DNA from: Stentor roeselii
Lineage: Eukaryota > Ciliophora > Heterotrichea > Heterotrichida > Stentoridae
Assembly (NCBI GenBank): GCA_006503475.1
Contig: RSEH01000032.1
Coordinates: forward strand, 124,001 to 188,000
Length of the DNA stretch: 64,000 nucleotides
Direction of reading: 5' to 3'
The stretch's first letter is position 1. The number at the start of each line of letters is the position of its first letter. The position numbers and the translations under genes are program-made. Below, one piece after another: positions 1 to 64,000 of this stretch. The notes beneath the pieces were generated by a model that made no database searches, was not told the DNA's origin, and was given only the letters and a program-made list of their open reading frames with translations.

Positions 1-540
1 CATCCTTGGCTGAAACAATTTTTAAAACCTGATCTTGATGTTCACTCGAAGTTTTCAATGGCATTAAAGAAAATGCAAAGAAAGACTATTATTCAAAAAA
101 CAATGTCTATGTACATCAATTATTTTTGTGATTTATCAGAATCGTTTGAAACTTATAATTATTTTAAAGCGATTGACCAGGACGGTAATGGAATGATTGA
201 TAGAAGAGAACTTGAAGAAGAACTGAAATTAAGTCATAATGACTTTGAATCAAAAACTTTAGCAGCTAAATTTTTCAAGGATTATGATTTAAATCAAAAT
301 CATTTTATTGATTACAGTGAGTTTGCAACTGCTGTCGGTTGCAACCAAACTGTTCTTAATGATGAAAACATTGAAAAAATATTTAATACTGTTGATAAGT
401 GTCGCAAGGGGTATGTCACTGCGGGAGATCTTCAAGATTTTACCGGAGTTGACTATCACTGTTTGCTTGATGAGTTAAACGGATCAGGGATAAATGAAAA
501 TCTAATGAGATTAGATAAATTTAAACAAATTTTACAATAA
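1..540 (+). CDS. C-terminal part of a calcium-dependent protein kinase-like protein (5' cut by window edge)
   Basis: The reading frame is open from base 1 and ends with TAA, giving 179 visible residues. It opens with HPWL, a typical end of a protein kinase domain, and continues into EF-hands, the CDPK order. A canonical EF loop (DQDGNGMIDRRE) begins at visible residue 59 and a second (D-x-N-x-N, ending DYSE) at 96; two later loops are degenerate. The kinase domain lies outside the window. It would act as a calcium-responsive Ser/Thr kinase, inferred from the family. The gene is convergent with a complete CDPK, 17 bp away, and resembles it in the EF region, so the pair may be an old local duplication. 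Confidence 0.8.
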   Translation, partial: HPWLKQFLKPDLDVHSKFSMALKKMQRKTIIQKTMSMYINYFCDLSESFETYNYFKAIDQDGNGMIDRRELEEELKLSHNDFESKTLAAKFFKDYDLNQNHFIDYSEFATAVGCNQTVLNDENIEKIFNTVDKCRKGYVTAGDLQDFTGVDYHCLLDELNGSGINENLMRLDKFKQILQ

Positions 541-557
541 TTTATTGCATTATCCTA

Positions 558-1967
558 TTAATTTTGTATTTCCAAAAGTAACTCCTTGAAATCTTCATAA
601 AATATCTTCGATTTCTCACCAATCCCTAAAATTTCACCAAAATCCCTAATTCCGAAAAACCTCAAAATTTGTTTTTTAGTCAAAAACCCTTTCGATTTGC
701 AATCAATTTCCCTAAAAACTTTTCTCACAAACTTTTCACAAAACACTTCATGTTTCTCACAAGCAGCAAGAGCAAATTCAGTAAATTCAATAATTCCATT
801 ATGATTCAAGTCAAATTCCTTAAAAAACTCTTCAACCTGTTTTCTCCCTCCAATAAAATTTTCCATAAGTTCACTTTTATCAATAGTTCCATTTCCATCT
901 TTATCAATTTCTTTAAAAAACTGTTGCACATCATAAAAAAACCTTGAGTCCAAAACCTTCCAAATGACGAAAACCGCGAAATTTTTTTGAAGTTTATTCA
1001 TTTTGCAAGGACTCATCAAATTTGTCGTCATTTTCGAAAAATCTTTTTTTTTCTTTTTTTCTTTATTCAAGTTTTTTTCAATCCACAAATGTTTCAAAGC
1101 GTCTTTCGCTGAAAGTCGCTCTTTCGTGTCAGTCTTCAACATTCCATCCAAAAGACTGAATAAATCTTCGTCAATATCTTGAACTTCGTGCCAATTATAA
1201 AAAAGTGGCCCGATTTTCGCTTTTTTAAGCATTTCTTCAGAGTTCTTCGCATGGTAAGGCGGCTTTCCAAAGACAATCATGTAAAAAAGGACTCCACAGC
1301 TCCAGACATCAGCTTTTTGGTTGTATTCCTCATGAAAGACTTCTGGAGCCATATAAAGTAAGGTCCCGGCAGCGCCTTTAGTTGTTTTTCCCTTGTTTAA
1401 AATGACTGCGAGGCCGAAATCAGCGAGTTTTAACTGAAGGTGAGAATAACTTGAGACGAAAACGTTTTCAAGTTTTGCATCTCGATGAATAACTCCTCGA
1501 TCGTGGCAGTAGACGAGAGCTGATAGGACTTGTGACATGATATCGGCCATGGCTTTGCTTGTTAGTCTTGGAACTGTTTCTAGGTAGTCGATTAAAGTAC
1601 CGCCTGCCATGAATTCAGAGGACATTATTAGATGTTTGTTTTTTTCATAGACTCCGAAACATTTGATTATGTTTGGATGGTCCAGCTCGCTTAAGATTTT
1701 CGCTTCTGATAATTTGAATAACTTGTCTTTCATACTTGAAGATAAGGATGTTCTAGGGACTACCTTCAGAGCCCTTCTGGACTTTAAAGGACTTTCACAT
1801 AAAAAGACTGATGAAAATGCTCCAGAGCCTAATCTTCGTACGACTTGGCTAGTCTCAGTTGATTGATCAGTTCGGACTTTGATAAAACAAGAAAAGCACA
1901 TTGAAGACTCTTGCTTTGAATAAGAATTCGAAGAATTTTGTATCTTAGAAGGGAATCCACAGCCCAT
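558..1967 (-). CDS. Calcium-dependent protein kinase (CDPK)
   Basis: 469 aa, single exon. The kinase domain spans about residues 43-297: glycine loop GSGAFSSV, ATP-binding Lys68, catalytic HRDAKLEN (Asp163), DFG at 183-185 and APE at about 207-209. EF-hands follow in the last 120 residues, with canonical loops DKDGNGTIDKSE and DLNHNGIIEFTE and a degenerate third loop. All residues needed for activity are present. The start MGCGFPSK puts Gly at position 2 and Cys at 3, suggesting N-acylation and membrane attachment, though the myristoylation context is imperfect. Calcium binding to the C-terminal module is expected to relieve autoinhibition (family knowledge). Confidence 0.92.
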   Translation of the reverse strand: MGCGFPSKIQNSSNSYSKQESSMCFSCFIKVRTDQSTETSQVVRRLGSGAFSSVFLCESPLKSRRALKVVPRTSLSSSMKDKLFKLSEAKILSELDHPNIIKCFGVYEKNKHLIMSSEFMAGGTLIDYLETVPRLTSKAMADIMSQVLSALVYCHDRGVIHRDAKLENVFVSSYSHLQLKLADFGLAVILNKGKTTKGAAGTLLYMAPEVFHEEYNQKADVWSCGVLFYMIVFGKPPYHAKNSEEMLKKAKIGPLFYNWHEVQDIDEDLFSLLDGMLKTDTKERLSAKDALKHLWIEKNLNKEKKKKKDFSKMTTNLMSPCKMNKLQKNFAVFVIWKVLDSRFFYDVQQFFKEIDKDGNGTIDKSELMENFIGGRKQVEEFFKEFDLNHNGIIEFTEFALAACEKHEVFCEKFVRKVFREIDCKSKGFLTKKQILRFFGIRDFGEILGIGEKSKIFYEDFKELLLEIQN

Positions 1968-2819
1968 TTTGAATTATTTATTGCTATTCTATTTTGATAT
2001 CTAACAGAATTAGTTGATATTTGAATTATTTGATTCGATTTTTCGGATTTTCTGAAGATTACTGGAGAAAAATAATCTAAGTGCACTTTAGAACTGAAAA
2101 AACGAATTATTTTTTTAAATTATTTAAAAATAGGTGGATTTTAACAGTTTTCTGGAAATTTCAAAGGTTAAGTCTTAGGCGAAGTTAAAGGGGAAATTTT
2201 AGGATGCTGAGTTTGAAGAATCTTGAGAATTTTCAAAAAATTTTTTTTTGATCAAATATGATATTCTCATTTTTTGAGGTAGATATTAAGTTAATTTAAT
2301 TGATTTAAGATAGATATTTGAAATAAAAGAGAAGTTGGGAATTACTAAAACTTAAAAAATTTCTGAAATTGTCTTTGGTATTCAGAAAAATTTATAAAAT
2401 TCTATCAAACCAATTTTTCGAAAAATAATAATTTATCAAAACTTTTAAATTTATAATTTGTCATAATTTTACAATCAAATTCTAAAAATCCTGAAATTCT
2501 TTCAAATTTTATACTAAAGTTCTTTATCTAGTAAAAATTCTTCATTTCATGTATCAAAGATTTATGAAGTTTTAAAAATCTAAAATTTTATTTCTCAATC
2601 ATCAAAACCTCAAGTAATTCAAATTAAAATCCCAAACATTCTTAATAATTTTCCTTCCAAACTCTCATTCTCTTAAAATTTCTTTAATTCAACACAAAAG
2701 CAAAAAAAAGTGTCTAAATATAAAAACCCTATTCCAAATATCCTAACATCCCTTAATCATCCAAAACCCAAGTTCATTTCTACTCTCCCTTCCAAATGAC
2801 TTCTATTAAGACTTATTAA
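1968..2819. other. Gene-free AT-rich stretch
   Basis: About 850 bp between the CDPK start and the Serinc-like gene end. It is rich in A/T runs and short degenerate repeats of the type aaaattt. I see no open frame joined by 15-nt introns on either strand and no RNA gene signature. Confidence 0.6.
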
Positions 2820-3989
2820 TCACCTATTAAAACTTCTATCAGTCAACACAAAAGGTGCGGCAAGAGTCCAAATATAAAACCCAGTTAAAACACAAGCCTG
2901 AAAAGTCCTAACCACAGGTCTAAACCCAGAATATTCCTTCTCTTCCCACCCAGTAAGACACATTCCTAGAAACAAGGCATAAGCAGCAAGCAGAAGTTGA
3001 AAATTCTGATAATTAATCTGAGGTTGATTCACAATCTCTTCACTTTTCACTTCCTCAAGCTTATTAAAATCCTTTAACTCAGTATTTCTAACTTCCTGGA
3101 TTTTTTCTCTCTTTTCATTGTAAACAATTGCAATGTAAACCAAGACAAAAAAGCTGAAAACGACATCAAAGACCAAAGACCCTGCATTCATTCCTTTAGA
3201 CTGATGAAAAAGACCTTCAGAGAGGTAATAAAAAGCCAAAGACAAAGTTGCAGAAGCAGAGAGAAGAGCTGTTTAGACCTTACATCCATTTTCACATATT
3301 GAAGAGCAACTCAGTGCAGTGATCGCCATGGAAACCACGAGAAAGCAGAGAAAAAGAACGAGGTACCCAGAGGAGTACGACTGGAACACCTTGTAAAGAA
3401 TGAACAACCAACTGAGTCCTGAACTTCCGAATAATAAAATAGCCCAAAGGCCTGATTCGGATTCTGAATATTTTTCGAACCAGGAATCGTTCCAGTCGTA
3501 GGCGAGCTCGATTGAGTAAATACTTTGAATCACCAGGTATATGAATGAAAAAGATACTGCAATGTAGAAGTAGTACTCCTAATTTTATCTTACTAGGAAT
3601 GAGGTTACTAGAATTGATAGGAACAGAAATGTGAAGTAAAGGATAAACTTTAGAACCCAGCATTTTTGGTAGACTATTGATGAGAATTCTTTGTTTATCA
3701 CGGTTAGTAGAAGGACTGAGAGGTGGAAGAGGGATAGAGATAACATTGCACCGTGGGTTACTGTTGTACTTATGCAGTCTCCTTCTTTGCAGGAACTAGT
3801 CACAAAAGAAAGATACTTATAAAGAGACTCACTAAATAGTCTGATGAATAAACATATCACCGCAGCAAAAATACTTAAAGCCACATACTGCACCCTAGCA
3901 AACAAGACATTCGCACTATCAAGTCCTTGTAAAATTCCAGCACAAACCAGTCCCATACAGAACTGTTTCGGTATCAGCCAACTTAACAT
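2820..3989 (-). CDS. Serine incorporator (Serinc/TMS1) family membrane protein
   Basis: Three exons: 3989-3594, 3578-3284 and 3268-2820, with 15-nt introns at 3579-3593 (gtaagataaaattag) and 3269-3283 (gtaaggtctaaacag). Joining them gives 1140 nt, 379 aa. The protein has about ten hydrophobic segments. The C-terminal part carries Serinc hallmarks: FHQSKG in a loop, a Cys-Leu-Thr-Gly-Trp stretch, and a final segment ending WTLAAPFVLTDRSF, close to the family ending WSLxAPxVLxDRxF. Serinc proteins are polytopic membrane proteins linked to phospholipid handling and scrambling. The length is slightly short for the family (usually 400-470 aa). ATG at 3989 is preceded by ATAA. Confidence 0.85.
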
Positions 3990-4323
3990 TTATGAAAAAC
4001 TTTCTCATAAAAACCTAAAAAATCCTTAAAAAAATCCAACTCCAGAAAAACCATAAAAACTTAAACACCCAAAAAAAATTATCATTCTCATTAAATTTTC
4101 TTAATTTTTATGAAAAATGGTCTTCTTTCTACTGATCTCTTCCAAATGGTTAAAGCTGTTGCATCCTTTCTTTAACCCAAATGAATCTCTTTATTTCCAG
4201 CAAGTCTTAAATTTTAAATAGCAACTCGAATTTCCTTTATTTCGAAAAAATTACTTAAAAGGCTTATTCAAAGACCTGAAAATCTATTGATCTCTGCAAT
4301 CCTTAATTACCAGGTTAATTAAA
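3990..4323. promoter_or_regulatory. Divergent intergenic region between Serinc-like and PP2C genes
   Basis: About 330 bp separating two divergent start codons, presumably holding both promoters. It has A-runs next to the Serinc start and the sequence taccaggttaattaaa just before the PP2C ATG. A 21-codon ATG ORF (4110-4175) is present but unsupported. Confidence 0.4.
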
Positions 4324-5721
4324 ATGGGCGGCTGTATACCAAACAAGAAAACCCGTGCTCAAATAGGTCAAACTATCCCTTTGGACCAACTCTGTCGTTA
4401 CCCCCGAACAGGTTCAGTAACTATACGATTTAAAAACTACGTCGGGCGAATCACAAACGAGCAAGTTGTTGACTTTAACCTTACAGAGCCAAAAGACGTG
4501 AAAACCGACACATTATTCATCAACTCACTTAAACTTCAAATTAGTTCTTGTGTCCTTCCAGGAATGGACGTGAAGCAAAAATCGAGGTATGAGTGTCAAG
4601 ACCTTGCCTTTTATATGTCTGATGGGCAGTCAATCCTGCTAATCCTCATGGACGGCCATGGCAAGGAAGGTGCGAAGGTCGTGACATACTGCTTAAAAGT
4701 CATCGGAAATCTATACGACTCTCAGAAAGACCTGCAAAAAGTAAAAAATAAACAGTCCGACCCTGAAGAGTTCTTAAAACTCGTAACGAAGACCTGTGAT
4801 GAGCAACTCGATGAAAAAAAATCTGGATTTTCTTCGGCTCAGTCTGGAGCGTAAGGGTTAAGCAGGGCTGCTGTTTTGATTCTTGCTTTTGAAGCTGTGG
4901 TCTTCAGTGCTAGTGTTGGAGACTCCAGAGCTGTTCTTGGAACACAAAAATTACCGAATATCTTCCCAGTTCCTCAGGCAAGCACCTCGGATCGACAGGT
5001 TTTGGAGGAAATTAGAAATCGAAGGAGTAGTAATCCTGATATTGAAATTTTTCCGCTTCAGCTTACTAAGGATCAGAAACCGAATGATGAGGAGGAAAAG
5101 AAATATATTTTAAGCTGTGGAGGAAGAGTGCAGAGAATCGTTGATGAGTTTGGAAAAATGATTGGACCGTTTAGGGTCTGGGACAAAAGCGGAAATTTTC
5201 CAGGTCTCGCAATGAGCAGGTCAATCGGCGACTTAATAGCAAAGCGTCTAGGAGTGATTTCAACTCCAATAATCACAAAATACCAAATAAAACCAAACGA
5301 CGACTTTTTCTTGATAATTGCATCAGACGGTGTCTGGGATGCGATGGAAAATGAAGACGCTGTGAATTTCGTTGAATGTTTCCGCAGAAAATGCAAAAAC
5401 GAGAAAGTAGAAGACGAAGACATCGTCACTCCTCACAACAGCTGCATTGCCCAGCTGCTCGCTGAAGAAGCTCGCATTCGTTGGTACAGCATCGTTGCTG
5501 AGGAAGACGTGAAAATTGATGACATCAGCGTGATTATCGTCGAAATGAACTTCAGTGAAAAACCTGTGAACACTGGAATCAAAAAAACAATGAATAGAAG
5601 AACTGTTATTCAAAAGGACACCATTGAAGGGATTGACTACTTTCGAGCTCCCAGTATTAAAGAAGTCGTCATTGGCGACCCGAAACGAAGCAGTGTTGTT
5701 GGAGAAGGACCTGAGGATTAA
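4324..5721 (+). CDS. PP2C-family (PPM) protein phosphatase
   Basis: Two exons, 4324-4850 and 4866-5721, joined across the 15-nt intron gtaagggttaagcag (4851-4865), giving 460 aa. PP2C motifs appear in order: a metal-binding MDGHG, SVGDSRAVLG, an AMSRSIGD block, and ASDGVWD near the end, closing with DDISVIIVE in place of the usual DNxTxxVV. The metal-coordinating aspartates look intact, so it is probably an active Mg/Mn-dependent Ser/Thr phosphatase. It starts MGGCIPNKK, so N-myristoylation or palmitoylation is plausible. A 113-nt direct duplication lies just downstream of the stop codon. Confidence 0.92.
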
Positions 5722-5725
5722 GTGA

Positions 5726-5950
5726 TTTAATTAATGTAAAGGAAGATTCTGGATATGGTTTTTTTGGAGATTTTCTAAATATGGATTTTTTTTGGATGAA
5801 AAAATAACTTTAGAGAATTACTTAAGATTGTCTTTTAGTTTAATTAATGGAAAAGAAGATTCTGGATATTGTTTTTATTAGAACTTTTCAAATATGGATT
5901 TTTTTTTATGGAAAAATAACTTTAGAGAATTACTTAAGATTGTCTTTTAT
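5726..5950 (+). repeat. Imperfect direct duplication, unit about 113 nt
   Basis: Two copies, about 5726-5838 and 5839-5950, share the blocks tttaattaatg, gaagattctggatat, aaatatggattttttt and a long identical end (aataactttagagaattac then ttaagattgtctttta). Copies differ by a few substitutions and indels. The repeat lies just downstream of the PP2C stop and probably includes its 3' UTR or terminator. Confidence 0.85.
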
Positions 5951-6647
5951 ATTAACAAAAGATTAAATTGTTTTACATGAAATTGTGAATGGCTCTTCCT
6001 GATGATACACTTCGAACGCGAAATTCATTATTTTTGTTGGAAGATACGAAAATTCGGTCATCACTGATAAAATCACTTTGAATAGTTTTTCTTTCCTTCA
6101 AACAAAAGAAGACTCTTTATTCCTTAGGTATTAGTAAAATTTTAAATCACTGCCTCTAAAAAGTGAAATTTTCAATTGTCAGAATTTTCTGTTTAATCTT
6201 TGTTGAATGCTCTCAAACAGAAAAAAATTCTTGAAATTTTGAATAGTTCAATAAAAAGATTGCACTTCTTGTCGCATGATATCTCTTGGACCTCATTTAA
6301 GCTATACTAATAAAAAGAACAGAAAATATGTGACCTTTCAACGCAAATTTCATTTACTTACTGGTCATACTCCGAAGAATCAATTAAGTGTTCCATCTAT
6401 TTCAAGCATGACTATCTGGCTTCAATTAAATCAAAGTAGTTGATTTTATGACTTTGTTAAATTGTACTTGATGAGCACTTCCAAGCTTATAAGATTACTC
6501 TTAAAGTTACTAGAAATTGAAAAATTTAGCAATGAAAAAATTTAGATAGTGATTTAAAATAGTTCTCAATTCAAACACAATAAATAAATAGCCTCATACT
6601 TATCAAAAAAAAAATCATTCTCTAAACATAAAAATTCCATAAAAAAA
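5951..6647. other. Gene-free AT-rich stretch
   Basis: About 700 bp between the duplication and the end of the Nup35-like gene. No frame that splices with 15-nt introns is seen on either strand. A weak snoRNA-like box pair near 6000-6070 was considered and rejected. Confidence 0.5.
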
Positions 6648-7175
6648 CTAATCATAATTAAGTATATACCTTACAAACTTCTCATAAAATCCAGCTTTTC
6701 TCCTCGGCACCTTCTTCAAATACTGAGTATACTCAAAACTTTCACTAAACTTCTCCTGATACCCACTTTCATCAGCAGGAACTTCCAAAGCCCCAGCAAA
6801 TTTGACTCCAACAAGAACCCCTTCAGTAAGATACTGAAAATTAAGTGAAAGAGCCTTCGCAGCAGCTTCACGATCAGCATACAAAAAATTGATCCAATTT
6901 CCTTCACTTTCCCTGACCTCCAGGACTTTTCCAAGTCTTTTAAACTTATCAACAACCAAGCTTTTAAATTTATCAGGAAATCCAAAGACCAAGACATTAT
7001 TATCAAGAGGAGTCCTTTCAACTTCAACGAATCCAGACCTGCTTTGACTGAGACTCGATCGATTAGGCGGCAAGTGATACTTTGAAAGTGGACTGTAATT
7101 TTTTCGATGAGTTTTAAGGACTTCTGGAGTGGAAATCTCGTATTTGTCCAATCCTGGGGTCTTCTTGTCCTCCAT
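6648..7175 (-). CDS. NUP35: Nup35/Nup53-type nucleoporin with MPPN (RRM-like) domain
   Basis: 175 aa, single exon. Residues about 58-130 match the Nup53/35/40 RNA-recognition-like fold: VLVFGFPDKFKSLVVDKF, a GKVLEVRES strand, GNWINFLYADREAAAKAL and a closing GVLVGVKF. The family pattern is VFGFP, GNWxxIxY, AxKAL. Nup35 belongs to the inner ring of the nuclear pore, where the domain dimerises. The short aromatic tail (EKFVRYILNYD) could correspond to the family's C-terminal amphipathic helix (inference). The protein is about half the vertebrate length and lacks FG repeats. Its only ATG lies 5 bp from the divergent TRAP-beta ATG. Confidence 0.78.
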   Translation of the reverse strand: MEDKKTPGLDKYEISTPEVLKTHRKNYSPLSKYHLPPNRSSLSQSRSGFVEVERTPLDNNVLVFGFPDKFKSLVVDKFKRLGKVLEVRESEGNWINFLYADREAAAKALSLNFQYLTEGVLVGVKFAGALEVPADESGYQEKFSESFEYTQYLKKVPRRKAGFYEKFVRYILNYD

Positions 7176-7180
7176 TTATA
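7176..7180. promoter_or_regulatory. 5-bp bidirectional start region (TTATA)
   Basis: Only TTATA separates the minus-strand ATG of the Nup35-like gene (7175) from the plus-strand ATG of the TRAP-beta gene (7181). On the plus strand it reads TTATAATG, on the minus strand TATAAATG, so one TATAA-like element abuts both start codons. Neither protein has an alternative in-frame Met near its N terminus. Core promoter elements or leaders must otherwise overlap the opposite coding region. Confidence 0.8.
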
Positions 7181-7714
7181 ATGATAGTTCTTCTCGCCTT
7201 CCTCCATCAGGCTCTTGGGGAACTCCTTGCGACTCGGCAGGTCATTTCTAAAGACTTTGCTGAAGGACAGCTGTTTCGTGTGAGGTTCAACTTGACCAAT
7301 CACTTTTCTCAGTGATTTTTATTTAGCCCTGTCTTTAATGTCAGTCTTCTTGATCCGTCTTTTGTCAGGCAGGACTTTTTGTTTATTGAAGGAAAGTCGA
7401 AAGCGAAAGTCACTTTTGGGACTATTAAAGCTCAGGCCTCTGCTTATGTTGATCTTGATATGGAACCGAGAAAGGCTTTTAAGATTAAGTTGCAGAAAGC
7501 GCAGATTTATTATGATTTGCCGGATGAAGTCACTGAAAGTTTTCAGGTTTTTGAAGATGGATTAGAAATTGAGTTTAGAAGTGCAAAAAGTTATTATGTT
7601 GGAAATGCTGATTATTGGGGATTGCTTGTGGGATTTGTTGTTTTAGGGGTTTTGCCTGTTTTGTATAGTAATAGGTTGAAGGCCAGGAGGGTGAAAATTT
7701 ATAAGTTTAATTAG
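7181..7714 (+). CDS. SSR2: Translocon-associated protein subunit beta (TRAP-beta/SSR2)
   Basis: Two exons, 7181-7311 and 7327-7714, joined across gtgatttttatttag (7312-7326), giving 172 aa. The start is fixed by a signal peptide (MIVLLAFLHQALG). It continues with the TRAP-beta luminal domain: FRVRFNLTNHFS, then FNVSLLDPSF and DFLFIEGKSKAKV, matching the family order N-x-T, Y/F-N-V-x-L-x-D-x-S-F, D-F. A single membrane segment (about 147-163, YWGLLVGFVVLGVLPVLY) and a short basic cytosolic tail (KARRVKIYKF) follow. TRAP assists insertion and folding of nascent chains at the ER Sec61 channel. The Asn-linked sites NLTN and NVS are conserved features. Confidence 0.85.
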
Positions 7715-8322
7715 GGTGAATAGGAGATAGTTATTCGGGTATATAATAGAGAATTAGGGATTTAGTAAATATTAGAAATTGAATGAAAGATTCAGGTTAT
7801 CGTAAATCAGTAAAGAATATAACCTCGAAATTTTTAAATCGATGTGTACTTAAATTTTAAATGTCAGTTGTTTAGATTGAAGTTTCATGATTTACTAAAA
7901 AATAACTTAAATTATTTCCAAAAATACAGAATTTGTGGATATTGAAAAATCGTTATGATGAAAACAGCATTTATACATCTACAATTCTCTCAGATAACTG
8001 AAAGACAAATATATTAAAGCAAGAATCAAAATAACAAAATTACCATTTTAAAGAGCCACTTTTGAAAAGTATTAAGGCAAGAATCAATCTAAAGTATTAC
8101 AAAAATTTAACTTATCCATTCCAAATACCTCTATAATTTTGTAATTAAGTATAAGATTTACTTTTAATCTTCCAACCTTCATTAATAATTACTCAAGCTA
8201 ATTAGTTTATATTTTTTAATTCCCTTTAATTAATCTAAAGTCAAATCTAAATCATAAATTCCTTGCATAATAAACATAAACTCCAAATCACCTCACGGTC
8301 AAACATTTCTACTATAAAAAAT
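7715..8322. other. Gene-free AT-rich stretch
   Basis: About 600 bp upstream of the Cys-rich surface protein gene. AT-rich, with no splicable open frame. The last bases read actataaaaaat before the ATG, matching the TATAA-ATG pattern. Confidence 0.5.
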
Positions 8323-11300
8323 ATGATGCGAGTTCTTATAATCTTTTCATCTCTTACTCTAGCTGCCAAGTGGGTAGAGTATAAATTCAACAAGGACTAC
8401 GGTAAATACTTCTTTGACTACTCCCTGAACGGCAGATACGGAGTCAATGGAAACTCTAACCTAGACTCGAAGGTGATATCTGTTGATCGAGGAATTTTCA
8501 TGAAATACGGTACCAGTTATATCACAATAACGAAATCTGGCCTCTTTCCCAGTATCTTCACCGTTGTTTTCTGGGTGATGGCTATAGACGTTGGCTCCAG
8601 CTTATTTTATTTCAATGACGATTCCACTAAACTAGAGTTTATAAGAGGCATCGATGGAATGCGAATTAGAATGTATGTCAATGATGTTGTTTATACTCCT
8701 AGTAAAGAAGGATCATTTCCCTTGAGTAAAAGCTAATTAGATACTTGGCTTCTTGCGAGTTTTCAATCTGATGGTAAAAAATTTAATGGACTGATAAATA
8801 AGGACTTAATCATCAGTGCAAAATACAATTTCAGCCCGAAAAACGATTACAGAATTGGAATAGGCCGTTTAGATAAATATAATGCTCTTGAGAGCTTTAT
8901 CTGGTATTTTGCGATATTCGATGCAAGTATCGACCCAGCGTCCTTGATTCAATATGGTCAAACTTCCAATTGTTTACTCGGTCAAAACACTTGCTCTGCC
9001 TGCTCAATAGCGTTTAAAGATGAGACACTTGGAATAGGCTGCTTAAGTCTCAATGTTAACTTTAATCAGAACTCTTTTGGTGATTCTTGCTCGAACTTTG
9101 GATGCACTAAGACTATTCTTTTGAATTGCTTAGAATCTAGTAGCTTCTGTTCATATGATTTACAGAGCAATACATGTTATGTAAAAAGTGTCTCTAGTTC
9201 TTATACTAATCCACCTAGTACTGTTACTCAGTGCTTGTGTAGAAATGGGTATGTTAGTAGAAATAAGAAATGCTGCTTTGAAATATGCCAAAATTGTGAT
9301 TCACTTGGAAGATGTACTGAGTGTTATGCGGAAAATAGTTATTGCTCTAATTTTAAGTGCTATTGTGAGAAAGGGTTTTATAATAACGGGAATTTTAAGG
9401 ATCTTAAAAATTGCATTGCTTGTGCAGCTGGATGCTCTAATTGCAATAAAATAGGCTGTCTTGATTGTCTATCTCAGCAAAATTCAGCTTCTTGTCTTTG
9501 TGATGAAGGATTCTACAGTACGGGCTCAGACTGCTCATCTTGCGATATTAATTGCAAAGTATGCACAGATTTCCAAAATTGTTCAATATGTTTAAGTTCT
9601 GACATGATAATAAGTTTAGGAAAATGCACTTGTAAGGATGGTTACTATCTAGAAAATTTTGAATGCTTGCCATGCCATGTTTCATGCAAAACATGTATAT
9701 CTTCTACAAGTTGTTCACAATGTCATGTAACTGATTCAATTATCATTAATGAAGTATGCATTTGTAAAATTGGATTTTTTGAATTAAATTCTAAAAATTG
9801 CATCCCATGTGTAAATAATTGTTTGAAATGCATATCTTTAGACTTTTGCACTGAATGTAAAAAAAGCAAAATGATAATAACTGGAGGAAAATGTTCTTGC
9901 CCTGATGAATATTATGAGGCGGAATCAGAATGTTTAAAATGTGGAAATGGTTGCTTATATTGCACAGATCTAGGAAATTGTCTTGAATGTATTACCCAAG
10001 ACTTGAGGATCGATAGTGGAAAATGCGTTTGTAAAGCAGGCCAATTCAAAGACCTCTTCGCTGAAAACTGCACTTCATGTAGTTTAGGATGTTTTGAATG
10101 TACCATTGAAGGCTGCTTATCTTGCGAAGACTCGAACTCATTTCCTTCTTTACATGAATGCATCTGCAATCCAGGTTACTATCTGGATATCTTTGAAAAT
10201 ACTTGCAAAAATTGTTCACAAGGATGTGTTTCTTGCGACTCTTCTCAATGTTTTAGCTGCCTCTTTAATAATTCAGTCGTTAATAAAGAAAATTGCATTT
10301 GCAAGACTGGGTTCTGGTTAGACGGGAAAATGGAAAATAATGATTCTTGCAAACCATGCCATTCAGATTGCTCTAAATGTAAAGAAAACATCAAATGTTT
10401 GGCTTGTAAGAGTGAAAATTCTGAACCTGCTGATGAAGGATGCATATGCAAGAAAGGATTTTGGAATGAAACTCGATTAGACCAAAGTTTTTCATGTCAA
10501 CCTTGTAAAATAGGATGCGAAATATGCTCGAGTTATGATAATTGTGATAAATGCGAAGACCCCACCGCTGAAATGAATTCTTCGAATTTCTGCGTCAGTT
10601 TGTGTAATAAAAACGAGAATAGCAATAACAAAGACTGTAAGAAATGTCCTGTATTGTGTGAAAAGTGTAATGCGGATTTAAACTGTTTAGTTTGTCCTGA
10701 AAATAGTTATTTAGTAGGTGAAAATTGTACTTGCAATCAAGGTTACTTTCAAAACACTTCTTTTTGCCAAAAAAGAGGTATTTTCAAAGGAATTTTAAAA
10801 GTCTCCACCTCAAATAAACTCTTTCTCAGTTTTTCAGAGCCCCTAGAAAAAATTTTATCATCAAGGCAGTTCAAATTAATGCTTGAGGACAAGCCAATAA
10901 CTTTTAACTACATTCAAAAAACAAGAAGTCTTTTAATTTTCAGTCCGATTTTAAAATCCACATTAAAAACGACTAAAGATATTTTTATTCACGTATCAGA
11001 TAAAGATGTTTTCAGCATTTATCATTCACAACTCTCTGAAAATATTTTTAAAGGTACTTTAGAGATTCTTAATGAAGATCTTTCATTGTTTCGTATTGGC
11101 TTAGATCTGATATTAAAAATTATTATATCGACTGCATGCGCTCTTTCAATCGTATCAAATCCCAACACCTTATGGTCCATATTAAATACCATTCAACTTC
11201 TCATCTTCTTACCTCTCAACTCTGTCCCTTTTCCACAAAAGCTTCAAAACATGTCAGAAACTTTCCTTGACTATAATTTGATTTCGAATCTATTTGAATA

Positions 11301-12230
11301 TATTATCAGCTCAAATTCTACATCTGAACCTTATGAAAATGCTTTTAAATACGGAATACAATCTTCAGTACTTTTAATTAATGCTGGCCGGATTATTTTA
11401 ATTCTTATCTCTTGCATCATTTTAGCAATATTTCTTTCTATCATTTGCAAAATTTTTGATAGTTTTGAAAAGTTAAAAGATTTAAAAATAAGGACTGAGT
11501 ACAATTTTTTAATACGGTATTGGATTCAAGGTTATTTAGAACTTGGCATTTTTTCTATAATTCAGTTAAAATCAGTGAAATTTACATAGAGAGTAATTTT
11601 TCCAGTATCAGGATATATCAACATTTTCATCGCTGTGATTTTAGTGGTATTTTTATTTAGATTTGCTTTTTTATTTCACCCTTTTTCTTTTTTATACTTT
11701 TGTTCAGACAAGACCTGCAAGAAAACAGTATATTTATGCAAAAGTATGGAAATCTTGCTAATGAGTTCAAAAATCACAGAGGAAGTGCTAGTTCAATGTA
11801 CTATCCTTTATTTTTACTAAGAAGAGCTTTTTACGCATTGACTCAAATCTTTTTAAATGATTTTCCCTGGGTGCAAGTATCTGGTAACTTCGTTTTTACT
11901 CTTATTGTTTTAGGATTTCTTCTTTTTTACCGTCCGTTCAAAGAGCTTTCTGCAATGATTTGCATTCTGTTAAGTGAGTTTTGCATTTGCATAGTTTTCT
12001 TCTTGTCTGGGTCTTTCCTTCTCTATGATGATGAAAGTAAAGTAAATATTATTACATGGGTTTGCATTTATTGTATCCTAGGTACTTTCGCTGCTCAACT
12101 TGTCATAGGACTTGCTGATTTTGCAAAAAAAGTAAAAGTTTTATACGTGAAACTAGAAAACTCAAGAACTTTAACGTTCAAGAAGAACTTCAATCGATCT
12201 AAGTTAGGACAAGCATCTCAATTAAGATAA
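8323..12230 (+). CDS. Large surface protein: lectin-like N-terminus, Cys-rich repeats, C-terminal membrane segments
   Basis: Exons 8323-8725, 8741-11574, 11590-11643 (or 11646) and 11661-12230; introns gtaaaagctaattag (8726-8740), gtgaaatttacatag (11575-11589) and an irregular one ending at 11660. About 1286 aa. The start MMRVLIIFSSLTLAAK is a signal peptide. Residues about 20-220 resemble a concanavalin/LamG-like fold. Then about 600 residues hold dozens of CxxC and CxC pairs of growth-factor-receptor/furin type, followed by a Cys-free domain and several hydrophobic helices. This is a familiar ciliate family of probable cell-surface proteins of unknown function. The frame changes near 11660, so a 14-nt or 17-nt intron, or one missing base in a T run, must be assumed. 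Confidence 0.75.
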
Positions 12231-12312
12231 CTTAGAAATAATCTAAATCTTAGCACAATCAGATTCTTCTTATCAATATTCATTTACTACTTCAAACTAA
12301 TTAATAAATCAT

Positions 12313-14310
12313 TTAATTGAATTTAATTCTCGCTCTAATCAAAACTTCTTTCAATTTCTTACTAGCATAAGTAATTTCATTGAAAAAATTATTTTCAGGT
12401 ACTGCTCCATGTTGCTTAAAAATTCCCATGATCTTAACAAAGTTCTTCCAAAACATCCACCCTCGTTGCAAATCCATAAGCAAGTCAGTCATATGAGGCA
12501 TTTCCTTAGCAACCTGTTCAACATTATCAACAATAAACAACTTTTTCACAGCAATTCCAAGAGCAGGGTTAGGAAGAGGTAACAAAGGAGACCTTTGACA
12601 GAGATCAAGTGCATTTTTAAACAGAACATCAGAATTAACGAATTCCTTCAAAACAATAGCTTCATACAACTGTTGATAGTTTTTAAAAATTGCATAAACA
12701 AGACTATGAAACTGTGCCAAGTCATAATCAACTTCTCCATTCCACACCTCTTCATTCAAAGTAGGCTGAACAAGAGAAAAAACCCTAGAAATAAGAAAAA
12801 TCGCATGTCGACTGCTATCATCAGTTAAAATCAAACATCGTTTCTGAAACTCCTCATCAGTCAACTGCATACATTGGGTCTGACTTAAAGTTCTTCCATT
12901 CAACATCCCATATTTCAAAAGTTCCTGCAAGTAAAAAGCAGAAGACTGCCATTCTGGATCTACCTTCAAAAAAGAACTACCAAAGAGAGTAGGGAGTCCT
13001 TTCGGGTAGATGTAACTCGTACATTCCAAAAAGGTAAGAAGTACTTTTGTGTGAAGCACTTCAATGTCTGCCTCGAGGCACACATCATTCGACATCAGCT
13101 GCTTGGAAGACATGAAATCGTCTGAATGCCATTTCATGCAGAACTGAAGATCAGCGAAGTTCTTTTTTTGATCTGATAACGCTTGGGATAAACTTGCTTT
13201 TGTCACTTTCCAGTTAATAAAAGAATCTGTCTTGCTTGATACCTCGTCTTCAATCTCACTGTACCAGTACTGAACTTTCACTGGGGCTCTACGGTACTCA
13301 ATGGGCAGGCAGGAATAAAGAACTGAAATATTCACAGCTTTTAAATCTTTCAAACTTCTCAACATTCTGCGATAGTTATTCGAGTCGGCAACAGGATGCT
13401 TTTCAAAAAAACGATTAAAAGCGATCAATGTGAAGTTATGTCGACTTATTTGAGAATTGCAAAAGGCAAAATAAAAATCCCTGGGCAACTTGTTGCCCAG
13501 AAGTCTACTGTGACTTTCATATAAAAGACCTGGAGGCTGTAAGGCAAAAGTTGTAGAAGTTTCAATTACATCGAAGACATCCTCAACAAAACTAAGATCT
13601 TTTTCATTAGTCAATTCTTCAAGTCTAACATATTTGATAGTTTCCATCAAGTTCCCAATAGGAATGTCAATATCAAACCTAGCTAAATACCCAGAAAGTA
13701 TAAAAACTTGCTTTAACTCAACAGGCGACACTGCTAAAGTTTCAAAAACTTCCTGAGTTTTCACGTATTTATACTTGGTATGCATGATTTCCGTGATTAT
13801 TCTCGAAACAGGGTAAAAAAGCAGGTCACATCCTCCAACAAGATCATTACAAATCCCTTCTTTCAAGAAATAAGCCATTTGCGCTGATGGCAGATAAGGT
13901 GCTTGAAAAGTCTCACATCTCAGATGTTTAAGAATTTCAACCAAAACATAAGGAAATTCAAGATATTTCCGTGGAAAGCCCTTCAAACATCTCTCTTTTT
14001 CTAAAGAATTAGAAGACCACAGCTTATTCTCCCCAATATTCGCCTTCTCAAACAACGGAATCCCTGGAAAAACAAACATCAACGACAGGTTTTCATTTAA
14101 AGCCTGAAGACGTGAAACTTCTTCTTGAATACTCGGACGAAGCGACATCGAAATCGACCCCATCATTGAAGACTTCTCGTCTTTGGGTAAAATCGTCTCC
14201 AGCCACTGCTCAGCGTCGATGGCGATGCGGCCAGTGAGGTCAGCAAGTTCTCCGATGCGGATAAGTCCTTTTTCCTCGAGTATCTCGAGAACTTTTCTAT
14301 TAATTTCCAT
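12313..14310 (-). CDS. MKT1-like XPG/FEN-family protein, probably catalytically inactive
   Basis: 665 aa, single exon. The N-terminal third shows the XPG/PIN layout: GRIAIDAEQWL, then LMFVFPGIPLFEK, then FQAPYLPSAQMAYFLKEG and GGCDLLFYP, followed by an H3TH-like segment with LSGYLARFD. In active FEN1-like nucleases the second block is VFDG and the third contains PxEAEA; here Asp is replaced by Pro and the Glu pair is absent. Loss of metal ligands, and about 400 extra C-terminal residues, fit MKT1-type post-transcriptional regulators (Pbp1/ataxin-2 partners in yeast and trypanosomes). Assignment to MKT1 rather than another XPG relative is inferred. The divergent neighbour starts 26 bp away. 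Confidence 0.62.
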   Translation of the reverse strand: MEINRKVLEILEEKGLIRIGELADLTGRIAIDAEQWLETILPKDEKSSMMGSISMSLRPSIQEEVSRLQALNENLSLMFVFPGIPLFEKANIGENKLWSSNSLEKERCLKGFPRKYLEFPYVLVEILKHLRCETFQAPYLPSAQMAYFLKEGICNDLVGGCDLLFYPVSRIITEIMHTKYKYVKTQEVFETLAVSPVELKQVFILSGYLARFDIDIPIGNLMETIKYVRLEELTNEKDLSFVEDVFDVIETSTTFALQPPGLLYESHSRLLGNKLPRDFYFAFCNSQISRHNFTLIAFNRFFEKHPVADSNNYRRMLRSLKDLKAVNISVLYSCLPIEYRRAPVKVQYWYSEIEDEVSSKTDSFINWKVTKASLSQALSDQKKNFADLQFCMKWHSDDFMSSKQLMSNDVCLEADIEVLHTKVLLTFLECTSYIYPKGLPTLFGSSFLKVDPEWQSSAFYLQELLKYGMLNGRTLSQTQCMQLTDEEFQKRCLILTDDSSRHAIFLISRVFSLVQPTLNEEVWNGEVDYDLAQFHSLVYAIFKNYQQLYEAIVLKEFVNSDVLFKNALDLCQRSPLLPLPNPALGIAVKKLFIVDNVEQVAKEMPHMTDLLMDLQRGWMFWKNFVKIMGIFKQHGAVPENNFFNEITYASKKLKEVLIRARIKFN

Positions 14311-14336
14311 TTGTTTATATCACTTTTTTGAATTTC
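14311..14336. promoter_or_regulatory. 26-bp bidirectional start region
   Basis: The ATGs at 14310 (minus) and 14337 (plus) are separated by 26 bp. On the minus strand it reads gatataaacaaATG. The plus side contains a T run before aatttcATG. Confidence 0.6.
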
Positions 14337-15215
14337 ATGTCTGAAAAGACCTTCCGCGAGAGTTTTTCGTTAAAAACTGATGACATACCTGGAGCCAGGC
14401 CTTTGATCAAGTCTTATAGCTTCACTAACAAGGTTTCTTTCTGCAACTCGAATGTTGGAATTGAAAAATCGAGTCCTCAGGGCTGTAGATTGACCACTAA
14501 TCGCATTACGAACCCTTTGACACCGGAATATAAACTTGCTAGTCATGAGTCGCGAATGATTACTCCTCCTAAGTTTATTAGAGATACCTTGGATACTAGA
14601 GATATCAATTGTGCCAAGACGAGAATACGTAGAGACATTCGAGATAGTTTAGACGTTTCGGATATTGTTGGAGGGAGAAAAAGTGAAAAAGTGAAGGAGA
14701 TGAACAGTGGATTGAATAGAACTGTGAATGGGAGAAGGAATACGAATCCTTTGTGTCCTGAGTACCTTGTGAAGGGAAAGGATGATGTTTTGATCACAAT
14801 CGGAGAAATTCAAGGAAACAAGCCGAAAGTCTTGGTAAAAATGACAACCCCACCACACGACAGAAGTTTAAACGTAAAAGACATTCAAGGCGGATCCATA
14901 CCAGCCTCAGTAATAACTGAAACATTTCGAACTCCGAAACTGAAAATCAAAGATCTAATAAACGGTTCACTTAGCAAGTTTCTTCTAAAACCCACAAGTT
15001 TTTCAGGAGCGAATTCACCCAACAGCATGGACACCGGAGTTTCCAGCATTTCCGGCTTCAGTCTTCAGTCCTCTCCAGTGAGTGTCTCAAGTAAAATCTC
15101 CCAAAAGACCAGTACTGAATTAAAAAAGACTCAATTAAAAAAGACTCAACCAAACCTACCGAAAAGTCCTTCAAGCAACTTTAATAAAAAGTCATCAGGA
15201 CGATGGAAGTATTAG
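14337..15215 (+). CDS. Repeat-motif protein (TNPLxPEY and DIxG motifs), probably cytoskeletal
   Basis: 292 aa, from the first ATG at 14337 to TAG. The protein is low-complexity and basic, with short recurring motifs: TNPLTPEYKL and TNPLCPEYLV, and a spaced series DIPGARP, DIVGGRK, EIQGNKP, DIQGGSI and DLINGSL. I have seen this type of D-I-x-G with NPL-x-P-x-Y repeat in uncharacterised proteins of ciliated protists; a cytoskeletal or axonemal scaffold role is a guess. The C-terminal 90 residues are Ser/Thr/Lys-rich and probably disordered, with a tandem LKKTQLKKTQ. The end is convergent with the G6Pase-like gene, 7 bp away. Confidence 0.65.
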   Translation: MSEKTFRESFSLKTDDIPGARPLIKSYSFTNKVSFCNSNVGIEKSSPQGCRLTTNRITNPLTPEYKLASHESRMITPPKFIRDTLDTRDINCAKTRIRRDIRDSLDVSDIVGGRKSEKVKEMNSGLNRTVNGRRNTNPLCPEYLVKGKDDVLITIGEIQGNKPKVLVKMTTPPHDRSLNVKDIQGGSIPASVITETFRTPKLKIKDLINGSLSKFLLKPTSFSGANSPNSMDTGVSSISGFSLQSSPVSVSSKISQKTSTELKKTQLKKTQPNLPKSPSSNFNKKSSGRWKY

Positions 15216-15222
15216 AATAAGA

Positions 15223-16413
15223 TTAAATAACAGACTTTTTGAATGAAAACATCTTTTTTTGCTCTTTCTTGCTGAGCATCACAGGTACATTAAGAGTCAG
15301 TCGCATCTTACGGAACAAGAAAGGAAATGCATAAGTTGTTGAAAATCCACAGATTAGATTAGGAAGTCCTCGATGCATGACTGTCTTCGTCAGCAGCTCA
15401 TGAGTGGGAATCAAAGCTGCTTAAATCTTACAAAACGCGTAATAAAGTCCATAACATGCAGAAGACGTCAAAAAGAACCTTAAAAATCTCTTCCAGAAGT
15501 TAGTCATTGTGTAATAAATTGAAATTTTATCACTTCCAATCAAAGCGCCGATGATATACCCAAGTATATACAAGACACTCACACAACTTCTCACATTCGC
15601 ATCTCCGTTAGGGTCATAATCATTCGGACAATGCTCAGTCGAGTCATTAATCGTCTTCGGCGAGATTGGATGAAAGCTAAGAACCATCAAGTCTATCGCT
15701 CCAAAGAGACAAATCATGCTAAAACAAGCGATAATCCAATAAATAATACTAACTCGATTTTTATGATACTTGTAACAACTTCTATTCGACAACTTCAAAA
15801 GATTTTTCTCAGACGAGTAACTCAAAGTAATTAAAATTATCGTGAAAAAAAGTGAAGTCACGATTTGATGAGGATAGTTCTCTGAAAGGTAAATAAAACC
15901 AAATGACATAAATAAAATCAGCAGGCCAGTCATCGAATAGACCATCATCCTTCTTTGAAAGTTGTGAAGATACTCTATCGATATCGACATCAACGTCACT
16001 CCTGAAAGAATCACTTGGAATGAAGGGTTTCCGAAACCTTCTAAGCAGAGGACTGGGTGAATGTCTTTGTTGTACCAAAATGGACGACCTTCTTGGAATA
16101 AAAGACTTAAAAAGTTGCTTGTGTAAAATGATAGGCAAATGAATAGCACGGTCTTTGGAACTCGCAGAGGATGGAAAAAATTTAAGATAAAGGGACAGAT
16201 CAAGTAGTGCATCATGTCTGGGGTTATGTATTCGAGGCTGGAGAGGAAAAAAGTTAGACCTGAATTACGAGAATCTTGGAGAGAGATTAGAAATGATGAT
16301 GAACCGTGCTTTAGAGGCTCTAGAATTGTTACTTGAAGGGGAATCAGAAGGATTAGAAGAAGGAAGGAGATTCCTTGGAAGAGTAAGCGAGAACGGATTA
16401 CTTCTGAGTTCAT
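15223..16413 (-). CDS. Glucose-6-phosphatase/PAP2-superfamily-like membrane protein, active site degenerate
   Basis: Exons 16413-15432 and 15416-15223, intron gtaagatttaagcag (15417-15431); 391 aa. Nine or so hydrophobic segments. The G6Pase pattern is recognisable: FQEGRPFWY for the KxxxxxxRP motif, CLEGFGNPSFQVILSG for the CxxGxGxPSGHxMGxxG motif, and YLSENYPHQIV for YLAxHFPHQV. The Arg-Pro is kept, but the Lys is Ser, the His of PSGH is Gln, and the Arg and His of the last motif are Phe and Asn. By family logic it cannot form the phosphohistidine intermediate. It may be a non-catalytic ER membrane relative. The C-terminal tail (second exon) is basic. Confidence 0.65.
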
Positions 16414-16842
16414 TTTAGTTTATGGGTTGTGAGGGTATTTATAAAATGAAGGTTTTAGGATTTGGATAGGGTTAATTGAGGTTTTTTTGTATTAGGGAGT
16501 TGAATTGATGCTTCTGGGTGTTTCGTTCTTGAGAATCATTGTTTTCTATGGTTTAATAAATTTTTTAGATACTTTATGATTAAATGAATTATTTCTTACT
16601 TAGAGTCGATCTGTTTATTTTTTTATATACTTAACTCTTAATATAATTTAATAAGGAACAATAGAAATGAATAAGATAAAATAATAGTATACAACTTATG
16701 AATCTTTATAAAAAGAGCGTTAATTATGTGATGAAAATAATTGATCATTTAAGTTTCTTGTCATTTCTAAGGCTGATGTGCTAACAAATTTCTATCAAAA
16801 GTTTAATTTATTTTCTTATCAAATAATATTACAGTCTTATAA
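16414..16842. other. Gene-free AT-rich divergent intergenic region
   Basis: About 430 bp between divergent starts; no coding or RNA signal seen. It ends cttataaATG at the plus-strand gene, again a TATAA next to the start codon. Confidence 0.5.
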
Positions 16843-19614
16843 ATGAAAGACTCTTACCAAATCAACATGTACAGCCCAAGGTATAGAATGGATCCAATGA
16901 ATGATAGTCCAGATAAATCTGTAGAACTTTCCAAATCCGTCCTCGCCAGAGACGAAGAGCATTTGAATTTTTTAAAGACCCTATACTTCATCCTATGCAT
17001 TCTATCAGTCTTCCTAAGCCTATTCTCCTACTACACCTGGACCTACAGCATGAGCCACTCAGTTTTATTCCTATCACTAGTGTCACTAGGCAGTTTTCTC
17101 TCAGGCGTTTTCGGCATCCTGGGTTCATTCAAAGGTATAAAAGACTTAAAATACCGTCATTTGATTCTAGCCGGTGAAAAAGAAGGCCAAGGCAAGAACT
17201 TTTTAATGATTTCTTTCTTTTTGATGCTTTTGACCTTTTCACTTCTGCTGGTTTTCGGAAGTCACGCCTTGTTTTACTCAGAACGAACGATGTCCTACCT
17301 GCAAGCGACTCATGAAGAAGGCTCAGAAGACGTGTCGTTGAAATCAAGAAATATTTTATTGTTGATCACGATTTCTGGGTACACGGCTTATTTGTTGCTT
17401 CTTGTAAAGCTGCTCATCATTCACTTTGCATTTTTGTTGAGTTTGCTTTATGACTCAATTGACAGGATCTTTGAAATCCTTAACTTGAATATTTTGAATC
17501 TTGGACTTGGAATGGTTTATATCACCTTTTATTGCTTGAAGTATCATGAACATATCAAGTTTCTTGCTAGTATTCAGAATAATACTCTTTATTCTGTTTC
17601 TGCTGTCAGTCTTTGCTTGTGTGGGATTTGCTTGCTTGGGTTTTTCACTGTTAGAAGTCAGACGCTTTCTTGGGTTAGGCTTTACTTTGTTTGTAACTTT
17701 TTCATGATTATCATTTGTGCGTTTTCGGCTACTGTTTCGGTTAAGTCTACTCATTTGTTTAAGGAAGGACTTAGTGAAAATTGCTTTGATTTCATGGCAA
17801 TAGTACATTCAAACTATCTCAGAGGTCTAGGCTGCGAATCAAAATACCTAAACACGTCCAACGACGAAGACAGCAAATGTTCAGAAGGCACAACACGAGT
17901 GATCTGGGAGTCAGGAATAACCGAAGAATTCGGTTGTCTAAACACTCAATGTTGCGACATTCTAATAACTGATGCGAAGACCAAATTCGACTACCTAGGA
18001 ATCTGCTCAGGTGCAGCAGTAGGTGTAATATTCCTCGCTCTCTGGGCATGTTACTTCATTTGGAACAAGCTAAACAGCAACCTTGCCCATCTTCACAAGC
18101 TCGACTTAAAAGTAATCATCTGGGCAATACTCGCGCCTCTAATAACAGCTTTTCTTATCTTTTACTACATCCCAGACCCGCCCTATCTTCCACAGTACCT
18201 CGAAGCTCTACAGACAGTAAAAGGCGCAACAGCGCTGAGTCCTCTTCTCTTCACCTACGACTGGAAATACAAGAACTTTCCTGTGGAAAACGTGGAAAAA
18301 TGTCAGAACTGTGGAGGCGAATACCAGGCACTCATTTCCACTGTTAACGGAAAAGTAAATCATGAAGAGTTCACTTCAGGTGATGGAGAAACAGTCCTTA
18401 ATTACCTGCAAACACTTGAATTTAAACCTACTTGTCCTAACCTGCCACATTACATCGGCCTTGACGTTTATAAAAGAGAAAACTCGAATTTGTCGAAGGT
18501 GTAAGTTTTAAACAGCTCGGAATTTAGAAGTTTTTTCAAGTTTGGAAATTTGGAAGAGCTTTTTGGAGAGGTTTATCCTAGCGACTTCCAAGTTGTTTAT
18601 AAAGGAGAATGTTTGAATGTCTCGAAAAGTGAAGAGAAGGTTAAAGTCCAGGGTTTTAGTCATTTTTATAGAACTGCTAGTCTTGAAACACTTTTCTTTT
18701 TCGCTGATGGGTTCCTGCCAGTGACTCGTTCAGTGCAAATAGGAGGACTTCCTATTTTTCCTTACACCTTACCTCCTACTTTTTTACTCAAGCCTTCAGA
18801 GCAGACAAGAGTGTCCTTTAAAGTTTTTTCAATGCAAGATGACCCGATTTCCTCTTTTTCCATAGAGCTCAGGACCGGTTATAACAATTTTTCAGGTCCT
18901 TGTACAACTTTTAACTTTTCCTACATGGAAGGCATCCTGAAGCTAGACAAGCAAGTTTATTCAGTCGTTACCAAATCAGAAGGGTTTAAAGATGACAGGA
19001 CTGAATTAGTAGATCAAACTTTTTTAAGGATTTTTCTTACTTCTGATGATTTTCTCAATAATGAAATAAGAGTCGTCTTATCTTGGCAGTCTGACTCTGA
19101 CCTTGATTTAAGGGCAAAGTTCAAGTTTAATGAAAATTTTGAATGTGAAATCGCGAGTTTTAATAAAATTTGTGGAAACTCGAGACTTACGGTTTTTTCG
19201 AAAGGCGCGAAAAATGTTGAAGAAATAAGGATTTTGAAAGTTGCTCCTGTTCATTACTTGTTTTATGTCAAGGAAGTTGTTGCTGGAAAAGAACCTTTTT
19301 ATGATGCTCGAGCTGTTGTTAAAGTTTTTGTTAAGGCTTGGAAGGCACCGGTTGTTGTCTTGGCTCAGCAGAGGATACCTGCTTGGGGTGTTGATTGGAT
19401 TGATTATAGGATTTGGAACTCGTTTTGTCTTGATGGAAGATTTGGAGTCTCTTCTTTGGCACCTGTACAGGCTTATATGAGTGTTAGACATTTGAAGTAT
19501 GCGAGGAGTATGTGTGCGCAGGTTTATGGTGAGGAAAGAAATTTAACTAGTGGAAGTCTTAACAGCGAAACCTACGAAAACCTGCGATTTCCAACAAACC
19601 TAACTCTAGATTAA
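16843..19614 (+). CDS. Polytopic membrane protein with C-terminal DUF2135-like domain
   Basis: Exons 16843-18500 and 18516-19614 around gtaagttttaaacag (18501-18515); 918 aa. The N-terminal half has about eight hydrophobic helices, with a Cys-rich loop (about residues 315-370, including QCCD) between later helices, loosely tetraspanin-like. The second half is non-membrane and mostly beta in character. Residues about 730-800 contain LSWQSDSDLDLRAKF, a Cys-containing strand, NKICGNSRL, then a strand ending HYLFYVKEV. This matches the order W-x-D-LDL, C-G-x-x-L, Y-x-F/V-Y-V of DUF2135/YfaP-type domains. Function unknown; the arrangement suggests a membrane-anchored extracellular module. The base composition switches sharply several times inside the gene. 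Confidence 0.7.
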
Positions 19615-19656
19615 AATCCAAACCTGACTTCCTATCAAAACCCCTAAAGTAATTAA

Positions 19657-21564
19657 ATGGCAAACTTCCAAAGTCCCGCAATGCGAAAAGAAGCGATAAA
19701 GCCAAGCGGCAAATTAGTTTCCTTTTTTGTACAGCCAGCTCCCCGTTCAAATTCCGAGACAAGTGGTTCAACATCAGTGAAAAAGTCGATGCAAGGTCAC
19801 ATGTCCGACCTGATCCCTCAAGGGAAGTCTCTAAGCATCGCAGTGAAGAAGGTTCCAGTCTCAGGCCCAGGAAAGTCAGAACTTGCGAAGCCCGCCTCAA
19901 GCGAATCAGACGAGCGTTATCAATACCTAATGAAGAGAGGAATCATCCGAAGAGTAGAAAAAGACGAAAAAATCATTTTCGCTGAACTTCCTGGACTCGC
20001 CGGAGTTTTAGTCGTTTATCGCTCGCCTGCTGAAAGGACCACGAACCCCGAGCGACTGAATCTCGACCGTCGAGACTTGACGAGCATGCCTTTGCTGGAA
20101 GGTGAAGAGAAGTTGCGCTTGTTAAACTACCAACACAACCAAATCACTAAGATAGAGAATTTGATTTCACTTCCGAATCTTATCTTTCTGGACTTGTATA
20201 ACAATCAGATTAAAGAAATCAACGGGCTTCATACTGTACCTGGACTTAGAGTTCTTATGCTTGGGAAGAACTTGATTGAAAAAATAAAAAATTTAACTGC
20301 TTTGACAAAACTTGATGTTTTGGACTTGCATAGCAATAAAATCTCGAAAATAGAAAATCTTGGAAATCTTTCGGAACTTAGGGTTTTGAACCTGGCGAAT
20401 AACTTGATTCAGGTCATGGAAAACCTGGAAAGTCTTAGGGCTTTAACTGAAATCAACTTAAGAAGGAATTCTATTGAAGTTATTAGAGGGGTTAGTCCTT
20501 TGTTAAAACTGCAGAGACTTTTCTTGTCTAATAATAAACTTGATCGAATTGAAAGTATTGAAGTCTTGGCGAATTGCTCTGCGTTGACTGAACTTGCTTT
20601 GGACTCGAATCCGATTCAGAATATTTTGAATTATTCGGCTTCTGTGTTGGCTATTTGTAAGAATTTGACCAGTTTTGATATGAGGAAGGTGACTCAAGAG
20701 ATGAAAGAATCTTCAGTAAAAACACCTAAATTAACCCAAGACTCCGCCTTGCCAAGTGAAAACTTAATCACTTCGATATCAGCTGAATGGCAAAACGAGG
20801 TCGAAAGACTAAAAATGAGAGGCCTCAACTCATTTAGAAGACGCAAAGAAACCCCAAACGAGTCTCTAGTCCAATCAGGCCACGCTGAAATCGAAGGTGA
20901 AACGAACCTATTCATATACGGAAACGCCGTCGAAGTGATAACCAAGCCAGAATTCCAAGAATCCGTCACTTTCCTTCACTTCCAATTCGTCAGATTCGAC
21001 ATCATCACTCAAAACTCTTCTCTTCAAAAACTACGAAAATTTGTAAACCTGAAAAAAATGACTTTAATTGAAAATAATTTACATTCTTACATCCAGCTCA
21101 GTAAAATCGAATCAATTCCTAGTCTCATTTCTTTGAATATCGAGAAAAATGACGTCATCTTCACAAATGTTTTTAGAAGTTTCGTTGTTTACAGATTTCC
21201 GCATCTTACTGAGATTTGTGATGAAAAAGTCACTGATGAGGACAGGACGAGGGCAAAGCAGCAGTTTCAAAATTTTGACAGAATTTTATGTAATCCAAGT
21301 ATTTTGGTAAGGGATAAACAGAAGGCTGGAGGCGAGGAAGACAAGGAAAATCAAAAGAATTTAAGAATTGTTTCTAAGAAAAATGCGTCGTTTGCTGAAG
21401 GGTTTGTAAAAAAAATTATTGAACATGCTGTTTTGAATGAAAGGAAAAATCAGGCTCTTGATGAGTTTTGGAATGGATTTATTGTTGATATTTGTAGAAG
21501 TACTGCTAGGGAACTTGCTGATCAGAGGGTTGTTAAGGAGGAAAGTTTGTATTCGTTTAAGTGA
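19657..21564 (+). CDS. LRRC49: LRRC49-like leucine-rich repeat protein (tubulin polyglutamylase complex)
   Basis: 635 aa, single exon, TGA stop. After about 120 disordered residues comes a line of SDS22-type leucine-rich repeats (about 125-340), opening with NPERLNLDRRDLTSMP and LRLLNYQHNQITKIENL, a layout very close to vertebrate LRRC49, which is of similar length (about 690 aa). The 270-residue C-terminal region ends in a conserved-looking helical segment. LRRC49 is a scaffolding subunit of the TTLL1 tubulin polyglutamylase complex, needed for axonemal tubulin modification. That role here is inferred from similarity. It follows the previous gene by 42 bp with aattaaATG at the start. Confidence 0.82.
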   Translation: MANFQSPAMRKEAIKPSGKLVSFFVQPAPRSNSETSGSTSVKKSMQGHMSDLIPQGKSLSIAVKKVPVSGPGKSELAKPASSESDERYQYLMKRGIIRRVEKDEKIIFAELPGLAGVLVVYRSPAERTTNPERLNLDRRDLTSMPLLEGEEKLRLLNYQHNQITKIENLISLPNLIFLDLYNNQIKEINGLHTVPGLRVLMLGKNLIEKIKNLTALTKLDVLDLHSNKISKIENLGNLSELRVLNLANNLIQVMENLESLRALTEINLRRNSIEVIRGVSPLLKLQRLFLSNNKLDRIESIEVLANCSALTELALDSNPIQNILNYSASVLAICKNLTSFDMRKVTQEMKESSVKTPKLTQDSALPSENLITSISAEWQNEVERLKMRGLNSFRRRKETPNESLVQSGHAEIEGETNLFIYGNAVEVITKPEFQESVTFLHFQFVRFDIITQNSSLQKLRKFVNLKKMTLIENNLHSYIQLSKIESIPSLISLNIEKNDVIFTNVFRSFVVYRFPHLTEICDEKVTDEDRTRAKQQFQNFDRILCNPSILVRDKQKAGGEEDKENQKNLRIVSKKNASFAEGFVKKIIEHAVLNERKNQALDEFWNGFIVDICRSTARELADQRVVKEESLYSFK

Positions 21565-21776
21565 TATAAATAGAGTAATGGTATTAGATGTTTGAGTGAT
21601 GTATCAGTTGTTTGGATTTTAGTAAAGGTGGATTTTGTTTATAGGGTAGGATTTGAGAAAGCATGGCTTGAATAAATGTGTATTAGATTTTAATAAGAGC
21701 AGCTCTTTTTTGAATTTAGAATATTCATTTTTAGATATAGTCTTATCCCTTTCCAATAATCGATACCAAGTAAATA

Positions 21777-24224
21777 ATGAAATATTTTGACTCAAATAAT
21801 TTAATCTCTAGGAAAGGTCAATTCGACCTGCAAGGTTTCAAGCCTAAATCTCAGAAGCTTCCTTCATTAAACTTAGCGAAAGTACGATCAACTACTCCAG
21901 AGTTCCAATCTTTATCAATATCAACAAATGAAATATCCTCGCGTTTAAATAAAAGTCCTGATCCAATAATTTTGAAATCTTTTGAAAGAGTAGTCCTACC
22001 AAATGACTCTAATTCAATAAAAGAACTTTTGAAGCCACTTTCAGTTGAATCTTTTGCATTAAGTCCAGGAGCTAATCCACTCGCATCAAGTCGACAATCC
22101 TTGATCAACCTGGAACAATGGTTCTTCAAAATGCTTAAAACCGAGAACCAAGACCAAGAAGCCGTTTTCGACCTCTGCCTTCAAGAGCTATCAAAAGAAA
22201 TCAGCCTGCAGTGCATCAACAGTGCTCGAATCACAGTGATTTTATTCACCACTTTAAAAAAATTCTGGCAAAACCAAGTCTTCTTAGCAAGAGAAGAAGA
22301 AAAATTAAACTTCAAAGAAGAAAATCTAAAAATGACAGAAAAAGTGAAACAAGCTTCAGAAGACGCAATGTTTTTCAAGTCTGGGATGGAAGAATACCTT
22401 CAAAAGTACCTAAAAAGTGACGATAAAAGCCTTTTATTAAGTAGAGAAAACCACATTTTGAAGCAAGTTTTGATGAGAATTCAGCAGGAGTACAAAATCC
22501 AGACCCTTGACCTCTCCAAGATTTCCGACCTCATCATCGAAGACCTAAGCGACTACTCAAAAAGAACCCAAAAAAGAATAATCAACTCAATCATCCCAAA
22601 ATGTTTCCAAAACATTCAAGTCCAAACAATTGAATCTCTCATCATCCAAACCCATTCAGCCCAAGTCCAAACTTCGCCTAGAATAGAAACTCTAGGAATT
22701 CAAGTCTCTCCAGAAACACAAGAAAACTTCTCTCAAACAATAATCCCCAACCGTCGAAAGCGAAACTTAGGAATTTTTCCTCAATTTTCTTTGAAAATCT
22801 TTCCAAAACAGCGAGTTTTCATTAAAGTTGACAGAAAAAAAGACCTAAAAGTAAATTTACCAAGAGCAGAGGTAAACTTTTCATCAAATCATGAAGAAGA
22901 TCAAACTATTCATTCAAATCCTTCAAATAAATCCTTGATTCCAGGGTCGAGTTATTCAATGGGAAATTATTTTCATTCATCAAAACCTTTAGAGTTTTAC
23001 AACGTTTCAAGAAGACATTCACAAGTTTCTTCAAGTTCGTATTCAGAAGACTTGAAGCCTTCTCAAAGACTGGTCACTGTTCAAGAGCTTCGGCCTTTCA
23101 CCCCTCAACCGGTGATAAAAAGTTCTCTGAAAAGAAGAAAAGTTGTAAATCTCAGCAAAAAATCAAAAGAAGTCCTCGAGTACTGCCTGGGGATGAATGC
23201 GAAAGACCTGTCGTATGAAGCGACTTTATCTGTTCGAACACTTGTAAAAACTATTGAGTCGATGTTTTACAGCTGCATTCCTCTTATGAAACTTGGAAAA
23301 TTTAAAGGGTTTTTAGAACATGTTTATAGAAAGCTATCAAATAAGTACTCGCTAAAAAAAATGAAGGAAAAAAGACTCAGGGACTTAATTTCTGCTTCTA
23401 TTCGAGAAAAAGACCTTCTTATGTCAAAACTCTTCCTAAGGTCCATTGGCGCTGGAAGTCTCATCGGCATGTCAAATTACTCAATTCACACTTTTAAAAT
23501 CATTCTTCAAATCCTCAACTTTTTCAACAACCATCCTTTCGCAAGTCCTTTTTTCACTTCAACTGGAAAAAAATTCGCATCAAAGGGAAAAGTTTTAGAA
23601 ATTTCTCGAGAGTTATTTGAAAAAAGACTTGAAAAACAGGATTTTTTGAAACTTTTACATCAAGTCGAGCATCATACTGAGAGTGAATCTGGAATGGTTG
23701 ACATTGAGTGGATTGTATCTTACCTGGTCTTTCTTTTTGATACTTTTGAAAAGCAGGTCATTGCCGGGACTCAGAAAATGATGCAGGCTGTGATGGTTGT
23801 CCCTTCACTTTTCCCCAGCAAAGACGAATTTTTATTAGCTTTAAGAACTTTGCACGTCGATTTCGAGGTTTTTTTGAAAGATAAGACTTGTCTGAATTTT
23901 TTTCCTTTTCTCTCAGAAAAAGTCTCAGGAAAATCGTTGATTTCTTCTGCATTGATTGAAAAATTTGCTTTGTTTCGAGGACTTTTCAAGATAAAGTACG
24001 TGGAAAACTTTAAAAAAAAGCGAGAAAAAATAGAAGAAATCGAATTTGATGACTTGGCTTTTGTAGTTGACAATACAAATGAAAAATGCTTTGGAAGCCG
24101 ACAAGCGAAAGATGATCTTTTAGTGAAAATCTGGAAATTTCGAGAAGCTGGTGATCCTGACCTTTCTTTTTTGATTTATTCTCAGGAAGTTTCCCGACTT
24201 ATAGAAAAACAAGTAAGTCATTAA
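21777..24224 (+). CDS. Large protein with axonemal dynein p28-like (Ax_dynein_light) helical domain
   Basis: 815 aa, single exon. Residues about 110-240 resemble the Ax_dynein_light/p28 helical region: VFDLCLQELSKEISLQC, SARITVILFTTLKKFW, then a charged coiled coil. After a Ser-rich linker (residues about 285-460, probably disordered) a C-terminal helical domain of about 350 residues follows, which I do not recognise. Proteins combining this N-terminal helix block with a long C terminus occur in ciliated organisms, so a ciliary or cytoskeletal role is likely, but function is unknown. The stop codon lies only 8 bp before the ATG of the next gene. Confidence 0.7.
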   Translation: MKYFDSNNLISRKGQFDLQGFKPKSQKLPSLNLAKVRSTTPEFQSLSISTNEISSRLNKSPDPIILKSFERVVLPNDSNSIKELLKPLSVESFALSPGANPLASSRQSLINLEQWFFKMLKTENQDQEAVFDLCLQELSKEISLQCINSARITVILFTTLKKFWQNQVFLAREEEKLNFKEENLKMTEKVKQASEDAMFFKSGMEEYLQKYLKSDDKSLLLSRENHILKQVLMRIQQEYKIQTLDLSKISDLIIEDLSDYSKRTQKRIINSIIPKCFQNIQVQTIESLIIQTHSAQVQTSPRIETLGIQVSPETQENFSQTIIPNRRKRNLGIFPQFSLKIFPKQRVFIKVDRKKDLKVNLPRAEVNFSSNHEEDQTIHSNPSNKSLIPGSSYSMGNYFHSSKPLEFYNVSRRHSQVSSSSYSEDLKPSQRLVTVQELRPFTPQPVIKSSLKRRKVVNLSKKSKEVLEYCLGMNAKDLSYEATLSVRTLVKTIESMFYSCIPLMKLGKFKGFLEHVYRKLSNKYSLKKMKEKRLRDLISASIREKDLLMSKLFLRSIGAGSLIGMSNYSIHTFKIILQILNFFNNHPFASPFFTSTGKKFASKGKVLEISRELFEKRLEKQDFLKLLHQVEHHTESESGMVDIEWIVSYLVFLFDTFEKQVIAGTQKMMQAVMVVPSLFPSKDEFLLALRTLHVDFEVFLKDKTCLNFFPFLSEKVSGKSLISSALIEKFALFRGLFKIKYVENFKKKREKIEEIEFDDLAFVVDNTNEKCFGSRQAKDDLLVKIWKFREAGDPDLSFLIYSQEVSRLIEKQVSH

Positions 24225-24232
24225 TTTAAACT

Positions 24233-25747
24233 ATGAAAACCCAAGAAAAGTCCTGCACGTGGGCAATAAAATCTCTGTGGAAAAGTAAAGCTTTGGACTA
24301 TACAAGAGTAAATCTCTTAGATACTGTTTTTTATGACCGCTCCAGTAGTTCTTATCATTGGTAATCTTTAATCAGGCTCTTCACTGATAAGTTCGGCCTT
24401 GTCAAGAAAAAAAGTCAGAAAAATTCGAATAAATCTGTCATTCATTCTAAGTTTTTGCAAGATTTCGGTGATCGGGATGTTTTTTCGCATAAAATCATTG
24501 GAAATACTTTTACACCTGTCAATAAAGGAAATGTGGACTCTGGGATTTTAGATGTTATTTCACTTGATGTTGCTTTACAGGCTTTTCGGCCGTTGCTTGG
24601 AGATGAGTCGACTAGGATTGTTTCCGAGTTTAAATTAGATGACGGAAGACCGGTTGTTAAACATATGAAAAGATACTTGTCTGATACTCAAGAAGTTGTG
24701 ATTCCTCTCTCAGCTCAAAATTTGACTGAAGCTTTAAAAGTTAGTGGGGAGCAGGTGATTTCGTCAATAGAAAAAAACGCAAACTGTCGAGTCCTCCAAA
24801 TCACCCTAATCTTCATCCAAGACACTGAAAGAAAAATCTGGCTGATGGGAAGCACCTCCTGCACCGTCTGCGAAAAAACACTGAACCGTTCAGCAACTCC
24901 AGGCAAAGCTCTAGAAAAGTTCGCTCTCGAAAGCAGCGCAACTCAAAGTTCCTTGAAACCCAAAAAACCCGGAGTTTTTTCCTTTAAAGAAAAATGTTCA
25001 GGTGACTTCTGCGACTACCTCCTCGACAAGCCAAGTATGCCAGAGGAAGACTTGGAAGACTTCATCACAAAAATTTCTTTAAACTACTCATCAGTAGATA
25101 CCAACAAATACAAACAAGAACTTGCTTCAACATGCATAGAAAAAGAATACGAAAAGTTGAGAATGAATAAATTAGTCAATCGAATCCCTTTTCGGTATAT
25201 TTTAATTGGAAAGAAATTATTGGAAGGAAGGGTCAAAGGACAGGATATGATGATTTTGCCGGAAGAAGTGAAAAAAATAGATGAGCCTGAATATCGGCAA
25301 CGTGATAAAGTTCCTAATGCACTTGCACATCCAAGTAGGATTTATGATGAGGCGAAAGTATGTGAAAGGTGTTATGTTGTTTATAATTTGATCAGAATTG
25401 TTAGGGTCAGGACGAAAGAAGGTACTAATTTGCCAAGAATTTCTAGAGATGTTCCTTCTTATTATAATATTGATCAGCATTTACCTGAAAGTGATGAGAA
25501 AAGACTCAGTAAGTATGATAAGATGAAATTTGGAATGCTTTATAATTTAACTACTACTCAAAAAAGTGGAAATGATACTTTGAGTAAGGTGGAAGACTTG
25601 ACTTCGAAGTTTATGCCGAATGATTATTTCTCGTCTTGGTCGATTAAAACCCAACAACAAAAAAACAACGAAAGCTGGCAAAAATACATTTCCTCCCTAA
25701 AGCGTAAAAGTGTTCTAAGAAATCGTTTAAAATCCACAAACCCTTAA
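24233..25747 (+). CDS. Conserved-looking protein of unknown function with VCxxCY motif
   Basis: Exons 24233-24360 and 24376-25747 around gtaatctttaatcag (24361-24375); 499 aa. The ATG at 24233 is 8 bp after the upstream stop codon and is the only start upstream of the intron in this frame. The protein is soluble with no signal or membrane helix. A segment near residues 370-395 (HPSRIYDEAKVCERCYVVY) looks like a short conserved motif with a Cys pair, followed by IRIVRVR. I have a weak impression of protist-wide conservation, but no named family. The C-terminal 100 residues are Lys/Ser-rich. Confidence 0.7.
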
Positions 25748-25754
25748 CCATTAA

Positions 25755-26432
25755 TTATAACGACAAACACTTCGCAACATTTCTCGCTTGTTTAATTTGA
25801 TGCTTGATAGTTTCAATATCTACTGAAATCCACTTAAACATCGCCGGGTACTTCATGACCATTTTCGCATAAGTTTCTTGTGTCCAGTATTTTCCTATTT
25901 CATCTTCTTGAGTTTCTTCTGACTTAAAAGTATTCCTCACAATCTTTTTAATCATTTTTCGACTTAATCCTTTAAAAGCTTTTTCCTGAATGACCGTCGT
26001 TAAAATGTCCAACAAGTCCTTCGAATAAACTTTTTTGCATTGTCGCAAGTCAAAAATACGCAAAGACTGCTCAATTTTTTCTTTCATTCGAATGGCTGCC
26101 ATTGTCGAGTTTTCTCGAATCATCAAGTCTTGATTTTCGCTTAAAATACTGATTCCTAGAATAAACTCACGGAAGTTTATCACTTTGTCGGAATTTGTGT
26201 CGAACATGTGGAAGATTCGCTCGATTAGAAGAGAACTTTCTTGCTTTTTGATTGAAAAACAAAACTCGGAAATGTCTATCACACCGTCTGGAGTGCGACT
26301 CTGGGAAATTCTGTAGAAGTGGCTGTAAAGACCCTCGATGACTGTTGGAAGAAGTAAGGACTGCTTTGAAAATTCTTCTAATTCTGACCTGCGAAGTTTA
26401 GGAGCTGCTTTATGAGGTTGTTTGTTTCCCAT
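25755..26432 (-). CDS. Calcineurin B-like/EF-hand protein with probable N-myristoylation
   Basis: 225 aa, single exon. The start MGNKQPHK resembles the acylated start of calcineurin B and CBL proteins. Helix-loop-helix EF-hands occupy about residues 50-180; one loop is near canonical (DTNSDKVINFRE), the one before it is degenerate and the later ones have lost most ligands. The layout and length fit calcineurin B-like calcium sensors that regulate a phosphatase or kinase. It is convergent with the preceding gene, with 7 bp between stop codons. The minus-strand ATG is preceded directly by aatataa. Confidence 0.8.
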   Translation of the reverse strand: MGNKQPHKAAPKLRRSELEEFSKQSLLLPTVIEGLYSHFYRISQSRTPDGVIDISEFCFSIKKQESSLLIERIFHMFDTNSDKVINFREFILGISILSENQDLMIRENSTMAAIRMKEKIEQSLRIFDLRQCKKVYSKDLLDILTTVIQEKAFKGLSRKMIKKIVRNTFKSEETQEDEIGKYWTQETYAKMVMKYPAMFKWISVDIETIKHQIKQARNVAKCLSL

Positions 26433-26808
26433 TTATATTGATTTCGGTTAAGTTGATTGTTTTAGGTTCAGTAGATTTGGGAAGATCAGTTTGGAGATAT
26501 TGTTGTAAAAGATTTTTAAGAAAGTGAAAAAAATTGTTAAAGACTTATAATGGAAAAATGTGGAATGTGAATGAAAAAGCGATGAGGTTTATTACTAGAA
26601 TGATCAAAGAAGATGCACATTTAGAGATGAATTTATTATTAACAAGTGGTTGAATAAGAAACTTTAAAGAAATGCGTTAAATAAAAACTTCAAAAAGAAT
26701 TTTTATCATTCTTTCTCCCCACATCTATTGAACTATCAGTAATCAGTAGAAAATTTCAGCACTTTAATCATGATATGAGCACAACTGAATCTAATATAAT
26801 TATTAATC
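26433..26808. other. Gene-free divergent intergenic region
   Basis: About 375 bp, AT-rich. It contains a 31-codon ATG ORF (26558-26653) with no supporting intron or homology. The region ends tataattattaatcATG at the small gene that follows. Confidence 0.4.
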
Positions 26809-27060
26809 ATGAATTTCTTAGAAAATCTGTAAGTCTCAAACAGGTCACACATAGCAAGGTGCTTTTCTTGTTGTGATTCTAAATATATCCTGAAGTTCGA
26901 ACAGAAAAACGAATTAAACTGCGAATTCTCTCCAAGAACAAGGTCCGAAGAGTCTTTTCACTACAAATCTGAAGAACGACTTACTACTTGTCCAAGTCAC
27001 TACCGCTCGAACGCTGTGATGGAGACTATTGAGGAGCAGCAGAGTTCATTTGAACTGTAA
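26809..27060 (+). CDS. Small Cys-containing protein, 78 aa, split by a 15-nt intron
   Basis: Found by splicing: exon 26809-26828, intron gtaagtctcaaacag (26829-26843), exon 26844-27060, TAA stop. The intron fits the local consensus exactly, including A at position 10. The protein starts MNFLENLSHIARCFSCC, so a hydrophobic helix is followed at once by a Cys cluster that could be palmitoylated. The remainder is charged, with ESFHYKSEERL and a Glu/Gln-rich end. A TATAA-type element sits 12 bp upstream of the ATG. No family is recognised. Without the splice the frame is not open, which is why it is easily missed. Confidence 0.65.
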
Positions 27061-27334
27061 GTTTTGGGCGAATCTAATAAATTCTTAATTCAATTTTCAT
27101 TGGTAGTCACTTTTTTAATCTTTTATAGAATGATGATCATCTAAAATCAAGAAAGTTAGGTCTTTGTTTTATCCAGGATTTTCAGTAGTAAAGCCCTTAT
27201 TGGTAAAATTAAGATTTTTTAAATTATTCATTGAAAATCAGTTCAAAGGCATTATAAAATAATTTTAATTAAAAATCCAAGAAAATCTATAAAACTACTG
27301 AAATACGATGAAATAATCAAAAATCTTTATCATC

Positions 27335-28489
27335 CTAAAAGAAAATCTGAGAAGGTCCTCTATAAACCGGACTTCCATAACTTCTTCCATCAAGAGGAAA
27401 TTTTCCATTCAAGGCATTCCTCCCAGGCGATGCAACAATAGTGCCTCCTTGAATCTGCAAAGCAGTTCTTTTCTCAGAAAACAAGTCTTTATTCATAATC
27501 TGTTCATTCCTACTCAATACATAAGGACTACTTCTATGACTTTTTGCCTCCAAATTCTGCAAATTAAGCTGATCTCGATAATTCTTTTTTCTTTCAAGTT
27601 CCAAAAGTTTACTGACAGTTTCTGAATGTTTCATTTCTTGATTTCTTCTGAAGTTCTCCTCGAATTCCTTTTTCTTTTCATTTAAAGTTTTAAGATTTTC
27701 GATTTCCTTCTGTTCAAGAACCTTTTTCATTGAGTTCTGAGCAGCGATCTTCGTTTCGATTCGCTTTTGAGAAGAGAGTTGATCATCAAGAAGTCTTTTT
27801 TGCTCAGCTTCTTTGATTCCATTCGAGATCCATTGACTGACAAGCTGGTCTTTTTCATGAGTTTTTGAAAGAAATGATTGAAAATTGTGAACTTTTTGTT
27901 GTTGCTTGATGTTCATCATTTGTAAGTAGTCTTTGTGCTCTTTTTCACGTTTTTCGTCTTGTTTACGTTGATCTTCTAGAAGACGTGCTTCGAGTGCTTG
28001 TTCTTGAATTTTTGATTGGATTTTTAGGTCTTTTTGGATTTCAACCATTTTACGGATTTCTTGTTGTTGTTTTAGGATGGCTTCTTTTTTTTCTCGCTGT
28101 TTTTGAAGTTCTTGATCGAGTTTCGCTTGCATGTAGTTTAAGTATCGTTGGTCTTCTTTCCAAGTGCGTATTTTGTCCTGTTCTTTATTTAAAAGATGTA
28201 GGTTTTTATGTGAATCTAAAACATTACTCAGCTGTTTTTGCCTTTCAAGTTCCTGCATCTTTCTTTCCTTTTCAACAACTTTTAAATTTTTTACATAGCG
28301 AACAACTTCTTCTCCCTCTTTCTCCTTCTGAGCGATTTCATCTTCCTTCTGTATCTGTTTAACGAAAATCATAGAGTCAAGTTGTTTTTTATAAATTTTC
28401 TGTTCTTTTTTAACTCGATTCTTCTCATTCTGCAAGAACTCAGCTTCTTTTTCAGCTTTCGCCTTTTGTATTTGTGCCCAGTCATTCAT
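27335..28489 (-). CDS. Long coiled-coil protein, TPH/CFAP-like
   Basis: 384 aa, single exon. About residues 1-310 are almost continuous charged coiled coil rich in Lys, Glu and Gln, with KxxxE/QKxE patterns as in trichohyalin-plectin-homology and flagella-associated proteins (CFAP45/53 type). The last 70 residues are Gly/Ser/Arg-rich and probably unstructured. A role in the axoneme or cortical cytoskeleton is inferred from this composition only. The start is preceded by gatataaaatATG, 21 bp after the stop of the upstream minus-strand gene. Confidence 0.68.
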   Translation of the reverse strand: MNDWAQIQKAKAEKEAEFLQNEKNRVKKEQKIYKKQLDSMIFVKQIQKEDEIAQKEKEGEEVVRYVKNLKVVEKERKMQELERQKQLSNVLDSHKNLHLLNKEQDKIRTWKEDQRYLNYMQAKLDQELQKQREKKEAILKQQQEIRKMVEIQKDLKIQSKIQEQALEARLLEDQRKQDEKREKEHKDYLQMMNIKQQQKVHNFQSFLSKTHEKDQLVSQWISNGIKEAEQKRLLDDQLSSQKRIETKIAAQNSMKKVLEQKEIENLKTLNEKKKEFEENFRRNQEMKHSETVSKLLELERKKNYRDQLNLQNLEAKSHRSSPYVLSRNEQIMNKDLFSEKRTALQIQGGTIVASPGRNALNGKFPLDGRSYGSPVYRGPSQIFF

Positions 28490-28510
28490 ATTTTATATCA
28501 ACTAAACTAT

Positions 28511-29071
28511 TCAAACCGCTTCAAATAAAACTTTTTGCAAGCGATTTTTAAAGTTTTTCATCAAATCATCAATTTGTTCATCACTCACTCTAACAACCTG
28601 CATTTTACTTTTCAGTCTTTTGTTCTCATCAAGCGCTTTTTGCAGTTCTTTTTCAAGAACCCTTGCTTCTTCATTCATATCTTCTAAAATCATTTTATCG
28701 GACTTGTGTTGTTCTTGGTCTTCTGTCGGGGTCTTGAAAGACTCGGGCTCTGCTTGTTTCTTCTTTTTTAAAGAAGTCGCCCTTGGCGACTTCAGAGTTT
28801 TTGAGGAGACCAGCTTTGACTTTATCATCGTTTTTGAACTTGGCAGTGCTGATGGGTTTAAGGATGGAATTTGAAGGTTTAGGAAATGGCTGGCTTTGTG
28901 AGGACTTCGCATTGTTTGGAGAAGGTCTCGTCCTTGGTCGGAATGCTCTAAATCTGCACGATTTGAAAATAATAACTTTTGAGTACTTGTTAGGGTTTTG
29001 GGAAGTTGAGAGTCGGATGTCGCTTTGTTTAGGGTTTGAGGTTTCTTTTTGATTTTTAGACTTGATGGCAT
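28511..29071 (-). CDS. Small basic protein with C-terminal coiled coil
   Basis: 186 aa, single exon. The N-terminal 110 residues are Lys/Ser/Thr-rich with repeated SSKT-type segments and look disordered. Residues about 125-180 form a coiled coil (MNEEARVLEKELQKALDENK) followed by a helix rich in basic residues. No family recognised. It precedes the TPH-like gene on the same strand with a 21-bp gap, so coexpression is possible. Confidence 0.6.
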   Translation of the reverse strand: MPSSLKIKKKPQTLNKATSDSQLPKTLTSTQKLLFSNRADLEHSDQGRDLLQTMRSPHKASHFLNLQIPSLNPSALPSSKTMIKSKLVSSKTLKSPRATSLKKKKQAEPESFKTPTEDQEQHKSDKMILEDMNEEARVLEKELQKALDENKRLKSKMQVVRVSDEQIDDLMKNFKNRLQKVLFEAV

Positions 29072-29411
29072 TTTTAATTGTTTGGATTTGGAGGATTAGC
29101 AGGGTTAGGATTGGATGGAAAGTGGAGTGGATGTGATGGTTTTCGGTGATTTTAATTATGTTTTTTGGAGTGGTTTGGAAGGATTTGTTAGTTTATATTA
29201 GTTTTGAGAGGAAGAAATTGAGAACTCTTGATTTTTCTGAAACTTACTAGGTAATATTTATCAGAAAATGTTCGAAAACTAAAAACATTAAAATTTGTGA
29301 AATACCTCAAAAACAATAATTCTCCAAAATATGAAAAATCAAAAACCTTTTCTTTCATACCATTACCATTGAAAAACTAAAATATATTAATTAAACATAA
29401 TTCCTCATCTC
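29072..29411. other. Gene-free AT-rich stretch
   Basis: About 340 bp between two minus-strand genes. No splicable ORF or RNA gene recognised. Confidence 0.45.
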
Positions 29412-31565
29412 CTAAATCAAAATCGCAATAATAATCCACCTAAGCCTCACCAAAATCTCCTCAAAGTCGAGGCAAACCAGTCCAAAAACAGCTTGAACAG
29501 ATGCAATCATTCTCACATCTTTTTTAACCAAATCAACAACAAAAACAGCTCCAACAGCATGATCAGCAACAAACAATTTATTATCTAAATAGCAAAGTCC
29601 TTGAGGATCAATAAATCCATAATCATTCAAGATTTCTTCACTCATTTTCAACAAATTGAAGCAAAACACAGCTCCTTCAACAGAATAAAATATTTTATTA
29701 TCGCCATAAGCGATTCCAGAAATTTTCTTGCTTCTTGTCAACAAATAATTTACTTTGTATTGATTTAAACTTTCTACTTCAGATGCTGCATAATTGATAA
29801 AATTGTGTTCTTTTTCAGATGTCGTGAAAAATAAAAGACCACTGCTGCTGAATGTTAAAGACTCGGGGTTTGTTAGTTTTTTGTTTTCTTTGGAATTTGA
29901 ATAGATTGTGAAATATTTGTTTTGAAAACCTGAGAAAAGGTCGGCAAAACTTATGAAGTTTATTGAGTTTTTCTTGGTATCTGTGAAGTAAAGGTTTCCG
30001 TAAAAGTCGACTTTGCAGTCTCCAGGGTCACCTGAGTACACTTTAACATAAAAATCATGAGCAATCGCCAATTTTCCCTTCTTAATCCTGATCTTATACT
30101 GAAAAATCCTTCCATCTTTCTTTCCAACTTTCTTATCAACAACATACAAAAACATATGATCCCTATCAAAACATGCACTCACAGGAGCTCGAAACCCTTC
30201 AAGCAACAAATAAATCCCAGACGGTTTCCTCAAAGGCAATACCCAAACTTTCCCAGTTCCTTCCTTATCCCCAAAAAAAGTAGTTAAAACCACAAAACTT
30301 CGATGAAAGACCTCAACTTGAGTATCATTAAATTTAAAATCATCTTCATTCAAGCGAAGCCCAGTCTCTTGTATTAAATTTCCATCAGGTGTTGCGATAT
30401 CATTCGAGGAATTTCCAGTTGCAACAATAGGAATATTTTCCGAAAAATTCAAAGAAACCTCCATCATTTTCTGGTATTCATCTGCAGTTAAATTTTCCGA
30501 ATTCGTCACTTTTCCAAGTACCAAACTAACTTTTCCCTGATAAATAAAAATCAAATTTTCTTGAATAATTTCTAAAATTTCATATAAAACCCTTTTTTCT
30601 TGAGTTATCTGCTGAAAGTCAACAATTGCGAAATTCATTAAAATTTTTTCATCATAATCTAAATCCTTTTCTATTTCGTTATACTTTTCTATTTCCAGCT
30701 TAAGATCTTCAGAGTTAATCAAAACTTGTCCATTTTGGTCGATATATGAAAGTCTTACCTCTTGTAAAGAGTCTGCTATTTGTTGAGCTTTTGACTCCGG
30801 CTTCGGGTAGTCTGGGAATTCCCTGAAACACGAGAAAGACTGACTCAGTTCTTTAAAATTTGAAGAGATTTCAAAGCTGTATTGAAAAAGAGCTGAATTT
30901 AAAAGATAGTCAAATAAAGGAAGAGAAGAACTTCGAATTTTTAAGATGTTTGAAAACTTTTCAATTAATGAATAGTTTGATGAGCTTGCAGGTGGAAGAC
31001 TTGAAGACTTCAGGATCAGTGAATGGTCGAAGAGAATTGACAGGAAATTCAAAAGGATTGATTGAAGCACTGGAGATTGTTCTTGGCTTTCTTTTAGTAA
31101 GAAGGAAGGATATTGCTTCGGTGGAGAAAGGAGAGTAGATGAATTTTTTGGAAATTTTAAGTCTTGTGGGTTTATTGGGAATAGAAGTAATGAACTGTCT
31201 TCTAGTTCTGATTTTATTGAGTTTATTAACTCTTGGAACTCGGAGTTTGGAGATGATGCAGGAAGTTGGCATAAATTGTTAAGTGATGAGAAAATATTAG
31301 TGTTTTTTGTGAATTTGTACTGATAATTTGAATCTTCGATAATAATTAGCTTCTGGTGTATGAATTGTGCAAAATTATGCATATCGTTAGTAAATAAAGA
31401 TCTCTGATTCTCAGATAATTCATCAAACTCACTATCAAATCTAAAATCATCCAATTCTTCAAACAAAAAATCTCCCATCTCATTTCCCGATTTCAAAAAC
31501 GCCTGCCTATCATCATCATTAAGCCCAATTACAAAAACAGCTTGAATCAAAAAAAAAGCCTTCAT
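29412..31565 (-). CDS. Secreted or surface protein with C-terminal beta-propeller (NHL/YWTD-like)
   Basis: 717 aa, single exon. It opens with a signal peptide (MKAFFLIQAVFVIGL). The N-terminal half (to about residue 430) is acidic and Ser/Leu-rich and unassigned. The C-terminal half holds beta-propeller blade repeats: YLYVVD-like and NLYFTDTKKNSINF segments, GIAYGDNKIFY, then GLCYLDNKLFVADHAVGAVFVVD, typical of NHL or LDLR YWTD propellers. The last residues (WIIIAILI) are hydrophobic and could be a GPI-type or short membrane anchor. A cell-surface binding role is likely. The minus-strand ATG is preceded by gatataaattaac. Confidence 0.72.
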   Translation of the reverse strand: MKAFFLIQAVFVIGLNDDDRQAFLKSGNEMGDFLFEELDDFRFDSEFDELSENQRSLFTNDMHNFAQFIHQKLIIIEDSNYQYKFTKNTNIFSSLNNLCQLPASSPNSEFQELINSIKSELEDSSLLLFPINPQDLKFPKNSSTLLSPPKQYPSFLLKESQEQSPVLQSILLNFLSILFDHSLILKSSSLPPASSSNYSLIEKFSNILKIRSSSLPLFDYLLNSALFQYSFEISSNFKELSQSFSCFREFPDYPKPESKAQQIADSLQEVRLSYIDQNGQVLINSEDLKLEIEKYNEIEKDLDYDEKILMNFAIVDFQQITQEKRVLYEILEIIQENLIFIYQGKVSLVLGKVTNSENLTADEYQKMMEVSLNFSENIPIVATGNSSNDIATPDGNLIQETGLRLNEDDFKFNDTQVEVFHRSFVVLTTFFGDKEGTGKVWVLPLRKPSGIYLLLEGFRAPVSACFDRDHMFLYVVDKKVGKKDGRIFQYKIRIKKGKLAIAHDFYVKVYSGDPGDCKVDFYGNLYFTDTKKNSINFISFADLFSGFQNKYFTIYSNSKENKKLTNPESLTFSSSGLLFFTTSEKEHNFINYAASEVESLNQYKVNYLLTRSKKISGIAYGDNKIFYSVEGAVFCFNLLKMSEEILNDYGFIDPQGLCYLDNKLFVADHAVGAVFVVDLVKKDVRMIASVQAVFGLVCLDFEEILVRLRWIIIAILI

Positions 31566-31637
31566 GTTAATTTATATCACTAAAATCATTAACCAATTCC
31601 ATTTAATCTGAATATCTTACCACAATTAACCCTATCC

Positions 31638-32414
31638 TCAAATCTCTTCGCTTTGCAACAAACAATAAAACATTTCAATATCAAATTTCCTAAACACCTG
31701 AGGATTCGTCATTTTTTTCAACACTTCTCGATTCCTAACAAAATTTCCCTTAAAAGTTCTCAACTTATCCCAAAAGTCAACTCCAGTAAACAAAGCAACA
31801 ATTTCTTGAGGAACACAAATTTGATGCATCCTAAAAGCAAAAAAAATCGCAATAACAGCCTCATCAGAAGGAAGCAACTGAAGATCATAAATGATTTGAA
31901 TTGAAATCAAGAAATCTTCAGCATTTTTTTGAACTTCCTGAGAAATTCCATAGATTTTGCAAATAAGTGAGAGAAAATCACAGCAAACTACGAGATCAAG
32001 TTCAAAAAGAAGAGTAATCACGATGTTTTGCTCTAGTTTTTTCACGTCTTCAGGGGAAAACCGGTCTCGAGCGATTCGAGTGACGAAGACTTTCAGGCTG
32101 TAATGAGCCACGTCTTCAAATTTACTTGCAAGGAACATGCAAGTCACTCCAATCAGGTGAATGTCATTTGATGAAAGAGTCAAAAAAGTGCTTTGCAGGT
32201 ACTTGTCAAGGATTTTCACTGATAAAAAGAAAACTTTGACTGAAAACTCGAATTTCATGCAGACTTCAACCATCCAGTTTATCATTCGACTACGCATAAA
32301 AGAGTCGATTGAATGGTTTGATAAGGAATTGGTTGATAAGGAAGTTCTTTCTTTATTTTTCAGGTTTGAAATCACTTGACTGTAGAATTGGAAATCGGAA
32401 AACTGCGATTTCAT
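31638..32414 (-). CDS. Mitotic-type cyclin
   Basis: 258 aa, single exon. Residues about 38-160 match the cyclin box: MRSRMINWMVEVCMKF, KVFFLSVKILDKYL and IHLIGVTCMFLASKFED, the classic MRxxLxxWLxEV and YLxxxxxLxxxxxxCxxxAxKxEE positions. The second cyclin fold continues to the end. The order and residues are most like A/B-type cyclins, but no destruction box is obvious in the short N-terminus, so timing of degradation cannot be read from the sequence. It would activate a CDK partner. Confidence 0.85.
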   Translation of the reverse strand: MKSQFSDFQFYSQVISNLKNKERTSLSTNSLSNHSIDSFMRSRMINWMVEVCMKFEFSVKVFFLSVKILDKYLQSTFLTLSSNDIHLIGVTCMFLASKFEDVAHYSLKVFVTRIARDRFSPEDVKKLEQNIVITLLFELDLVVCCDFLSLICKIYGISQEVQKNAEDFLISIQIIYDLQLLPSDEAVIAIFFAFRMHQICVPQEIVALFTGVDFWDKLRTFKGNFVRNREVLKKMTNPQVFRKFDIEMFYCLLQSEEI

Positions 32415-32795
32415 TAAATTATTCAGAAGATTTTCACAAGGGTTGTATCTTTAAGGATACATTTTCTAGCATGGAGTTCATGATTATTGGAAACTTTGGA
32501 TATTTTGAGTAAGTTATGTGATATATATGTATCGTAGAATTAAAAGATATGATTTATATCCCTTTACCTTCATGATCAAAATGTAACTAATTTATTAATA
32601 AATATCTTTCGATGACGGGAAAGTCATAGAGTTCAACTTTTCCCTGAAAAATTCCTAGAAAAATGAAATCCTGATAAAAAAAGTTCAAAATCCTTTCAAA
32701 AACTAAAAATTTCTCTTCAAAATTCAACTCTAAAAAAAATTTCTAGTCCAATCTTCCTTTTTTCATCTTTCAAAACCTATTCTTTAAACTATCTA
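32415..32795. other. Gene-free AT-rich stretch
   Basis: About 380 bp between the cyclin start and the 3' end of the small mitochondrial-type gene. A short open stretch at 32471-32514 has no supporting splice. Confidence 0.4.
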
Positions 32796-33059
32796 TTAAA
32801 GTATCTTCTTTTCCGATCTTTGAATAAGTTCATCAATCACAGGTAGATAGTTTCTCTTAGGCAGGGTGTTAAGCAAAGTTTGCAGTTCTTCCCAAGCCTT
32901 AACCTGCTTAGTCTTTACAGTTTCTTCACTGGGATGAGGATGGTGATGATGATGGTGCTCTTGAATGCAAGGTGGATCGACTGCTTAGAGCTTACAAGGA
33001 ATATCAGTCCAGTAGTTCCTGACTGGGGCAGAGGCTAATCCGAAGACTCTTCTCAGCAT
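32796..33059 (-). CDS. Small His-rich protein with mitochondrial-type N-terminus, 82 aa
   Basis: Found by splicing on the minus strand: exon 33059-32996, intron gtaagctctaagcag (32981-32995), exon 32980-32796, TAA stop. The protein begins MLRRVFGLASAPVRNYW, a Leu/Arg/Ala-rich amphipathic stretch without acidic residues, typical of mitochondrial presequences. It then contains CIQEHHHHHPHP, a His cluster that could bind metal, and an amphipathic C-terminal helix ending LPVIDELIQRSEKKIL. No family is recognised; a small respiratory-complex subunit or assembly factor is a guess. The start is 50 bp from the divergent IQ-protein ATG. Confidence 0.62.
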
Positions 33060-33109
33060 ATAATTATGGCTGGAATTTGCATAATGACTCAAGAAAATAT
33101 ACAATTTTA

Positions 33110-34129
33110 ATGTCCTCTGTCATCAGAACGATTGAAAAACGAATGAAAAAATTCGTTAGTCAAGTACCAGGGACTCCTTCTCAGTCAAGTAATTCGTGAT
33201 CAGAACTTAAAAAAGTAAGACTCAACCCTCTTGATAATACTCCAGTACTTCATTATAAAAACTACCCTTCTGATGCACTTGCTGTTAAAAAAGAGAAAAG
33301 TCTTGCACAGCTCTCTGTTGATCTTACCAAAGCTGCTAATTCTAACTCTTTGGGAAAGATGAAAAGCAGGATTGTTGTCAAACTTAAAGAAAAATGCAAA
33401 AAAAAACAAGGGATTTTTAAGGTGGATTGTTTAAAATTACTTAGAAACCTTGCGGTTAAAGCTAGAAATCGATTTATTGATAAAAGAGTTATTTTCGCTT
33501 TGTTTGAATGGAAAAAAACTCTAAAAAAACACTTAGGAAGGATCATCAGCGCATTTCGAATTAGAAAATCAGCTGCGGTTATCATTCAAAAAACTTGGAA
33601 AATGTTGAAATTCAGAAAAAACTTCAAGAAACTTGTAAAATCTGTTAAGATTATTCAAAGAATTTACAAAAACCTCAGAAATTTTAGAAAAATTCAGAAA
33701 ATCAAATCGATTTTGTTGTTTTTTTATTGTTTAGATAAGTTAAGAGAAGAGAAAGAGCAGCTCTTATCGGACTCCGCCTTGAAAATCCAGAAAAACTTTC
33801 GAAGGTATCAGACATTTAAGAAGTTTCATCAGGAGATTATGAAAAAAACAGAAAAAACCATGCATGAAAAATTGAAACAAAGACAAATCATGCTGTTAAA
33901 AGAACGGCGGGGCAAGAAACAAGCTGTCAGAACAATAGAAAGGTAAGGTCTAGGCAGGGAGTATCTGAAATATCTTCATCGTAGACGGCTTCGAAAGCTT
34001 AGGCAGTACTTGAAGACTATTCCTTATGAATGTCGTTTGTTGTACCTTAAATTCAAGCAGGTTAAGCGTGATACAAACGCTTTGCAGTCTGACCTGCAGA
34101 GAGTTCTAAATACAAATTTAACCTTCTAA
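33110..34129 (+). CDS. IQ-motif protein (calmodulin-binding type)
   Basis: Three exons 33110-33188, 33204-33942, 33958-34129, introns gtaattcgtgatcag (33189-33203) and gtaaggtctaggcag (33943-33957); 329 aa. The start MSSVIRTIEKRMKK follows tacaattttaATG. The protein is extremely Lys/Arg-rich. Several IQ-like stretches occur (AAVIIQKTWKMLKFRK, SVKIIQRIYKNLRNFRK, SALKIQKNFRRYQTFKK), consistent with calmodulin or centrin binding. Overall it resembles small cytoskeletal IQ proteins of the ciliate cortex; function is inferred. It is convergent with the ankyrin-SAM gene, 11 bp away. One intron (33189-33203) is the only one here with A at position 11 rather than 10. Confidence 0.75.
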
Positions 34130-34140
34130 TTAAATAATTG

Positions 34141-35520
34141 TTAAAACATTAAACAAGAGTCACAAGCCACACTTTTCGGTTCATCAAAAGAAATATTAAC
34201 AGACTGCGAGCTAAAATAAAACTTCTGAAAATCCTGTTCAAGCCTTTTCACAAGTTTTTTCCTAATCTCCTTCTCAAAAACTCCAATACCCTGAAAAAAC
34301 CCATCATCAACCTGCATTCCACAACTAATCATAACCATAAAAGTTTCATAATGATCAAACCCATTATCCACAAAATTCTGAAAAAAACATCCAGCTCCAA
34401 GACTTTCAAGCCATTCACTCAAAGAAGTAAAATGCATATTTCTAGTAGCATTATTCGCTAAAAGGCAGCAATGTAAAAATTCATTACTTTCCGGTACTTT
34501 CCTGACCCTAAGTCTCGGAATAACTCCAGCATCCTGCTTCAATCTTAAAATAATCCTCATCCGATGACCAGGACGAGAAACTCCAGAGTCCATCAAGTCC
34601 TTCTCAGTGATCGGAAGAGGTCCAATCATTTGAGTGGCCATGGCTTTGACGTCATCATACCCAGCATCACACATGATTTCATACAACTCTTCCAAGTTAA
34701 TCTCTTTAAGCCAGTTAAAAATAGGTTTCAATGCGTGACTTTTCATGATTTTTCCCAGTTTTTCAATCCCGAAAGTATCAAACATGCCTGACTCGCCTCC
34801 TAAGTCACTGATGAAGTTCGTCGCGTTTTGACTTGTAGGGTTTTCTTCTTTATGATAAGAGTTGGAAAAGACCTCGCTGAAGCCTTCAACAGCTGGGGTG
34901 CTGTTAAGAGCTGCTAAGAGGCTGTCGTTGTCCCCTGCAGAAAGAGGAGACTTGCCCTGCTTGTCTTCGAGATGAGGGTCGGCTCCTTGGTCGACGAGGA
35001 TTTTAATGCACTGACTGCAGTTCGAGTCGACTGCGTAGTGCAAAGGGCTTCTTCCGAACTACTTAGAGCCTACCATGAAGTTCACGATGTTGGGGTTGGC
35101 ACCATTCGTGATGAGAAGCTTTACCATTTCGCAGTCTCCTCTGAAGGCCGCGTGATGAAGCGGGGTGTCGCCGTCGCTTTGCTGGGCGTTCGGGTTCGCA
35201 CCGTATCGAAGAAGAAGACTTGCGACTTCTAAGTTTGAATTGTCCGCCGCTTGGTGAAGAGGCGTTTCTCCCATGCTGTTCGTGATGTCGGGACTTGCAC
35301 CTTGCTTCAATAGGTACTCAGTACCTTCGAAGTGACCGCAGATCACTGTACGGTACAGGGGGGCCCAACCTAACTAGCTAGATTTTACTCCTGAGTCTTT
35401 TGAATTCAATTTGTCTGGGGAACGCTTGTAGGCTTCTGAGATTGATTGTAAGTCACCTAGTCGGCACGCTGAGTGAAGGTCTTTTGAATCGGGAATTTCA
35501 TATTTTTGAAATGTGGACAT
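34141..35520 (-). CDS. Ankyrin-repeat, double-SAM-domain protein with CaaX terminus
   Basis: Exons 35520-35389, 35373-35074 and 35058-34141, introns gtaaaatctagctag (35374-35388) and gtaggctctaagtag (35059-35073); 449 aa. The N-terminal half has about four ankyrin repeats: GWAPLYRTVICGHFE, GETPLHQAADNSN, GDTPLHHAAFRGD and GRSPLHYAVDSN, each followed by the usual helix pair. Two SAM domains follow, one about residues 215-290 and one about 360-430. The last four residues are CLMF, a CaaX box (Cys, two aliphatic, Phe) that would favour prenylation and membrane attachment. The SAM domains suggest oligomerisation or partner binding in a scaffold; partner unknown. The start reads gatataaATG. Confidence 0.82.
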
Positions 35521-35666
35521 TTATATCATGCCGCCTTATGATGCACTTGGTGACAGGTTTAGTCGGGTTAGTTTTTGGTCGGTTTTAGAAGGTTGAAGGT
35601 ATTTTTAGATTTGGATTTTTTTTTAGGTGTTGTGGATTCAACTCCATCCAAATAATTTCTATTCAA

Positions 35667-36302
35667 ATGGCCGATAACAGCCCAAGTCTCGAAGAACCGA
35701 AAGATCCCAGCTTGAAGGAAGGTCATCAACTCGTTTTGTTTCAGAGGATTCCTATGGAACTACGGGTTCAGGAAGAAGGACAGTCAAGTCAGGTCGGAAA
35801 AATTGTTGAAGTTGACTGCAAAATGCTTGCTTTGTATCATCGGAAAAACTTAGCTGAAGTCAGATTGGAATTAACTAGTGAAGCTGACTTGTTTTTTAAC
35901 TATTCGCATGTCTTGAACCCTGATAATTTCAGGAGTACTCAACAAGACCACAAGCTACTCGTCAGTCTTGCTGACTACCCTGAAATGCTTCAGAGGTTGT
36001 TGGTCAGCTGCGCTGACCGGCCACAAGAGTTCATTAGCATCTTCACAATGAGAAGAAATGGCTGGGCTAGACTTGACTTCATTCAAAACCTGAAATGCAA
36101 GTTTTTAGAACTGCTGACTTGTGACTTTATCATCAGCAAACAAGACGAGATCAGAGAAAACGTGCACTTCAGATACGAGCATGCGAAATGGGAACTCGCA
36201 GTTGAAGCAATGAAGACTCAAGACGTGGTCAAATTTGTGAAACATAATTGCCCTTCAGTCTTGGCTAAAGTATTTCCCAAGAAGTCTGCAAGACTAGCTT
36301 AG
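35667..36302 (+). CDS. SAS6L: SAS-6-like (SAS6L) basal body/axoneme protein
   Basis: 211 aa, single exon. The whole protein corresponds to the SAS-6 N-terminal head fold (XRCC4-like): two opening strands (LVLFQRIPMELRV and a second near 50), then RLELTSEADLFFNYSHVL and FRSTQQDHKLLVSLADYPEML, the SAS-6 signature order, and a final helix. It ends right after the head with no long coiled coil, as in SAS6L proteins of ciliates, kinetoplastids and Apicomplexa, which localise to the basal plate or apical structures rather than building the cartwheel spokes. This is a strong ciliary marker; exact localisation is inferred. Confidence 0.8.
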   Translation: MADNSPSLEEPKDPSLKEGHQLVLFQRIPMELRVQEEGQSSQVGKIVEVDCKMLALYHRKNLAEVRLELTSEADLFFNYSHVLNPDNFRSTQQDHKLLVSLADYPEMLQRLLVSCADRPQEFISIFTMRRNGWARLDFIQNLKCKFLELLTCDFIISKQDEIRENVHFRYEHAKWELAVEAMKTQDVVKFVKHNCPSVLAKVFPKKSARLA

Positions 36303-36537
36303 TAACTTAATTCAAGATTTGAGAGATTTGAATGTTAGGATAGATTCAGAGCTTTGTAAAAAAATTATGATGTTTCACTTAAAGGAATGATTCTTTCCTT
36401 ATGTAAATGGAAAATGAATTAATCAAACCTTGAATGTTTATTTGGTTAGAATCTAAAAAAGTCGCTTCACATCACAGAAGCCAACTCTTCTAATAAACAG
36501 CTTTACTTGCCCATCGATACTAATCCTTTAATTTATT

Positions 36538-36810
36538 TTATTGAGTCCCATCATCCAAAGACTGGTATCCTTGCGGCACAACAATATTCCTTCGTCTGAA
36601 CTTGATGCCGATCATAACAACTAAAAAGAAGAGGTAAATCGCGGCAGCAATAAAAAGTGTACCTGCACGGTGACTTTTATGCTCAACCCTGAGTTCTTCT
36701 GAGTCAAACCAGCAGAGCATTCCAATGTAAGACTATTTATTCCTTACCAGGAGGATGATGGCTGCAAGAGAGAGGATCATACAGTAGTTAACGCAAAATC
36801 CGCCAGACAT
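36538..36810 (-). CDS. RNase kappa-like two-helix membrane protein (probable V-ATPase accessory subunit)
   Basis: Exons 36810-36748 and 36732-36538 around gtaaggaataaatag (36733-36747); 85 aa. The first exon supplies Met and the first hydrophobic helix (CMILSLAAIILLSYIGML); the second carries a polar loop and a helix (GTLFIAAAIYLFFLVVMIGIKF) followed by a basic tail RRRN. Length, two helices and the loop pattern SHRAGTLFIAAAIYL fit the RNase kappa family (animal V-ATPase f subunit, where the matching stretch is SYNCFIAAGLYLLL). The activity of RNase kappa as a nuclease is disputed, so I describe it as a V-ATPase-type subunit. Moderate confidence because such small proteins are hard to assign. 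Confidence 0.55.
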
Positions 36811-36993
36811 TGTATTATAACTAAGCCAAATACAGAGATTTGTGGAGTTTATTAACCCAAAAACAATTAAATTCAACTCAGACCGATTCATGCCCAGCCT
36901 TCATCATATTTGAAGAAAGGGCGAATTCAGAGTAATTTTTTATGAAATGATTATACAGGCTTCTAAATCACTCTGAATGGATTTATAATAAAA

Positions 36994-37734
36994 ATGTTGG
37001 CGAACTTATTGATTCTCCTCTCTCCTCTTGTCAATGGGGATACAACTTATGATTATAAACAAGGAGGCAAAGACTGGACAGGAACATGTCTGACAGGATC
37101 CCAGCAGTCTCCGATTAATGTCAAGTATTCAAGATCGATATTACCTGCTCCTGGTTTAGGTCTTCTTAATGCAACCTTCACCGAAACATCATTAAGTGGA
37201 GACTTCGGCACAACAGGCCTTAAGATCACAGGCGATTTCGGAAAAATTTCATTTGAAGAATTCGGAGACTTTTTTGAAAGCGAAATCGACAGTCTTCAAA
37301 TCTTCGCTCCAGCTCAGCACTATTTAAACGGCCGAAAGTACTCATTAGAAATGACTATTCTAATGAAGGACACTCCTCAAGGTTATGCTGGATACGCTCT
37401 TACAATGTTTTTCAGAACAGGTGCATCATCTTCTTTTTTTGAATCATTAATATCTTATCTCAGAGATAAAAACGACAAAAAAGTAAGTCTATCAACCCTG
37501 CTTCCTTCAACAATCGAGAACTTTTACGTATATGATGGAAGTTTGCCATATCCACCTTGCACCGAGACCTTAAGATGGTTCATTTACCCTGCAGTGCAAA
37601 CAATGACCTCTGAGCAGTTGAATATCTTTACTGCTAAATGGGCAGGCACGAAGTCATTCGCGAATGGTCGAGGAAATACGAGATACATTCAATCATTGAA
37701 CAACAGAGATATCTTTTACCACCGAACCTTCTAA
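36994..37734 (+). CDS. Carbonic-anhydrase-related protein lacking all three zinc ligands
   Basis: 246 aa, single exon, signal peptide MLANLLILLSPLVNG. The fold is clear alpha-carbonic anhydrase: GSQQSPINV, a long central strand region, NGRKYSLEM, and a late PYPPCTETLRWFIYP block. In active enzymes the zinc His residues sit in F-H-x-H and E-x-H; at the matching positions this protein has Gln102, Phe104 and Thr121. It should not bind the catalytic zinc, as in animal CA-related proteins. Its signal peptide suggests secretion or a luminal place, so a binding or structural role is inferred. It lies 33 bp upstream of another gene on the same strand. Confidence 0.8.
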   Translation: MLANLLILLSPLVNGDTTYDYKQGGKDWTGTCLTGSQQSPINVKYSRSILPAPGLGLLNATFTETSLSGDFGTTGLKITGDFGKISFEEFGDFFESEIDSLQIFAPAQHYLNGRKYSLEMTILMKDTPQGYAGYALTMFFRTGASSSFFESLISYLRDKNDKKVSLSTLLPSTIENFYVYDGSLPYPPCTETLRWFIYPAVQTMTSEQLNIFTAKWAGTKSFANGRGNTRYIQSLNNRDIFYHRTF

Positions 37735-37767
37735 TAAGCTAGATAGAAATGGACTTTAGATATAATC

Positions 37768-38334
37768 ATGCAAAATGGAAATCGAAGCAAAAGAATCATC
37801 AGTGTCAGAACTCCTGTCGTTTTATATGAAGACCAACTCAATGGCACTGAAAATCAGGCAGTCCAGGTCGATGGAGTCAAGGAAATATTAAAGCAAGTCG
37901 ATATCAGTGCAATTAACCCTAAACAAATCAGGTCCTATGAAAATGTTAAAACTGTTGAAACTGCCACTGTTCATAAAGCTAAACAAAGCAAGTCTTTTGA
38001 TGGCGCTGAGTTCTTGGAAAGGACTCGGGGTAGAAGGGTTTTGACCAACCAACAGTTTTTGGCTTTTAATAAGTTTCATAGTGAAAGTCCTTTGGGGATT
38101 AGTTGTAAAGGGAACTATTATCAGGATATTCTTGATAGGATTGCCTCGAGGATTAAAAAGTTGAAGACCAATCAGGTTATTAATTTGAAAAATAAAGAGG
38201 AAAGAGATAGGGGAAAAACTGAATTTTTTCAAATGAGTAATAATTTTCAGCAACATCAACTTTTGCCGAAGACTAGGAAGAGGTTTAGATCTGTTAATGC
38301 GAATAGGAACAGGGTACATTATGTAATTGCGTAA
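37768..38334 (+). CDS. Uncharacterised basic protein, 188 aa
   Basis: Single exon, ATG preceded by gatataatc, 33 bp after the carbonic-anhydrase-like stop. Lys/Arg/Asn-rich, with no signal peptide, membrane helix or domain I can name. Motif-like stretches include FLERTRGRRVLTNQQFLAF near residue 85 and a C-terminal RKRFRSVNANRNR. The tight spacing suggests shared transcription with the neighbour or a promoter inside its 3' end. Confidence 0.6.
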   Translation: MQNGNRSKRIISVRTPVVLYEDQLNGTENQAVQVDGVKEILKQVDISAINPKQIRSYENVKTVETATVHKAKQSKSFDGAEFLERTRGRRVLTNQQFLAFNKFHSESPLGISCKGNYYQDILDRIASRIKKLKTNQVINLKNKEERDRGKTEFFQMSNNFQQHQLLPKTRKRFRSVNANRNRVHYVIA

Positions 38335-38600
38335 CTTATTAGAGTTATGAGGGATAATTAATGGTGAATTGATTGATTTTATTGAGATTTTTTAGTTTAT
38401 TATATTGAATAATGCTTTTAACAAATAGAAGGTAGTTTTAAGAATTTAAATTCAATAATATCTCTTAAACTCTTTACTTATAACCTTCAATAAAATTAAA
38501 ATATTAAAGACCTTATCATACTCCACCTCTCACTTAAAATTCTCATCTCACCCATCATCACATTCAAAAATCCCACCCACCCAAATAATCAACCAAGTAA

Positions 38601-38876
38601 TTATTTAGTAGTTAATTCAGAAATACTTAAATCCAGTCTCAAAATCTGTGACTCCAAAGCCTGAACCCTTTCCTTATCTCCACTATGCCTTGCCCAATCC
38701 AGGTGATACTCAACCTCCTTTTTAATCTTTTCAGCTCTAGAAACTTCTTCTCTAAAGTAAAAACTAGTGAGTAGTCCTTTTTCCTGCATTCTCTGTCCAA
38801 AGGCAAAATAAAGAAAGACTCCCAAACCAAGTAAAAAGCAAAGGGCGAAGGTCAGACTAATAAAAAAGTTGTCCAT
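38601..38876 (-). CDS. Small single-pass membrane protein, 91 aa
   Basis: MDNFFISLTFALCFLLGLGV gives an N-terminal membrane helix or signal anchor, followed by YFAFGQRMQEKG and a 50-residue charged helix (EVSRAEKIKKEVEYHLDWAR) and a Leu/Ser-rich end. Not recognised. The start is preceded directly by gatataa. The divergent gene starts 53 bp away, so the two share a short promoter region. Confidence 0.55.
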   Translation of the reverse strand: MDNFFISLTFALCFLLGLGVFLYFAFGQRMQEKGLLTSFYFREEVSRAEKIKKEVEYHLDWARHSGDKERVQALESQILRLDLSISELTTK

Positions 38877-38929
38877 TTATATCTCGTCAATCCGTTTCTT
38901 CAATCAGCGACTTTCATAAATAATTTTAA

Positions 38930-39133
38930 ATGGGATGTTGCCAGGCTGGACCGTTAGGCAGCGATTTAGACCTCGACAAGAACAGCTCTGAACCCTTGGC
39001 TGCAGCGAAACCGATTTATTTGATTCAGGTGCCTTCAGAGCCTGAACAGAAGTTCGAACCAACTCCTTCTTTTGGCTCTCATAATAAGATCTTCGCTTTT
39101 GATTCTTCGAAGGAAATACTCGAAATTAATTGA
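38930..39133 (+). CDS. Small protein with acylation-type N-terminus, 67 aa
   Basis: It starts MGCCQAGPLG, so Gly2 with Cys3 and Cys4 is a plausible myristoylation plus palmitoylation signal, as seen in membrane-tethered signalling proteins. The rest is acidic and Pro/Glu-rich (EPEQKFEPTPSFG). No domain recognised. It is divergent from the small membrane-anchored protein 53 bp away. Confidence 0.5.
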   Translation: MGCCQAGPLGSDLDLDKNSSEPLAAAKPIYLIQVPSEPEQKFEPTPSFGSHNKIFAFDSSKEILEIN

Positions 39134-39357
39134 ATAATTATATTTAGAAGGTTTAACTGGGTGTTAGGTCGGATTGAACTGGTTAAATGGATTTAGATTA
39201 TTTTTTAAGTTTTTACTCACAAGGGGGCTTTACTAATCCTTCAACCCCAACCAAAACTTAAAAAAAACCCATAATCTACCACCACTTAAAAAAATCACAA
39301 ATCCTCAATTTCTAAAATCTCTAAAAATTCATTCAAATTCCATGAACCTAAATAAAA

Positions 39358-41502
39358 ATGACAACCTTCCGAAGACCCCGTCAAGAGCAAAAGCTGATAA
39401 TCAAAGGTCTAACAGAAATCCCTAAACTTCCTCAAGACTACGCTCAACAAAGCTGGTGCCAACTAGAAACCAATTTAAAAGAATTGATATCAATGCGAAA
39501 AATGTCATCAGGACGAGAAGCAATGTACCAGACAGTCTCAACTTTATGCAACAACGATAACGGTTCATTTATCCTATCAAAGCTTTTAGACTTTCTAAAG
39601 ACCTACATCATTTCAGAAATGACTGACCTTGAAAGTAAAGAAGTTGATTTTAACACTTTTACTGAACATTTAGACAATCACTGGGAAAGGTTTCAAACGA
39701 ATTTACGAGACGTTCTCAGTATTTTCATGTTTCTCGACGGTGACATTCGAAACAAGCGAGAAGCAGGTATTTGGGACAAGGCGCATCTTTTATACAAAGA
39801 TCAGCTTCTTCATCAGAAAGTTTTATATGAAAGACTTCTGGGGTCTTTGATGAGTTTGATCCACGATGAAAGAGCTTTAGAAAGAGATAACAAACTGATT
39901 CTGCAAAGATTAATCCAGATGGTTTCTAAGCTAAACCTGTACAACGAGAGATTTTTCCCTCTTTTCATTGAAAACACTGAAAAATATTACAAATCAGTTC
40001 AAAAAATCTGGTTCGACAGTCTAAGTGTTTCTGAATACTTACACCTTGTTGAAAAGTCTTTAAAAAAAGAACAGGAAAGAATCGTTAGTTACCTTGGAAG
40101 CCAGTCCACTTGTGACAATATCACAGCCGTTGAAACTATCATGGTCAAGTCAATGGCAAGCAACATCTTAGAAAAAGGTCTAAAAGGCTTAATTGAAAAT
40201 AATAAACTTGAAGACTTATCACTTTTATACAAACTTCTCAAGAAAGTCGATGAACTTAAAACTCTTGATACATTCATCTGTGCAGTCATCAAAGAAACTG
40301 GCGTCGCTATCATGCAAGAAAGCAATGAAAACAAAAATCTCGTCTCTGAGCTGCTAAATTTTCAAGAAAAAATCGAAGTTCTTATCACCAGTTCTTTTGA
40401 AAACAACATAAAATTCAAATATTCCAATAAAAAGGTCTGGGAAGAATTCTTGAAAGTTGGAGATAAAATCGCACTGGTCCTTGCGAAGGACTTCGATGCA
40501 AATTTAAAGAAAAGCAGCAGAATCCGCTTAACAGAGGCAGAACTCGAAAACAGGTTCAACGGAATGATCAACATTTTCAAGTTAATCAACTCAAAAGACG
40601 TCTTCGAGGCTATTTACTTCAACCGTCTCGCAAAAAGGTTGCTTCTCGAGAAGTCCAAATCAAATGACCTGGAAAAATCAGTGATTTCGAAATTAAAATC
40701 TGAATGTGGAAGTGTTTTTATTTTAAGATTGAGAAACATTCAAAATGACATCGATTTTTCTAAGAATTTCAATGAATCCTTTCAGAAGTCGCATGATTGT
40801 CCGATTGAGTTCAAGGCTTGGGTCCTTACTGAAAGTGGCTGGCCTAAGGCAAGTATTTTGAAGCCGAATCTTCCTGAAAGTCTTCAAATTTTGAAAGACG
40901 AGTTCAGCAAGTTTTACACTGGTCAGATGAATAAAAGGTATTTGGTGTGGAATACTTCGATGGCTTATTGTGAATTGAATTGCTTTTTAAGACATGGGAA
41001 TAAATCTCTTACTGTTTCTTTTCATCAGGGGATTATTTTATTGCTTTTTAATCGGTTTGAACAGATGACTTTGGAGGACATCGCTGTTAAGACTGCTCTT
41101 CCGTTGGAAGTGGTTAAGGTTGAAATGACTCAGTTAATGAAAAGATGTAAAATTGTGATGAAGGATGGGGAGGGACATGAACTTAGGTTTAACCCTGACT
41201 TTAAACATAGATTGTATAAAATCACTGTCAATACTTTTCAGTTAAAGGAAACTCTTGTTGAGACACGAGAGACTATTGAGAAGGTATTGTCTGAAAGAGC
41301 TTATATCATTGATGCTGCTATTGTTAGGATTATGAAATCTCGCAGGAAACTTCAATTTAAGGATCTGTTGAATGAGGTTTTCACTAATATTCGCTTTGAT
41401 GTGTCTACTGCTGATGTGAAAAAGAGGATTGATACACTTATTGAGAGAGAGTTTATCAGTAGAGATGAGGATGATAAGAATATCTTTCATTATATCACTT
41501 AA
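39358..41502 (+). CDS. CUL4: Cullin, most like cullin-4
   Basis: 714 aa, single exon. It follows the cullin layout: N-terminal helical repeats containing LSLLYKLLKKVDEL, the cullin homology region with DVFEAIYFNRLAKRLL and the sequence LEKSVISKLKSECG, an ALxxSGWP-like VLTESGWP, and the C-terminal winged helix ending IDAAIVRIMKSRRKLQF, which carries the Lys that receives Nedd8. Local order (EYLHLVEKSLKKEQERIVSYL, IDAAIVRIMKxR, KKRIDTLIEREFISRDED) is closest to CUL4 among the cullins I know. It would scaffold a CRL ubiquitin ligase; the adaptor is not identifiable here. Confidence 0.85.
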   Translation: MTTFRRPRQEQKLIIKGLTEIPKLPQDYAQQSWCQLETNLKELISMRKMSSGREAMYQTVSTLCNNDNGSFILSKLLDFLKTYIISEMTDLESKEVDFNTFTEHLDNHWERFQTNLRDVLSIFMFLDGDIRNKREAGIWDKAHLLYKDQLLHQKVLYERLLGSLMSLIHDERALERDNKLILQRLIQMVSKLNLYNERFFPLFIENTEKYYKSVQKIWFDSLSVSEYLHLVEKSLKKEQERIVSYLGSQSTCDNITAVETIMVKSMASNILEKGLKGLIENNKLEDLSLLYKLLKKVDELKTLDTFICAVIKETGVAIMQESNENKNLVSELLNFQEKIEVLITSSFENNIKFKYSNKKVWEEFLKVGDKIALVLAKDFDANLKKSSRIRLTEAELENRFNGMINIFKLINSKDVFEAIYFNRLAKRLLLEKSKSNDLEKSVISKLKSECGSVFILRLRNIQNDIDFSKNFNESFQKSHDCPIEFKAWVLTESGWPKASILKPNLPESLQILKDEFSKFYTGQMNKRYLVWNTSMAYCELNCFLRHGNKSLTVSFHQGIILLLFNRFEQMTLEDIAVKTALPLEVVKVEMTQLMKRCKIVMKDGEGHELRFNPDFKHRLYKITVNTFQLKETLVETRETIEKVLSERAYIIDAAIVRIMKSRRKLQFKDLLNEVFTNIRFDVSTADVKKRIDTLIEREFISRDEDDKNIFHYIT

Positions 41503-41610
41503 TTAGCCTTATTATTAATTGAATAATAGAGGAGTTGATTTTCTGTTGATTATAACAGAAGTTTCGACGTTCTTAATTTAAATCATTAACTTTTATAAAC
41601 CAACATAACC

Positions 41611-43179
41611 ATGCAGACCTCTCGAATGTTAACTGAAAGAAACCTCAATGATCGAAAGGTGACATTAGATATTCCAGGAGACTACCTTTACACAGGATTT
41701 TTATTGTCTCAAGAAGTAATAAACCAAGTTGTTGAATCTGGTGGAGAAGCTTTGTATGAAAACTATCTAACAAAAAAATCTATTCCTTTTACTGTAAATC
41801 TCACTGTGAAGTCAATTGTTTCAATGGTAGAAGTCGGGTTTATCAGAAGGGAACCTGTTGAAACTGACTCGATATTTGAGGAATTGGAACCTGAACCCAG
41901 TCCAATTGACACTTGGGCAAGATCTTTTGTACCTGTCAGGCAAAAGACGAAACTTTCAAGACCTACTCCAGTCATGAAGCCACTTTCAGATAATAAATCA
42001 GTCTCTACTCTGAGGTCAAAAAGATCAACTTCTAGATTGAAATATAAAACAAATAAAACGAACAAAACTCTTGTTGATTATACAATAAATGAAGGACCAA
42101 CCCCAATCCAAATATCAGAACGCAAGGAAGAATCCGACGAAGAAATCGAAATCTTAAGAAAACAAAAAACTTTCGAAATACAAAAAAAACATTCCGACCA
42201 CGAAAGAGCAAAAACTTTAAAACAACAAGAACACGAGTTAAGTCAAAAGCTTCTAAGAGAAGCCGAGTCTCTAAAAGACAAGCAATTCACACACGACTAC
42301 AAAGGAAAGTTAATAATAATAACAAAGCCCGACCTGGAAGACATATTCGAGTTAAACACGCCTCTTCGTTTCACCCCAGCAGAGCTTCCATCAAACTCAA
42401 AATCAGAAAAACTAATGAAAAAATCCCCTAAATTCCCATTAAAAAAGCCAGTCAAAACCCAAGCCGAAGAAAAGCTCTGGGTTCGGAACATGATCTTAAA
42501 GTCACCTCCTTTAATCGACAACATAACCCTCAACCCCAACGTGACTTTAACTTCAGGTCAGAAGTCAAAACTGCCTCCAAAAGACACTTCTGAGAAGATG
42601 TCAAGAAAAAACTATTTTTCAATCAACCCAGCTTTATCAACTAAAAAGTCATCATCGATCAGTTCAGTGAATTCTTTTAAAAAAGAAGCACTTTCAAGAA
42701 AGGACTTTTTAGGGTCAATGCCAGACTATGAAGAAAGTCCTGTTGTCCCTGGCCTTACTCGTAAAAGTGTCTCACCGATTAGCAAAGTTTCACATGGCAA
42801 GGTGACGACTTACGGTCCTCAGCTGAAAATAATCCCGACGACTCCTCAAGAGCTTTTTAATTTGGAAATCATTCAAAACCAGGCCTGGGGGGCCAACCCT
42901 CCCCCAAAGACCCCTGTCTTGGTAAAGCAAGTCCCTGTGAAACTCGGTCCTAGTCAAATGAGAGAGATTTTCGGAAACATTGTAAAAAAACCTAAAGACC
43001 AGCCTTTCGTCGAACCTGAGGAACTTTGGAAGTCTCGAAGTGAATTAATCAAGAAGCCGAAAGAAAGAAGGTTTATTGATAAAGTTGTGAAGAAGAAGAA
43101 GAACCCTCCGCCACCTTTCGGGTGTACAATGCTCAATGGAATGGAAGACTTTAATACTCGTGAGAAGTTGAAATGGTAG
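41611..43179 (+). CDS. C2orf81-like (DUF4639-type) ciliary protein
   Basis: 522 aa, single exon, TAG stop. The first 110 residues have the C2orf81 layout: an acidic helix ending LYENYLTKKSIPFTV, then a helix, then EPEPSPIDTWARSFVPV, matching vertebrate YLTQQCIPFT and a DxWAxGSVPV stretch. The rest is basic, Pro/Lys-rich and probably disordered, with an unusual ending of polybasic KKKKNPPPPFG. C2orf81 proteins are associated with cilia but have no defined function. Confidence is moderate since only the N-terminal part is diagnostic. Confidence 0.6.
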   Translation: MQTSRMLTERNLNDRKVTLDIPGDYLYTGFLLSQEVINQVVESGGEALYENYLTKKSIPFTVNLTVKSIVSMVEVGFIRREPVETDSIFEELEPEPSPIDTWARSFVPVRQKTKLSRPTPVMKPLSDNKSVSTLRSKRSTSRLKYKTNKTNKTLVDYTINEGPTPIQISERKEESDEEIEILRKQKTFEIQKKHSDHERAKTLKQQEHELSQKLLREAESLKDKQFTHDYKGKLIIITKPDLEDIFELNTPLRFTPAELPSNSKSEKLMKKSPKFPLKKPVKTQAEEKLWVRNMILKSPPLIDNITLNPNVTLTSGQKSKLPPKDTSEKMSRKNYFSINPALSTKKSSSISSVNSFKKEALSRKDFLGSMPDYEESPVVPGLTRKSVSPISKVSHGKVTTYGPQLKIIPTTPQELFNLEIIQNQAWGANPPPKTPVLVKQVPVKLGPSQMREIFGNIVKKPKDQPFVEPEELWKSRSELIKKPKERRFIDKVVKKKKNPPPPFGCTMLNGMEDFNTREKLKW

Positions 43180-43226
43180 AACTAGTTATTGAATAAGGCT
43201 TTCAGAAGGAATTATCTGATCTGCAG

Positions 43227-43694
43227 TTAATTCATAATGATGTTGTTACGTGGAGGCTTTTTAGGTCTCATGTAAAAACCTCTGTGAGTTTCGTTTATTT
43301 GTTTCTTTACTTCCTGGCTTTTCTCTACTTTTTTCAGTTGGATGTCTTGCTTTCTTTCACGAATTTTCCAGAAAAATTGGTTGTCTTGACGAATGATTCT
43401 TTCAGTCTCTTTCAAATCTCTTAAAAGCTTTCCTAGTTTCTTGGAATCGCCGGGGATTAGGTATTCATGTTTGGCTTTTCTACGGTTTATTCGGTTTTGA
43501 AGAGAAGATCTTCTTGCAGAATAGGCTGATTAACTTATACGAGTCGGCTTTGGAGGGATTTCGACATCGGAGATCCAGGATAAATCAGATCTCTTGTTTT
43601 TTAAAAGAAAGTTTACTACTTCTAAATGTGCTGGAGTCGCTGAAAGGAGAAGATTTGGTTTGAGGTATTTGATTTTTGGCTTCGGAGTACTCAT
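43227..43694 (-). CDS. Small basic protein, possibly related to the CFAP97 coiled-coil type
   Basis: Exons 43694-43541 and 43525-43227 around gtataagttaatcag (43526-43540); 150 aa. The first exon starts MSTPKPKIKYLKPNLLLSATP; the second contains RRKAKHEYLIPGDSKKLGKL and a long Lys/Glu-rich coiled coil (ETERIIRQDNQFFWKIRERK) ending with a basic tail. The coiled coil loosely fits CFAP97-type proteins (eNxxLxxKIxxI), but I would not name it on this. It is convergent with the C2orf81-like gene, 47 bp away. Confidence 0.55.
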
Positions 43695-44076
43695 TTTTAC
43701 TGTTTAAGGTTTTATTATTTTTTTAGGTTTGTGGAAGTTGGAATTTTTCTGATGTTTTCATGGGTTTGTTGAAGTTTTGATATTTTGGAATGTTTGATTG
43801 GGAAATATGAGAAAATTTAAGTTTTAATGAAGTAATCCTCGAAATAATAAAAAAATATTCTTAAAGTGTTACAAAGATTTTGGAAAATTTCTTGATAATC
43901 AACAGATTTTATAAAATTCAAGCATTAGGAACAATCAAATAAATTTTGAAGCGAGGAGAATATGAAATATAATAGAAAAAACATATGATAAACATCGAAT
44001 AACTTAACCTTGCAAAATTTTCAATGAAATTATTGTATCATCGACCTCATTTACTAGAATTATTGTTAATTATAAA
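43695..44076. other. Gene-free divergent intergenic region
   Basis: About 380 bp between two divergent starts; AT-rich with no coding or RNA signal seen. It ends attataaaATG at the TRP-like channel start. Confidence 0.45.
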
Positions 44077-47000
44077 ATGTATGATGATGACTTTATCGAA
44101 GAATTTACTGACGCTGAAGTAGAAGAAAAGCCTCATCGCAAATCAAGTGGTTTCCGAGCATCTTCAATACAGCCGTCGTCTTATCAGTCATCTGAGGTGC
44201 TGCGCATTCTTGGAGTGATTGAGTTTGGAAACTATGAAGAGGTTGAGGGAATTATCCTAGACCATTCTTTCATGTTAAATCATGAAGATTTAGTCAACAG
44301 TGGTGAAATTGTGAGGATAGCTTTAGATAGAAATCTTATCGAACTGATTTTTAAACTAGAAAAGGCTGGGTATTATATTCCAGATGATCTTTTGATACGG
44401 GCAATAAAGCAGGGTAAATCGGTATCTATCAACGCCTTGATATCATCTCGTATCTACAACCCATCAACCCTAGAACTCGAGCTCTGGTACCTTCTTCACA
44501 AAGGTTTCTTCCAATACGCAGAAAGATTAAAATTTTACGAAGACTACTTATCAGAATATTCAAACACTTCCACAAAAGACATTCAACTATGTGCAGCGGC
44601 AATGCGAGCAGCTTTAAAGCGTAACTACGACGACCTCGCCTCAAAGATCCTTCACATCTGCCCAGCAGCAGTGACAGCAGAAATGGTTGAAATCGCGATA
44701 AACAACGACAGCCTCGAGTTCATTCGAAGGATTTGGACTGGCCACCTTGGAGACCTGCAGAAAAGCAAGATGGCAGGAAAGAGAAACAAAAAAACTCCAG
44801 TTTGGAAGTACTTAAGACTTGACATCAGTGAAAGCAGCAAGTTAGCAGCAAGCAAGTATCTCAATATCGGCTTTATTGTTCGAAGACTTCTTCAAAGAAA
44901 CCAAGTCAGCCAAGCGAAAAAAGTGATTCTTTGGCCTGAAGCTTCTGACAATGATGAAATTTTCACGATTCTTGTCGAGTTTAACCAGGAAGAACTTGCA
45001 CGTCTGGCACTTAAACATAGAAGTAAAGAAATAACGAAGAAAGACTTTGAGTTCAGCTTTCAAAAGAAGAAGTACTGGGTTTGTCTTGATATGTTGAGGT
45101 TTAAATCTGCGAAGATTGCATTACTTGATAAGGAATTTCAAAGAGAAATCGTTGAATTGCTTTCGGATGGAGAAACTTGTTACTTTGCTGCTGAGTTTCT
45201 GTCGAATACTGATGTTAAGTTCTGGAATGAGAAGTTGGTGCTGGTGATGGAAGAACTGATAAACAACAATATAAAAAAATCAGATTCTTTCGTTAAATGT
45301 CCTTTTCCACTACTTCAAATAGTCCTCGTTTGTGAGTTTCTGAAAAAAATCAGTGAAAAGTCCCTACTTTTTAAAACCGCTTGTTTGAGACTAATGAATG
45401 ACCTGCTCAAACTAGGAAAATTCATCCAGGACTCAATCACTGAAGAACTCCAGTTGAAGCACTTTTTGTACTCGACTGACAGTAAAGACCGAACAGTCCT
45501 TTCAATCATTTCACAGAACGGGTTTTACTCACTACTTGAAAATAATGACCTGGGCAGTGTTGTAGCTTGTATGTGGACTGGCGACCGTAAAACCGTCAGT
45601 TTTTTGAACGCTTCTACTCTTTACAAATCGTTCAAAGCACCTTCAGGCTCAACTGAAAAACTTTTATTTTTAAATAAAAGTCCTCATAAGGAATTCTTTA
45701 CTTTTCAATTCGAACAACTGGTCACCAGCTGTAAACTCAGATTCCTCGGACAGTTATTTTCCACAGTTCTCTTGGTCTACTTCTACACCATGACACTTTA
45801 TACCACGAAAAGTTCAGAAAAAATCGCAGAAAATTCAGAGTCTCAAGGATTTTTAAGAGTTTCTCAAGTCTGGATCTTTGGAATTTTCGCTGAACGTTTG
45901 ATTCAGATTTTTTTTGCTTTGTTGACAGGAAGACAGGTTCAAAAGGATTTTTGGATTTTTAATGATTGTTGTGTCTTTGCGTTGACTTTAGCTGTTTTAT
46001 TAGATGTTGATGAAAAACTTGTGACGGGTGGACTAGGGTCGTTGGTAGGGGTGCGAGATTTGAATGTTTTGATTCACAGTATCGTGCTTTGTTTGATCTG
46101 GTTGAGGTTTTTCCAGGTTCTCTTGACCACTGACAACTACGGCCCGATGTTGATGATCATGTTTCAGATGGCTTCAGAGATGATAAAATTTTTAGTTGTT
46201 TTTTTCTCAGCGATTTTTATTGGGACTGTTATTTTGTCTCTGGTCTTTCATGATCAGACCACGAGTGAGAAGTTTGACTCTTTCGGAGTCGCTTTGTATA
46301 AAGTTTACAGTCTTAGTCTTGGAAGTTTTGAACTTGCTGATTATAACAACTACAAAGCCTTTGGAGCGATGGCTGAAGGCTTTCTTGTTATTTTATTGAA
46401 TATCCTTATGCTCAATGTGCTCATCGCGACTTTAAGTGTGACTTATGAAAAAGAACAGAAGATTCAAACAGCGAAATTTAGAAGTGTGTTGATTGACAGG
46501 TTCCAACAGTGGAAGTGGGATGAAAAGTATGGAATTCTTATTTTGTTACCAGCTCCTCTGTCGTTTTTATCTGTTTTTATATTCCCTGTGCTGGTTTTTT
46601 CAAGAGATCCAGCGAAGATCACGGGGGTCTTTGCTCGAGGACTTTTTATTATTTACGTATTTCCTTTTTTCCTTGTTTTCGCAGCTTTTTCTTTAGTCTT
46701 TGTCTTGATTGTTTATCTCACAAGTCTTCGCTCTTTCGCCACTGGCGGCATAAAAAAGATGAAAAGTCAAGAAATCTTCACTGTAAAGACTCATAATGAT
46801 GACTCTGAAGATGACGAAGACCCACTCGTGGTTAACTCTCATGCTTTTTCTTATAGAAGAGCTATTGTTTGGGTGCTCATTGGATGGGCTTTCGCGATTA
46901 CTGCTTATTTCCGCGATTGCTGTCATTTTTGGGTCCTGATCTTTCAGAAGACTCCTGAAGAACTTACTGCTCAAGAAGAAATGATCACTTCTAAGTTTAT

Positions 47001-47490
47001 TCAAAATACTTGTAAAGCTTTGAAGATGAATTCAACGTTTATTATTGATTTCGACCAGTTTTTAAAGACTTTTTTTAATATTGATGATGAAGGTCTCAGT
47101 CCTTTGGTTAGGAATAATCACCAAAAATTAGCTGAAAGGAGAAAAATGATTGAAAAGTTCTTTGAAGGGTTTCTTTTTAGCAAAAAAAACAGAACTATTA
47201 GAAGAGAGTTTTTAAAGGCTTTTATGGTGAGGAGTGAAGAATATAGTGAAGAGTTTTTGTATCGGATTAGGTTTATTCGTGTTCATCTTGTTCTTAAAGC
47301 GCTGAAAAAATTTAGGAAAAATTGCAAGGAAGTTAAAATTAAAGGGGTTAAAATACCGAAACATGTTACTAGCTTTGGAACTTTTCAAGTCAAGGAGAGT
47401 TTAAATTGTGCAAAAGATATGATGAAACAGCAGAAAAATACTATCAATGCCTTTAAAAAACTCCTGGGGATTCAGAAGGGATTAGTTTAA
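44077..47490 (+). CDS. TRP-superfamily-like cation channel with extra C-terminal hydrophobic segments
   Basis: 1137 aa, single exon. Residues 40-550 form ankyrin-like helix pairs without clear consensus repeats. From about 553 come S1-S6 of an ion-transport domain: S1 at about 553-577, S4-like LNVLIHSIVLCLIWLRFF, S5 near 703-727, a pore loop, S6 (GFLVILLNILMLNVLIATLS) at about 770-791, followed by a TRP-box-like helix with YEKEQK. Three more hydrophobic stretches follow (about 822-843, 852-882 and 927-945), beyond the usual six. The C-terminal tail is helical and basic. A calcium-permeable cation channel is likely; gating is unknown. Confidence 0.75.
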   Translation: MYDDDFIEEFTDAEVEEKPHRKSSGFRASSIQPSSYQSSEVLRILGVIEFGNYEEVEGIILDHSFMLNHEDLVNSGEIVRIALDRNLIELIFKLEKAGYYIPDDLLIRAIKQGKSVSINALISSRIYNPSTLELELWYLLHKGFFQYAERLKFYEDYLSEYSNTSTKDIQLCAAAMRAALKRNYDDLASKILHICPAAVTAEMVEIAINNDSLEFIRRIWTGHLGDLQKSKMAGKRNKKTPVWKYLRLDISESSKLAASKYLNIGFIVRRLLQRNQVSQAKKVILWPEASDNDEIFTILVEFNQEELARLALKHRSKEITKKDFEFSFQKKKYWVCLDMLRFKSAKIALLDKEFQREIVELLSDGETCYFAAEFLSNTDVKFWNEKLVLVMEELINNNIKKSDSFVKCPFPLLQIVLVCEFLKKISEKSLLFKTACLRLMNDLLKLGKFIQDSITEELQLKHFLYSTDSKDRTVLSIISQNGFYSLLENNDLGSVVACMWTGDRKTVSFLNASTLYKSFKAPSGSTEKLLFLNKSPHKEFFTFQFEQLVTSCKLRFLGQLFSTVLLVYFYTMTLYTTKSSEKIAENSESQGFLRVSQVWIFGIFAERLIQIFFALLTGRQVQKDFWIFNDCCVFALTLAVLLDVDEKLVTGGLGSLVGVRDLNVLIHSIVLCLIWLRFFQVLLTTDNYGPMLMIMFQMASEMIKFLVVFFSAIFIGTVILSLVFHDQTTSEKFDSFGVALYKVYSLSLGSFELADYNNYKAFGAMAEGFLVILLNILMLNVLIATLSVTYEKEQKIQTAKFRSVLIDRFQQWKWDEKYGILILLPAPLSFLSVFIFPVLVFSRDPAKITGVFARGLFIIYVFPFFLVFAAFSLVFVLIVYLTSLRSFATGGIKKMKSQEIFTVKTHNDDSEDDEDPLVVNSHAFSYRRAIVWVLIGWAFAITAYFRDCCHFWVLIFQKTPEELTAQEEMITSKFIQNTCKALKMNSTFIIDFDQFLKTFFNIDDEGLSPLVRNNHQKLAERRKMIEKFFEGFLFSKKNRTIRREFLKAFMVRSEEYSEEFLYRIRFIRVHLVLKALKKFRKNCKEVKIKGVKIPKHVTSFGTFQVKESLNCAKDMMKQQKNTINAFKKLLGIQKGLV

Positions 47491-48157
47491 ATTATGATTT
47501 TTTATTTGTTGGGATTGGGTTTAGGGTTTTGGCTTTGGTGGTTGTTTGAGGATAGAGGAGGATTTTTTAAAAATTATATATGGCTCTTTGTTATAAATTT
47601 ATATATGATTCTTTGTTATAGGATTTTTTAAATTTTTCAAATTTTCTAAATTCTTTTGAGGAATCACTTATCTCGACCTCCATTTTTAAAATTGAAAAAT
47701 TTGTCTTAACGTGATTTGAGGAAAAATACAAAAAAGGGGTATGTTTACTTAGTTTAATTATTAAAGTTGTTTTTGTGAATGCAGATGCGAATGTCTAAAG
47801 TAACTTGAAAATTAAAACCAATAAAAATCTACAAATAATTAATAAAGTCGCCAATTTCAATCACACATTAAATCAGGCCTGAAAAAGTATTTTCAATAAA
47901 ACCAAAGCATTGATCTTGAAAAAAATACAGTCCAATACCTAAAAAACCAACTAAATCAGGTTATCATGCGTTGTCTTAATCGAAATAATATTTTTTGAAA
48001 ATCAAAAAACTCTTATTAGAAATTTAGGTTTAAAAAGAGTCTGTCCACAATTCATCACCAACTAAATTCAATCTCAACATTTGAAAGTAATCACTAAAGA
48101 TTTCATATTATTTTAAGCAAAGAATTAAATAACTTTTACTTAAATTCCAACCAACTT
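47491..48157. other. Gene-free AT-rich stretch with a short tandem repeat
   Basis: About 670 bp between convergent genes. A near-perfect pair of about 25 nt (tatatatggctctttgtta and tatatatgattctttgtta) lies at about 47572-47621. No open frame that splices properly. Confidence 0.5.
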
Positions 48158-48394
48158 TCAAGACGCGAACATTACCTGGGTTAACCCTTGTCTTCTTTTA
48201 TATAAATCACTCTCATCAATGCAAAGTTGAGGAACATTAGAATCTTTACTCAAATAAATAATTCTCCTAGCCTCGATCTCTTTTCTGAGTTTAAGAATCA
48301 TAGGCCTTTTCTTTTTCTTAGAGGTATTCGTAGTAGCATCAGGAACAATTTTTCGAGAGGTGACCAAGGAAGACTTACAACCACAGGACCCCAT
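48158..48394 (-). CDS. Small protein with acylation-type N-terminus, 78 aa
   Basis: It starts MGSCGCKSS, with Gly2, Cys4 and Cys6, a plausible myristoylation and palmitoylation start; the remainder is Lys/Arg-rich (KKKKRPMILKLRKEIEARR) and ends with a short helix. It might be a membrane-tethered regulator or an unrelated small protein; no family recognised. TGA stop. Confidence 0.45.
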   Translation of the reverse strand: MGSCGCKSSLVTSRKIVPDATTNTSKKKKRPMILKLRKEIEARRIIYLSKDSNVPQLCIDESDLYKRRQGLTQVMFAS

Positions 48395-48600
48395 ATTAAT
48401 TTTCTAATGAATAAAACATTCAGCATGCGAATCAAAACATTTAAAAGCCCGACTTTCCAAAAATTCTAAAAAATTCCATCTCCAATTAAAACAACTCAAA
48501 AAACATCCTCCATCATTTTCTGAGTTCCAAAACAAACTCCTTAAAAACCCGATCAAAACCTTCAATTAACCATTCTTCTTAATTTCTCTATTCCAAAATT

Positions 48601-48652
48601 CTTTTTCCTCTCTTCTCTTCTTTCCTCTCTTCTCTTCTTTCCAACTTCCAGT
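48601..48652 (+). repeat. Polypyrimidine tract with a 17-nt tandem duplication
   Basis: tttcctctcttctcttc occurs twice in direct tandem (48604-48620 and 48621-48637), within about 50 bases of pure T/C upstream of the repeat-protein gene. Such tracts are typical of promoter-proximal regions, but function is not shown. Confidence 0.8.
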
Positions 48653-48690
48653 GAAAATTTCTCAATCCTCCCAAATGTCAACTCAAATAA

Positions 48691-50133
48691 ATGGAAGGGT
48701 CTTACATTCCTGGAAAACAACGAAAACAACTAGCTCAACAAGGGCGAAAGTCTCATTTCTCCTTCGGTAAGACCAGTCACGGCTACGCAACAACCCAAAC
48801 CTGTTTTTACCGTCCGAATTCCTCATCATCATCCCCAGTGCGTCAAGCGAACAGTCGAACCGCTTCTCACTTCACGCTCGGTTCAGACTCGCCTCAAAAG
48901 CGTTCAGAATTCGGAGTTCACTACAAAGAACACCAGATAGAGCCAGGTAAGCCGAAGCCGAAAATAGTGGATTTAACGCCTACAAGTTTTGTGATGGGCA
49001 TGCAAGAAATTCGCTTTCAAACAACGAGCAGCTTTTATAAAGACCCAGGAAGTCAGGGAGAGACTCGTCGTCAAAGTCACTCGCCAGTGAAAAATCGAAG
49101 ACATAACTTTGAACTCGGATTTGATGCACCTGTCAAGTCGAGTGTCATGCAGAAGGACTTTGGACAGTTTCGCGCTGAGACTGTGAGACCTGTCGAAAAG
49201 AACTTGCTTGAGTCGCATGTTAAGATGGGAGGACACCCTGCTATGTATAGGACTGTCGCGGAAAACGAGTTTTATAAGAGAGACTCGTCACCTGGAAGAC
49301 TACCGCCTGGAAAGGCGGAGGACTTGAAGAAGGAACATTTTGTGCTTGGACAGGACTCGCCGGGAAAGGTAAGTGTACAGAGCACTTCTTATAAACCTTT
49401 TCTTACACCTAAACAAGGACTGACGAAAGAACAGCTTAATTATCTGAAAAATTCTCATTTTAAGTTTCAAAGTGAAAATCCAGATTATGTGTCGGTCATG
49501 AAGGCTAGTATCGGGTATTCACCTGCAGAGATTAGGGAACAGGAAAAATATCTGAAAGTTAATCATGTGAACTTTGGAGATGACCAGACTAAGTTTAAAA
49601 CGAATTACTCGACTAACCATTACTACCGTTCCCAAAGCGTGAACCAGCCAGTGCGAACAAAAAACGACGAAATGAGAAGTGACGTAATCCTCGGTGTGAC
49701 CGATGGCCCATTCGAAAGTTCAACTCACAGTGTCCTAACAGGTGAAAAAGGGATTCCAGGTCGTATGGACCCTCAATTAGAGAAGAACTTAAGAGGCCAC
49801 CATTATTCCATGGGCAACTCGAGTAACATCTACGCCCAAGGACACAAAAACTACGGTGACGGTGTGCCGAACCCCAGCAAGTTCCTGGACGGTCTGAAAG
49901 AAGACATGCTTAACACCCACTGGGTGAGCGGGTTCCACAAAGAAAATCTCAACTCTTCAATGAAGCGCGAATATCGACATGCAAGCTCTGAACGTCGCTC
50001 TGGCGAAGACTACCTGAAAAAGCATAACCATACTTTAGGAGACGGTCAAAACAACTGGCACACCAGTTATAACGGAGGATTCAAATGGATTCAGCCAGTC
50101 CCTGATAAACTCACCAAGTTTTCATTTGAATGA
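48691..50133 (+). CDS. Axonemal-type repeat protein (about 12 repeats of 36-40 residues)
   Basis: 480 aa, single exon. The protein is built of roughly twelve degenerate repeats: a His/aromatic-Phe/Val-x-Leu/Met-Gly core (SHFSFG, SHFTLGSDS, SFVMGMQE, HNFELGFDA, SHVKMGGH, EHFVLGQDS, NHVNFGDD, HHYSMGNS, HNHTLGDG), each followed about 10-15 residues later by a Tyr/Phe near the end of the unit. Spacing and the short aromatic-glycine cores resemble microtubule inner proteins of the axoneme (SAXO/TEKT-neighbouring MIP families), though I cannot name the exact one. A structural role inside or along doublet microtubules is inferred from this pattern. Confidence 0.65.
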   Translation: MEGSYIPGKQRKQLAQQGRKSHFSFGKTSHGYATTQTCFYRPNSSSSSPVRQANSRTASHFTLGSDSPQKRSEFGVHYKEHQIEPGKPKPKIVDLTPTSFVMGMQEIRFQTTSSFYKDPGSQGETRRQSHSPVKNRRHNFELGFDAPVKSSVMQKDFGQFRAETVRPVEKNLLESHVKMGGHPAMYRTVAENEFYKRDSSPGRLPPGKAEDLKKEHFVLGQDSPGKVSVQSTSYKPFLTPKQGLTKEQLNYLKNSHFKFQSENPDYVSVMKASIGYSPAEIREQEKYLKVNHVNFGDDQTKFKTNYSTNHYYRSQSVNQPVRTKNDEMRSDVILGVTDGPFESSTHSVLTGEKGIPGRMDPQLEKNLRGHHYSMGNSSNIYAQGHKNYGDGVPNPSKFLDGLKEDMLNTHWVSGFHKENLNSSMKREYRHASSERRSGEDYLKKHNHTLGDGQNNWHTSYNGGFKWIQPVPDKLTKFSFE

Positions 50134-50175
50134 ATTATTCAAATTAATAGATGCAAAGATTCATGAATTATAATT

Positions 50176-51054
50176 TCAGGATTTTTCTCCTTGAGCGGAG
50201 TGGATGTAAAGTTTTGATGATTTTAGAATGGATTTCGCTCGCTTCTCAGAAAAAAAAGTCGCGTTTGAAACTGACCTCGGCACCAGCTGGTCCCAAGAGT
50301 CTCTTTTAAAAACTTTTCTGAAATATTGGGTTTCTTTATCGACTGGTCGTAACAAACTGCTCCAAATATTCCCTTTTTCTAAAAATGGCTCTGAATTGAT
50401 CTGGTATAAATCGTCTTCTACAAGTTTCACGCTTTTCTTGCAGAATTTGTTGAAGTCTTTCTAATTTTTTTTTACTTTTGACTTCCACCTCGTTTTGTTC
50501 ACTTCTCGAAAAACTGGGTTTTCGATCAGGCCTGTGTTTAGAGGTTCGCAGTCGAAACAAGTTTTTATGTTTTTTTGGATACGAGCTGCGGTTTTTTGAA
50601 ATTTTAGTCGAAGTTGTTGGGACTTTTTACGTGTCAGGCTGATGCTGGTTTTAGCAGAAACTACGGAATTTTGAAGTTTTTCTTTTTCTTGGTGAAGGTT
50701 TTTTATGTCTTGAAAGGATTTTTCGATGTTTTTTGAGTTTTTTGAGTTTTTTTGGGAACTTTTTAAGGTTTACTTGTTGATGTAGATCTTTGGACAACGA
50801 CAGTCTTCGCGGAACTGGTGAAAAGAAGCTGGGATTAGAGGAATAGCACCGGTTTTTAAAACTGTTTGGGAATTACGCTCTTGCTGGCCTGGGGAGATTG
50901 AATCGCAGTAACTTTTTAAACGTTTTTTGTAGGAAAGGGTCAGTGAGTCTGAGTCTTGACCTGGGGATCGACTTTGAGGATGTAGCAATTTAAGACGGTG
51001 ATCAGAAATTGCTTTGGTTCTTTGTTGGTGTTTTAGTTTGTGTAGAGAGTACAT
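50176..51054 (-). CDS. Uncharacterised protein of 282 aa, three exons
   Basis: Exons 51054-50774, 50758-50476 and 50460-50176, introns gtaaaccttaaaaag (50759-50773) and gtaaaaaaaaattag (50461-50475). The middle exon codes for a basic coiled coil (KKSQQLRLKFQKTAARIQK) with a CFDC motif, and the last exon carries a Phe/Lys-rich segment with an acidic patch (LVEDDLYQINSEPFLEKG). No domain recognised. Note that the second intron is a nearly pure A tract, the most extreme of the window. The start follows taaatctaaatcATG. Confidence 0.55.
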
Positions 51055-51252
51055 GATTTAGATTTATTATAGAGGGATTAGTGAATGAAGGTAACAGTTA
51101 GATGTTGCATTATCTTACTAAATTCTTCAACTTATTATTTATTTATCATGAAGATTATTTTAATATTACTTCAATAAACATCTTTGATTTCAAAACAAAT
51201 CTCATTTCATCTAAACTTTTAAAAATTCACCAAAAATATCTTATCAATAAAA

Positions 51253-51594
51253 TCATAAGTAAAGATTTAAGCTGTTTTTCCCTACAGGTCTAAACAAACT
51301 TTTACTATGAGGCTGATAAAGCCAAGGACTGGGTTTAATTTCTTTATTAGGAGTAAAAACATTTCTCTTCTTCCTCCTTCTAATAGCTTTCAATTCAATT
51401 TTCCCCGAACACAAATTCTGTCTCTCCTTTCCCCGATCCAAAGACCGTTGCTGCAACAAAGACTGTTTCGGCCAGTTTCCCATTTGATAAAACATGAATT
51501 CAGAGTCCTCATATTTCTGGCAGTTCATCCAAATCCTCAACACAGGATTAGTAAATTTTCCAGTTCCAACTCTATTCCTTTCAAAAAGTTCCAT
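51253..51594 (-). CDS. Uncharacterised protein, 113 aa
   Basis: Single exon, from the minus-strand ATG at 51594. The N-terminal half reads MELFERNRVGTGKFTNPVLR; the middle has a short Cys/Trp segment and the end contains RRRKKRNVFTPNKEIK. Not recognised. A 14-nt GT..AG candidate near 51287-51300 would truncate the frame rather than extend it. The start is only 20 bp from the divergent thioredoxin-fold gene. Confidence 0.4.
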   Translation of the reverse strand: MELFERNRVGTGKFTNPVLRIWMNCQKYEDSEFMFYQMGNWPKQSLLQQRSLDRGKERQNLCSGKIELKAIRRRKKRNVFTPNKEIKPSPWLYQPHSKSLFRPVGKNSLNLYL

Positions 51595-51614
51595 GGGTAA
51601 TAATAAAGTAAAAA
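51595..51614. promoter_or_regulatory. 20-bp bidirectional start region
   Basis: The ATGs at 51594 (minus) and 51615 (plus) are 20 bp apart: gggtaataataaagtaaaaa. The region carries an A/T-rich element usable from both sides. Confidence 0.45.
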
Positions 51615-52232
51615 ATGAAAATGTTGATCATATTTCTATCAATTCCAGGATTTCTCTGCAGTCAACTCCAGCCGATCCCGACATATCAAGACGGTTTCCC
51701 TCTTGGTTCTCCATCAGCGAACGTGACACTTGACGTGTTTTACGACCACTTATGTGACGGTTCAGCTGCTTCATGGCCGAGTCTTTTCACTTACTGGGAA
51801 CAGAGCCAGTCATGGCTGAGACTGATGATCCACATATTCCCTCTTCCTTATCATTACTACACCTACAGCGTGTCACGTGCAGGAAGGTTCATCCAACTGG
51901 CCTACCCTGCGAATTTCACGTCTTTTCTCAGCTGGATGTTTCTTCACCAGAGCAAATATCTCAGTGCTGCGGAGGCTTGGAATCAGAAGACTCTTTACAC
52001 TTATTTGGCTCAAGACACCCAGACTGCCACTGGAGTTCCTTTCAGTTTGACTGAAGCAGCACTTTCAAATAGCACTTATGACTATAACTTGAGAATCAGC
52101 TGGAAGTACGCGGCTAGCAAAGGAATCACAGGCACTCCACAGTTCATGGTTAATGGAATTTGGACTCCCAGTGCTTCGAACTGCGACACTGTTCAATGTT
52201 GGAGTGATTTCTTTGATGGGATTTTTAGTTAG
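51615..52232 (+). CDS. Secreted thioredoxin-fold (DSBA-like) protein without CxxC
   Basis: 205 aa, single exon, signal peptide MKMLIIFLSIPGFLCSQ. The remainder matches a DSBA/thioredoxin-like module: the first strand ends DVFYDHLCDGSAASWP, where DSBA would have a CxxC (here only a single Cys in the second half), and it keeps the cis-Pro loop GITGTPQFMVNG and a late Cys (QCWSDFFD). Loss of the redox motif suggests a binding or assembly role rather than disulfide catalysis. Confidence 0.68.
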   Translation: MKMLIIFLSIPGFLCSQLQPIPTYQDGFPLGSPSANVTLDVFYDHLCDGSAASWPSLFTYWEQSQSWLRLMIHIFPLPYHYYTYSVSRAGRFIQLAYPANFTSFLSWMFLHQSKYLSAAEAWNQKTLYTYLAQDTQTATGVPFSLTEAALSNSTYDYNLRISWKYAASKGITGTPQFMVNGIWTPSASNCDTVQCWSDFFDGIFS

Positions 52233-52286
52233 ATTAAAAGATGAGGAAGTTTTAGTTATTATTTAAAGACAGGAATTAAGTAATTA

Positions 52287-52901
52287 TTAGTTCGCTCTTA
52301 GCAAGTTCTGGTCAAACTTTAGTCCATACGGCCCAGAACTGTACTCGAAAGCCTTGATGCCTTTATTAACGGCACTGTAAGGCACTTTGTTATGTCCCTT
52401 GACCTCAAAAGCGGAAACTGGAGTTTTGACATACATGAAACTTTGTTCACTGTCACTTCCATCAGGACTTATGCTGAGTCTAAAGCCTTTAATCTGTTTA
52501 CTCCTGAACAAAGGAAATCGATACGAGTCATGATCCTCAGGGTTCCTTTTGTAAGTCGGCAGTCCAATCAAAGCACTTTTATTCGGATAATGCGTCGGAT
52601 TCACTTCAGGCTCCAGAAAAGCCGGCCGAAAGTTATTAGAACCAACAGAAATCGGCCTTTTTCCTGAATTTCTACAAGAGTCAAACCTTGGAATGTTAAA
52701 ATTCGAAGGCGTGTTCATATTTCTTCCTCTAAGCCGGTCTTGGTTCACAAGAGACTTTTTAGAAGACTTTTGAATCACAGGCTTTCCAGAGGTTTCCTTT
52801 AAATTAGCGAGTTTTGAGTAGGAATTAGGAAAAACTTTCGTTTGGATTTCTCGTGAGTGGCCTGTTGAGAAATGCTTTCGCGTGTTGCCTACGTCGTTCA
52901 T
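52287..52901 (-). CDS. Uncharacterised low-complexity protein, 204 aa
   Basis: Single exon. Asn/Ser/Lys-rich with short aromatic segments (FRPAFLEPEVNPTHYPNKSA, GSDSEQSFMYVKTP). No domain recognised. It follows a coiled-coil gene on the same strand with 21 bp between coding ends, the kind of tight tandem spacing seen several times here. The start follows tttataataattcaaaATG. Confidence 0.5.
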   Translation of the reverse strand: MNDVGNTRKHFSTGHSREIQTKVFPNSYSKLANLKETSGKPVIQKSSKKSLVNQDRLRGRNMNTPSNFNIPRFDSCRNSGKRPISVGSNNFRPAFLEPEVNPTHYPNKSALIGLPTYKRNPEDHDSYRFPLFRSKQIKGFRLSISPDGSDSEQSFMYVKTPVSAFEVKGHNKVPYSAVNKGIKAFEYSSGPYGLKFDQNLLRAN

Positions 52902-52922
52902 TTTGAATTATTATAAAGAAGG

Positions 52923-53345
52923 TTAGGGAAACTTGAATGAAATTTCGTTGTAACTCCTTTCACGGGCTATCTTTCGAGTCGACTCCGGCTGTGAAGGCCG
53001 CAAGGTGCTCAGCTCTTGATCGACTAAGGAAAGTTTATTTGTTAAGTCGTGCTTTTCTTTTCGAAGTTTGATGATTTCTTGAACTTCTGATGAGAGAAAT
53101 GATTTGATTTTAGTTAGTTCTTCTGTTATACTTGTCACTAGTTGAGAGTCTTTTGATGATTGGGTCTTGTTGAAGACTGAGCTAAAATTTTGAAGCATTT
53201 TTAACTTTTGGTTCTCTTTTTCGAGAGAAGAACAGAGAGTTTCTTGCTTTTCGATGGACTCTTGGATTTTTTCGAGTTGTTGTAAAAGTTCTAAGTTTTC
53301 TTGGGTGATCGTTTTTTTTGGAGCTTTTGAAGCTGCAGGTCTCAT
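52923..53345 (-). CDS. Coiled-coil protein, 140 aa
   Basis: Single exon, TAG/TAA-type stop close to the neighbouring start. A coiled coil runs from about residue 18 to 120 (QENLELLQQLEKIQESIEKQ and TEELTKIKSFLSSEVQEIIK are characteristic), with disordered ends. Probably a structural or adaptor protein; partner unknown. The start follows ctaataaaaATG. Confidence 0.55.
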   Translation of the reverse strand: MRPAASKAPKKTITQENLELLQQLEKIQESIEKQETLCSSLEKENQKLKMLQNFSSVFNKTQSSKDSQLVTSITEELTKIKSFLSSEVQEIIKLRKEKHDLTNKLSLVDQELSTLRPSQPESTRKIARERSYNEISFKFP

Positions 53346-53608
53346 TTTTATTAGATGGTTTGTGGATTGGAATGTTTTAGGAAGGTTTAGAGGGAGATAA
53401 GGAAGAAGTTGTAGAAGTTTTTACTGAAGATAAGAGAGTTAATTTCATTGATCAAGTGATTGATGATTAAGAAATATTTTGATGTAAATGTGTTTGATTA
53501 ATCTTTTGTTATTATCGTAATTTTCATGATTTCTGCAAAATTCTTGATTTTTTGATCATTCTAAATAAATAATCTGTCCACCATTCCAATATCAACTATT
53601 ATTCCATC

Positions 53609-54886
53609 ATGAAACTAAAACCTTTACCTTCAACAACTACTCTTCAAGGCACTCGATTACTTTCTCAATTTTCTTTCACCAAAAGCCTAAAAGACCAACA
53701 TTCAACCTTCTCCAAAAAGAAATCAAAGCTAAAAACCCTAAAAAAAGGTAAAAGTTTAAGCATCTGTCCAAAAACATTCTCATTAAGTTCAGAGGTTACT
53801 TCTGATTACCTGAAATCTAAAAGGTACTCAATTTTCCTCAAAGAAACCAAACAAGACATGCGAAAAACAATGCCAAGCCTTCCAACCTCATCTTCATCTT
53901 CTCGAGAACCTTCTCGATTGTCTATGACCAAAACATCAGCGAACCTCGAATTAAAGTCATTGAAATCCCAGGACTATTCAAGCGACCCTCAGTCCTTTTT
54001 TGCTGCTTCAAAGCAGTTCAAATCAACTGAAATAGTTCAAGACTTGGAAAGTGAATATAGAACAAAACTTGGAAGCTTTACTGTTTTTAGTAGTCATGAA
54101 GAAGAAAATTTTAAAAGTTATTATTTTGAACAGCAGAGCAAAGTTTCTGTTACGACTCAATTGAAACTTCAGGAAGAATTGAAAAACATGAAATTGCCTT
54201 GCTCGATGACTGGATCTATTTTTCTTATGTTTAAAGCTTCGAATATAGGGAAAATGAGAGCTTTAATATCGGGAAAACCGGAAAGTCCTTTTGCTGATGG
54301 ATTGTTTTTGTTTGATATTTTTATTCCTGATGGATATCCTGAGATACCTCCCCTATTACTCTTCAGAACAAGCAACAATACAAACTTCTCATTTCATCCT
54401 GACCTGCTTCAAAACGGTTCAATAATTTCCAATCTTCTAAACACACAACTTTCAGGTCCCAACGGCTGGTCAAACAGATGCACCTTATCCCAAGTTCTCC
54501 TTCACATCCAATCAAAAATCCTAAGCAATTCCTATCCAATTTCTCCTCAACCCTCTGAAAAAGACTCAAAGTTATTAAACCTTCTGCATAAATTCGAAGT
54601 ACGAGTAGGAAACATCGAAAACGCAATAATCCCGATGATTCTCTTCCCATCTTCCGGTTTCGAAAAAGCGATTTTCTTTCACTTTTCCTTAAAATACAAA
54701 GAAATCCTCGAAAGAGTCCAAATCTGGATAAACGAGTCAGTTTTCTACGAAAAAAGAAAAGACCTTTCCTCTCAAAACCCGAAAACCAGAAGTCTTCTAG
54801 ACTCAGATGCTTTAAAGTTATTCCAAAAGCTTCACTTAAGACTTTGCCAAGTAATCGACAACTCATTTCTAAGAAATAATTTCTGA
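53609..54886 (+). CDS. Protein with a catalytically dead UBC (E2-like) domain
   Basis: 425 aa, single exon, TGA stop. After about 170 disordered basic residues (KKKSKLKTLKKGKS) comes a UBC fold of BIRC6/UBE2O type: MRALISGKPESPFADGLFLF, DIFIPDGYPEIPPLLLF, then FHPDLLQNGSIISNLLNTQL and GWSNRCTLSQVLLHIQSKIL. In active E2s the corresponding stretch is NGKVCLSLLNTW with the catalytic Cys; here that position is Ile273, and no nearby Cys can substitute. It is thus a UEV-like, non-conjugating ubiquitin-binding relative. A conserved helical C-terminal region of about 100 residues follows. Convergent with the Rab gene, 8 bp away. Confidence 0.75.
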   Translation: MKLKPLPSTTTLQGTRLLSQFSFTKSLKDQHSTFSKKKSKLKTLKKGKSLSICPKTFSLSSEVTSDYLKSKRYSIFLKETKQDMRKTMPSLPTSSSSSREPSRLSMTKTSANLELKSLKSQDYSSDPQSFFAASKQFKSTEIVQDLESEYRTKLGSFTVFSSHEEENFKSYYFEQQSKVSVTTQLKLQEELKNMKLPCSMTGSIFLMFKASNIGKMRALISGKPESPFADGLFLFDIFIPDGYPEIPPLLLFRTSNNTNFSFHPDLLQNGSIISNLLNTQLSGPNGWSNRCTLSQVLLHIQSKILSNSYPISPQPSEKDSKLLNLLHKFEVRVGNIENAIIPMILFPSSGFEKAIFFHFSLKYKEILERVQIWINESVFYEKRKDLSSQNPKTRSLLDSDALKLFQKLHLRLCQVIDNSFLRNNF

Positions 54887-54894
54887 TTAGATAA

Positions 54895-55512
54895 TTAGTT
54901 ACTTTTACAACACCCACTCGATTTGATTTCTCTTTTGACTTGAGGAGTTTTGACGATGACTCCGACGTTTTGAGCGTTGAGGTCGATTGACCCGTCCTTG
55001 ATCTTATTAAGGATTTTCAAGGCAGTGGCTTCGAAGGCTTCAGAAATATTTTCTCCTAGATAAGCGCTGGTCTCCATGAAGCCGATGTTGTTGTCCTTTG
55101 CGAATCGTTCTCCTTCTTCGACGCTGACGACTCGGGTCTGTTCCAAGTCGGATTTATTCCCGATGAGTGTCACGGAGAGTCCTGGGTTGCCGTGTAAATA
55201 AGCTTCAGACAGCCATTCAGAGACATGGTTGAAACTATCTCGACGAGTGATGTCGTAGACTAATAAACACCCGGCAGCTGACCTGTAATAAGCTCTGGTG
55301 ATGCTTTTGAATGACTCTGAACCTGCTGTATCCCAGATCTGCAGCTTTATCTTGGTACCCTCGCAGTCGACTATCTTGGAACCGAACTCTACTCCGATAG
55401 TTAGGTCGTGCTCGGGCCGAAAACCACGCTCGATGAAGTTCAGCATGATGCAGGACTTTCCCACTGCCGCGTCTCCGATAATGATGAACTTGAACTGGTA
55501 ACTATGAGACAT
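54895..55512 (-). CDS. Rab2-like small GTPase with Ser at the catalytic Gln position
   Basis: 205 aa, single exon. All GTPase motifs are in order: GDAAVGKS (P-loop), LTIGVEFG, WDTAGSESF, YYRSAAGCLLVYDITRRDSF, NKSD and ETSA. Switch and hypervariable details are closest to Rab2. In the WDTAGQ motif, the Gln is Ser65, which should slow intrinsic GTP hydrolysis, as Q-to-L changes do in Ras-family proteins. The C-terminus ends SSGCCKSN, a CC-based prenylation signal. In animals Rab2 acts in ER-Golgi and lysosome trafficking. Confidence 0.85.
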   Translation of the reverse strand: MSHSYQFKFIIIGDAAVGKSCIMLNFIERGFRPEHDLTIGVEFGSKIVDCEGTKIKLQIWDTAGSESFKSITRAYYRSAAGCLLVYDITRRDSFNHVSEWLSEAYLHGNPGLSVTLIGNKSDLEQTRVVSVEEGERFAKDNNIGFMETSAYLGENISEAFEATALKILNKIKDGSIDLNAQNVGVIVKTPQVKREIKSSGCCKSN

Positions 55513-55537
55513 TTATTTTTTCAATAAATTAACTAGA

Positions 55538-56725
55538 CTAAGGATGTCTCGGTCCCAAACATTGACTATATGACTCAGAATGTCTTGAAAAAACGATATC
55601 ATCACGCTGATGTATATGCACCTTCGAAAATGCTCTACTTTTCAACGATGAAATATCGAAAAACTTATAATCTACTGAAAAAATAACACTGAACCCTTTC
55701 AAATACCTCGAGTAAGTCAAAATGTGAGAAAAATCCGAATTGTTTTCCAATGAATCCGCTTCGAACACCCAGTTTTCTTCATGCAGGTAGCTTGAAGGGA
55801 TTTTTGATAACCCTTGCAGCAAGACATGAGGCACTGGAAGGCTCGGGTCTTGCATTTTCATATCTTTGTAGGTCTCTTTGAACTCCAGCACTGCTCGAAT
55901 ATCTGTCAGGTCCAGTTTACAACTCGCTGAAAGGCTGCTAAAGCCAATAAAAATCAAACTGATCACTGCTGTTACTGTCAAAATCACGTCAACTACGTCG
56001 TTTTTCGATTTGAATCCTGTTCTTTTTAATCATTACAGTTTGCTCAGACCCCAAGCGGATAGGCATGTCAGATAGGGAAGTAAAAATGTGCTTGTGTGGA
56101 AAGGACTGAAAAATAACAGGAAAAATGGATGGATTAAGGCAAAGTTGAATAGTCTTGTGTCAAAAGACACCCTTGATGTAAATACGAAAAAACCTGAAAA
56201 GAGCAAAATCGGGCTAAGCTCTTGAAAAATAAAGTAATTTTCACTAGAAAAGCTAGAATATTCAGAAGTTTTAAATAAGGATAAGAAATATAGCATCAGG
56301 ATCAGGATTGACTTTATTTTTAAGTTTTTTAAGAGATAAGAACAGAAAAAACTCCCTAGAAGGAAGTCAAAGTTCGACTTTAATAAACGGGTTGCGTTGA
56401 AACTAGAAGAAAATTGAAGAGAAATCAGGATTATGTAACATTTTCCTGTGTCTTTTCCGAGAGAGTCTGAAATCGCTTTTGAGGTGTTTAAGCAGATTAA
56501 TAGGAAGATGGTCAAAAGGGTTAATCGAATCAGTATCAATAAACCGAAATCTCCGAGTTTTTGAGCTGAAAGCTTTAAATAAAGAGGAAGATTTTCACAA
56601 TACCCAGAGTCGAATAGACAGTTGTGGATATTACTTAGGAGATGCTCTTCGTAAATAATGAAAGGAGCGATAACTGCATAGTAAATCTGCACAAGTATTA
56701 AAAGTGTTATCCACTTATTTATCAT
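55538..56725 (-). CDS. Polytopic membrane protein, possible GT22/ALG12-like mannosyltransferase
   Basis: Exons 56725-56037 and 56021-55538 around gtaatgattaaaaag (56022-56036); 390 aa. ATG at 56725 is chosen because it is directly preceded by ttataATG and starts the protein MINKWITLLIL; an upstream in-frame ATG (56749) exists. It has about eight to nine hydrophobic segments in the first exon; the second exon codes for one more helix and a soluble C-terminal part. The pattern (EEHLLSNIHNCLFDS, R followed by a helix, FNATRLLKSNFDFLLGS) is loosely that of dolichol-P-mannose-using GT22 proteins such as ALG12. It is well short of the usual length. Tentative. Confidence 0.45.
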
Positions 56726-56811
56726 TATAATAAAGAGTAAATGCACCATCTGGTGATGATCAATAAAGAACCTCCAACCTCCTACAAAATCAAAACACTA
56801 CAAAATTTACA

Positions 56812-57558
56812 TTAATTCAGAATTCTAAGCCGAAGGCCAGCGGGACTAATTCCTTTCCTGATTAAAAACAAGTCAAATTCCTGATAAATTGTCAAGATGA
56901 GTTTTTCAGCAGCATGACAAGCGAGTGTAAAAATCTCAAGGTACTTAGAACTAACACAAAGATGCAAAGGTTCTTCACTTTCCTCAGCAGCAGGTCCTTC
57001 TTTATACCCAGAGCCTTTTCCCCTGAGCCTAAGTTTGACAGAGTGATTTTCTTTAACCTGTGAAGTGCATTCTTCAATGATTTTCTTCATATTCCTGCCT
57101 TTCGGGCCAATGATACGTCTGGAGACCTGAAATTCCTGACAGTTGTCAACGTCAATAAGAAACTTTCTTGTATATTTATACTCCGCTATGCAAATCAACG
57201 AGTCCACCTTCGGAACAGTTTTCGATAAAGGGACCCTTCCCCAAGACACCGTCAAAGTCAAGTTGAGTTCTTGGATAAATTTGTTGTTCAGGGCTTTTTG
57301 AGCGAAAAAGGCTGAATTGATTGACTTGAATACAACACTTGCTTCTTTCGTCTTCACTGAGACTGATACGACTTCTCCGAAATAAGAAAAAAGCTTTTCC
57401 AGGTCTGAGTGGTCGAAGATGAATGCTGGGGACCCTGGGCTTTGAAGAGTTGATATCGTGAGACTTGGCACCAGAGGAATGCCTTGGGACTCCAGTTCCG
57501 CTGATATAAAAGGGACGAGGTCAAGGGCAGAAATCGTTTCGTGTAATGAATGAAACAT
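56812..57558 (-). CDS. RRM-KH domain RNA-binding protein (paralog 1)
   Basis: 248 aa, single exon. Residues about 36-105 form an RRM-like fold (FDHSDLEKLFSYFGEVVSVS, a strand, then LTVSWGRVP); residues about 120-195 a KH-like module, with RRIIGPKGRNMKKIIEEC as the GxxG loop in context, followed by VKLRLRGKGSGY. The C-terminal 40 residues have the helix-loop LFLIRKGISPAGLRLRIL. The gene at 62619-63431 has the same architecture and the corresponding motifs (KILGAKGCNFKKIVEIC and EIQGTNPGDLRIRKL), so these two are diverged paralogs. Probable RNA-binding regulators; target unknown. Confidence 0.72.
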   Translation of the reverse strand: MFHSLHETISALDLVPFISAELESQGIPLVPSLTISTLQSPGSPAFIFDHSDLEKLFSYFGEVVSVSVKTKEASVVFKSINSAFFAQKALNNKFIQELNLTLTVSWGRVPLSKTVPKVDSLICIAEYKYTRKFLIDVDNCQEFQVSRRIIGPKGRNMKKIIEECTSQVKENHSVKLRLRGKGSGYKEGPAAEESEEPLHLCVSSKYLEIFTLACHAAEKLILTIYQEFDLFLIRKGISPAGLRLRILN

Positions 57559-57715
57559 TTATACCCCCCAATGTTTAGGCATCAATTATTGTTAGAGTGC
57601 TCAAAGCACCTACTGTCATTTGCCTCAACGTCTGAAGGCTTAGTTAGAATGTTGTGAGTTGGTTTATTGGATAGCCATTCATCAGATCTTTCATCTCTTC
57701 AACTTTCATATAAAA

Positions 57716-58585
57716 ATGTTCACTCCTAATAGAGCCCCAGGGTATTTCGATAATGTGCGAAATGCGGATTCTCTGAGAAAAGTACCGTCTTTTGACCCAG
57801 AACCGAAATCAATGCTCTCATATCCTCCTTATTTTGAGCAGTATCCTCCTATCTACGCTCCGAGAATGAATATGGACTATAACCAAGGGTACATCGGATC
57901 TGCTGAGTTTGAGTCTTCTGAAGATTTCCCGTCACTGATCACTTCCAGGCCTCCAGGGTTTTCAAATGAAGACTTTTACCCGCCTCCAGGTTTTTCAAAG
58001 CCTTTAAAGACAAAAGCGCCTAACCCTAACGCAGTGAGTTTCATTCCAAGTTACCTGGCAGGTCCTCCACAGAGAGATGAGAAGGAAGAGCTAGAGTCTA
58101 AAGAATACGGCATTCGAGGAGTGCTTCCTCTACAAAAGAATTTACCTGAAGACAAAAAAATCTTGGCCAACGGAAAAGACTTGAGTTTAGAGCTGAATAA
58201 GAAAAATCATGAAAACCTTTGCAGTTATTTTCATAGTGCGTTGATTGATAAGGAAATTGATAATTTTGAATCACCTGAATTTACCTTGCCTCAGTCTTAT
58301 TACATTTCCAAACCGATTTTAAAGCAGAAAATGGTTAAACAGTACCAGGATGGCACTTTGTTTTATATATTTTACTCTATGCCTGGAGAGTACTTGCAAA
58401 GTATTGTCGCGGATTTGCTGTATCAGAGAAATTGGGTTTATGACCCGCAGAAACAGGCTTGGTTCTCGTGCAATGCTGGGGAATGGAAAACTTTTGACAT
58501 TAACAAGTTCGATATTGTTTCAACACAGGTTCAAACTGGCCCATTTTTAACGAAAGATGAGGTGACTGTGAAACAGAGGACTTAG
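57716..58585 (+). CDS. NOT2: NOT2/CNOT2-like subunit of the CCR4-NOT complex
   Basis: 289 aa, single exon, TAG stop. The first 150 residues are Pro/Tyr-rich and disordered. The C-terminal 100 residues are a NOT box: LQKQYQxGTLFYIFY-like VKQYQDGTLFYIFYSMPGEYL, ADLLYQRNWVYDPQKQAWF, and the ending FDIVSTQVQTGPF. This is the conserved C-terminal domain of NOT2/NOT3/NOT5 proteins; the arrangement with no coiled coil N-terminus and GxFxYDPQxxxWF fits NOT2 best. CCR4-NOT deadenylates mRNA. The start follows catataaaaATG. Confidence 0.75.
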   Translation: MFTPNRAPGYFDNVRNADSLRKVPSFDPEPKSMLSYPPYFEQYPPIYAPRMNMDYNQGYIGSAEFESSEDFPSLITSRPPGFSNEDFYPPPGFSKPLKTKAPNPNAVSFIPSYLAGPPQRDEKEELESKEYGIRGVLPLQKNLPEDKKILANGKDLSLELNKKNHENLCSYFHSALIDKEIDNFESPEFTLPQSYYISKPILKQKMVKQYQDGTLFYIFYSMPGEYLQSIVADLLYQRNWVYDPQKQAWFSCNAGEWKTFDINKFDIVSTQVQTGPFLTKDEVTVKQRT

Positions 58586-58793
58586 GTTTAATGTAATTAA
58601 TAGTGAATAGGAATGGTGGGTTGGGGAAGTTTGGATTGATTTTTATTGGGGTTAGATTATCATTTTTTGAATATTTTTTTAAAGACTGATGATAATAAGT
58701 TAATTTTTATTTTAGTTATTTTTCAAACATTTCATTGATAAGACTTTGATTATTCGCAGCCTAAAGACACTAAACTAAAAAAAAAAATCAAAT

Positions 58794-59010
58794 CCGAATC
58801 AATCTGAATCCTACTTAAATTTTTAAAATTCATCAGGTTTAACTTCAAAAACATACAAAATCCTATCCAAATCAATCTTAATCCTACTTAAATTTTTAAA
58901 ATTCATCAGTTTTAACTTCAAAAACATACAAAATCCTATCCAAATCAATCTTAATCCTACTTAAATTTTAATAAAGTCATCAGGTTTAACATCAAAAACA
59001 TACAACGGCA
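58794..59010 (-). repeat. 73-nt tandem duplications of the downstream gene's 3' end
   Basis: Three copies in a period of exactly 73 nt: the last is the true C-terminal coding end of the minus-strand gene (encoding YVFDVKPDDFIKI), and two more follow it downstream at about 58811-58883 and 58884-58956. Each extra copy still encodes a recognisable tail (YVFEVKPDEF) with its own stop codon in frame. The unit is not a multiple of three, so they are not exon repeats but partial gene duplications trailing the gene. Confidence 0.85.
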
Positions 59011-61225
59011 TATCCAGATCCTCCACAAGTTTCTGGTGAGTCATTCCAAAAGCAAACCGCGATCGAATAACAACCGAAAACTCTTTCGGAGCTTCAAAGA
59101 CACCTCCAAGTGGATGCAAAGCAGTAGCAACTCTAAGCCAAAACCTTTCCTCAATTCCATCCGCCTGAAAACATCCATTAATTTCAAAGTCCGGTATCCA
59201 GATTTCCTTCAACTCTTCAATTTTTTCCATATTCTTTAAAATTTCCTGACTTTTCTGAAACCCTTGCAAGTGATTGCCACTTGAATAAGGTATTAAAAAA
59301 ACGCTATAAACAGGGTCTTCAGTATGAAAGACATAAACGACTTCATCATTACTTTTCATGACATTGATCTGCCCGATGACTTTGGTGAACTTGACATCAT
59401 TAAAAACAACAGGCAAGAATTTTTCCCAAGACAACCCAAGCGACGAGCATGAGACTGAAGTTTCTCTTTCATCTTCAAGTGAAGAGAACTCAAATTCAAG
59501 ACTCGCCAAATCTCTGCAGGCAGGTTGAAGACTAGAATCTTTTCGAAAACGAAAGGCGGGGGGTATTCCTTTGCTATTTTTTAAGATTTCACTGAATACT
59601 CCAAAAGGCTGTTGATAAGGCCGATAAGCACAAGCGATGCCGACAGCGCTGCAGAAGGACTCAGGACATTCAGGAGGCTTTGCTTGGATGCCGCAAGCGT
59701 AGGAAAGAGTGAGACTGTCGCTGAAAATAGAGAAGTTTGAAGAAATCTCTTTTTGGTTTTGATTTTGATCTGGGCGCTTCGAGCCGTGGATCTGAACAGG
59801 GATTTGATTTTGAGAGTAAATCATTTGCTTCCAACGGAAACTGTGCTTGTCGAATACCGATTTTATTGAAGGGTCGCACTCGTATTTTCCCTTGTCGTTG
59901 ATACGCGTGTTGATCCCGATGCGGATTTCGATGCACGGGTAAGTCGACCACAGGTAATTTAAAAGTGCTTCGATCACTTTTTCGAAAAGCTGCAGGTTTA
60001 AAGCGGAAAGATGAGAAATCAACAGACGGTTTTGAACTGACTTCTGGTTGTCAAGGTTTAAAGATGCCAGACCTACTGTGGTTCCTCCTGCTTTCGCCCA
60101 TAGAAAAGCAGGGAATCGTAAATTCATAGCGTTTTCTATAACAGTTGATACTTTTCCCATACTTTCTTGAATCTCACTTGGCACTTTTTCTGAGAATTTC
60201 GATAAAGTCTCTGGAAAGTTACTTCCTACAGAGAAAAATTCAATTTTTTCATTAAGTAAATCGTCAATTGGAACACTTTTCGCACGGGTGACGGTTGAAG
60301 TCTCTCTTTGTCTTTCCTCAAATTCAGTGAAGGCGAAGCCTTCACTTTTAAGAACTTTTTCACAATCTTTTATTCTTTTCAGAAGATAACTGGGCAGAGG
60401 CAACTCGATTTTGCCAACTTGCCGACCATTGTTGACAAAGAAGGGGTCGTTTTGTGAGAACTCAATAAAGGCGGCCATTGGAGAAGATGAGAGAAAATGT
60501 GAGTCACGAAGCATTTTCGCCAAATAGTTCTGACCTTCCCATTCAAATTTTAGGTTGTCAGGGACACTGGGCGGGTCATGCTCATGAAGGTTTTTCCTCC
60601 AGGCCTGGACACATTCAACGACGTGAAGACTGAGCATTCGCAAGTTGATCAAGCTTTCAACTGAGTTGTGTTTCAATGTGCTGGTCGGCACTTTGATCGA
60701 ATCCGCGAAGTTCTTCAGTTCAACCAAGGAAGTCTCTCGAGCTTTTATCGCACGAAGGACAAGTTGAGTGAAATTTTTGTCATTTTTGAAAGTTTCTAAC
60801 TCGGTCACCAACGCTGTTGACTTTTTCTTCGTCGGAAGCTGGTCTATCGCGTCGAGGAAGATCTTTCTTTGAGCTAAAGGGATTTCTTTGTGGTCCCACA
60901 TGAGTTCCAGGTTTTGTTTTAACTTATTGATTATTTGGTTCTTTAAAACATTTGACTTGTTTTGGAAACGGGTTGAAGTACTTGATTTTAAGTCTTTTGT
61001 TGAAGGGTCTTTTCGGGTACGAACTCGACCCACTCCTACTATTATCTTTTTTTTAGGAAGAATCACTGCGTTTTGAAGGTACCTGTCGTGGAACGCGTTG
61101 TATTCTGGAATTTTACCAAGGTGGAAACGGTTGTCCCAGGACTGCTCTCGCTGCTTTTTGCCTTTTTTTGGCGAAAGCTTGTGAGGACGGGAACCTGGAA
61201 TCCGGATGTAACCTGTTTCGAGCAT
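58961..61225 (-). CDS. Large uncharacterised protein, 754 aa, with duplicated 3' end
   Basis: Single exon. The N-terminal part is basic (HKLSPKKGKKQREQ) and then helical; the middle contains a region resembling GNAT acetyltransferases in secondary-structure order (residues about 415-480, IEALLNYLWSTYPCIEIRIG), but without the catalytic motifs I would need to call it one. The last 100 residues have a hydrophobic, beta-like segment ending YVFDVKPDDFIKI. Function unknown; a structural or ciliate-specific role is possible. Directly downstream lie two partial duplications of its own last 70 bases. Confidence 0.6.
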   Translation of the reverse strand: MLETGYIRIPGSRPHKLSPKKGKKQREQSWDNRFHLGKIPEYNAFHDRYLQNAVILPKKKIIVGVGRVRTRKDPSTKDLKSSTSTRFQNKSNVLKNQIINKLKQNLELMWDHKEIPLAQRKIFLDAIDQLPTKKKSTALVTELETFKNDKNFTQLVLRAIKARETSLVELKNFADSIKVPTSTLKHNSVESLINLRMLSLHVVECVQAWRKNLHEHDPPSVPDNLKFEWEGQNYLAKMLRDSHFLSSSPMAAFIEFSQNDPFFVNNGRQVGKIELPLPSYLLKRIKDCEKVLKSEGFAFTEFEERQRETSTVTRAKSVPIDDLLNEKIEFFSVGSNFPETLSKFSEKVPSEIQESMGKVSTVIENAMNLRFPAFLWAKAGGTTVGLASLNLDNQKSVQNRLLISHLSALNLQLFEKVIEALLNYLWSTYPCIEIRIGINTRINDKGKYECDPSIKSVFDKHSFRWKQMIYSQNQIPVQIHGSKRPDQNQNQKEISSNFSIFSDSLTLSYACGIQAKPPECPESFCSAVGIACAYRPYQQPFGVFSEILKNSKGIPPAFRFRKDSSLQPACRDLASLEFEFSSLEDERETSVSCSSLGLSWEKFLPVVFNDVKFTKVIGQINVMKSNDEVVYVFHTEDPVYSVFLIPYSSGNHLQGFQKSQEILKNMEKIEELKEIWIPDFEINGCFQADGIEERFWLRVATALHPLGGVFEAPKEFSVVIRSRFAFGMTHQKLVEDLDMPLYVFDVKPDDFIKI

Positions 61226-61260
61226 TTTATTTGATTTGGAAGTTTTTGGGACGGTTGGGG

Positions 61261-61770
61261 AGTTGATTGAGATGATGAAAGATTTAATAGAGAGAGTTTT
61301 AGGGAATTATGAATTTTATTTAACAGGTGTATTGTAAATGATTGAGAAGATGAAAGATTTGTAGAGCGAGATTTTAGGGAAGGATGAATTTTATTTATCA
61401 GATGTATCGTGAATGATTGAGAATATGGAGATTTAATAGAGTGAGTTTTAAGGGAATTATGAATTTTATTTATCAGATTATGATGAATGATTGAGAAGAT
61501 GGAAGATTTAATAGAGTGAGTTTTAAGGGAATTATGAATATTATTTATCAGATTGTGGTAAATGATTGAGAAGATGGAAGATTTAATAGAGCGAGATTTT
61601 AGGGAATTATGAATTTTATTTAACAGATTATGAATGATTGAGAAGATGAAAGATTTTATAGAGTGAGTTTTAAGGGAATTATGAATTTTATTTAACAGAT
61701 TGTGGTAAATGATTGAGAAGATGAAAGATTTTATAGAGTGAGTTTTAAGGGAATTATGAATTTTATAGAT
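61261..61770 (+). repeat. Minisatellite, about 7 copies of a 75-nt unit
   Basis: Copies begin near 61264, 61339, 61414, 61490, 61564, 61633 and 61709 with the consensus gattgagaagatgaaagat, followed by tatagagtgagttttaaggg and aattatgaattttatttaac. Copies differ by substitutions and small indels and the array fills almost the whole gap between two genes. No coding frame runs through it. Confidence 0.85.
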
Positions 61771-61810
61771 GCATGATAAATTAGATAAATCACAACACTT
61801 TTACCTCTAG

Positions 61811-62536
61811 TTACAATATCAAGCAGCATCTTCCACATACCCTCGGCTCTTCGAAAATAATGGTACTGGTATCAGCAGCGATTCTCATTTCCCCATAAAG
61901 TTCATCAGAGTTGATCACCATTTCATCCTGTTGTTCCTTAGTTTCCAGATACTCATTTACATCCAATTGATTATTCTGCACGAATTCATTGATTTTTCCT
62001 TCTAGTTCTTTTATTTCATTTCTTTTATTTTCAATACTTTTTCCAATTCTCTGAATTTCAGACTCATAAACTTTAAGTAAATCGTTTTTCATCCGCCATT
62101 CAATGCATAAGTTGATAATTGTTTTCACTATATTTGAGTCTTTTTCCTCAATATTTGACTCAGAAATTTTTCCTTTTATTGCCGATTCAGGAATGTTGCA
62201 AGGGTCGAAATCGTCGATTTTTGATAAAATTTCACAAAATGGTGAACTTGTTACTGCAATTGAGAAAAAATTTAACAAGTCGGACTTGTCTTGTCTTGGA
62301 AGACTGTTGAAGTCATCTTCTGATAGTTCTTTGATTTCGGAAATTTTCTCGAGTAGTTCAGTTTTGGTTTCTTGCAGGTTTCGAAAAAGGAACTCGGATT
62401 TTAGCTGAAGTTGTTTGGTTTTAAATGTTAGAGATTTGAAGACTCGACGCTCTTGAAGGAGAGATTTTTGATAGGAGAGGTAGTTTTGCTTGAAGTCTGA
62501 TACGAATTGGGAAAAAGAATCTTTTTTGGATAGCAT
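61811..62536 (-). CDS. Coiled-coil protein with CaaX box
   Basis: 241 aa, single exon. A charged coiled coil covers most of the sequence; the last 20 residues contain PRVCGRC and end CCLIL, so the terminal Cys-Leu-Ile-Leu is a geranylgeranylation-type CaaX box and the preceding Cys could be palmitoylated. Together with the ankyrin-SAM protein this is the second CaaX protein of the window. A membrane-attached structural protein is likely, function unknown. Start at 62536 follows ataattagcATG. Confidence 0.65.
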   Translation of the reverse strand: MLSKKDSFSQFVSDFKQNYLSYQKSLLQERRVFKSLTFKTKQLQLKSEFLFRNLQETKTELLEKISEIKELSEDDFNSLPRQDKSDLLNFFSIAVTSSPFCEILSKIDDFDPCNIPESAIKGKISESNIEEKDSNIVKTIINLCIEWRMKNDLLKVYESEIQRIGKSIENKRNEIKELEGKINEFVQNNQLDVNEYLETKEQQDEMVINSDELYGEMRIAADTSTIIFEEPRVCGRCCLIL

Positions 62537-62618
62537 GCTAATTATGATTATTCGTTATTCCTCCATTTAACTACCCAACTTAACCACTAAATCTTCTAGA
62601 CTTATCACAACCCAATTC

Positions 62619-63431
62619 TCACTTTCCTTCAAGACTAGGAGCAATACTATAAACAGAAGGATCAATTTTCTTTTCCTTCAAAATCCTGCATCGTCCTTTA
62701 ATCTGTTCCAACTTCCTAATCCTCAAATCTCCAGGATTAGTCCCTTGTATTTCACAAAACCTTTTATATTCCTCAAAAACAACAGTGATCAACTCATAAA
62801 CCAAAGCACAAGCAGTGTTAAACTTAGAGCAAAACTTCGATTTAACAACAACATTAAACTCAGGTTCATAAATGATTCTCAACTCAATCAAATCTTTTGG
62901 TCTTTCAGGTATTCCAACATCTTTAGCACAGATTTCAACGATTTTCTTAAAATTGCATCCTTTAGCGCCTAAGATCTTTTCTTTTAGATGAAAATTGTCA
63001 GAATCTTGAAGATTTATCGGAAACCTCGCAATGTACTTTAAAGATTCAGGAGGCTCTGCCTTTATATTTGCAGCTTTTCTGATGACTGGTACGAAAACTT
63101 CTGGAGTTGGAACTATTTCAAAAGCCATTTCGGCCTCTTTGCTTTTTACCCAGTCGACTTTCAATTGGAAGCCAATGTCGTCGAAGGTGATGGAGTCCAT
63201 TGTTTCCTTTGCAATCATTGCTTCGTATGAGTGGGCGTATGTTACGAAGTACCCACCGTCACGCATCTCGAAGGAATCTACCTGTCCGAAGGTCTCGACT
63301 AGTTTTTGGATTTGGTTTTCTGTCGCGATTCCTGAGAGGCAGTGGATTTCTAAAGTTTTTAGATTCACTGAAAGACCTGATTGCTGCATCACGATCTTTA
63401 CGTTTCGGGAAAGGTCACGAATAGATTCCAT
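62619..63431 (-). CDS. RRM-KH domain RNA-binding protein (paralog 2)
   Basis: 270 aa, single exon. Residues about 25-95 form an RRM (LEIHCLSGIATENQIQKLVE, FEMRDGGYFVTYAHSYEAMI); residues about 130-210 a KH module with KILGAKGCNFKKIVEIC and ELRIIYEPEFNVVVKS, then VFEEYKRFCEIQGTNPGDLR. The architecture and motif order match the gene at 56812-57558, 5 kb away, with clear sequence similarity in both domains. Probable RNA-binding regulator. Its start, like the other copy, lacks an obvious TATAA abutting the ATG. Confidence 0.72.
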   Translation of the reverse strand: MESIRDLSRNVKIVMQQSGLSVNLKTLEIHCLSGIATENQIQKLVETFGQVDSFEMRDGGYFVTYAHSYEAMIAKETMDSITFDDIGFQLKVDWVKSKEAEMAFEIVPTPEVFVPVIRKAANIKAEPPESLKYIARFPINLQDSDNFHLKEKILGAKGCNFKKIVEICAKDVGIPERPKDLIELRIIYEPEFNVVVKSKFCSKFNTACALVYELITVVFEEYKRFCEIQGTNPGDLRIRKLEQIKGRCRILKEKKIDPSVYSIAPSLEGK

Positions 63432-63836
63432 TATTTTAGAGGAAGGAATTTTTTTATTTGGAATTAGGTTGTTTAGAACTAGAATATTTTGAACTTTTTT
63501 ATGAGAAATTTTAGATTTTATTTTGTTTAATGTTTTTTTTATTAGGGATAGATGATTGTTTTACTATTTGTTTAACTTAGGTTTCACAAATTTAGCAATT
63601 TACTGATGAGAAGATTTTGGGTCACTTAAAATGAAATTGAAAAATGCAGGTCAGTAGAGATAATTAATAATTAGAGGATAAAATTGTTGAATGGTTTCAT
63701 AGTTTTATAGTTATATCAAGATAATAATTATAGATTAGTTTGGTAGATAAAAAAGGAATTTCTGATGTGTTCTGAAAATTTATCTAATCTTCATTTTTTT
63801 ATCATTCTTAAACCAATTAATCAAAATGCTCTTATA
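63432..63836. other. Gene-free divergent intergenic region
   Basis: About 400 bp between divergent starts; AT-rich. The end reads gctcttataATG at the partial gene, again with TATAA next to the start codon. No coding or RNA signal seen inside. Confidence 0.45.
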
Positions 63837-64000
63837 ATGTCTTCCGATCAAATGAACGAACTAGAAAAAGAATTACAGAACATCGATAGTCGAAGTGAGG
63901 GAGAAATTCCTCATCAAGATGATTTTGGGAACACTTTATTCACAAGAAGTCTGGAAGATATGTTAATTTTAGAAGACTATACCAGAGTAACAAATACTAC
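63837..64000 (+). CDS. 5' end of a protein gene (cut by window edge)
   Basis: The ATG at 63837, preceded by cttata, starts an open frame (MSSDQMNELEKELQN) that runs to the window end with no stop. The visible 54 residues are acidic with a Ser/Asp/Glu-rich segment followed by DDFGNTLFTRSLEDM. No domain can be named from this fragment. Confidence 0.55.
   Translation, partial: MSSDQMNELEKELQNIDSRSEGEIPHQDDFGNTLFTRSLEDMLILEDYTRVTNT

Follow-up and report, generated by a model that had tools for sequence, protein, structure and literature searches.

A TATAA element at start codons and its possible sharing by head-to-head genes in a compact, heterotrich-like ciliate genome

In the window, by which the whole analysed stretch of 64,000 nucleotides is meant, a Nup35-type gene on the minus strand and a TRAP-beta gene on the plus strand stand head to head with an ATG-to-ATG gap of 5 bp, and the locus raises the question of where the transcription of either gene could begin. 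Both start codons are contained in the 11-mer CATTTATAATG at 7173-7183. The minus-strand coding sequence (6648..7175) is intronless and encodes a Nup35/Nup53-type nucleoporin of 175 amino acids with a single methionine (Pfam RRM_Nup35, E 1.9e-14). The TRAP-beta gene (7181-7714, plus strand) was read from its translation and Pfam match as exon 1 (7181..7311), which encodes a hydrophobic N-terminus; an intron GTGATTTTTATTTAG of 15 nt (7312..7326), predicted by a gene finder in which 15 or 16 nt were the only lengths allowed; and exon 2 (7327..7714), which ends with the stop codon TAG at 7712-7714. The spliced protein has 172 amino acids and matches Pfam TRAP_beta with E 1e-10; its signal peptide is a by-eye reading of the hydrophobic N-terminus. 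The 5-bp spacer TTATA (7176..7180) between the start codons reads TATAA on the minus strand, where it adjoins the Nup35 ATG, and together with the A of the TRAP-beta ATG it makes up the palindrome TTATAA (7176..7181). Lying on opposite strands with their 5' ends less than 1 kb apart, the genes form a bidirectional (divergent) pair in which both proteins match Pfam families; this agrees with the first-pass annotation, which had described a Nup35-like and a TRAP-beta gene diverging at a distance of 5 bp.

It had also been claimed that neither start can be moved inward; the follow-up bears this out and extends it to the outward direction. In the Nup35-type protein, residue 1 is the only methionine and an in-frame TAA (7176-7178) adjoins the ATG on its upstream side. 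The next methionine of TRAP-beta is residue 89 of 172, and its frame closes upstream at 7115 with no ATG between. Upstream exons joined through tiny introns were rejected after a search of 400 bp, in which up to two 15/16-nt GT-AG introns were allowed and no alternative upstream start was found for either gene. The ATGs that do occur within 150 bp upstream are out of frame; for Nup35 they lie at -32, which falls inside the TRAP-beta coding region, and at -70, and for TRAP-beta at -74. A second, diverged Nup35-like gene was observed at C391:196445-196936 (L049). It is 32% identical to the window protein; the alignment begins at residue 14 of the latter and the paralogue's own ATG lies 8 residues before, a position that supports the Nup35 start. 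A TRAP-beta paralogue beside another neighbour was sought in the genome, in which a single TRAP-beta was found. Hence, from the single methionine, the closed frames, the lack of upstream starts and the paralogue on C391, it was concluded that the 5-bp gap stands. It may be speculated that the duplicated nucleoporin relates to the two kinds of nuclei of ciliates.

The assembly that contains the window comprises 44.4 Mb in 522 contigs, and the setting of the locus was studied in a sample of 264 kb, made by joining C228:64001-198000 (which contains the window) and C1:1-130000; the sample thus covers 0.6% of the assembly and two contigs. Gene models were produced by our own simple Viterbi gene finder, which was trained on the sample, allows 15/16-nt introns only and uses no upstream signal. 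It predicted 161 genes in the 264 kb, with TAA, TAG and TGA as the stop codon in 82, 52 and 27 cases; of the predicted introns, 33 were 15 nt and 6 were 16 nt long (no other length being allowed). A code in which UGA encodes tryptophan was tried and rejected: none of the 24 TGA-ended genes with a coding sequence of at least 300 nt showed coding continuation past the TGA, and UGA was therefore taken as a stop. The tiny introns, the gene density and the code fit a heterotrich ciliate. Stentor uses the standard genetic code. Its introns average 15 bp (PMC7858049), and the standard code has also been proposed for Blepharisma japonicum (PMC6879139). The macronuclear genome of Blepharisma stoltei has a size of 41 Mb and is gene-dense, with introns mainly of 15/16 bp and short UTRs; it differs in that UGA encodes tryptophan there and is a stop here, and no start-site motif is noted in the excerpts of that report (PMC9942806).

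The sample contained 159 neighbour pairs, of which 43 were divergent, 73 tandem and 43 convergent. The median ATG-to-ATG gap of the divergent pairs was 296 bp, and the smallest gaps were 5, 9, 9, 20, 22, 26, 42, 47, 50 and 53 bp. Comparable distances occurred in the other orientations, the smallest being 2, 8, 8, 9 and 10 bp for tandem and 5, 7, 7 and 8 bp for convergent pairs. Examples of tandem stop-to-ATG spacing in the range of 2-10 bp are found at C1:26360/26363 (L011), C1:61198/61207 (L015) and window 24224/24233; for genes so close together, the start elements would be situated on or beside the stop codon of the preceding gene. Three further tight divergent gaps had been pointed out in the window, and all of them were reproduced ab initio by the gene finder, while their Pfam support was partial. 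The 26-bp gap (14311..14336) separates a minus-strand MKT1-like gene from a plus-strand gene that has no Pfam match; the 50-bp gap (33060..33109) separates a minus-strand gene for an 82-aa protein, equally without Pfam match, from a plus-strand gene with an IQ motif; and at the 20-bp gap (51595..51614) the minus-strand gene has no Pfam match and the thioredoxin-like match of the plus-strand gene is below the Pfam cutoff. Thus, one partner of the 26-bp pair and one of the 50-bp pair are supported. The MKT1-like protein is encoded at 12313-14310 (Pfam MKT1_C, 4e-26; MKT1_N, 8.9e-10), and the predicted 82-aa protein, encoded at 32796-33059, carries a run of six histidines.

Sites of the CAT-TATA-ATG type were then classified in contig order, taking the first 8 of 154 for CATTTATAATG (5-bp word), 12 of 113 for CATTATAATG (4-bp word) and 8 of 35 for CATTTATAAATG (6-bp word). 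Among these 28 further sites, 4 were double starts (three with a gap of 5 bp, one with a gap of 4 bp), 15 had a single start and 9 had none. By word, both starts, one start and no start were found at 3, 3 and 2 of the 8 CATTTATAATG sites, at 1, 6 and 5 of the 12 CATTATAATG sites, and at 0, 6 and 2 of the 8 CATTTATAAATG sites. The three CATTTATAATG junctions pair an NT-C2 with a Sac phosphatase domain (L001), an eIF2B-type subunit with an 87-aa ORF without assignment (L002), and TPR repeats with a Brix domain (L006); at the 4-bp junction (L030) both sides are without Pfam match, so that Pfam families stand on both sides at two of the four start-start junctions (L001 and L006). The 95% interval of the 3/8 double starts is 9-76%, which corresponds to about 13-116 exact 5-bp junctions genome-wide. 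The start-start arrangement is real and recurrent, and the window pair lies at the tight end of it without being alone. It had been called one of the tightest arrangements imaginable, which is overstated in view of one 4-bp and three more 5-bp cases among 28 sites, and of gaps of 2-10 bp between tandem and convergent neighbours as well.

The words were also counted genome-wide. The word CATTTATAATG was seen 154 times against 54-73 expected from Markov models of order 1-4, and its reversed form 51 times against 25-42 (order 1-3); since the reversed word also exceeds expectation, the excess is partly general to A/T words of this kind. For CATTATAATG there were 226 strand-counts (113 sites) against 133-202 expected (order 1-4), with 46 against 61-95 for the reversed form (order 1-3), and for CATTTATAAATG 70 strand-counts (35 sites) against 22-32 (order 1-4), with 24 against 10-18 reversed (order 1-3). 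The count of CTTATAAATGG was 206 against 36-46 (order 1-4), its reversed form reaching 38 against 32-51 (order 1-3). Hence, the 4-bp word is barely enriched, and the excess of the 5- and 6-bp words is partly common to their reversed forms; the raw reversed word is itself a poor control because GTA/TAC is rarer than ATG/CAT (5,014 vs 8,295 in the sample).

The sequence in front of start codons was examined in 153 of the 161 predicted genes (those whose coding sequence has at least 300 nt and for which 200 bp upstream were available), and base composition was taken from an alignment of 137 starts (coding sequence of at least 450 nt, 100 bp upstream), in which a block of A/T was limited to about -6 to -1. 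It was found that TATAA adjoins the ATG at 22 of the 153 starts, 15 of which have at least 100 bp of free sequence upstream; TATAAATG was present at 22 and TATAATG at 8 of the 153. Displaced copies ended 1-5 nt (19), 6-10 nt (3) or 11-15 nt (8) upstream of the ATG, and a third of the starts (51/153) had a TATAA that ended at most 15 nt away. Per gene-position, the rate of TATAA abutting the ATG reached 0.144, whereas the bins from -120 to -16 gave rates of 0.0013-0.0031. None of 1,151 internal methionine codons had an abutting TATAA (Fisher P 8e-22), a control that is not A/T-matched, as A/T amounts to 62% before internal methionine codons and to 86-88% at starts; because the coding DNA around internal methionines is less A/T-rich, comparison with the upstream bins is preferable. 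The enrichment is not circular, since upstream signals played no part in the gene finding. When the starts were divided by upstream space, TATAA abutted the ATG at 5/31 (up to 30 bp), 2/23 (31-99 bp) and 15/99 (at least 100 bp), roughly as often at crowded starts as at uncrowded ones, and A/T at -6 to -1 was 86-88% for all kinds of start. TATAA is thus a short motif enriched directly at start codons, which is a mark of genomes with ultra-short leaders, and it is a common start-codon element of this genome, either an initiator or a translation context. Two other patterns were noted in the sample. One is a second start context, in which AATAA stops 2 nt short of the ATG (10/153) and ATAAA 1 nt short of it (17/153). 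The other concerns TCTAA(A), TTCCA and CATTC, which are weakly enriched at about -50 to -20, where C exceeds G; these words are a possible second core-promoter element.

The reading that we prefer, with a probability of roughly 0.55 as judged from sequence, is that the element is an initiator and that RNA polymerase II starts in or beside TATAA, so that the 5' UTRs would have about 0-10 nt. In this highly compacted, heterotrich-type macronuclear genome, a short A/T element, often TATAA, is placed right at the start codon; the polymerase would begin inside the element or a few bases beside it, and the mRNAs would carry leaders of this very small size. At the window pair, one copy of TTATAA would supply both strands, reading TTATAA|ATG toward Nup35 on the minus strand and TTATA|ATG toward TRAP-beta on the plus strand; since the word is palindromic, one copy could serve both genes and a separate bidirectional TATA box would be needless. 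It follows from the map that, with a gap of 5 bp, any promoter DNA beyond these five bases would lie in the coding sequence of the neighbour, whether the leaders have 0-10 nt or the 10-30 nt considered below. The first-pass expectation of almost leaderless mRNAs, or of starts within the opposite coding region, is upheld to this extent. ATG triplets in any frame were depleted at -10 to -3 (4 seen, 10.7 expected, P 0.018) and were near expectation at -30 to -11 (38 vs 40.4). Distant bins dip too (14 vs 24.1 at -80 to -71; 13 vs 20.5 at -60 to -51), TGA is likewise low at -10 to -3 (7 vs 14.2), and in 20-nt bins the ATG rate drops gradually from 14.7 to 6.2 per thousand toward the start with TGA falling in parallel; the distant dips and the parallel fall of TGA make this depletion test a noisy one. 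The out-of-frame ATG at -32 of Nup35 disfavours a longer leader for that gene. The jitter of TATAA is more readily expected of an initiator than of a ribosome context locked in position, while its peak at offset 0 would fit a translation context as well. The recurrence of start-start junctions at 4 of the 28 classified sites speaks for the initiator, and the fact that most of these sites are not double starts speaks against it.

The most serious of the alternatives, though a tentative one, is that both genes have ordinary leaders of 10-30 nt, that their mRNAs overlap head to head, each beginning within the first codons of the other gene, and that TATAA is a translation-initiation context. Leaders of such length are known from other ciliates, with a median of 19 nt in Paramecium (PMC5485702), an average of about 18 nt in Halteria (PMC7858049) and a range of 8-44 nt in Nyctotherus (PMC2633312); the constant A/T content at -6 to -1 at all kinds of start would agree with it, and the gradual drop of the ATG rate across 20-nt bins would permit leaders of up to about 20 nt. 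It is less easily reconciled with the undepleted ATGs at -30 to -11 and with the tolerance of TATAA for displacement by 1-5 nt, and no enrichment of TATA-like words was seen farther upstream that could define such a transcription start.

Far less credit is due to two further readings. That one of the starts is wrong, the true 5' end being placed far off by a missed upstream exon or by a long leader within the neighbour, is very improbable: tiny introns are difficult to predict, and the apparent signal peptide of TRAP-beta is short and has no Lys/Arg before the hydrophobic stretch, but within 400 bp no upstream ATG could be connected by way of one or two 15/16-nt introns, those at up to 150 bp (-32 and -70 for Nup35, -74 for TRAP-beta) are out of frame, and the C391 paralogue backs the Nup35 start. 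A shared TATA had been raised at first pass; taken as a single conventional box for both genes, from which transcription would begin about 25-30 bp downstream on each strand, it is the least probable reading of all. TTATAA is indeed a TATA-like word on either strand; yet starts 25-30 bp downstream would fall in each gene's own coding region and lose the start codon that it needs. Moreover, TATAA in the sample sits at the ATG (abutting it at 22/153) and not 25-30 bp above a start, its 9 occurrences at -16 to -45 (30 positions, 153 genes) being the background rate. A TBP core promoter, which has its TATA element about 25-30 bp before the transcription start, was accordingly rejected, the position of TATAA being measured here from the ATG.

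The initiator reading has counterparts in compact genomes of other lineages. In the microsporidian Encephalitozoon cuniculi, 5' UTRs of less than 7 nt were proven by RACE and a motif lies right before the coding start (PMC2803860). The resemblance is in compactness and in the placement of a short motif directly before the coding sequence; the motif there is CCC-like, whereas here it is TATAA, the genome is that of a reduced parasite with 2.9 Mb as compared with 44.4 Mb, and the transcription starts were measured, those of the window genome being inferred. Giardia lamblia has AT-rich, partly symmetrical initiators that contain the transcription start, with leaders down to 1 nt, and between some of its adjacent genes transcription on both strands begins at one and the same nucleotide; bidirectional starts were not predicted by how symmetrical the element is, and the authors suggested that much of the apparent bidirectionality consists of two nearby unidirectional starts (PMC3792122). 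Its AT-rich, partly symmetrical start element is like that of the window, although Giardia is not a ciliate and its starts were measured. Among ciliates, Paramecium tetraurelia shares a compact genome, tiny introns and short 5' UTRs and differs in its median leader, 19 nt against the 0-10 nt proposed here (PMC5485702); term counts in the excerpts of that paper gave no mention of TATA or bidirectional promoters. The spirotrichs Halteria and Pseudokeronopsis also have an AT-rich start-proximal element, located in the former 13-25 bp upstream of the transcription start and not at the ATG (PMC7858049) and in the latter between the transcription start and the ATG (PMC8899921), but their genes lie on single-gene nanochromosomes. 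Ribosomes can reportedly select an AUG that lies close to the 5' end behind an ultra-short leader (PMC8593136), and a study of Loxodes assumed that ciliate 5' UTRs are short and tightly distributed (PMC11441545).

No report of a TATAA abutting start codons in heterotrichs was found in the literature searched, the Stentor genome paper lying outside it. Elements of this kind are already known; what appears to be new is that TATAA stands in this register with the start codon (TATAA|ATG) and that head-to-head genes share it in a heterotrich-like genome. The combined proposal, in which one palindromic TTATAA (or its 4-bp core) acts as the initiator of leaderless transcription in both directions, with the core promoters lying within the coding sequences of the neighbours, at dozens of pairs in a free-living ciliate, is doubtful as a whole. 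If the element is a true initiator, start codons would mark transcription starts within a few bases, which would aid annotation in this lineage. A ciliate with near-leaderless mRNAs would then join the documented cases, which in the literature examined are parasites such as microsporidia and Giardia, and it would mean that the promoter sequence of RNA polymerase II can reside almost wholly in the coding DNA of a neighbouring gene.
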